Shown piece by piece: positions 1-32,958 of a DNA stretch of 32,958 nt (the first letter of the stretch is position 1; every line of letters starts with the position of its first letter). The position numbers were made by a program, and so were the translations under genes. Below the pieces are notes generated by a model. That model searched no databases and was not told the origin of the DNA. It saw only the letters and a program-made list of their open reading frames with translations. Origin of the DNA: Methanolobus sp. (GTDB lineage: Archaea; Halobacteriota; Methanosarcinia; Methanosarcinales; Methanosarcinaceae); the NCBI RefSeq assembly GCF_030682845.1, contig NZ_JAUXNK010000022.1, forward strand, positions 1-32,958, read 5' to 3'.

Positions 1-1
1 T

Positions 2-718
2 ATCAAAGCCAAATTCCATCGTCGATTCGACGGGGAAACCAGGACTGCTACTGTATCCAGAACACCGACTGGCAAGTATTTCATAAGCATACTGGTTGAT
101 GACGGACGGGAAATACCTGAGAAGATTGAGACAGGCACAACCATTGGCGTTGATGTTGGCATTAGCCATTTTGCCATTCTCTCAACGGGTGAAAAGATCG
201 AGAATCCTCGACATCTTAAGAAATCCATGGCGAAACTTAAAGCAGAGCAACGGTCGTTGTCTCGTAAGAAAAAGGAATCGAGTAACAGGAAGAAACAAAA
301 GTTGGTTGTGGCTAAACTATATGAAAAAGTTACCAATCAACGAAATGATTTTCATAATAAACTATCCAACAGGCTGGTAAACGAGAACCAAGTTATCGCC
401 CTGGAGGATCTGAACATTTCAGGAATGGTCAGGAATCATTGCTTGGCTCAAGCAATCTCGGATGTTGCCTGGGGAAATTTCATAGTAAAACTGAAATATA
501 AGGCAGAGTGGTGCGGTAAGACCATAATGCAAATCGGTAGGTTTGTGCCAAGTTCCAAGCTATGTAGTATATGTGGACACAAGAATACCGATCTGACATT
601 GAACGATAGAAGCTGGGAATGTCCTTCGTGTCATACAAAACATGATCGTGATGTTAACGCAGCCATCAACATCCTGAATATCGCGCTAAACAATACCGCC
701 GCAGGGACTGAGGTTTGA
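2..718 (+). CDS. tnpB: TnpB, RNA-guided nuclease of an IS1341/IS605-type element (5' end outside window)
   Basis: TnpB proteins are RuvC-like, omega-RNA-guided DNA nucleases of IS200/IS605 elements. The open frame runs from base 2 without interruption, so the gene enters from the left and only about 238 C-terminal residues are seen; the ATG at 227 is internal. All three RuvC acidic positions are visible: Asp in GVDVG (about 143-157), Glu in ALEDLN (about 400-417) and the final Asp in HDRDVN. A four-cysteine zinc ribbon (CSICGHKN, then CPSC) sits between the last two. The C-terminus is intact and ends with TGA at 716-718, followed by a right-end hairpin. No tnpA is visible, which fits an IS1341-type element, although the missing 5' side could hold one. 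It is quite different from the tnpB at the other edge. Activity is inferred from intact residues only. Confidence 0.93.
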   Translation: MKAKFHRRFDGETRTATVSRTPTGKYFISILVDDGREIPEKIETGTTIGVDVGISHFAILSTGEKIENPRHLKKSMAKLKAEQRSLSRKKKESSNRKKQKLVVAKLYEKVTNQRNDFHNKLSNRLVNENQVIALEDLNISGMVRNHCLAQAISDVAWGNFIVKLKYKAEWCGKTIMQIGRFVPSSKLCSICGHKNTDLTLNDRSWECPSCHTKHDRDVNAAINILNIALNNTAAGTEV

Positions 719-758
719 GCTTGTGGATGTATTCTCGCTGGAGAAACAGATGAAGCAA

Positions 759-790
759 GAAGCCACCCATTTTAATGGGTGGTAGTTCAC
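759..790 (+). mobile_element. Right end / omega-RNA 3' hairpin of the left tnpB element
   Basis: GAAGCC leads into a perfect inverted repeat, CCACCCATT (763-771) and AATGGGTGG (774-782), then TAGTTCAC. This is the usual layout of an IS605-type right end and of the 3' end of omega RNA, about 40 bases after the tnpB stop. The element boundary is therefore near base 790, and the bases just after it would serve as the guide segment. The same GAAGCC-hairpin-GTTCAC layout recurs on the minus strand at 31690-31721. Confidence 0.75.
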
Positions 791-914
791 AACTAACAAA
801 AGAAGGTGCCACAACAATGTTTTTATAAACCAAGTGTTTAATATATAAATAATAATATCATAAATAACTATCAATCAGCCAACAATACTATTCTGAAAAA
901 TCTCCGGTGATATA

Positions 915-1631
915 TTGAAAAAACTCCACACTTCGTGTATTCTGGTAACTCTTATGATCATGTCATCCCTATCAATAGCAGGATGTATAGATACTCCCGA
1001 CGCGCTTCCGGCATTTGTGGACGAGAGTGCGCTGGACAGTTATGGATGGTCTCAGACCGAGGCTGTTGAGTACAGGACCTTTGAACAAAAGATATCCAAC
1101 TCAACCAGTGTCAGTATTAACAGCACGGTTGTTAAGTATCGCAACGACAGGCTTGCAGAAGACATTGAAAAGCAGATAAGTGATTTCAAGAACGATCATA
1201 ATCTGCCTGCCAACATCGAAGTGCCATCGATCACTTCCGAGATCCATACCAGCCGTATCACTTTCCCGGCAGGTGTGAAACTACCCAATGATATAATAAA
1301 CAGAATAGTGGAAAGCAGTGTAAAAGACCTGAGATCGGAGAACAATATCGAGGATCTCAAAGCTACCAGCACAAGGCAGATCACATTACAAAGCGGACTT
1401 ATGGTCCCCGTCTACATACACTCGGGAGCCAAGGACTCCGGAAGCGGGGGCTTGAGTGTAATTGCAGTTGTTGCAGCATATGAGAATGAAGATTCCAGCA
1501 CCATTATCACAGGGATAATCCCCAACGGCAGCATGTCCGTAAACATGGGACCTGTCAGCGGTAACCTCTTCACTATCGACGGTGAGCGCGAACTGGAAGA
1601 GATGCTGAAACTGATAGCAACACTTGAGTGA
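915..1631 (+). CDS. Predicted membrane-anchored lipoprotein, function unknown
   Basis: The 238-residue protein starts with a short basic stretch, a hydrophobic segment and a lipobox-like SLSIAGC near residues 18-24, so it is probably exported and lipid-anchored at the cell surface. The remainder is soluble, alpha/beta-like and glycine-rich near residues 172-178. It weakly resembles the DUF6517-type archaeal lipoproteins in the segment just after the cysteine, but I would not assign a family firmly. The start is TTG, chosen because GGTGA lies at 906-910 with four bases between and because the signal peptide begins there. A TATA-like TTAATATATAAAT at about 839-851 could drive it. It stands alone between the left IS end and the next lipoprotein gene. 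Confidence 0.75.
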   Translation: MKKLHTSCILVTLMIMSSLSIAGCIDTPDALPAFVDESALDSYGWSQTEAVEYRTFEQKISNSTSVSINSTVVKYRNDRLAEDIEKQISDFKNDHNLPANIEVPSITSEIHTSRITFPAGVKLPNDIINRIVESSVKDLRSENNIEDLKATSTRQITLQSGLMVPVYIHSGAKDSGSGGLSVIAVVAAYENEDSSTIITGIIPNGSMSVNMGPVSGNLFTIDGERELEEMLKLIATLE

Positions 1632-1730
1632 TAGTTACTTAAAGTTGTTCAAAAATATCATTAGGATAATATCTATTTTTCTTTTTTTCTTATATTTCCA
1701 TAATTAAGTATAGATATAACCAAATATCTA

Positions 1731-1765
1731 TTTATATCAACACCTGCATGGACACCATGGTGTCC
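1731..1765 (+). promoter_or_regulatory. TATA box plus 16-bp perfect dyad (possible operator)
   Basis: TTTATATC at 1731-1738 is a reasonable archaeal TATA box, putting the start site near 1757-1762. Exactly there lies the perfect palindrome GGACACCATGGTGTCC (1750-1765), ending four bases before the ATG at 1770. A dyad over the start site is a classic place for a repressor to act. Transcribed from its first base it could also fold as a hairpin. The role is inferred. Confidence 0.5.
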
Positions 1766-1769
1766 AAAA

Positions 1770-2588
1770 ATGAGCCTTCGACTGAAAGAGCATTTTATTA
1801 AAAAAGTCCTGTTAATAGTGATATTGATATCCATGATCATGTTTTCCGGATGTACGGGGGACAAAAGTCAGGATATCGAACAGAAGTATAATAACTCCCT
1901 AGGCATGGAATTCGTGTTTATTCCTGAAGGTGAGTTTTACATGGGTTCGGATTCAACGCCTTTGGTCGCCTTTGACGATCCAGCTCACAAAGTAAAGATT
2001 CCCAAACCTTTCTATATGGCCAGATACGAGGTCACACAAAAGCAATGGACCATGCTGATGGGAGAAAACCCATCATTCTTTGAAGGAGATGATCTGCCGG
2101 TTGAACAGGTGTCATGGAATGATGCTCAGGAGTTTGTAAAAAAACTGAACGAACTTGAAGATACAGATAAGTACAGGCTGCCCACTGAAGCTGAGTGGGA
2201 ATATGCCTGCAGGGCCGGCACAACAAGCGTGTTCTCGTTCACAGAAGAAGCAACAGACCTTGATGAGTACGGCTGGTCCGATACTTACGGCTGGTGCGCC
2301 ATCAATTCGAACAGGACCACCCATCCCGTTGGAGAAAAAGAACCAAATCAATGGGGACTGTATGATATGCATGGCAACGTATGGGAATGGACCCAGGACA
2401 ATTGGCATGACACCTATGAAGATGCACCCACTGACGGCAGTGCATGGGAAGAAGACTCTATCATCCGTGTAGGAAGAGGAGGAAGCTGGATGGACGGACC
2501 CAATATATGCCAGAGTGCTTTTCGCGGGCAACTGGATGCCGACAGCAGCATCAACGTCCTTGGTTTCAGGCTTGTCAGGGAAGTATAG
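1770..2588 (+). CDS. Lipoprotein with a formylglycine-generating-enzyme-like (SUMF1/FGE) domain
   Basis: The 272-residue protein has an N-terminal hydrophobic segment ending in the lipobox MFSGC (about residue 28), then an FGE-sulfatase fold (PF03781 type): GMEFVFIPEGEFYMGSD, YEVTQKQW, LPTEAEWEYACRAGT, GLYDMHGNVWEWTQD and the closing RGGSWMD...LGFRLV. True FGE oxidises a sulfatase cysteine using a Cys pair in the GGS-x-x-C-x4-C region. Here the first position is Asp (GGSWMD) and only the second Cys (NICQ) remains, so sulfatase-activating chemistry is doubtful. Other members of the fold are surface-binding or have other oxidase roles. No Shine-Dalgarno sequence is visible before the ATG, and a strong dyad sits just upstream, suggesting a short or leaderless message under repression. 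Confidence 0.88.
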   Translation: MSLRLKEHFIKKVLLIVILISMIMFSGCTGDKSQDIEQKYNNSLGMEFVFIPEGEFYMGSDSTPLVAFDDPAHKVKIPKPFYMARYEVTQKQWTMLMGENPSFFEGDDLPVEQVSWNDAQEFVKKLNELEDTDKYRLPTEAEWEYACRAGTTSVFSFTEEATDLDEYGWSDTYGWCAINSNRTTHPVGEKEPNQWGLYDMHGNVWEWTQDNWHDTYEDAPTDGSAWEEDSIIRVGRGGSWMDGPNICQSAFRGQLDADSSINVLGFRLVREV

Positions 2589-2648
2589 AAGTTCCCTTCA
2601 ATTGCTTTACCGGAACATATAATTCTTATAAGTCCCGAGTTGAAGAAT

Positions 2649-3419
2649 ATGGTTAAGATCGCAGTTACAGGAAAAGGAGGTGTCGGGAAGACGACACTCT
2701 CCGGTACCCTGGCAAGGATGCTTGCAAGGGATGGATATGAGGTGCTTGCCATTGATGCGGATGCCGATATGAACCTTGCGTCTGCTATCGGTGTAAAAAA
2801 TACTCCCAAGCCCCTGACAGATTATCAGGAACTCATAGAAGAAAGGGCCGGGGAGAAGGGAGGCATGTTCAAGTTCAACCCGAAGGTAGACGATATCGTG
2901 GATATGTTTGGCGTTGTGGGGCCTGACAATGTTAAAATGCTGGTGATGGGGACCATCGAGAGAGGCGGCAGTGGCTGCATGTGCCCCGCTTCTTCCTTCC
3001 TGCGTGCTTTCCTGCGCCATGTGACCTTGAAGGAGAGCAGTGCCGTCATCCTGGATATGGAAGCAGGCATCGAGCATCTGGGAAGGGGCACCACCCGCGG
3101 AATAGACCTTATGATCGTGGTGGTTGAGCCTGGCATGCGGTCCATAGAAACGGCCCAGAGGATCAAGGAACTGTCAGAGGGTATAGATATCAGGCATCTT
3201 GCGGCTGTGATCAATAAGGGCAATTCCGCCAATATCAGGCCGCACCTTGAGAAGCTCGGCATTCCGGTCCTGGGAGAGATACCTTACGATACCGGGCTTG
3301 CAGAAGCCGATCTCATGGGCCTGGCACCCATCGATGTCGGCGGTGAATGGGTGGATGCTGTCAGAAGCATAAAAGAGAACATGCTGAGCATGATAGCGAC
3401 ATTTGAAAAGGAAGCATGA
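2649..3419 (+). CDS. cooC: CooC-type nickel-insertion ATPase for CO dehydrogenase
   Basis: A 256-residue MinD/ParA-type P-loop ATPase. The deviant Walker A GKGGVGKTT is at residues 8-16, with DADADMN at about 36-42. The diagnostic feature is GGSGCMCP, whose two cysteines (about residues 110 and 112) match the CxC metal site at the dimer interface of CooC proteins, which load nickel into the C-cluster of CO dehydrogenase. The longer frame begins with TTG at 2640, but ATG 2649 starts directly at the first beta strand. TATA-like sequences at 2615-2632 place transcription start close to that ATG, implying a leaderless or near-leaderless message. It overlaps the next gene by ATGA. No CODH structural gene is in this window, so the partner enzyme is inferred from the family. 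Confidence 0.88.
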   Translation: MVKIAVTGKGGVGKTTLSGTLARMLARDGYEVLAIDADADMNLASAIGVKNTPKPLTDYQELIEERAGEKGGMFKFNPKVDDIVDMFGVVGPDNVKMLVMGTIERGGSGCMCPASSFLRAFLRHVTLKESSAVILDMEAGIEHLGRGTTRGIDLMIVVVEPGMRSIETAQRIKELSEGIDIRHLAAVINKGNSANIRPHLEKLGIPVLGEIPYDTGLAEADLMGLAPIDVGGEWVDAVRSIKENMLSMIATFEKEA

Positions 3420-3817
3420 TTTTAAATCCAACGTCAGGACCGTTTATGTCGCTAAAAATATCATATAACCAGACAGAACCCTACATAACAAAAGACGGAT
3501 CATCTATCAGGGAGCTGATGCATCCCCTTGTGCACGGGAACCGGACACAGAGCCTTGCAGAGGCAATTGTGATGCCCGGCTGCGAAACACTGCACCACAT
3601 GCATGCCTTTTCTGAGGAAATATATCACATCACCGCAGGCTCAGGATACATGACAGTCGGAGAAGATGGCTTTCAGGTAAACGAAGGAGACAGTATATGC
3701 ATCCTCCCGGGAGAATACCATAGTATAAGAAACACCGAAAAGGTGCCTCTGAAGATACTGTGCTGCTGCTCACCTCCATATTCTCATGAAGATACCGAGT
3801 TGAAGCCAGCGAGGTAA
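3416..3817 (+). CDS. Small single-domain cupin protein
   Basis: A 133-residue protein with both cupin motifs. Motif 1 is GCETLHHMHAFSEE followed by ITAG (about residues 56-75), and motif 2 is GDSICILPGEYHSIRN (about 91-106). The three metal-binding histidines (about H61, H63, H102) and the glutamate are all present, so a metal site is likely. The ATG at 3416 overlaps the cooC stop as ATGA, which indicates translational coupling; an alternative ATG at 3446 would remove ten residues outside the fold. Coupling to cooC suggests a link with metal handling or one-carbon metabolism, but no substrate can be named. The run of three cysteines near residues 115-117 (CCC) is uncommon for a cupin. Confidence 0.85.
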   Translation: MILNPTSGPFMSLKISYNQTEPYITKDGSSIRELMHPLVHGNRTQSLAEAIVMPGCETLHHMHAFSEEIYHITAGSGYMTVGEDGFQVNEGDSICILPGEYHSIRNTEKVPLKILCCCSPPYSHEDTELKPAR

Positions 3818-3909
3818 ATGTTCTCATATAATGGTGTGAAAACTACCCATGAAGGACATGTTAATCGCTAATGGGAACGCTTTTTATAGGATAAGGACAC
3901 TTGTTGACC

Positions 3910-4040
3910 TAAGTCAAAAGAGAAAGTATGAGGCGCCTGGAAACCACCACGCTTTAAGGCGCCTCTCTCCTAACGAATCCGAAATATTCCCCAATATTTC
4001 TTCCCGGACATTGCGAGTGACATTACCCGCAATGTCTAAT
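3910..4040 (+). ncRNA. Candidate structured RNA with three consecutive stem-loops
   Basis: The 343-base gap between the cupin gene and the next gene holds three perfect inverted repeats in a row: GAGGCGCCT (3930-3938) with AGGCGCCTC (3957-3965); GAAATATT (3981-3988) with AATATTTC (3993-4000), loop CCCC; and GACATTGCG (4007-4015) with CGCAATGTC (4028-4036). TTTTTATA at 3881-3888 on + would start a transcript near 3910, just before the first stem. The neighbours face away from it on 3' sides, so it would be a free-standing RNA. A minus-strand TATATATA near 4051-4058 is an alternative, but it would start inside the third stem. Strand and ends are inferred. Confidence 0.4.
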
Positions 4041-4160
4041 AGGCACTTTCTATATATAACCTAATCCGTTCTTAATAATACGAACGAGCTGACAATTCTC
4101 CATCAGGCTTTATTTTAATGGCATTATAATTTCAGCCCGCCTTTTCTGCTCATTCTCCGT

Positions 4161-4658
4161 CTATCCTTTTCTCTTAAAGTAAATGGCCGATAGTACTCCG
4201 ACAATAGCAAGAACAGCACCAAATCCAGGTGATTGTTGCTCAGATGCTAATTCACCGGATGGCTCCTCATTCGTTTCCTGTTCCTGGTCTTCATTTACAG
4301 GAGCAGATATGTCTTCTGTCGATGGAGTCTCCGATTCAGTTTGTGGGTAATCAGCAGGGTCCCCCGGGAAGGTCAGGGCATTGATCTCTTCCAGATTGGT
4401 GAATCCATCCCCGTCAGAATCGAGCGCTTCAATTGATGCAAAGTCCCTTCCACTTGCCGCATATGCCATCCCGTAAGGATTCCGGGAGCCTCCACCATTT
4501 GGGTTAATGTGACAGGTAGCGCATGCATCAAGTTTTGTATCTTCTGTGTCATATTGCTGGTTGAAAGCATCCAGATATGCGGGCCTCGCTGAGACAATGG
4601 GTGAGCCCAACAACATTATAATTACTAACAAAATCACGGCAACTAAATTATTGTTCAT
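4161..4658 (-). CDS. Mono-haem c-type cytochrome-like surface protein with PGF-CTERM anchor
   Basis: Counted from the chosen ATG (165 residues), the protein has an N-terminal signal segment ending near VSARPAY, one haem-binding CATCH motif (about 46-50), a calcium-binding-like repeat DSDGDGFTNLEE (about 80-91), a Glu/Thr/Ser-rich linker, and a C-terminal SPGF, hydrophobic stretch, FKRKG tail. That tail is the PGF-CTERM sorting signal processed by archaeosortase A, so it should end up outside the membrane, probably lipid-linked. An upstream ATG at 4673 would add MWDEN before the signal peptide; I prefer 4658 because the acidic extension is atypical and GGGATGA precedes the second ATG. TTTATAACT (4705-4713 on -) is a fitting promoter. 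The family is also found in metal-reducing bacteria; an electron-transfer role is inferred. Confidence 0.85.
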   Translation of the reverse strand: MNNNLVAVILLVIIMLLGSPIVSARPAYLDAFNQQYDTEDTKLDACATCHINPNGGGSRNPYGMAYAASGRDFASIEALDSDGDGFTNLEEINALTFPGDPADYPQTESETPSTEDISAPVNEDQEQETNEEPSGELASEQQSPGFGAVLAIVGVLSAIYFKRKG

Positions 4659-4704
4659 ATTTTCATCCCACATTCCTAAGTAAATAATAAGTTCAGTATC
4701 ACAT

Positions 4705-4713
4705 AGTTATAAA
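4705..4713 (-). promoter_or_regulatory. TATA box for the mono-haem surface protein gene
   Basis: TTTATAACT on the minus strand predicts a start site near 4683, leaving a 10-25 base leader before either candidate ATG (4673 or 4658). Confidence 0.5.
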
Positions 4714-4770
4714 TGTTCTTATCATCCAGATCGAATCAGAAAGATTGATAATAAGGATTTCATCGGGTAA

Positions 4771-5150
4771 GAGAGTTATTGTTTAAGGTTGAAGCTCTCA
4801 GAAGCAAAGGAAGTTACTGAGGAGTTCAACACGTGGATGAATAAGAAAACACCTTATCAAAAGCAATCAGTAATGTGGAGTTATGCCTTATTGTTGAAGA
4901 CTAGAGAATTGGATCAGTTACTTGTTGAAAAGAAAAAGTCTTTGATTTCTGAAAGCCTGAATATGCTATTTAAAGACAGGATTCAGATGACATAAGGCAA
5001 AAGATACTGAGCATTTCCTATACTGAATGGGAGAATATGAGATTCTCTAAGGATGCTCTTCACTACATGAAAAAGAATGCCAAAGCAGATAAGCCATTTA
5101 CGCTTAATGCCCATGTCAGGGAGAGATTGGAGATGTGGGGGAAAAAGTAA
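4771..5150 (+). pseudogene. Degenerate C-terminal fragment of a Cas1-like CRISPR integrase
   Basis: Two adjoining frames together read as one protein end. Frame 1 (to 4995) gives SEAKEVTEEFNTWMNKK, then MWSYALLLKTRELDQLL. A one-base deletion near 4984-4990 then moves into a frame reading DDIRQKILSISYTEWENM, then FSKDALHYMKKNAKADKPF and HVRERLEMW, ending in TAA at 5148-5150. The pattern of a long helical end with LKxREL, IRxKILxIS and a SKxxLHYxKKNA block is what I expect of the C-terminal domain of some archaeal Cas1 proteins. A stop at 4768-4770 cuts the frame upstream and no N-terminal catalytic part is present, so it is dead. No repeats or other cas genes are nearby. The Cas1 assignment is from recalled family patterns, not a search. 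Confidence 0.55.
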
Positions 5151-5281
5151 ACTATCATTGATGTGATACAATTACAGAGGAAGCATATCCTCTTATAATG
5201 AGGTGCCTTTAAATATCGAGATTACATATTTGCTATAGTTGTTAAGTAATACTTCATAATCCAAAGCAGGATGTAATGTAA

Positions 5282-6067
5282 ATGAAGAAGCCTTTACTTG
5301 ATGTGATATTTGCATCTGAGAAGCGAAAAGGAGTTCTCCTGATGCTACAGGATGGAGTAAAGGAAATGAGTTATCTTCTTGAATCCCTTAGTACTACTAG
5401 GCAGGCATTGCTTCCTCAGATTAAAGTACTGGAAGAACATCATCTTGTTGATCACTACGATGATACTTATGAGTTGACAACTATTGGAAAGTTAGTTGTT
5501 GACAAAATGGCTTATTTAATAAACACTGTTGAGACTTTTGATGTTGGCCTTGACTATTGGGGAACTCACAAATTACATTCCATTCCGCCTCATCTTTTAG
5601 AAAGGATTAGCGAGCTTAGAAAATGTACTATAGTCAAACCTCAAATTACAGAGATAAACAGCTTATACAAACCATTTAACCTTGAGAAATCAACTACTAA
5701 ATCAGTCCATTTAGTTGGTGCTTTCCTTTATCCTGATTTCTATTCAACGTTTACAAAGCTGCTTGAGAATAGTTTTACTATATACTACATTATTTCTAAA
5801 GAACTGCTCGATAAAATAAAAGAAGAGCAACATGAAGAATTTGCAGCTCTTCTTAAGAACAAATCTTTCAATTTGTATGTCTATAATAAAGAAGCAAGTT
5901 TCTTATTTTTTGTATATGATGATGTTAATCTTATGATTGACTTCATAACAAATGAGGAAAAATTTGATATTGAACATGTTTTGTGCAGGAGAAAAAGTGC
6001 CCTTGAGTGGGCAAAAGAGTTATTTGAATATTATTTGAGAGACTGTACACCAATTACTGCGATTTGA
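5282..6067 (+). CDS. ArsR-like winged-helix regulator with FilR1-type domain
   Basis: A 261-residue protein. Residues about 1-80 form a winged helix-turn-helix (EKRKGVLLMLQDGVKEMSYL, then a recognition-helix-like TTRQALLPQIKVLEEHHLV and a wing YDDTYELTTIGKLV). The remainder matches the methanogen FilR1 (DUF1724) architecture, with a conserved KPQITEIN and a later FFVYDDVNLMIDF segment. Members in Methanosarcina (the Msr proteins, for example) control methyltransferase and corrinoid genes. No such genes are adjacent here, so its targets are unknown. The gene stands alone, starting at ATG 5282 with a TTTAAATAT-like promoter near 5210-5218 and only a weak ribosome site (GGATG). Confidence 0.87.
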   Translation: MKKPLLDVIFASEKRKGVLLMLQDGVKEMSYLLESLSTTRQALLPQIKVLEEHHLVDHYDDTYELTTIGKLVVDKMAYLINTVETFDVGLDYWGTHKLHSIPPHLLERISELRKCTIVKPQITEINSLYKPFNLEKSTTKSVHLVGAFLYPDFYSTFTKLLENSFTIYYIISKELLDKIKEEQHEEFAALLKNKSFNLYVYNKEASFLFFVYDDVNLMIDFITNEEKFDIEHVLCRRKSALEWAKELFEYYLRDCTPITAI

Positions 6068-6305
6068 TGATTGATTTTTTATTATATTCTGGCACAAATT
6101 TTGTAGACGTGTATTTGGGATTGAACAGATAGTATAGTTATTCACAGTTCGGTTTTTTCTCGTTACCTATAACCCCATATAAATGTGCGATGGAATAATT
6201 CGAATCCAATCCCTTAATTATTACATCATATCATCAACAAACAGGAGCTAATCATAACTCGCCTCCTTGTTCTCATGATTGTACCGAACCCGTAACCCCC
6301 TACAC

Positions 6306-7649
6306 TCACAGGAAGTAAAGTATTACCGGCAATAAAATAACACCCATAGCATGGCTCTTGCGTATTTTCAGGAAGGGGGAGAGCATCCCGATAGATGTGG
6401 CGATGGCAAATACCACCAGGCCGAAGAGACCTGTGAAGAGCAGGACCAGCAGGGTTAGCACTGCGATCACGCAATAGCACAGGAGGGGATAGTCTATGGA
6501 CAAAAGCCACTGGTGGACCCGGTCTCCGAGATAGATGGTAGAGAAGTAGGACATTATCGCCGTCAGGGCGATGGCACACAGGAAAAGGATAATTGTGGAT
6601 GCATCCAGGCTCACTCCTTCAAGCAGGCCGTTGATCACCACCATGGCTCCGTTCCTTGTCTTACCGATGACGGCAAGTGCTATCAAACCAAAGATGGCGT
6701 TGCAGGTGTTCACACCTGAAACGGAGACAATGAACTCTTTTGCCGAGCTGAGCATTTCCTCGTCCGAGTATTGGGTATATTGGTTCTCCTCCTTTGAGAA
6801 GTCCTGCTTGATGAACAAACGTGCAAAGACCGTGGCAATAGAAGAGGATATTCCTGGCAGCCATGCTACAAGCGAGCCTGAGACACCGCCGACGAAGATG
6901 CCCCTGAATATGCGTTTCCTGTCCAGCTCAAGCCGGGAACGCAACTGAGCAGGGATTACAGGAGCCGACATCAGGCTGATGATGAGCTGCGATGAACCGA
7001 AAAGGCCGCTGAGCAGGGGAAGCAGTATGGAAGGCTCGCCAAAGGATATGACCGGATTCATCAGATACTCCATCCTGAAAGCGAACACTCCGAGCATCCC
7101 GCTCATAAAGAATATCACCAGGGCGTAGAATCTGCTTTTCCAGTGGGAAAGCGAACCCTGTCCTTTGACAAACTCGCCTCTCTCGGTCATTATCATCAGG
7201 AACACCACAAAGATGAGTATCCACGCAAGATAAGCCTGTATAAGCGGGTATGCTGTCAGGAAGATCATGGACAGCGGGAGAGCTATGAACAGCGCAAGAG
7301 CAACGGAACCTGCACTGCCAAGTGCGGAAAGGCGGACAGCCTCTGCACCGCGGCCTTCCAGCAGGAGAGCGTGGCCGGGGAGGACTGCCAGCGCGGTGTC
7401 ACCGTTGGGGGCTCCAAGGAAAATTGCCGGGATTATGTCGTGAAAGGTATGTGACAGGGAGTTTGAGAGGATGATAACGGCCACATAGAACACCGGCACC
7501 CCGTTATCCGATAATAAGGGAGACATTGCAAGCAGTATCAGCGCGAAATTATTGGTATGTATCCCGGGAATCAGCCCTGATACCACTCCCAGGAGATATC
7601 CGGCAACAATGGAAAGTATGAACAGTACCGGAGATATATCAGTGAGCAT
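6306..7649 (-). CDS. TctA-like multi-pass permease (archaeal tripartite tricarboxylate transporter family)
   Basis: A 447-residue, very hydrophobic protein with many transmembrane segments. The N-terminal GYLLGVVSGLIPGIHTNN and the nearby LSHTFHDIIPAIFLGAPNGDTAL match the glycine/proline-rich signature of the TctA family (PF01970), and a second related half follows (GGVSGSLVAWLPGISSSIAT). Bacterial TctA works with TctB and a periplasmic binding protein; neither is seen here, so this is the stand-alone archaeal form with unknown substrate. Start ATG 7649 is supported by AGAGGT five bases upstream. It is divergently transcribed from the tRNA thiolase gene. The 238 bases after its stop contain no gene. 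Confidence 0.85.
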   Translation of the reverse strand: MLTDISPVLFILSIVAGYLLGVVSGLIPGIHTNNFALILLAMSPLLSDNGVPVFYVAVIILSNSLSHTFHDIIPAIFLGAPNGDTALAVLPGHALLLEGRGAEAVRLSALGSAGSVALALFIALPLSMIFLTAYPLIQAYLAWILIFVVFLMIMTERGEFVKGQGSLSHWKSRFYALVIFFMSGMLGVFAFRMEYLMNPVISFGEPSILLPLLSGLFGSSQLIISLMSAPVIPAQLRSRLELDRKRIFRGIFVGGVSGSLVAWLPGISSSIATVFARLFIKQDFSKEENQYTQYSDEEMLSSAKEFIVSVSGVNTCNAIFGLIALAVIGKTRNGAMVVINGLLEGVSLDASTIILFLCAIALTAIMSYFSTIYLGDRVHQWLLSIDYPLLCYCVIAVLTLLVLLFTGLFGLVVFAIATSIGMLSPFLKIRKSHAMGVILLPVILYFL

Positions 7650-7760
7650 GCTAACCTCTTAATGGCAGACCTACAGATCGTGCACTTAAATTTTTCATTG
7701 GGTAGCAGAATATTGAAGCCTTATTTAATTTTTTTGATTTTGTTCTGTGTACAAGACAGG

Positions 7761-7768
7761 TATTTATA
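7761..7768 (+). promoter_or_regulatory. TATA box of ncsA (leaderless start)
   Basis: TATTTATA lies 24-31 bases before ATG 7792, the spacing expected when transcription starts at the initiation codon itself. This decides the start of the next gene. Confidence 0.6.
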
Positions 7769-7791
7769 CTAGCGTTCCATTGCAAAAGCTG

Positions 7792-8712
7792 ATGGAAACC
7801 ACGACACTCAGATGCGATAAATGCAACAGGGATGCAATCATATTTCAGAAATATTCCGGCATGCACTTATGCAGGAAACATTTCATCGAGGATGTTGAAC
7901 GCAAAATAAAGCTGACCATCAGGAAACATTACAGTATCAAGAGGAACGAGACCATTGCAGTGGGTCTGAGCGGTGGCAAGGACAGCAGTACAACGCTTTA
8001 CATCCTGCACAAGATATTCGGAGGAAGGCCGGACATAAGTCTGGTTGGCATCTGCATTGATGAGGGAATAGAAGGTTACCGCCCCAATACCATCGAGTCT
8101 GCAAAGGAATTGACCTCACAGCTTGGAATTGAACTCATTGTACGCTCCTTTAAGGAAGAATATGGAACTACAATGGACCTGATAGCACCTCAGAAAAGAG
8201 AAAAAGGAACATGCAGCTATTGCGGGGTCCTTCGTAAATCCCTGCTCAACAAGACAGCACTTGAGCTTGGTGCCACACGGCTTGCAATAGGCCACAACCT
8301 TGACGATGAAGCGCAAACTGTCCTGTTGAACCACCTCAAAGGCGATGTTTCAAGAATGGTACGTCTGGCTCCGCCCAAGGAACTGGAAGGACTCGTACTG
8401 CGTATGAAACCTCTGCGGCAGATACCGGAAAAAGAAGTTGCCCTGTATGCTTACCTGCATGACCTGCCTCTTGGTTTTGGCGGATGTCCGTATGCACATG
8501 AAGCCATGAGAGGGGAGATCAGGGTGCTGCTTAACGACCTTGAGGTAAACCATCCTGGAACAAAGTATGCACTTCTGAGTGGATTTGACAAGATGTCAGG
8601 TATTCTGGGAAGGGAGTTTCCCCAGGAAGGACTCGCAAACTGCCGCTTATGCGGCCAGGCCTGCACCGAAGGTGTGTGCCAGGCCTGCAAGCTATTGGGC
8701 AGGGATCAGTGA
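7792..8712 (+). CDS. ncsA: NcsA/TtuA-type tRNA 2-thiouridine synthase
   Basis: This family thiolates U34 of tRNAs, adenylating the base before sulfur transfer. The protein is 306 residues. It opens with a zinc site (C8, C11, C27, H30), has the PP-loop SGGKDS at 60-65, the catalytic/iron-sulfur cysteines in GTCSYCG and GGCPY, GHNLDDEAQT, and a C-terminal zinc ribbon (CRLCGQAC, then CQAC). All features of the TIGR00269 group are present. The frame stays open to a GTG at 7747, but that start would put 15 residues before the zinc site and precede the TATA box, so ATG 7792 is preferred. Its last seven bases overlap the end of the convergent membrane-protein gene. The sulfur donor is not evident here. 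Confidence 0.9.
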   Translation: METTTLRCDKCNRDAIIFQKYSGMHLCRKHFIEDVERKIKLTIRKHYSIKRNETIAVGLSGGKDSSTTLYILHKIFGGRPDISLVGICIDEGIEGYRPNTIESAKELTSQLGIELIVRSFKEEYGTTMDLIAPQKREKGTCSYCGVLRKSLLNKTALELGATRLAIGHNLDDEAQTVLLNHLKGDVSRMVRLAPPKELEGLVLRMKPLRQIPEKEVALYAYLHDLPLGFGGCPYAHEAMRGEIRVLLNDLEVNHPGTKYALLSGFDKMSGILGREFPQEGLANCRLCGQACTEGVCQACKLLGRDQ

Positions 8713-9614
8713 TCGAGGATATAATCCTCGAGGGAATATAGTTTGTTGCCGTTCCTGTTCAGGTACAGACGGGTCCACCAGATAGTCGTGAGTGTCGGTA
8801 TCACAATGAAAGTGAGAATAGGATTAACTAATGACCACACCTGTGCCACTACATCAATGAATCCTGCAATCTCACCTAAAAGTTGCATGAACAGGGAAAT
8901 GACAATCAAGATGATCCACAGAGCCAATGCGCCGGACTTGTTGGACATAAAAACCGCCACTCCTTTTTCGATCGCACTTACCGGGTCCAGGTTTTCCACC
9001 ACCAGTGCATACTGGACAAATATCAATACAATACTTATTGCCAGAAGATAGAAGCCCCAGATCAAAAGTCCGAAGAGTAGCATGGAAGTACCTGCAATAG
9101 CCTGCTGAGGATCATTGAGGAGAGTTCCAAGGTCCCCTATGGAAAGGATGCCAGGTATCGTAAAAACAATTCCTGCCAGAGCGAGCAGCAACATGAGAAT
9201 TTTTGCAAGGAACAGGCTCACAACATTCCTCATTCCGTATGCTGACATATCCCTTAAACTAGTGTCACCCCTTTGTGAAGCTTCTTTTGACATGCCTATG
9301 GCACCTGCCATAAAGAAAGACTGCAGGAACATATAGATAAGGACAAAAACAATCCCGAGTGCTACAAGGGGCCAGATACTTCCAGAAAGCAGGGAGCTTA
9401 TTACAGCCAGAAACTCCTCGGGGCTTAACTGCTCGAGGTCCACATTGTTGGCCGAAACCTCAGGGAGTATGAACAGCATTACAAAGAACATAGTAAATAT
9501 AATGAACAGGACAAACGTCGCCAGGACCTCTATGATAAAAGGTACGCAGATAGCAAGGTTTCGTTTCCATGTGCTAAAACCTTTGTGTACTATAGTAGTA
9601 ATATCTTCGGTCAT
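8706..9614 (-). CDS. Multi-pass membrane protein of unknown function
   Basis: A 302-residue protein with about six hydrophobic segments. It opens with a soluble TEDITTIVHKGFSTWKRN, and the pattern resembles archaeal membrane proteins distantly related to the glycerophosphodiesterase membrane domain. Segments around FIIEVLATFVLFIIF, SIWPLVALGIVFVLIYMF, LAKILMLLLALAGIVF and LWIILIVISLFMQLL are clear membrane spans. The loop LVVENLDPVSAIEKGVAVF is a typical connector in this group. No catalytic motif is recognisable. Start ATG 9614 is preceded by CGGAG, and CTATATAAATACC at about 9648-9660 on the minus strand is a suitable promoter. It ends in a seven-base convergent overlap with ncsA. Confidence 0.8.
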   Translation of the reverse strand: MTEDITTIVHKGFSTWKRNLAICVPFIIEVLATFVLFIIFTMFFVMLFILPEVSANNVDLEQLSPEEFLAVISSLLSGSIWPLVALGIVFVLIYMFLQSFFMAGAIGMSKEASQRGDTSLRDMSAYGMRNVVSLFLAKILMLLLALAGIVFTIPGILSIGDLGTLLNDPQQAIAGTSMLLFGLLIWGFYLLAISIVLIFVQYALVVENLDPVSAIEKGVAVFMSNKSGALALWIILIVISLFMQLLGEIAGFIDVVAQVWSLVNPILTFIVIPTLTTIWWTRLYLNRNGNKLYSLEDYILDH

Positions 9615-9701
9615 GGTTTTTCTCCGGGGTTACAGTCAATAGGAGATAGGTATTTATATAGATATTTGACTTCATATTAAGTGCATAAGTAATAGAGCTT
9701 G

Positions 9702-9714
9702 CCGAAATATAAAT
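9702..9714 (+). promoter_or_regulatory. BRE/TATA promoter with no downstream + strand gene
   Basis: CCGAAATATAAAT is close to the archaeal BRE plus TATA consensus. It predicts a start near 9736 on the plus strand, yet both flanking genes lie on the minus strand, so it is best explained by a non-coding transcript. Confidence 0.45.
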
Positions 9715-9735
9715 GTTAATTTATATAATTAGCAG

Positions 9736-9890
9736 GCCATTCAATACATCTATTTACAGAGACGGTAAAGCCTAAATACAATGATAGCGTTAATGTGTTT
9801 GCGCGGGTGCTTTTTTCATACACTAAACCCCACTCCCCAAATACATTAAACCCCCACTCCCTAACCCGCGCAAATTCTTATTCTTGTTTG
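9736..9890 (+). ncRNA. Candidate small RNA: two C-rich repeats enclosed by an 11-bp stem
   Basis: The 483-base gap between the membrane-protein gene and hppA holds a perfect 11-bp inverted repeat, TTTGCGCGGGT (9798-9808) and ACCCGCGCAAA (9864-9874). Inside are two near-identical copies of TAAACCCCACTCCC (9824-9837, and 9847-9861 with one extra C). On + the loop exposes CCCCACUCCCC-type runs complementary to purine-rich ribosome sites, and the closing stem is followed by TTCTTATTCTTGTTTG, a usable terminator. On - the same bases give five G runs able to form a G-quadruplex. A plus-strand promoter at 9702-9714 fits. Function is inferred. Confidence 0.4.
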
Positions 9891-10051
9891 ATAGACATTA
9901 ATTTTAATTTTAGATTATAAGGTTGACAAATGATATTCTGGTCTTTTTGATATTTAGGTTCTGTAGAAACTCTTAATAATGTAAATTGTGAACTCTGCCT
10001 GCAATTCTTTTTGAAGACATTAAAAAGAGCTGAATAGCAAAGAAGAACATT

Positions 10052-10087
10052 AAAAATAGAAAGCATTTCCGGCTTAATAGCCGGAAA
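10052..10087 (-). terminator. hppA terminator hairpin
   Basis: TTTCCGGCT and AGCCGGAAA form a perfect 9-bp stem with a four-base loop (10066-10087), starting ten bases after the hppA stop. On the minus strand it is followed by a T-rich stretch (TTTCTATTTTTAA). Confidence 0.75.
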
Positions 10088-10097
10088 CATACCTGTT

Positions 10098-12119
10098 TTA
10101 GAAGATACCTGCTCCGATGAAGAGGGAAGAGAACAGGATCGCGACCATGTTCACTACCTTGATCAGGGCATTGAGGGCTGGTCCGGAGGTGTCCTTGAAC
10201 GGATCTCCCACTGTGTCACCAACAACCGCTGCCTTGTGAGCATTGGAACCTTTGCCGCCGTACATTCCATCTTCGATGAGCTTCTTTGCGTTGTCCCATG
10301 CTCCTCCTCCGTTGTCCATTGTAAGGGCAAGCAGAAGACCACATACGATGATACCTATAAGAAGGCCACCGAGTGCTGCAGGACCAAGTACAAGTCCTAC
10401 TATCACAGGTACAAAGATCGCCAGCATGCCGGGGATTGCCATTTCGCGAATCGCGGCTGCGGTCACAATATCGACACACTTGCCGTATTCGGGTTTTGCA
10501 GTTCCTTCCATGATGCCCGGGATCTCCCTGAACTGGCGGCGTACTTCATTGACGATCTTGAAGGCTGCTTTGCCAACAGCCTGCATCGTGACAGCTGTGA
10601 ATATGAACGGAAGCAATCCACCTATGAACAGTCCCACGAGGACGACCGGCTGGTCAAGACTCAGGTTGACAGGATCCACTCCCTGATTCACCTTGTGTAC
10701 GTAGTCTGCGAACAGTGCAAGCGCACCGAGTGCTGCAGAGCCTATAGCATATCCCTTTGTAACGGCCTTTGTGGTGTTACCCACAGAGTCAAGGGAGTCT
10801 GTGACCTTGCGGACGTTGGAAGGCAGGCCTGCCATTTCGGCAATACCGCCTGCATTGTCAGTGATAGGACCGTACGAGTCAAGCGCTACTATCATACCTG
10901 TTGTGGAGAGCATCGCTGCTGCTGCTATTGCAACACCGTAGATACCAACTGCAGGGTCTGTCGCTCCACCTACAACGTAGAAGGAGGCGAGGATACCAAT
11001 GACAATGGTAATCACGGGGAACACTGTGCTCTCAAATCCCATTGCAAGACCGGAAATGACGTTTGTACCGGCACCTGTCTCAGAGGCTTTTGCAATCGTC
11101 TTTACCGGACGGAAGGATTTGGATGTGTAGTATTCCGTGAATACTACCATGAGCACCATTATAGCGATACCTACAAGGGCTGCATAGTAGAATTTAATGT
11201 CGTCCATCAGGGATGTCGTAACAAAATAGAATGCTATCAGGGACAGAATTGCTGAACCTGCAACACCTTTGTACAGTGCATTCATGATATTGCCGCTGCT
11301 TCCCACCTTTACGAAGAACACGGATATGATGGAAGCAAAGATCGCAACTGCACCGAGTATAAGCGGATAGAGGATTGCATTCGGATATGAGGAAATGATC
11401 AGTGAACCAAGAAGCATAGAAGCAAGCACTGTGACCACGTATGTTTCAAAGAGGTCGGCACCCATGCCTGCACAGTCACCGACGTTGTCACCGACGTTGT
11501 CAGCTATTACGGCTGCATTACGCGGATCATCTTCGGGGATACCGGCTTCGATCTTACCTACAAGGTCTGCACCTACATCGGCAGCCTTTGTGAAGATACC
11601 TCCGCCAACCCTTGCAAAGAGACTGATCAGACTTGCACCGAACCCGAACCCGATCACAAGGTCGACATCACCGTACAGAATGTAAAAACCACTGGTACCG
11701 AGCAGTGCAAGACCTACCACTGCAAGACCTGTGACAGCTCCTCCACGGAATGCAACTGACATAGCTTTCTGCAGGCCCTTGGATGCAGCGTGTGCTGTCC
11801 TGACATTGGCCCTGACAGAAACGTTCATTCCGATGTATCCGGCCACTGCCGAACTTATTGCACCAACTAGGAAACCAATGGCAATCTTTGTTCCATCATC
11901 AAGCAGAACAAAGATAAGTGCCGCAATGATCACAGCCACTACGGCTATAGTCTTATACTGACGGTTCAAGTATGCCATCGCACCCTCCTGGATGGCGCTT
12001 GCTATTTCCTGCATCTTTTCTGAGCCAGCCTCTTCCTTAAGAATGCTGCGCGCAAAGATCCCAGCAAACAACAAACTGATCAGACCAGCAAGAGGGGCAA
12101 GATAAATTAAAGATTCCAT
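10098..12119 (-). CDS. hppA: Membrane-bound, K+-independent proton-pumping pyrophosphatase
   Basis: The enzyme couples PPi hydrolysis to ion export across the cell membrane. At 673 residues it has the normal prokaryotic length, with about 16 membrane segments. The catalytic core motifs are intact: [20 protein letters not shown], then [18 protein letters not shown], and the C-terminal [13 protein letters not shown] with [15 protein letters not shown]. The sequence [10 protein letters not shown] has lysine where K+-dependent enzymes have alanine, which marks the K+-independent class, normally H+ pumps. The ribosome site GAGGAG lies seven bases before ATG 12119. A strong minus-strand TATA region (about 12261-12280) would give a leader of about 120 bases containing a hairpin plus T-tract. 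Confidence 0.96.
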
Positions 12120-12193
12120 TTTAGAACTCCTCTCAATATATTTATGTTACAAATTGTAAATGTGTTGATTCTTTATTCATAAGTGTTAACCGG

Positions 12194-12222
12194 AAAAACA
12201 AACCGCATGTGAACGGCTTGTT
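12194..12222 (-). terminator. Hairpin plus T-tract upstream of hppA (terminator or attenuator)
   Basis: On the minus strand AACAAGCCG, an eight-base loop and CGGTTTGTT form a 9-bp stem with one G-U pair, followed at once by a T run. It lies about 105 bases after the stop of the 12329-12784 gene and 75 bases before hppA. It could end the upstream operon, or attenuate hppA if transcription starts at the TATA near 12261-12280. Confidence 0.45.
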
Positions 12223-12328
12223 GCATAATTTTTTAATAAATGCCGGCTATAATAGAGATATATAATATATAAAGATAGGCTGAATTATTACATCTTCGAT
12301 ATGAACTTATCGATTGAGACTGGCAGGG

Positions 12329-12784
12329 TCACAATCCTCCACCTATCTGCATAAGCTCAAATCCTATGTCCTGCGGCACGTCAACCCTGAATACAAAGAC
12401 GTTGCATCTCAATTTCCTTGCAGCAGCCACTGCATTCCTCTCTTCTGAATCAAGGATGCCGTCAGCACTTGCAATGCAGAACGATTTCCTTTCGTTCTTT
12501 ACAAGGAAATCAAAATATTGACCGTAATCACGCAGGAATCCCATCAACTCTGCAAGCTCATCCCATTTCTCACACATGTGTATGTTCTTGGTAGCTGAAT
12601 TGCTCACATACCAGTCGCGACTCATATAAGGATACTTATCGTACTGTTCCTTGAGCTCATCATAGGCTTTGTATATAGCGGATGTCTCGTTCCTGACATC
12701 CACCCATTTCCAGCCCAGCTGTGAGAAATACCTTGCAGCAACGATCACAACTACCTTATCCATATCCTGTTTTTCCAGTTTCAT
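12329..12784 (-). CDS. Conserved-looking hypothetical protein
   Basis: A 151-residue soluble protein that I do not recognise. It has a hydrophobic beta strand VVVIVAARYF near the start, a tryptophan/tyrosine-rich helical middle (GWKWVDVRNE, then YPYMSRDWYV), and a later strand-helix part with FCIASADGILDSEERNAVAAARKL and FVFRVDV. The last part recalls a Rossmann- or endonuclease-like alpha/beta fold, but no catalytic motif can be claimed. It follows the pterin enzyme gene by eight bases on the same strand and is almost certainly cotranscribed, so a role near that pathway is possible but unproven. The ATG at 12784 is the natural start. Confidence 0.7.
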   Translation of the reverse strand: MKLEKQDMDKVVVIVAARYFSQLGWKWVDVRNETSAIYKAYDELKEQYDKYPYMSRDWYVSNSATKNIHMCEKWDELAELMGFLRDYGQYFDFLVKNERKSFCIASADGILDSEERNAVAAARKLRCNVFVFRVDVPQDIGFELMQIGGGL

Positions 12785-12792
12785 AGCAACAC

Positions 12793-14271
12793 CTAAAAAT
12801 CATCATCCTGTGAATAACTTCTATTGAATTTAAGGGCTATCTCCGCTTTTTTGAGTTCCCTTCCAAGATAACCAGCATGCTCAAGCCTTGATACAAGGCT
12901 CATGTCAATAAGCGTATCCATCACCTCACCGGCAGTCTTCCCGGCAACCGAGACTGTCTCATGCTCGGCAAGGATCAAGCCACCCTTACCATCTTCATCG
13001 GGGACGATACCAATCCTTATACTGCCCGCCGGATCAAGCTTCCACATCCTGTGCGGCTTGGCCCCGACGAAGGCATCAGGCAGAACGGCATCATTTCGCC
13101 TTCTTTTTTCCTTTATTTCCACCAGGTCTATGCCAAGATCCTTGGGAGAACTGGCCCTTTCACGTGCCAGCAACATCATAAGGGAAGCTTTAGTGAGTTC
13201 ACTGATAGAACCCTGTGTCTTGTTGCTGAACTCCGGTGTGAAGAGTATGCTTGCACCGACATCGGCCCCTATGCCACAAAGTGTTGCATTGGAGCCTGCA
13301 GAGTCTGCATCAAGGAGTTCCGTTACGTTGCCAACCCCGAAAAAAACAGGGATATCAGGGAAAAGCCTGTGGAATTCACTGTACCGAACAATAGAATCTG
13401 TGAAGCCGTACCCTATCGGGTCAAGCACGGGATCAGCTATTATTTCCGCAATGCCTTCTGAGCGTGCTGCATCAATATTCCTTAGAAGGCTTTCAAGACC
13501 TTCGTCAGGATCCGGAATAACTACCGCCGGCACACCGGATGTGGCAACACGGGAACCAACGACTCCAATATTGCTGCTGTCCAGACTGAGTATCAGATTC
13601 ACACCAACATCAAGTGCCTTTGCGAGAAGATCCGGGTCAAGCGTGTCTATGCTTACAGGGACCTCTGTGACTGACCTGGCAACCTTGATGGCGCGCTCAA
13701 CATCACTGGGTGTTGCATGAAGAGAGGCTCCAAGGTCGATGATATCAGCGCCTTTTGCGACAAATGACCTTATTTTCCCTGCAAGAGCATTGCTCTCCAT
13801 TCCAGTGGCGTCAACTACCTCCGCCATCACCTTCATGCGGCTGTTCCCGCCCAGTTTCAGGTTACCCAGTGCCAGAGAGGGTCCTGATCCTTCTTCAAGA
13901 TCCCTGGCTTTTTCCAGGGCCATCTTCCGCCTTACATCAATGAGCAACTCACAGGCTGGAACTTTATCGGAGAACTCTATTTTATCGGCAAAGGGAAGTA
14001 CATAACCCAGGTCGTATGCATGCTTGGGACCAAGAAGGATCCTGCAATTAAGCTGAGCTGCAGCTTTTGAAAAATCTCCTGAACAGATTCCAGGTATAAA
14101 TATAATATCGTAATCGAACCGGGAAATATGCTTCTCAATGGCAGCCAGCAGCTTGCCCGGAGTAATAAAAGCCGCTATCTTTGTGTCAGCGACAATGATA
14201 TCAGCATTATCACCTACCGACTTCCTTACAGCTATCTCTGCCAGATGACCCGTGGCAACCAGTATTTTCAT
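12793..14271 (-). CDS. Dihydropteroate-synthase-like protein (tetrahydromethanopterin biosynthesis)
   Basis: A 492-residue protein of the TIGR00284 type, found in methanogens and thought to act in the tetrahydromethanopterin pathway. Residues about 1-145 form an archaeal N-terminal domain (MKILVATGHLAEIAVRKSV, IIFIPGICSGDFSK). Residues about 150-370 are the pterin-binding TIM barrel, with GADIIDLGASLHATPSDVER, VPVSIDTLDPD and IIADPVLDPIGYGF corresponding to pterin-site strands. The C-terminal part (from about 400) holds PHRMWKLDPAGSIRIGIVPDE and is an accessory domain. Bacterial DHPS is about 280 residues, so this is the long archaeal form. It is the first gene of a two-gene unit, with a T/A-rich promoter likely near 14308-14320. 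Confidence 0.9.
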   Translation of the reverse strand: MKILVATGHLAEIAVRKSVGDNADIIVADTKIAAFITPGKLLAAIEKHISRFDYDIIFIPGICSGDFSKAAAQLNCRILLGPKHAYDLGYVLPFADKIEFSDKVPACELLIDVRRKMALEKARDLEEGSGPSLALGNLKLGGNSRMKVMAEVVDATGMESNALAGKIRSFVAKGADIIDLGASLHATPSDVERAIKVARSVTEVPVSIDTLDPDLLAKALDVGVNLILSLDSSNIGVVGSRVATSGVPAVVIPDPDEGLESLLRNIDAARSEGIAEIIADPVLDPIGYGFTDSIVRYSEFHRLFPDIPVFFGVGNVTELLDADSAGSNATLCGIGADVGASILFTPEFSNKTQGSISELTKASLMMLLARERASSPKDLGIDLVEIKEKRRRNDAVLPDAFVGAKPHRMWKLDPAGSIRIGIVPDEDGKGGLILAEHETVSVAGKTAGEVMDTLIDMSLVSRLEHAGYLGRELKKAEIALKFNRSYSQDDDF

Positions 14272-14365
14272 GGCTCAAAATTGTAATGCTACCTGATAAG
14301 AATTTCTTTTTAAAAAAAGTTACATTGCCGTACCATTATGGCACGGCTGCAAGTATTACAGACAA

Positions 14366-15550
14366 TCAGTGGATTATATCGATTATTGATCCACCGGCTT
14401 TTCTGGAACCGGGTGACTCAACGACTGTGCGCTTGGCCTTGTTCATAGGAGTTGGCGCATGCCTGTATGACCTGGGAGTTTCTGGGACCATGCTGGCTGC
14501 CCTTGCTTCATACTGCGGACCAAGCACCTGTGCGGACTGAACGCCTGTCATGATAGCCATCACACGCACCTTGCCTTCGTATTCATTGCTGATGCGTGCG
14601 CCCCATATGACATTTGCACTGGGTGCCAGTTCATAGGTAAGTGATGCAGCGATCTCTTCGGCTTCCTTAAGACTGAGGTCAGGACCGCCTGTTATGTGTA
14701 CAAGGCTTCCTGTTGCGCCCCTGTAGTCAACGTCAAGGAGCGGGTGATTCAGTGCAGCGCGCACGACATCGTCACTCTTGTCCTGATTCTTGCTCTCGCC
14801 CACGAGCATGACTGCAACTCCGCCACAGCTCATGATAGCCCTGATATCTGCATAGTCAAGGTTGATGAGTGATGGTTTGGTGATTGTTTCTGTTATGCCC
14901 TTCACTGTCTCAGAGATCAGTTGGTCCATTACAGAGAAAGCCTGTTCTATTGGCAGGTTTGGGACATATTCCAGAAGCCTGTTGTTGTCAAGTACTATAA
15001 CTGTATCTGCTGCACGGCGTAATTCCTCAAGACCCTCTTCTGCCTTGACAGCCCTGGCCCTCTCGACCCTGAACGGACTGGAGACCATACCTACAACGAT
15101 CGCTCCCTGTTCCTTGGCAATCTCAGCAACGACGGGGGCAACACCTGTACCTGTTCCTCCACCCATGCCGGCTGTAATGAAAACAAGGTCAGCATTCTTG
15201 AAGACCTCTTCAAGAGTACCACGCGCAAGTTCTGCTGCCTTGGCACCTATCTCGGGATAACCTCCGGCACCAAGACCGCGGGTCAGTGTCTTTCCCACAA
15301 GGATCTTTTTGTCGGCACGGATGATGTCAAGGTGTTGCTTGTCAGTGTTGATAGCAATTGTCTCGGCACCTTCGATCCCGATGTTGTAGAGCCTGTTTAT
15401 AGTGTTGTTACCCGCACCACCGCAACCTACAATAAGGATTCTCGGCTGTCCGAACATGTCGAACTGATCATCCACTGCGATCGTCTGGCGGTACTCTTTT
15501 TCCTTTTCAGTGTGTTTTAATGCTTCCTGGACTATCGACTGCACATTCAT
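14366..15550 (-). CDS. ftsZ: Cell division GTPase FtsZ
   Basis: FtsZ polymerises with GTP to form the division ring. The 394-residue protein has an N-terminal tail, the first nucleotide-binding strand [13 protein letters not shown] (about 38-50), the tubulin signature GGGTGTG at 130-136, and the T7 loop NLDYADI at 230-236 that completes the active site. A variable, Pro/Arg-rich linker from about 350 leads to a C-terminal GGSIIDIIH, the short tail by which FtsZ binds membrane-anchor partners such as SepF. ATG 15550 is preceded closely by GAGGGG. The upstream region holds a tandem 10-bp repeat that may regulate it. Confidence 0.97.
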
Positions 15551-15622
15551 CCCCTCACGGATATGTTACATCGCGGTATAGTATACGATTTCAAATATTG
15601 CTCGTTAATGCTCAAACCATTC

Positions 15623-15642
15623 ATCAACGTTTATCAACGTTT
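15623..15642 (-). promoter_or_regulatory. Tandem 10-bp repeat upstream of ftsZ (possible operator)
   Basis: Two exact, adjacent copies of ATCAACGTTT (AAACGTTGAT on the ftsZ strand) lie 73-92 bases before the ftsZ start. Each contains the palindrome AACGTT, and the period equals one helical turn, so two bound protein subunits would face the same side. TATA-like sequence at about 15575-15599 lies between the repeats and the gene, which would fit an upstream activator. The rest of the 496-base gap (15551-16046) is AT-rich, with + strand TATA-like boxes near 15829 and 15901. Confidence 0.4.
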
Positions 15643-16046
15643 CACAGTTCTGTGATTGCTATATTTCGTTCCTTGTTTTTATACTTATGCTTTTATGCAA
15701 GTAAAATAAGCATACAAGTCAAGGTAAGCCAGAAGTACTCCGGGTTTGGAAACACAAACTGCTCAGCATTTGTGGCCACAGAACCATGATGCGTGATAAA
15801 CATGAATCATTTGATATTTAAAAATAGTTATATATAAGAGTATCTAAGTAGTCTGTTTACAAGCATGCACATACAAAAGCATTAATTTTCGCAGGTACAT
15901 CTATATATACATATGCTACTATGTTATCTCACCTTTAGAAAAGGACCAAATGGAAGAAATTCCCTTATGTAGTAAACGCCTTACGATCAAGAATCCACAG
16001 ACATTCCATAAATGATCCATAATTCAAGTCTCAACGGAGAGTTTTT

Positions 16047-17792
16047 TTGAACACTACCATCGCATTTACAGTCTTTTTGCTGTACTGGTTATTTGTCATA
16101 GCCCTTAAAAAGAAAGGAATACTGGAAAAGTATAATATCAGCACATACGGGCCAGTCCTCATGATAAGGACTACCCGTGGACTAAGTCTTCTTGACAAGC
16201 TGGCAAAACCCAAAAAAGCCTGGAGGCTCTTTGCTGATATTGGCATCAGGCTGATGTTCATCGGTATGATAGCAATGTTCCTTATTGTCATACTATCCGA
16301 TATTGCCCTGTTGAGCTCGATTGGGACCAATAGTGTCCCGGAGCCTAGTAAGTTCAACGAGGCAAGGAACATATTCCTGATACCCGGCGTCAATGAGTTC
16401 ATACCCCTCACATGGGGAATAATTGCACTAATAGTCACTCTGGTAGTCCATGAATTCTCACATGCCATATTATGCAGAGTGGAGAATATCCGTGTCAAAT
16501 CCATGGGCATCCTGCTTGCGCTCGTGCCTATCGGAGGATTTGCCGAACCTGACGAAAAGGAACTTTTCGGTAAGGAAGAAGAGGAAGAGGATAACAGGCC
16601 AGACCCCTACGGGGACCGCAGGCTTGGAATCAATATCCATGATGATGAGCCGGTGAAAAAGAAGGTTGTGCCCGGGAGAATGGCTACCCGTACCCAGAGA
16701 GGCCGCATCCTGGCAGCCGGCGTAATGGCGAACTTTGTAGTAACACTGATAGCATTTTCCCTGCTGTTTGGACCTGTGCTGGGTGCCATCTCACCTATTG
16801 GCAATACCATGATAGTTGACGTGGAAGAGGACTCTGCTGCTTATACTGCCGGTCTGAGGCAGGGAATGGTTATTACACAACTTGATGAGACCAGCATAAG
16901 TAATGTAAATGAAATGCTGCTCTATCTTGGCTCTGCGCAAGCCGGGTCCACTGTCATGGTCCATGCCGCAACCGACAGGGTTGTTTCAGTTTACGAGACG
17001 CAGGTCATAGACATCGAACCGGACAACAGGGGTGTCCAGGTCCAGGGTGTCGTCGGAGGTTCACCTGCACAGGCTGCAGGATTTGAAGAGGGCATGTACA
17101 TAAAGAGCATGGATGGCCAGCCAATACTGACTGCCACAGATTTCATGTCCTTTATGGACACAACGACTTCCGGCCAGACCGTAGTGGTAGAGATCATCAG
17201 CGTTGAGGACAATATACAGGAAACTACCAGAGAATTTACAGTACAACTGGAAGCTCATCCTGATGAGAATGTTGAGAAAGGATTCCTGGGAGTGTACACC
17301 GGAGGGGCCGGATATGTAGAAACATCCCTTGGTTTCTCAGTAGGCGAGTTCCCGGCACGTGAGTATCTGGGCCTCCTCAAGGACATACCAGGTATGCTGA
17401 CCGGTCCCGTTGGATGGATCATCCTTCTGGGGCTTCCGATAATCGGATTTGCAGGTGAAGGTTTCCCGGGATTTAGCGGTACACTGGCGCAGTTCTATGA
17501 GCCTGTAGGATGGGCTGAACCTCTTGGTATCGGCCTGTTCTGGATAGCCAACGCCCTGCTATGGATAGGATGGCTGAATTTCTATGTTGGCCTGTTCAAT
17601 TGCCTGCCGGCGGTTCCTCTTGATGGAGGGCATATTTTCAGGGACTACCTACATGCAGCTCTCTATCGCATCACCAACAACGAACTTAAAGCTGAGCGCC
17701 TGTCAACAGCCATAACAGCAACGTTTGCACTGCTGATACTTATGTCCTTCCTGCTAATGATATTTGGACCATACATGATACATGGGTTCTGA
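16047..17792 (+). CDS. Site-2-type intramembrane zinc metalloprotease with two PDZ-like domains
   Basis: Site-2 proteases (M50, RseP/RIP family) cut transmembrane segments of regulators or clear signal peptides. The 581-residue protein has membrane segments near the start, the zinc motif HEFSH (about residues 135-139), a charged cytoplasmic loop after GGFAEPDEKELFG, two PDZ-like regions (about 245-310 and 315-390, the second with GSPAQAAGFEEGMYIKS), further membrane spans, and the third zinc ligand in NCLPAVPLDGGHIFRD (about 518-533). All catalytic residues are present. The TTG start is supported by GGAG at about 16035 and by the hydrophobic first segment. The charged loop at about 175-210 is unusually acidic (EEEEEDNRPD). 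Its substrate is unknown. Confidence 0.93.
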   Translation: MNTTIAFTVFLLYWLFVIALKKKGILEKYNISTYGPVLMIRTTRGLSLLDKLAKPKKAWRLFADIGIRLMFIGMIAMFLIVILSDIALLSSIGTNSVPEPSKFNEARNIFLIPGVNEFIPLTWGIIALIVTLVVHEFSHAILCRVENIRVKSMGILLALVPIGGFAEPDEKELFGKEEEEEDNRPDPYGDRRLGINIHDDEPVKKKVVPGRMATRTQRGRILAAGVMANFVVTLIAFSLLFGPVLGAISPIGNTMIVDVEEDSAAYTAGLRQGMVITQLDETSISNVNEMLLYLGSAQAGSTVMVHAATDRVVSVYETQVIDIEPDNRGVQVQGVVGGSPAQAAGFEEGMYIKSMDGQPILTATDFMSFMDTTTSGQTVVVEIISVEDNIQETTREFTVQLEAHPDENVEKGFLGVYTGGAGYVETSLGFSVGEFPAREYLGLLKDIPGMLTGPVGWIILLGLPIIGFAGEGFPGFSGTLAQFYEPVGWAEPLGIGLFWIANALLWIGWLNFYVGLFNCLPAVPLDGGHIFRDYLHAALYRITNNELKAERLSTAITATFALLILMSFLLMIFGPYMIHGF

Positions 17793-17859
17793 AAAGGAGA
17801 GAACAAGTCTGGCAGTAACAAGAACTCACTAGTATAATTTAGTTTAAAGGACCGATATT

Positions 17860-18219
17860 ATGCAACGGAAACTCTGGCACAGAACAATCCTGAGGTCCTT
17901 TTTACTTACATTTGCTGTGGTTCTTGTCTATCTTTTAATTTTCATTTATATAATGCAGTACGAGCAACAGTACGCTTATGCAAATCTCGTTGATGGCACT
18001 TACTGGGTAATGACAACTATCACCACCGTAGGATACGGAGACATAGTGTTTGCATCACCTGCAGGAAAATTCTTTTCCATAATAGTGCAACTTTCAGGCA
18101 TTCCTGTTGTTTTGGGACTACTTTTCAACCTTCTGATATCACCCTTGCTCGAAAAGAACATACGTCCAGGTATGCCGGTAAAGATCTCCGGAAATCCCTC
18201 AGACCATGTTCACTCATAG
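17860..18219 (+). CDS. Two-TM potassium channel, apparently shortened by loss of its RCK domain
   Basis: The 119-residue product has TM1 (about 12-33), a pore helix, the K+ selectivity filter TVGYGD at 56-61 and TM2 (about 71-93), enough for a KcsA-like pore. It then reads EKNIRPGMPVKISGNPSDHV and stops two codons later. DHV is how the first strand of an RCK (TrkA-N) domain normally begins in these channels. Directly downstream, in another frame, is a recognisable TrkA-C end (18174-18347). So the gene most likely once coded for a TM1-P-TM2-RCK-TrkA-C channel and lost the middle by deletion. The remaining pore might still assemble but would lack ligand gating; whether it is expressed is unknown. 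Confidence 0.82.
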   Translation: MQRKLWHRTILRSFLLTFAVVLVYLLIFIYIMQYEQQYAYANLVDGTYWVMTTITTVGYGDIVFASPAGKFFSIIVQLSGIPVVLGLLFNLLISPLLEKNIRPGMPVKISGNPSDHVHS

Positions 18220-18347
18220 GGATAGAAAGGGAAGGAAAGATAATAACGGAGATACTTCCTTCATCTCTCATATTAAAGAACGATGTCATTGCGGTAATTG
18301 GTGCGAAAAAGGAAATCGGCCTGTTCAAAGAGAAATATGTGAAGTGA
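18174..18347 (+). pseudogene. Orphan TrkA-C domain remnant of the preceding K+ channel
   Basis: In the third frame the bases read AGKDLRKSLRP, then CSLIGIEREGKIITEILPSS, LKNDVIAVIGAKKEIGLFKE and a TGA at 18345-18347. This is the standard pattern of a TrkA-C domain: an I-x-R-x-G-x-I-I strand, then LKxxDVxxVIG-K and a closing FKE helix. There is no suitable start codon or ribosome site, and the frame differs from that of the channel, so it is a leftover 3' end. The exact junction is somewhere near 18202-18215. Confidence 0.65.
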
Positions 18348-18392
18348 ACGTAACCAGAGATACTGGCATATCCACGACGAGGGAAGATACAG

Positions 18393-19142
18393 ATGGAAAA
18401 TATACTATTAGTGATCATAGTGTTCATGACTTCCATCCTGTTTTCTATGATCGGGATTGGAGGAGCTGTCTTTTATGTCCCCTTCCTTTACGGAACAGGC
18501 ATGGAGCTCCTTAGCGCTATCACAACTGCCCTTTTACTCAATATTGTGACCTCCGGCTCCGCAGCCATTCTATACCTGCGAAAAAAGATGGTGGACCTGC
18601 AAGTAGCAGTTCCCTTGATATTGTTTGCTGCCATCGGGACACAGATAGGAGGATACCTTGCAAGGCTTACTCCTGTTAATTTACTGCTTCTCATTTTCAG
18701 TATCCAGATGGTGTTCATTGGGACAGAGATGCTCTTTGCAAGATTTGAGAAGTTCTATCGTGGAAAAGAGATCTCCGGAAAAAAGAAAAAGATCCTGATA
18801 ATTGTCGGAGGATTTGTGATAGGCATCCTTTCCGGTTTATTAGGCGTGGGAGGAGGGTCTTTTGTGGTCCCTATGCTCATAGTTCTGGGGTATGGGATCA
18901 AATGTGCCGCTGCAACTTCGGGGTTTGTGGTTGTCTTTGCATCACTCGCCGCGTTCCTTGCACATGTATGGACCTGGGAGCCTGATACAACATTGTTGCT
19001 CTACATAATTGTGGCTTCTTTCCTTGGTGCACAGATAGGTTCAAGACTGATGTACAGCAGAATAAAAGCGGAAACGCTTAGAAAAATACTGGGAGTCATG
19101 CTGCTGGTCATGGCAGCAAGGATACTGTCGGGGCTCTTTTAA
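18393..19142 (+). CDS. TauE/SafE-family sulfite exporter-like permease
   Basis: A 249-residue membrane protein with two related halves, as in PF01925. The first half has IGIGGAVFYVPFLYGTGM, and the second GLLGVGGGSFVVPMLIVLGY; the glycine-rich G-x-G-G-(G)-x-x-x-V-P motif in each is the family hallmark. About seven to eight membrane spans are seen, with a basic loop (FYRGKEISGKKKK) between the halves. Members move sulfite, sulfoacetate or other organosulfur anions; the substrate here is not indicated. ATG 18393 has GAGGGAAG about ten bases upstream. It follows the channel remnant by 45 bases, and readthrough from that promoter is possible. Confidence 0.88.
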   Translation: MENILLVIIVFMTSILFSMIGIGGAVFYVPFLYGTGMELLSAITTALLLNIVTSGSAAILYLRKKMVDLQVAVPLILFAAIGTQIGGYLARLTPVNLLLLIFSIQMVFIGTEMLFARFEKFYRGKEISGKKKKILIIVGGFVIGILSGLLGVGGGSFVVPMLIVLGYGIKCAAATSGFVVVFASLAAFLAHVWTWEPDTTLLLYIIVASFLGAQIGSRLMYSRIKAETLRKILGVMLLVMAARILSGLF

Positions 19143-19199
19143 TAGGAACCTGTTAATAGAAACCTTTAATACAGTCTGTATCAATCAATACATCCCTGT

Positions 19200-19297
19200 G
19201 GGCTCGTAGGGTAGCCAGGATATCCTAATGGGCTTCGAAGAGGCTTTATTTGCCCCGAAGATACCCATTGACCCGCGTTCGAATCGCGGCGGGCCCG
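19200..19297 (+). tRNA. tRNA-Arg (anticodon TCG) with a 24-nt intron
   Basis: Acceptor GGGCTCG (19200-19206) pairs with CGGGCCC (19290-19296), with G73 at 19297. The D arm holds the conserved GG (19218-19219); the anticodon stem is ATGGG (19228-19232) with CCCAT; the T arm is CCGCG-TTCGAAT-CGCGG. Anticodon TCG is at 19235-19237. The intron (19239-19262) sits between positions 37 and 38. CTTC before it and GAAG in it form a 4-bp helix flanked by three-base bulges GAA and ATA, the canonical bulge-helix-bulge cut by archaeal splicing endonuclease. CCA is not encoded. A T-rich run at 19298-19315 follows as terminator. Confidence 0.95.
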
Positions 19298-19323
19298 CTT
19301 TCCTTTTCTTTTAGGACTTTTGA

Positions 19324-20946
19324 TCACTCTTTCATTAAATCAATCTCGAAACCCACCACAGGCTGCCCCAGACCAAAGTTCACGATGACCTGCGGGTAAA
19401 GCTCTCCCATGACACCCACCTTCCTGCCATTCACAAGTATATCCGCTCTTCTGCCTTCCATGAAGGCCGGGTCCTCTGACTCTGTAACCTCGTAGGAGGT
19501 AACTCTTTCCCTCATGAACGCATCCACAAGCTCTCTCACTTCTGTGAAGTTAGCCTGGGCATGAATGGATACTGCAGCAAGGTGCAGGCCGTTCTTGTTA
19601 TTTACAACGATATCCCCAACCTCAAATACCTTTTGGGGAAGTTCCCTGTGCTGGTTCATGGAAAGTATTTCAAGAAGGTTGGGAAGGATAGTGGTCCTTA
19701 CCATTGTCTGCTCCTCGCTTATGGGATGCAGCACACAAGTGACGTCATTTGTTCTTTCCCTGCACATCCAGTCGAAATTGATCTTCTCACTGGTCAGAGT
19801 GAAGGGCATCACCTGCGAATAACCGAGGCCTGTCATGATCTCCCGTACTGAGGAGCTGATATCCGATAGGGGGTGAGACTTGCCCACTGTGGCATTCATC
19901 GGGAATATAGCAGGGATATTGTTGAAACCGTAGCCAACTGCAATATCCTCTATGAGGTCAGAATTATCAAGGATATCCGCACGGTAGCCAGGTATCATTA
20001 CTTCGATGATGTCCTTGTGGAGCTCCTGCGCACCAAATCCCATCCTGTTCAGCTGCCTGATGATCTCCTTCACAGGAAGGTCAAGCCCTACGAGAGCATC
20101 GACTTCAGACTTTCGGAGTATCTTGACACGGGGTGAAAGATCAAGAGGTATATGTTCAGTGCCGTCCGCCTTGATGACCTTCACATATTCAACCTCCCCG
20201 CCACGCTCTGCAAGTGCTGTTGTAACTATGTTCAGTGCAGTATAGACCTCAGAGCCCAGGCCTGTGACATCTACAAGCAGATCAGTGGTGTTCTCATTCA
20301 CCATTGTAAGTGTGCCATTGATAATAGGCGGGAATGAAAGGACATTGTCATTAGCATCCAGTATCAGCGGATATTTATCCAGGCCATCCAGTATGCCTGC
20401 GAACTTCATACCCTTGGGATGCTTTTCGAGTATCTCTTTCATGGACATGGGCTCCGTGAAATCCAGTGGCACGAAACTGAAGCCGGGGTCTGCAGCAATA
20501 TAGCGGAATGGGGCCTGTACCTTTGAGAGGTCATGTACTCCGATAGATACTTTTTTCCTGTCACGTCCAAGGCCCCAGTGCAGCGATTCCTGCAGGTCCA
20601 TCAGGGATTTGATCGAAGTGGAAGTGAACCTGAGGCCTCTTACCACAGCACATCCCAATACCGGCCGGATGTTCTCAATTTGGGCGTCCATGCTTATCTC
20701 TATCTGATAAGGCCTGACCTCATAATCGCAAAATCCGGCCTCTATATCAAGAAAACCACGCATTGCGCGTGCCACGCCCTCTACACTATAGAGGTCAGGA
20801 CGATCGGGGAAGAACTCAATGTCGATAGACTCCTCTTCGATGCGCTCGATGTCGGCGCCGATCATAGGCACACGCTTAATGATCGTGTCCCTGTCAGTCC
20901 CTGTAAGCTCTTCAAGATCATTGTATGGTAGGGTTATTATTGGCAT
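19324..20946 (-). CDS. pheT: Phenylalanyl-tRNA synthetase beta subunit
   Basis: PheT pairs with the catalytic alpha subunit to charge tRNA-Phe. The 540-residue length and the opening [16 protein letters not shown] are those of the compact archaeal/eukaryotic type, which lacks the bacterial N-terminal EMAP and C-terminal FDX-fold additions. The early [20 protein letters not shown] region, a B3/4 core, a B5 domain with [11 protein letters not shown], and the C-terminal catalytic-like fold with [11 protein letters not shown] and [18 protein letters not shown] are recognised. ATG 20946 is preceded by GAGAGGAT, overlapping the palindrome AGGATATCCT (20949-20958). pheS is not in the window. The 419-base gap upstream (20947-21365) is AT-rich, holds divergent promoters, and shows no gene. 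Confidence 0.95.
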
Positions 20947-21309
20947 GCAGGATATCCTCTCTGTCCCTTGTCACTATTCTACCTGAACATATCAACCTTT
21001 AGATTTAATGTTTTTGATTTAGCAGAGCAAGGATTATGTTCAGATCAACAGAAGAGCAATAAGAATAGTGATGATACACCATGTACATGAAATCTCTACA
21101 AAAATGCTCTTTTGTACATAGCTGTGCCAAAAATGAATGCACACCTAGTATTATTATATTTTTCATGTCCATTTTAGATTTAAAGGTGTACATCAGTACA
21201 TAAAAAAGAGTCAAAGGAAGATCTTCAAAGCATAGCTGCAAGTTTATGGCCGTGTTTACTTTAAGATCACTCATCGATACAATACCTTTAATAACCAGCA
21301 TAATTATAA

Positions 21310-21325
21310 TAAATATATAATATAA
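21310..21325 (+). promoter_or_regulatory. TATA region for the secretion motor operon
   Basis: An AAATATATAATATA stretch lies 41-56 bases before the ATPase start at 21366, fitting a start site near 21342 and a short leader that carries GGTGA. Confidence 0.5.
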
Positions 21326-21365
21326 CTAGATATTTGGACAATTCAACTATTATTTGGTGACATTC

Positions 21366-23540
21366 ATGGCTGATGCTCAAACTGGAAACATGAAAAACAA
21401 AGAGCTTGAAAAAGCCAAGGCAGAAGATGAAGCATTTAGTGTTCTACCAACAGAAGAAGCATCATTAGCTGTCGAAAGAGTCTCTGATACTGTTAATACA
21501 GGCGACGGTGATCAGGAAGGCGAAGGAAGCGAAGACACCCTGGAGGCATCGAATCTCCTTGAAAAGTTAGCGCAGATAAAGATATCCGAACAGAAACTGG
21601 AGGATGAATTCAACTCCCTCATAATGAAAGGTTCAGCTTCGTCAGAACCTGGAACGCCCTTTGGTGAGAGAGAGATACTTGTTCCAAGAGCAGAGACTAC
21701 TCCCCGGGATAAAAAAGCCGAGATCCCATCCAAAGGTGATGAATTTAATATCCTGCTCCCAAAGTCATCAGGTTTTGGCCCTGCTAAAAGAAGTTTCCCT
21801 GATATAAAAATGAAAGAAGAGCCGGTTCCTGAAAAGGACGAAGAGGCAAAATTAAAAGTTAAGAGCCTGCTTGAAGACAAATCAAAGGAAGAGAAGCTTA
21901 TACCAATCGGGGAAAACAAAGCAGAAACAGAAATAGAAGCAGTAGGAGAGGCTGTCAAAGAAGAAAAGATAGGGTTCCTTGGTAAAGTAAAGAGCCTCTT
22001 TAAAAAGATAGAGGTGGAAATAGAGCCTTATGATCCGCAGTTACATGGCCTCATCTCCGAATTTAAAGGTGTTGAAGGGTATGAGGAGATAGAACGCTAT
22101 TGGGTCAACGAGCCTTATACGTTCATTGTCATCCTCTATAACGAAGAGACAAACCACCACCTGTATTATGTTGTAGAACCGGAGCTTACAGATTTTGAAG
22201 AAGTGCTCCTGAAAGAGATAAGGGACAGACTGCGTGATGTGCTTCTGGTAGAGGAGATAGATGAAGATACATGCAACAAGGAAACTGTACTGGAATCCAA
22301 GATATGGTCTATCATACAGGACTATACCCTTGAGATCACCTCCCCGATGCTTGCCAAGATCTCCTATTATATCAAAAGGGACTTTATCCGTTTTGGAAAG
22401 ATCGATGCGCTCATGTGTGATACTACCATAGAGGACGTATCCGGCAACGGCCATGACGTACCTATCTTCCTTTACCACCGGACATATCAGAACATCCCAA
22501 CAAACATAGTGTATCCTGAGAATGAGCTCAATTCGTTCATCATCCAGATGGCTCAGAGAAGTGGTAAACATATCTCAGTGGCTGAGCCGATAGTAGACGC
22601 CACCATGCCTGACGGATCAAGGATCCAGATGACTCTGGGAACCTGCGTCACAGCCCATGGAAGTACTTTCACCATACGTAAATTCAGCGAAACCCCAATC
22701 ACACCTGTAGACCTCATCAAATGGGGAACTTTTTCTGCAGAAGCTATGGCTTACCTGTGGCTATGCATTGAGAATAACAAGAGCCTTATCTATGCCGGAG
22801 GTACTGCTTCAGGTAAAACCTCATCGCTTAACGCGGTGTCGCTCTTCATTCCTGAAAAGGCAAAGGTCATTACACTTGAGGATACAAGGGAACTCAAACT
22901 TCCTCACCCTAACTGGATACCAAGCATGACCAGGGACTCGTTCACTGCTGACGAAAGGGGAGCTGTGGATATGTACGACCTGCTCAAGGCTGCACTGCGT
23001 CAGCGTCCGGAATACCTGCTTGTAGGTGAGGTAAGGGGTAAAGAGGCATTGACACTTTTCCAGGCAATGTCTACAGGACATACCACCTTCTCCACAATGC
23101 ATGCAGACTCAGTAGCATCTGCCATTCACAGGCTTGAGAACCCGCCGATCAGCGTACCACGATCCATGATCCAGGCACTGGATATCATGAGCATACAGTC
23201 CCAGACATACACCAAAGGAAAACGTGTGAGAAGGAACATCAAGCTTGTTGAGATCATCGACATAGACCCCAATACGAGAAACATCAGGACCAACGACATC
23301 TTTGTATGGGATTCCGAAAACGATGTCTTTGTCAGGACCGGAGAATCAAAGGCACTCTTTGATATCAAGATGCGCCGTGGCTGGGGGCAGGGCAGGATCG
23401 ACGAAGAACTCTATTACCGCCAGAAGATACTGGAATACATGGTAAATAACACCATAAAGGACTTCAACGAGATATCAGGAATAATCAATGCATACCAATC
23501 AAGGCCCGAGAGGGTCCTGAAGAAACTGCAGATAACGTAG
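21366..23540 (+). CDS. Type II/IV secretion or pilus motor ATPase (GspE/TadA/ArlI family)
   Basis: This hexameric ATPase powers assembly of type-IV-pilus-like filaments at the inner side of the membrane. The 724-residue protein has a long, highly charged N-terminal region (about 1-215), then the N-terminal lobe (from about EPYDPQLHGL) and the RecA-like core: Walker A GGTASGKT (about 479-486), an Asp box TLEDTRELKLPH, Walker B-like LLVGEVRGKEAL and a His box HTTFSTMHADS. Typical ArlI proteins are about 550 residues, so the charged extension is the odd part. ATG 21366 was chosen over TTG 21354 because GGTGA lies seven bases upstream. It forms an operon with the next gene; no prepilin or prepilin peptidase gene is in the window. 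Confidence 0.92.
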   Translation: MADAQTGNMKNKELEKAKAEDEAFSVLPTEEASLAVERVSDTVNTGDGDQEGEGSEDTLEASNLLEKLAQIKISEQKLEDEFNSLIMKGSASSEPGTPFGEREILVPRAETTPRDKKAEIPSKGDEFNILLPKSSGFGPAKRSFPDIKMKEEPVPEKDEEAKLKVKSLLEDKSKEEKLIPIGENKAETEIEAVGEAVKEEKIGFLGKVKSLFKKIEVEIEPYDPQLHGLISEFKGVEGYEEIERYWVNEPYTFIVILYNEETNHHLYYVVEPELTDFEEVLLKEIRDRLRDVLLVEEIDEDTCNKETVLESKIWSIIQDYTLEITSPMLAKISYYIKRDFIRFGKIDALMCDTTIEDVSGNGHDVPIFLYHRTYQNIPTNIVYPENELNSFIIQMAQRSGKHISVAEPIVDATMPDGSRIQMTLGTCVTAHGSTFTIRKFSETPITPVDLIKWGTFSAEAMAYLWLCIENNKSLIYAGGTASGKTSSLNAVSLFIPEKAKVITLEDTRELKLPHPNWIPSMTRDSFTADERGAVDMYDLLKAALRQRPEYLLVGEVRGKEALTLFQAMSTGHTTFSTMHADSVASAIHRLENPPISVPRSMIQALDIMSIQSQTYTKGKRVRRNIKLVEIIDIDPNTRNIRTNDIFVWDSENDVFVRTGESKALFDIKMRRGWGQGRIDEELYYRQKILEYMVNNTIKDFNEISGIINAYQSRPERVLKKLQIT

Positions 23541-23556
23541 GCGCGGAGGTGAAAGA

Positions 23557-25734
23557 TTGACTGAAAAAAAGAACTCTTCTGAAACTACCATGCTGCAGCC
23601 GGATGAAACTGAACAGGTAATCGTTGAGAGCGCTGTGGACTATCCGGCAGATAACGACAAGACAGTGCAGACTTCAAAAAGCAAGAAAAGGAAGAGTAAA
23701 CTTAATCTTGATCTTTATATTAAGAAAGCCGGTGTTTATTACAAAGTGCTTAAGAAGGTACCATTTGTCCTGCTTGGCACAAGGATCAAAGCCCGGAAAC
23801 AAAACTACGTGAACCTGCAAAAGCAGCTCAATCAGGCTCGTATACCAGTGTCACATGAGATGTATATCTCAAATGCCATATTCTACTCCATACTGGCGGG
23901 TATATTGGGAGCTTTCCTGGGACTTTTTCTCACATACATTATAATAGAGCTTGTTGGTCTTCCCGATAAGCTGACAAAACTTACTTTCAGCCCTAGCATA
24001 GCTTTTCTTCTTTCCTATAAGGAGATATTCATAGCCTTTTTCATTACCATCGTCTTCATTGTGGGCCTTGGAGGACTGGTATACAATATATTCATGATCT
24101 ATCCGGGATTCCAGGCAGGTGAGCGTAAGTCAAAGATAGATATGCAGTTACCATATGCCGTAACATTCATGTATGCACTCAGCAAGGGAGGCATGAATAT
24201 CCTTGATGTGTTCAGGGCTCTCGCAAAGTCCGAGGATACATATGGAGAGGCTTCAAAGGAAATAGACGCCATCGTAAGGGATATGGATTATTTCGGACAT
24301 GACCTGAGAACAGCGCTTACAAACGCTTCGGAAACAACACCTTCGGATAGGTTCCAGGACCTGATATATAATCTGCTTACTGTGATAGACAGTGGCGGTA
24401 ACATACCCAACTATTTCCGTGACAAGTCAGAGCAATACCTGGTAAGATCAGAAGTTGACCAGAAGGGTTTCCTTGATACACTCGCACTACTTGCAGAGTC
24501 ATACGTGACAGCTTTTGTGGCAGGCCCCCTTTTTATAATAATTATGGGAGTTATGATGGCTGTCATGGGTTCCGGTACAAGCACTATGGTATATGCGATC
24601 ATCTATGCCGTATTGCCTGTGGGCTCCCTGATGTTTGTGGTCATGATAAGCATCATCACTCCTACTGAGATGGGTGAGCCGAAACTCCTTAACACGCGCA
24701 TGGTACTTGATCATGGGATACCGGAAGTACCAGGATATCTGCTGCCTGTATACGATGAGAACGGGGAACCGGTCGGAGAGACGCAGGAGAAAGCCAGGGA
24801 AAGAGACTATTTCGAATCATTCATTAAATCAAAGAAATGGCTTGCCATAAAGAACATTCTAAAGAACCCACTTGCACCGATGTTCCGTAATCCGCTTGCA
24901 ACAATTGCTGTCACAGTTCCACTGGCGCTTCTTGTGGTGGGCGTGCCTCTGATGATGAATATTCACAGTCTGACCACGCCTGCGCTTCTGGTGGATTTCA
25001 TCGACGATAAGCTCGTGTTCGCAATACTGTTGGTAATAATACCGCTGTCCATCTTCTTTGAGATCAAGAGCATGAAGAAGAAGAAGCTGGAGAGCAATTT
25101 CCCGGATTTCCTGAAGAAACTGGCAAGTACTAATGAAACAGGCATGACACTGAGGGATTCCATCAAGCTTATGGCCAAATCAGAAACTGATGCTCTCAGC
25201 CGCGAAGTGAAGAAGATATGGCACGATATGCTATGGGGAATCGATATCAACGATTCGCTCGTGAGATTCGCTAACAGGCTCAGGACCCAGGTCATCACAC
25301 GCTCACTGTCCCTGATAACAAAAGCAAATGAATCCAGCGGTGATGTGGGAGAGGTACTGATCGTAGCAGCAAGGGATGCGGCTTCCGAGCAGGGGATGAG
25401 AAGAGAACGAAGTATGAGCATGATGATCTACATTGTCATCATTTACATTTCATTCCTTGTGTTCGTGGGTGTTATATATGTTATCTCAACAACTTTCCTG
25501 ACAGAGATGGCAGCAGCCGGTAAACAGATGGCAGCATCAGGAGGCCAGGGAGGCTTCCTTGGCAATTTCGATCTGAATGCCTACACACAGCTCTTCAAGC
25601 ATGCAGCTATTATCCAGGGACTTAGTTCGGGCCTTATGGCAGGAGCCATGGGTGAAGGCAGTGTCATGGCAGGCCTCAAGCACTCCACGATCATGATAAT
25701 AATCGGTTATGTTATATTCACGCTGTTCATCTGA
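23557..25734 (+). CDS. Membrane platform protein with two T2SSF domains (ArlJ/TadC-like)
   Basis: This is the membrane partner on which the motor ATPase acts. The 725-residue protein has a charged, soluble N-terminus (about 1-100), membrane spans near 105-135 and 155-185, a first T2SSF domain (MQLPYAVTFMYALSKGGMNI, about 205-330), spans to about 375, a linker, spans near 440-500, and a second T2SSF domain (NFPDFLKKLASTNETGMTL, about 515-630) followed by closing spans. ArlJ is usually about 550 residues; the excess is in the N-terminus and the central linker. The TTG start is fixed by a full GGAGGTGA four bases upstream, 16 bases after the ATPase stop, so the two are cotranslated. With no pilin beside it, the filament or substrate it serves must be encoded elsewhere. 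Confidence 0.9.
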   Translation: MTEKKNSSETTMLQPDETEQVIVESAVDYPADNDKTVQTSKSKKRKSKLNLDLYIKKAGVYYKVLKKVPFVLLGTRIKARKQNYVNLQKQLNQARIPVSHEMYISNAIFYSILAGILGAFLGLFLTYIIIELVGLPDKLTKLTFSPSIAFLLSYKEIFIAFFITIVFIVGLGGLVYNIFMIYPGFQAGERKSKIDMQLPYAVTFMYALSKGGMNILDVFRALAKSEDTYGEASKEIDAIVRDMDYFGHDLRTALTNASETTPSDRFQDLIYNLLTVIDSGGNIPNYFRDKSEQYLVRSEVDQKGFLDTLALLAESYVTAFVAGPLFIIIMGVMMAVMGSGTSTMVYAIIYAVLPVGSLMFVVMISIITPTEMGEPKLLNTRMVLDHGIPEVPGYLLPVYDENGEPVGETQEKARERDYFESFIKSKKWLAIKNILKNPLAPMFRNPLATIAVTVPLALLVVGVPLMMNIHSLTTPALLVDFIDDKLVFAILLVIIPLSIFFEIKSMKKKKLESNFPDFLKKLASTNETGMTLRDSIKLMAKSETDALSREVKKIWHDMLWGIDINDSLVRFANRLRTQVITRSLSLITKANESSGDVGEVLIVAARDAASEQGMRRERSMSMMIYIVIIYISFLVFVGVIYVISTTFLTEMAAAGKQMAASGGQGGFLGNFDLNAYTQLFKHAAIIQGLSSGLMAGAMGEGSVMAGLKHSTIMIIIGYVIFTLFI

Positions 25735-25773
25735 CAGACATATTAATGTAGACAGATGAACGGATAGAGTATA

Positions 25774-26418
25774 ATGAGAATCGCTGGAATCGATGAGGCT
25801 GGAAAGGGACCTGTGATAGGTCCCATGTGCGTTGGCGGAGTCCTTATGGAGGAGTCCAGGATAAATGCCCTGAAGAACCTGGGTGTGGCTGATTCAAAGA
25901 AACTGACTCCAAAAAAAAGGGAAATGCTTGCCCTCCAGATAGAAAAATACGCTCTGCAAGTGTTTGTTCTTGAGATCACACCTCAGCAGATAGATGAGCT
26001 GCGCAAGCTGATGACCATGAACGAGATCATGGTGCTTGCCTTTTCCAGAGTCCTCGAAGAACTGCATCCGGATATTGCTTTTGTCGATGCCGCCGATGTG
26101 AGTGAGGAAAGGTTTGGAAAAAGGCTTCTGCTGGAGTATGAGAAAAAACATTCTGAGAAAGCTGGCTGCATGTCAGTTATATCAAAGCACCAGGCTGATT
26201 GCATATACCCAATAGTTTCTGCTGCTTCCATTGTAGCAAAGGTGCGCAGGGACAGCCTGATAGAAGAGCTCAAAAAGGAAATAGGTATTGACTTTGGCAG
26301 CGGTTATCCTTCAGACCCTAAGACAAAGCAATTCCTGCAGGATTGGTTTAAGGAACACGGAGAATTGCCTGATATAGTAAGGCATTCCTGGAAAACGGCT
26401 GCTAATGTCATCAAGTAA
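25774..26418 (+). CDS. rnhB: Ribonuclease HII
   Basis: RNase HII nicks RNA in RNA-DNA hybrids and starts removal of misincorporated ribonucleotides. The 214-residue length is normal for archaea. MRIAGIDEAGKGPVIGP carries the first two acidic residues (D7, E8); the third is in AFVDAADV and the fourth in AKVRRDSLIEEL, so the active site is complete. The usual GRG after DEA is GKG here, a conservative change. A C-terminal helix (TKQFLQDWFKEHGELPDIV) is typical of archaeal members. The gene follows the secretion platform gene by 39 bases on the same strand and may be read through from it, but it is functionally separate. No terminator hairpin is seen after it. Confidence 0.95.
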   Translation: MRIAGIDEAGKGPVIGPMCVGGVLMEESRINALKNLGVADSKKLTPKKREMLALQIEKYALQVFVLEITPQQIDELRKLMTMNEIMVLAFSRVLEELHPDIAFVDAADVSEERFGKRLLLEYEKKHSEKAGCMSVISKHQADCIYPIVSAASIVAKVRRDSLIEELKKEIGIDFGSGYPSDPKTKQFLQDWFKEHGELPDIVRHSWKTAANVIK

Positions 26419-26587
26419 AAAAAATCAAGATTGCACCATCACTATTTTTGAGACCTGATATGTGGGCATCGGGGATAAGGGTCCGGATGGATATTACATG
26501 GCTACATTCGGATATAAGGGCCGCCTGCTGAGGGGAATTGCTGTCAGGGTCTCCAAATAAAAACTACAAAAATGTTGAAACGAAGTC

Positions 26588-29092
26588 TTAGCTTCGTTTC
26601 CTGTACAGAACATATGCACCCGCAAGCACTACAGATATACCTCCCAATATCAGAAAGATACTAGTTGAACCAGTCCTGCTTGTTGCTACAGTTCCAGCCT
26701 CCTCATCTGTGATCAGGTCTGTACCTGCATCATCCACCGATCTGAGCGATGTGTCGATGGCATCGCTGGCAGAGATTTCAGAACTGATAGCAAAAGGTGA
26801 GAAACCCGGCGTATGGCTTTCGAAGTACATGTACCTGTCATCTTCCCCGACAGGAGTTGTCGGGACTGCATCCCACGAATCATCCGCATACCTGTAGAGT
26901 TTTACCAAATCAACATTTATCTCATTCTCTTCCAGCCAGGATCTCTCCACTTTGAAGCTTATGCGCAGGTTCTCGACATTTTCCGGAGACACAAAGCCAA
27001 CACTACCAACCCAGATGTTCATTTGCTGGTAAACTTTTCCCGGCGCATCAGCTTTTGCGAATGAGGACCTGCTCTTCAGCACTTCAACTATGGCCTGTAT
27101 CTTGCCTGAGTTCTTCAAAGCATCGAACTGGACAGATGTAATAGCATTGCCATCTTTTTCAAACTCATAGTTGATGTGCGAGTCTGCATTAACGAAGATA
27201 CCCTGAACTTCCTTTACCTGGATATTCTCGTACTTCTCACCGGTAGTTGCACCGCCGCCACCACTGCTCCCGCCGCTTCTGACAACTGAAGAGGGTTGGG
27301 AGGGCTGTGGACCAATCCAGAAGGTGGTGGTGAATACCTGCAGGTTGCCTGCATTGTCCTCAACATACACCGAAGCGGAATGTGCGCCTTTGGTAAGTCC
27401 TGTGGCATTGTAAGAGGCGTATGAATCAGTGATACTTGCATTAGGACTGTCTGTGACCTCTATGCCGTCAAACATGAGAACTATGGAGCTTGCGTTAATG
27501 CCTGCCCCCGCATCAGAGTAGTTGAGGCGGATATCCACAAATGTTGTATCTTCTGCGAAAGTATGACCATTAGAAGGCGTAACGCCGTCAAGAACCGGAG
27601 CGGTCCGGTCCACACTTACAATATGGTCTGATTCCATCGAATTGCTGTTCTTTGCAGTGTCCTTTGCAACTGCCCTGAGAGTATAGTTCCCGTCCGCAAT
27701 CTTTGACAGATCGAACTCCGCAATCCACGAACCATTTTCCAGGTGCCCAGTGGCCGTTTTCACGAGCTTGGAGCCGGAAAGCAATTCTACGCTGACAGCT
27801 GCTACATCTGCTGATGCGCCAGATTCGGAGACCTTTACTAACAGGTCAGAATTGGTGTACACGAGCTTGCCATGGTCAGAAGTCCCTGAAACATTACTTA
27901 TAACAATGGAAGGAGCCGTGTTGTCAACGGTCACATCTATCTTCTCCTGTATAGAATGACCGGATGCAGTCTTAGCGAGCAGATCCAGCGTATATATCCC
28001 GCTTGGAAGCGACTCTCCCTGCTGGCCTGTTGTATCCCATTCAAACGTATACACGCCCGAAGCAAGATCATCAGTGAGATTCTTCTCGAGAACCACAGTA
28101 CCAGCGCTATTGGCTATTGAAAACTGAGCTGATGCATAATCTATGCCACTTATGTCGACTTTTATCCCTACCGGATTGTTGGCACTGATGGCTTTCACAT
28201 AACTTACCTGGAGATATTCAGTGTTGCCTTCAACTATTACAGTTGTGACTGCCTTAGACCAGGACATATGATCCTTTACTTTGAATTCAATAGTATGGGT
28301 TCCCACGGACAGGTTGGATCTGGAGAAGCTTGACTGGTTGCTTAGCAGATTATCAATGCTGGACCACCACTGATATTCGCTTATCTCCCTCCCATCGGGG
28401 TCGATGCCTGTCCCGGCGAATGTAATGCTCTGACCTGCTTTCGCAGGATTCGGAGTAATAGAATCAATGGTAGCTACAGGAAGAGTATTTGCCAGAATGA
28501 CCAGATAGCCATAAACCTTGTCGGACCACTGACCCTCACTGTCCACGGCCCTGAAGCTCATCGCATGATTGCCTACAGATAGGCCCCCCGTATATAGGGT
28601 CCTTCCCGTGCATTGTAAACCATCTCTATCGGAGTACCATTCATGACCTCTCTTTGATGGGATGGCAGTATGATTGTAAACGTATAGGCCAACTAAGCTA
28701 ACGATCTCACCCCTTATTGCAGGGTTGGGCCTGATATAGTCAATTGCAACTACAGGACGTGTATCTACCGAGATATAATCAGTCCTTGTCAAGGAATCCG
28801 ATCTGTTCGTATTATTCACTGTCAGGCTTACAGTATAAGTGCCTGCTGCAGCATAAGTATGTGCAGGATTCTGGAGATTGGATTTACTGCCATCACCAAA
28901 GTCCCACTCCCATGATGTCGGCTCTCCACTTGAGGTGTCAGTGAACTGAACTTGCAGAGGAACTTTACCGGTTACAACATCAACATCCGGGTCGAAGGAA
29001 GCGACCGGAGCTGAAGCAATTTCAGAGGCACTCGCGACACCTATGCATAAAAATGATATAATTACCACTAAGGCAACAAAGTTTATTTTCAT
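26588..29092 (-). CDS. Large PKD/Ig-like surface protein with PGF-pre-PGF region and C-terminal TM anchor
   Basis: The 834-residue protein is exported: residues 1-22 are a signal peptide (ending VASASE). A PKD domain follows (about 30-115, with WEWDFGDGSKSNLQNPAHTY), then two PKD-like repeats each beginning with a PNPA motif, a FlgD/Ig-like block (about 295-390), and further Ig-like repeats (about 390-590). The segment YENIQVKEVQGIFVNADSHI to HTPGFSPFAI (about 620-780) is the PGF-pre-PGF domain that usually precedes a PGF-CTERM signal. Here the end is a plain membrane span (IFLILGGISVVLAGAYVLY) with YRKRS and no PGF motif. It is probably a cell-surface or S-layer-associated adhesin-like protein; the ligand is unknown. 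Confidence 0.88.
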   Translation of the reverse strand: MKINFVALVVIISFLCIGVASASEIASAPVASFDPDVDVVTGKVPLQVQFTDTSSGEPTSWEWDFGDGSKSNLQNPAHTYAAAGTYTVSLTVNNTNRSDSLTRTDYISVDTRPVVAIDYIRPNPAIRGEIVSLVGLYVYNHTAIPSKRGHEWYSDRDGLQCTGRTLYTGGLSVGNHAMSFRAVDSEGQWSDKVYGYLVILANTLPVATIDSITPNPAKAGQSITFAGTGIDPDGREISEYQWWSSIDNLLSNQSSFSRSNLSVGTHTIEFKVKDHMSWSKAVTTVIVEGNTEYLQVSYVKAISANNPVGIKVDISGIDYASAQFSIANSAGTVVLEKNLTDDLASGVYTFEWDTTGQQGESLPSGIYTLDLLAKTASGHSIQEKIDVTVDNTAPSIVISNVSGTSDHGKLVYTNSDLLVKVSESGASADVAAVSVELLSGSKLVKTATGHLENGSWIAEFDLSKIADGNYTLRAVAKDTAKNSNSMESDHIVSVDRTAPVLDGVTPSNGHTFAEDTTFVDIRLNYSDAGAGINASSIVLMFDGIEVTDSPNASITDSYASYNATGLTKGAHSASVYVEDNAGNLQVFTTTFWIGPQPSQPSSVVRSGGSSGGGGATTGEKYENIQVKEVQGIFVNADSHINYEFEKDGNAITSVQFDALKNSGKIQAIVEVLKSRSSFAKADAPGKVYQQMNIWVGSVGFVSPENVENLRISFKVERSWLEENEINVDLVKLYRYADDSWDAVPTTPVGEDDRYMYFESHTPGFSPFAISSEISASDAIDTSLRSVDDAGTDLITDEEAGTVATSRTGSTSIFLILGGISVVLAGAYVLYRKRS

Positions 29093-29335
29093 TTAATACC
29101 ACCACTCAAATTAAATAAGGACGAATGTTAAATAAAAATGTTAGGAAACAATGTTACTTAACATGGTGAATATTAATTAATGGATAAAAGTAAGTGAAAA
29201 TGATTTGAGTTTAATGCTAATGTATTTTCAATAAGGTTCAAATCAAAGGCTCAAGAATAACAAAGAAGTAATGAGTACAGGAATTACCTATCGATACTTC
29301 TTGTTACTCAAAAGAATAGTACAAAATACAGCCAT

Positions 29336-30031
29336 TCAACGGTCGGAGATATACTCCACCATTGACCTGAACACCTTCAATCCGTCAGTGGAACCCAGCA
29401 CTTCCTCGGATGCACGTTCGGGGTGTGGCATCATTCCAAGCACGTTCTTCCTTTGGCTTACTATGCCTGCAATGTTCTCTCTGGAGCCGTTGGGGTTTGC
29501 TTCGTCGGTGGCATTACCGTTTTTGTCCACATACCTGAAGACTACCTGATCATTCTTTTCCAGTGCTGCGAGGGTCGGCTCGTCAGCATAATAGTTACCT
29601 TCCATGTGGGCTATAGGAATACTGAGAATTTCTCCTTTCCTGAACATGGATGTGAAGGGCGTGTCGGTGGTCTCGACCCTCAGGTAGGTAGGTTCACACC
29701 TGAATTTGGGGTAATTGTTGGTTGTGAGCGCACCGGCAAGTAGGCCGGATTCGGTAAGCACCTGGAAACCGTTGCATATACCAATAACGGGTTTTCCTGC
29801 ATCTGCCTGTTTCTTGACGGAATTCATTATCGGGGTTCGTGCGGCTATTGCGCCAGCCCGGAGGTAGTCACCGTAGGAGAAGCCTCCAGGTATCACTATG
29901 CCATCGAAGCGGTCAAGGTTCTCTTCCTTGTACCAAACTAGTTCGGCATCAACACCCAGTACGTCCTTAAGGACGTGTATAATATCAAGATCACAATTGC
30001 TTCCGCCAAACTGGACAACAGCAATGCTCAT
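29336..30031 (-). CDS. purQ: Phosphoribosylformylglycinamidine synthase, glutaminase subunit
   Basis: PurQ releases ammonia from glutamine for PurL, with PurS, in the fourth step of purine synthesis. The 231-residue class-I amidotransferase shows [15 protein letters not shown] at the start, the oxyanion region [17 protein letters not shown], the nucleophile elbow GICNGFQVL (Cys near residue 90), and the catalytic His/Glu pair in [11 protein letters not shown] near the end. The ATG at 30031 overlaps the purS stop by four bases, so the two are translationally coupled. purL is not in the window. Confidence 0.96.
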
Positions 30032-30279
30032 TCTATTTCCCTCAGGGATACGGAATAATTATGGATGATCGGGTTAGCTATCAGTTTCTGGCACATCTCT
30101 TCTACATTTTCCCTTGCACTGTGTATGTCAGCAGCCTTCAGGACAATGGTATATTTCTTTGCGGTCCTGACACTGTCGGCCTCATAACCAAGATGTTCAA
30201 GTGCCCTTTTGACAGTCGTGCCTTCCGGATCGAGCATACCGGCCTTAAGTTCAATAATTACTTCAGCTTGATACTGCAT
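30028..30279 (-). CDS. purS: Phosphoribosylformylglycinamidine synthase, PurS subunit
   Basis: The 83-residue protein is of normal PurS size. [20 protein letters not shown] matches the conserved opening strand and turn, and [17 protein letters not shown] the second beta-alpha part. PurS forms a dimer that bridges PurQ and the small PurL. It precedes purQ with an ATGA overlap. A minus-strand TATA-like ATAATATAAAG around 30341-30351 predicts transcription starting near 30320, giving a leader of about 40 bases. Confidence 0.95.
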
Positions 30280-30381
30280 CTTCTATCCTCAGCTCTCTTT
30301 TGAATATGCATAATAGTGGATATCACGCTTTAATGCAGCACTTTATATTATAATCTTTGCCCCGGAAATATGGTCTGTGCC

Positions 30382-30969
30382 TTATTCAAGTGACCTCTTT
30401 GCATGCAACAGGCGCTGTACGACAGTCACATGAGTGAGCACCACAATGATCACGATAGCCAGACCCAGCATTCCGGTAAGGGCTCCTGCCACAAGCACCA
30501 GCAACCTTTCCGGTCTTTCAGCTATCCCCACGTCCATTTCCTTTGCTCCCGCAGCCTCTGCCCGGGAGCGTGTATAACTTACAAGGTAGGAGCCGATTAT
30601 CGCTATTACTGCCCACAGCCACATGGGAATGGAAAGGAAATCTACCTGAACGATGTTGCCGGATATCAGGCCATAGATAATGCCCGCAAATATCAGGGCA
30701 TCAGCATACCTGTCACAAACAGAATCAAGAACTGCCCCAAAAGCAGTAGTAAGGCCATTAGCCCTTGCAACCGCTCCATCGAAAATATCAAATAACCCGC
30801 TCAGAAGGATAGTGAGAGCCCCCAGTATCAGAAAACCCCTGGCGAACTGGAATGCGGCAATAACACTCACGAGCAACCCGATAATAGTTAACGTGTTCGG
30901 CGATAGAGGTATATTTCTTGCAAGAGGCAGGAACCATTCCCTGATATTGTCTTTTAGTACTCCCAGCAT
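30382..30969 (-). CDS. CDP-alcohol phosphatidyltransferase, probably archaetidylinositol-phosphate-synthase-like
   Basis: The 195-residue membrane enzyme carries the full family motif D-x2-D-G-x2-A-R-x8-G-x3-D-x3-D as DIFDGAVARANGLTTAFGA, then VLDSVCDRYAD (about residues 62-91), with the metal-binding aspartates complete. About five to six membrane spans surround it. Such enzymes join CDP-archaeol to an alcohol phosphate. Length and the opening MLGVLKDNIREWFLPLAR are like archaeal archaetidylinositol phosphate synthases, but glycerol- or serine-specific relatives cannot be excluded by motif alone. It lies upstream of purS on the same strand, with a 102-base gap holding the purS promoter. Confidence 0.88.
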   Translation of the reverse strand: MLGVLKDNIREWFLPLARNIPLSPNTLTIIGLLVSVIAAFQFARGFLILGALTILLSGLFDIFDGAVARANGLTTAFGAVLDSVCDRYADALIFAGIIYGLISGNIVQVDFLSIPMWLWAVIAIIGSYLVSYTRSRAEAAGAKEMDVGIAERPERLLVLVAGALTGMLGLAIVIIVVLTHVTVVQRLLHAKRSLE

Positions 30970-31219
30970 AGTATGTCCATCCTGTTATCTCATATCCCAA
31001 CTCATTTTGTTTTATTTGTATTTATCCAATCTGCCTGTTTCTGTCCTTGTACAAGAGGAATACTCATCATAATGATGGTAATTATACAAAAGAATGTAGA
31101 TATAATTATATACTTGATTGTCAAACCAGCAATTGTATTACACAAAACAGGACCCATCATTTCCTTAGTTATGGAGTCATGTCAAAAATAATCATAAATC
31201 CGGGCAGAGGTATTAACAA

Positions 31220-31603
31220 ATGAAGACCGAACGCAAGATCATCGTATCAGAGAATGGAAAACTCGTTATGAAGAAGATCACACTGGCATGCAGGGATACC
31301 AGTGGAAAGAATACTTATCTCTTTGAACCGGACAACAAGGGCGAGAAAAAGGAAAGCCTTTACCAGCGCATTGAAAATAATTTCCTGAGAATCGGTTTGC
31401 TTAAGAAAGTGGATATGTCAACATTAAGCAATGAGGAGATCAACCGGCTCATTTACAAAAAGCATGATAAAGAGGACAGGTTTCTCAAGGCTGGCGAAAA
31501 GCGCGGTTTCAACTTCGGCGTTGATATGGACCCGGAGGACATCCTGAAGTTCTATGTCTCCCTCACGCCCGATGAAAGGATAGACCTTAACTGCAAGCCA
31601 TAG
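31220..31603 (+). CDS. Small hypothetical protein
   Basis: A 127-residue, highly charged soluble protein that I do not recognise. It starts with a beta-hairpin-like stretch (TERKIIVSENGKLVMKKITL), has a Lys/Glu-rich helical middle (KKVDMSTLSNEEINRLIYKK), and ends with FGVDMDPEDILKFYVSLTPDERIDLNC. No cysteines arranged for metal binding, no membrane span. AGAGGT about eight bases before the ATG and coding-like composition support it as real. It is divergent from the phosphatidyltransferase gene (250-base gap with T/A-rich promoter sequence) and is followed by the right-edge IS end. Confidence 0.72.
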   Translation: MKTERKIIVSENGKLVMKKITLACRDTSGKNTYLFEPDNKGEKKESLYQRIENNFLRIGLLKKVDMSTLSNEEINRLIYKKHDKEDRFLKAGEKRGFNFGVDMDPEDILKFYVSLTPDERIDLNCKP

Positions 31604-31689
31604 GATTTGAGACAGCAGTATTAACAGGGGTTCACTCAATTCCTGCTTATCATTTATTTTACTGCTTCGAATTCTAATCCAGTCATACT

Positions 31690-31721
31690 GTGAACCTCCT
31701 CCCTCTGAAGAGAGAGGCTTC
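31690..31721 (-). mobile_element. Right end / omega-RNA 3' hairpin of the right tnpB element
   Basis: On the minus strand GAAGCC leads into CCTCTCTCT and AGAGGGAGG (31698-31717), which pair with one U-G wobble, followed by AGGTTCAC ending at 31690. This is the same layout as the left element's right end (759-790). It lies about 97 bases after the tnpB stop, so the element boundary is near 31690. Confidence 0.72.
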
Positions 31722-31818
31722 CCGTTTCATCGATCCAGGTTATTACGAAAGAAGTTCTGTGGTTCTTTCCTTTTCCCGTATCTCGGGGGCGTTAGTGTTT
31801 ATTGGCCTTTTATGGAGA

Positions 31819-32958
31819 CTAACAAACACCAATTCCGCTAGTTCCTGTAGCGTATTTCTGAGTTATGCCAAGTTCCTGTAGTCCTTTGTTAAGAATGTTA
31901 ATGCTCGCATTGACATCCCTGTCATGGTGCTGACCGCAATGGTCGCAGTCAAATTCTCTGACAGAAGTGTCTTTTACCTTAACATTCTTATGTCCACAGA
32001 CAGAGCAAATCTGACTAGATGGGAAATACTTCTCTATCTGGTGGTAGATATTACCGAACTTCTTAGCCTTGTACTCAAGCATCCTGAAGAGTCTGTTCCA
32101 TGAAGCATCGTAGATACCTTTGGAGTTCTTCTGACCATTTGACATTGAAAGGATGCTGAGATTTTCGGAAATAATAAATTGGTTCTCTTTTACTATTCCA
32201 TAACTCAGTTTATGGAGAAAATCAGTCCTACTGTTTGCTGTTCTTGAATGCATTTCAGCAACATGTATTCTCTGTTTCTCATAGTTGTTGCTGCCTTTCT
32301 GTTTCTTTGAAAGGTCATGTTGTCTTTGAGCAAGTTTCTTCTCGTTCTTTTTATAATGTTTCGGATTCGAAACCTTATTACCGTTACTATCTACCAGATA
32401 ATCCTTGATACCAACATCAAAAGCAATGATGTTGTTGTTATCTTCCTGTTTATCCGGCAGGGGTTCCACGTTAATCAGCACAGAGACAAAGTACCTGTTA
32501 TCAGGGGTCTGGGAAATGGTTGCACTCTTAATACTTCCATTGAAGTCCCGATGTAAATGAGCTTTTACCTTGCCAAGCTTAGGTAATTGAATTGTTCTGT
32601 TCTCATGATCAACTTTGATATTATTGTTGGTCATATTGCTAGTATATGACTGATACCTTGAATGCTTGGACTTGAAAGAAGGTGGATTGGAATTGTGGTC
32701 AGCATAACAGTTCTTATGAGCAGCTGCAAGATGGATCAGGGAATTTGTAATCGCAAATTTATCAATATCTCTAAGCCATGGATATTGGTCCTTTAGTACC
32801 TGATTGCAGTGGTTATTCCATCTGGTAGCATCCCATGGCAACTTATTGTTCTTGTAGTCTTGTGTCTGTTTAGACAGATAATAATTATAAACAAAACGAA
32901 CACAACCAAAGGTCTTGCTGATCTGGGCAATCTGTTCCTCATCAGGATATATCTCGTA
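31819..32958 (-). CDS. tnpB: TnpB, RNA-guided nuclease of an IS1341/IS605-type element (start outside window)
   Basis: The frame is open to the window's right edge. A TTG at 32839-32841 is not the start, because the in-frame bases before it read YEIYPDEEQIAQISKTFG and then CVRFVYNYYLSKQTQDYK, the usual N-terminal helix-turn-helix region of TnpB. About 380 residues are present. RuvC residues are intact: Asp in IAFDVGIKDY, Glu in IISENLSILS and Asp in HHDRDVNAS. The zinc ribbon is CSVCGHKN with CDHCGQHHDRD. Only a few N-terminal residues should be missing. No tnpA is visible. It shares the right-end layout with the left-edge element but differs clearly in protein sequence, so these are two separate insertions rather than copies. 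Confidence 0.94.
   Translation of the reverse strand, partial: YEIYPDEEQIAQISKTFGCVRFVYNYYLSKQTQDYKNNKLPWDATRWNNHCNQVLKDQYPWLRDIDKFAITNSLIHLAAAHKNCYADHNSNPPSFKSKHSRYQSYTSNMTNNNIKVDHENRTIQLPKLGKVKAHLHRDFNGSIKSATISQTPDNRYFVSVLINVEPLPDKQEDNNNIIAFDVGIKDYLVDSNGNKVSNPKHYKKNEKKLAQRQHDLSKKQKGSNNYEKQRIHVAEMHSRTANSRTDFLHKLSYGIVKENQFIISENLSILSMSNGQKNSKGIYDASWNRLFRMLEYKAKKFGNIYHQIEKYFPSSQICSVCGHKNVKVKDTSVREFDCDHCGQHHDRDVNASINILNKGLQELGITQKYATGTSGIGVC

Follow-up and report, generated by a model that had tools for sequence, protein, structure and literature searches.

Positions 9798-9885 on the + strand of the window, the whole stretch of 32,958 nucleotides analysed here, almost certainly form a gene-like unit of a class-wide family of small hairpin RNAs, as judged from sequence comparison. 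The best explanation overall, which we regard as probable, is that the stem of these small RNAs serves as a scaffold and that C-rich modules in the loop act in trans as binding sites, most likely by pairing with mRNA leaders. These comparisons support the original prediction that the + strand encodes a small non-coding RNA, and they show its stem to be genuine and its loop to contain repeated C-rich modules. A coding reading is set aside: between close relatives, C runs gain or lose single bases, and the frame shifts with them.

Architecture of the RNA gene and its promoter

The predicted gene is organized around a conserved stem-loop (9798-9874, +), and both of its ends are predicted, the start near 9798 from the position of the TATA box and the 3′ end within 9880-9890 (+). 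The 5′ stem arm, TTTGCGCGGGT (9798-9808, +), forms 11 pairs with the 3′ arm, ACCCGCGCAAA (9864-9874, +), at the very bases first proposed, and compensatory changes are found in this stem family-wide. The loop, single-stranded in the computed fold of the window copy, contains a U-run (9811-9816, +), matched by a U-rich run at the same place in the family alignment rows, which is a possible binding site for an archaeal Sm-like protein. It also holds two C-rich modules on the + strand, already recognized in the original prediction and 88% alike: the first (9825-9840) has a core, CCCCACTCCCC (9828-9838), that aligns with the family motif, and the second (9849-9864) has the core CCCCCACTCCC (9851-9861), in which CCCCACTCCC is invariant in 39 of 39 aligned members. 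Downstream, the U-rich stretch TTCTTATTCTTGTTTG (9875-9890, +) is a probable termination zone, by analogy with known U-tract termination in archaea. The gene is convergent with hppA (10098-12119, -), which encodes a proton-pumping pyrophosphatase (Pfam PF03030, E = 8e-273) and serves as a syntenic landmark. Elsewhere in the window, positions 31890-31990 harbour another exact 11-bp inverted repeat, whose loop spans about 80 bases.

By itself, the inverted repeat is not far beyond chance expectation: exact 11-bp repeats enclosing a loop of 20-80 nt occur zero to two times per shuffled window, and the stability of the window hairpin's fold exceeds that of shuffles by only a modest margin (z = -1.66). 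It is the conservation of the hairpin, with relatives in 95 of 100 genomes, together with the covariation of its stem, that puts it beyond doubt.

The promoter had been placed at 9702-9714, a site that turns out to be unconserved beyond close relatives, the conserved TATA-like box, CTAAATAC, lying instead at 9772-9779 (+) within a BRE/TATA promoter, GACGGTAAAGCCTAAATAC (9761-9779, +). Comparison of ten orthologous loci shows conservation in the block GACGGTAAAGCCTAAATA (9761-9778) and in the hairpin (9798-9874), and much less of it in the flanks. Among 187 members, the A+T share peaks at 93-96% at the positions that precede the conserved CGGG of the stem by 31 to 33 bases, and a TATA-like box is found in the expected stretch in 144 of them, against 26 in shuffles; the box in the window is a few bases closer to the stem than is average for the family. 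The promoter is oriented along the C-rich strand. In Methanolobus psychrophilus, promoters lie about 19-22 nt before the transcription start (PMC5378194), and this spacing leads us to predict a start near 9798, so that the transcript of about 150 nt from 9736 first envisaged shortens to a predicted RNA of about 80-93 nt (<95 nt) with a single closing hairpin. Another TATA-like sequence, at 9718-9730, is rejected as the promoter of the RNA and may serve the minus-strand gene for a DUF7847 membrane protein (8706-9614, -). The latter gene adjoins the RNA gene and is retained across Methanolobus loci, and its product is fast-evolving, with about 42-89% identity among them.

Stem covariation and distribution of the family

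Read on the C-rich strand, the family is laid out as a BRE/TATA promoter, a stem arm, a U-run, one to three CCCCCACUCCCC modules and the complementary arm; in the loci read across the family, the modules take the form CCCCCACTCCCC, and a U-rich stretch often follows the 3′ arm. The loop core, CCCCACUCCC, is invariant, and first modules vary slightly between members. One module is present in 119 of 196 members, two in 76 and three in a single member. The stem arms are far more diverse, including TTTGCGCGGG, TTGCACGGG, GTGAGCGGG, ATGGGCAGG, GCTGACGGG, ACGAGCGGG, GAGGTGTGTG and TGCGGGGGA, and every arm faces its complement. Two-sided (compensatory) changes, which the original prediction had suggested looking for, are present in 9 of the 12 stem pairs among 39 aligned members. 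The covariation score of these members, 0.408 versus 0.146 in shuffled alignments and 0.04-0.11 with slid partners, is that of an alignment built by MAFFT rather than by structure, whose members were partly chosen for possessing the stem. When the C-rich strand is read, eight G-U and no A-C cells occur among the nine inner pairs, and because the same G-U cells would be mismatches on the other strand, the C-rich strand is probably the RNA. To judge by the alignment, the stem is selected as RNA, its letters drifting while the pairing stays.

With a 121-base DNA query and matches accepted up to E = 1, relatives are found in 95 of 100 genomes related at genus to order level, the weakest of these matches meaning little alone. 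Of 156 genomes of the class, 154 contain the family by a covariance model, R1, at 1-14 copies each. In a phylum-wide sample of 393 genomes, searched with strict filters that may lose weak matches, 84 have a match to R1 and all 84 belong to the class, with no match among the roughly 300 genomes sampled outside it. From the names of the matched records, this class would be Methanosarcinia, and the family occurs in Methanosarcina, Methanolobus, Methanothrix, Methanohalophilus, ANME-2 and others. Across 84,980 species genomes, a pattern scan matched at least 119 stretches; the 80 matches listed of these at least 119 include Methanosarcina, Methanolobus, Methanothrix/Methanosaeta, Methanohalophilus, Methanococcoides, Methanomethylovorans, Methanohalobium, Methanoperedens and ANME-2, as well as archaea named only to order or family level and one uncultured archaeon. 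In viral contigs, an 18-base pattern has four matches, none with the hairpin design.

The window copy scores 66.7 bits against R1 (E = 2.6e-12), a value to be read knowing that this copy belonged to the training set. Its genome holds three strong R1 copies, or seven members when weaker ones with a second stem type are included, and the neighbouring genes differ around the other copies. Four members in this genome beyond the strong copies (loci L075, L076, L078 and L123; contigs C101, C79, C37 and C59) have the stem GAGGTGTGTG/CACACACCTC and one module each, and their 5′ arm resembles a Shine-Dalgarno sequence. The position of the copy 3′ of hppA is shared by Methanolobus, two additional genera of the taxonomic family (L041-L045), one of which would be Methanohalophilus-like, and Methanosarcina-like genomes (L032, L035). 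The stems of these orthologues differ in sequence and are always paired.

Several other features were observed around the loci examined. In genomes of the same order outside the window's family, RNA gene copies stand in tandem, about 158 to 233 bases apart and each with a TATA-like box (L027, L063, L051, L054, L055). In one Methanosarcina-like genome, a HEARO RNA (Rfam RF02033; L032:70-309, -) lies near both hppA and the RNA gene. Genome G013 (L056-L061, around base 500-700) carries a different intergenic repeat in at least six copies, containing CTCCACTCCC and an internal GAGATATT repeat, which possibly corresponds to nine cold-induced small RNAs of M. psychrophilus (PMC5378194).

Possible modes of action

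In the mechanism we propose, the modules would be interchangeable binding sites acting in trans, presented by the stem; their CACUCCCC part would base-pair with G-rich stretches of mRNA leaders, chiefly purine-rich ribosome-binding sites, and this pairing would lower translation. We rate such a base-pairing action on mRNA as plausible, a little short of an even chance. Pairing of this kind is natural to suspect because the module holds UCCC, a motif through which LhrC and other small RNAs bind Shine-Dalgarno sites (PMC4132741), and three studied small RNAs of Methanosarcina mazei are reported to occlude ribosome-binding sites (PMC6560208).

The Shine-Dalgarno pairing put forward in the original prediction is possible; the comparisons made here show no enrichment that is specific or conserved. 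In 1.2 Mb of one Methanolobus genome, start regions pair better with C-rich sequence than other regions do, sites at -14 kcal/mol or better being found in the start regions of 36 of 1026 genes, compared with 2 upstream and 15 in coding sequence. However, the real order of letters in the module is not clearly above permuted C-rich modules at start regions, with 3 of 40 permutations reaching it at the -14 threshold. Likewise, among 259 orthologous starts of two genera, 9 pairing sites are shared against 5.6 expected, a non-significant excess reached by 8 of 60 permutations. The best shared sites precede genes that we take, from reading their sequences, to be a queD-like gene, one for an FpoN-looking subunit and a malic-enzyme-like gene. 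The strongest site, a 10-bp pairing at the start of a lipoprotein gene in one Methanolobus genome, is private to one species, being lost in relatives, and was rejected as a target. Two other candidate partners were also set aside: the perfect partner, GGGGAGTGGGG, occurs in the window's genome only in the RNA genes themselves, and the ribosomal RNA stretch examined has one 7-letter exact match to the part of the complement tested. A plain Shine-Dalgarno mimic would be expected to read CACCUCC, which counts against pairing with mRNA.

Invariance of the module across a class is at least as well explained by one fixed partner as by many drifting mRNAs. The modules may bind a single conserved protein, or form a ribonucleoprotein with it, and the RNA would titrate or guide that protein in a CsrB-like manner, with module and copy number setting the dose; we consider this explanation rather unlikely, if deserving of attention. 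It would account for a CCCCACUCCC core that is invariant while the stems change freely, for the variable number of modules (one, two or three in 119, 76 and 1 members) and of copies (1-14), and for the empty outcome of the search for a conserved mRNA site, both at the best single site and over the 259 orthologous starts. However, nothing in the data names a candidate, we know of no protein proposed for this C-rich module, and protein sites are usually shorter or tolerate some variation. In its broader form, a class-wide regulator of methanogens and anaerobic methane oxidisers whose module recognises a single conserved partner, either an RNA-binding protein or an RNA, and whose copies and repeats act as dose, the explanation is equally doubtful, if conceivable.

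It is improbable that the family is an already studied small RNA of M. mazei, namely sRNA41, sRNA154 or sRNA162, or an unnamed entry in the M. mazei or M. psychrophilus lists, even though the screens found about 200 small RNAs each (PMC5867862, PMC5378194) and such conservation makes a list entry likely. sRNA154 and sRNA162 are trans-acting Methanosarcina small RNAs that mask ribosome-binding sites, the action proposed for the family. However, sRNA154 has an NrpR operator (PMC3177094), and neither GGTA-N6-TACC nor GGAA-N6-TTCC occurs in any of the 196 members, which sets it apart by description. For sRNA162, homologues are reported only in M. mazei, Methanosarcina acetivorans and Methanosarcina barkeri, and its three stem-loops and 39-nt linker (PMC3510493) differ from a single hairpin of <95 nt found class-wide. 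sRNA41, a small Methanosarcina RNA covering ribosome-binding sites (PMC5867862), was compared by its targets rather than its sequence: at the ACDS gene starts, its known targets, pairing with the module is weak (about -3 to -10 kcal/mol in one Methanosarcina-like genome), and identity with the family is unlikely.

That the conserved element is a G-quadruplex of the G-rich strand, as DNA or RNA, or an i-motif of the C-rich DNA strand is very improbable. The original prediction had offered a quadruplex as an alternative function, and the five G runs it noted on the minus strand are indeed present in the window copy. However, with about 60% of members (119 of 196) carrying one module, and hence two long loop runs, too few for an intramolecular quadruplex, conservation does not extend to a four-run structure, and both the wobbles, present only in the C-rich-strand sense (eight G-U against no A-C), and the direction of the promoter mark the C-rich strand. 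A repeated extragenic element or terminator hairpin without a function of its own, as several intergenic copies per genome and one near the hppA 3′ end might suggest, is just as improbable, given that the copies have a dedicated promoter and an invariant loop, lie at orthologous positions, are few per genome and occur in nearly every genome of the class.

Only a small number of known archaeal small RNAs are retained throughout a whole class, and the hairpin RNA, with its nearly invariant 10-letter core in almost every member of a methane-making or methane-oxidising class, probably does something basic. The family would give Rfam a new entry with strong covariation and, if the modules recognise a single partner, would represent a global post-transcriptional switch so far unnamed. 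As genetic tools exist for Methanosarcina, the question of the partner is testable.

Comparison with known regulatory RNAs

No Rfam 15 family reaches the gathering score in the window, or on the hairpin in 11 further loci, and a relaxed search of 9600-10100 returns only a chance match, outside the hairpin. In the literature library searched, no relevant paper describes the family or joins CCACUCCC with Methanosarcina; the family may be present without a name in published transcript lists.

Titration RNAs of the CsrB/RsmZ type carry repeated, identical single-stranded sites in variable number, each with a GGA motif. The hairpin family shares the repeated single-stranded sites and their variable number and differs in that its motif is C-rich rather than GGA, with no partner protein known. 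The Cuckoo small RNAs of Rhizobiales, such as NfeR1, have loop motifs resembling the anti-Shine-Dalgarno sequence and occur as related copies, some in tandem. Both traits find a counterpart here, although the module reads CCCCACUCCCC and is not a true anti-Shine-Dalgarno CACCUCC, the family is archaeal, and tandem copies are confined to some lineages.

LhrC of Listeria, a multicopy small RNA with redundant UCCC motifs that acts on ribosome-binding sites (PMC4132741), resembles the family in its several copies per genome (seven in the window's genome) and in its redundant CU-rich motifs in loops or single strands, here CUCCC in one to three loop modules; action on ribosome-binding sites is proposed for the hairpin family. 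The matches listed for R1 and for the scan of 84,980 genomes all fall in one archaeal class, and homology to LhrC is not indicated. LhrC is composed of several stem-loops over 111-114 nt, whereas the archaeal family has one closing hairpin, a longer and nearly invariant CCCCCACUCCCC module, stems that differ between copies and a near-universal presence in its class.
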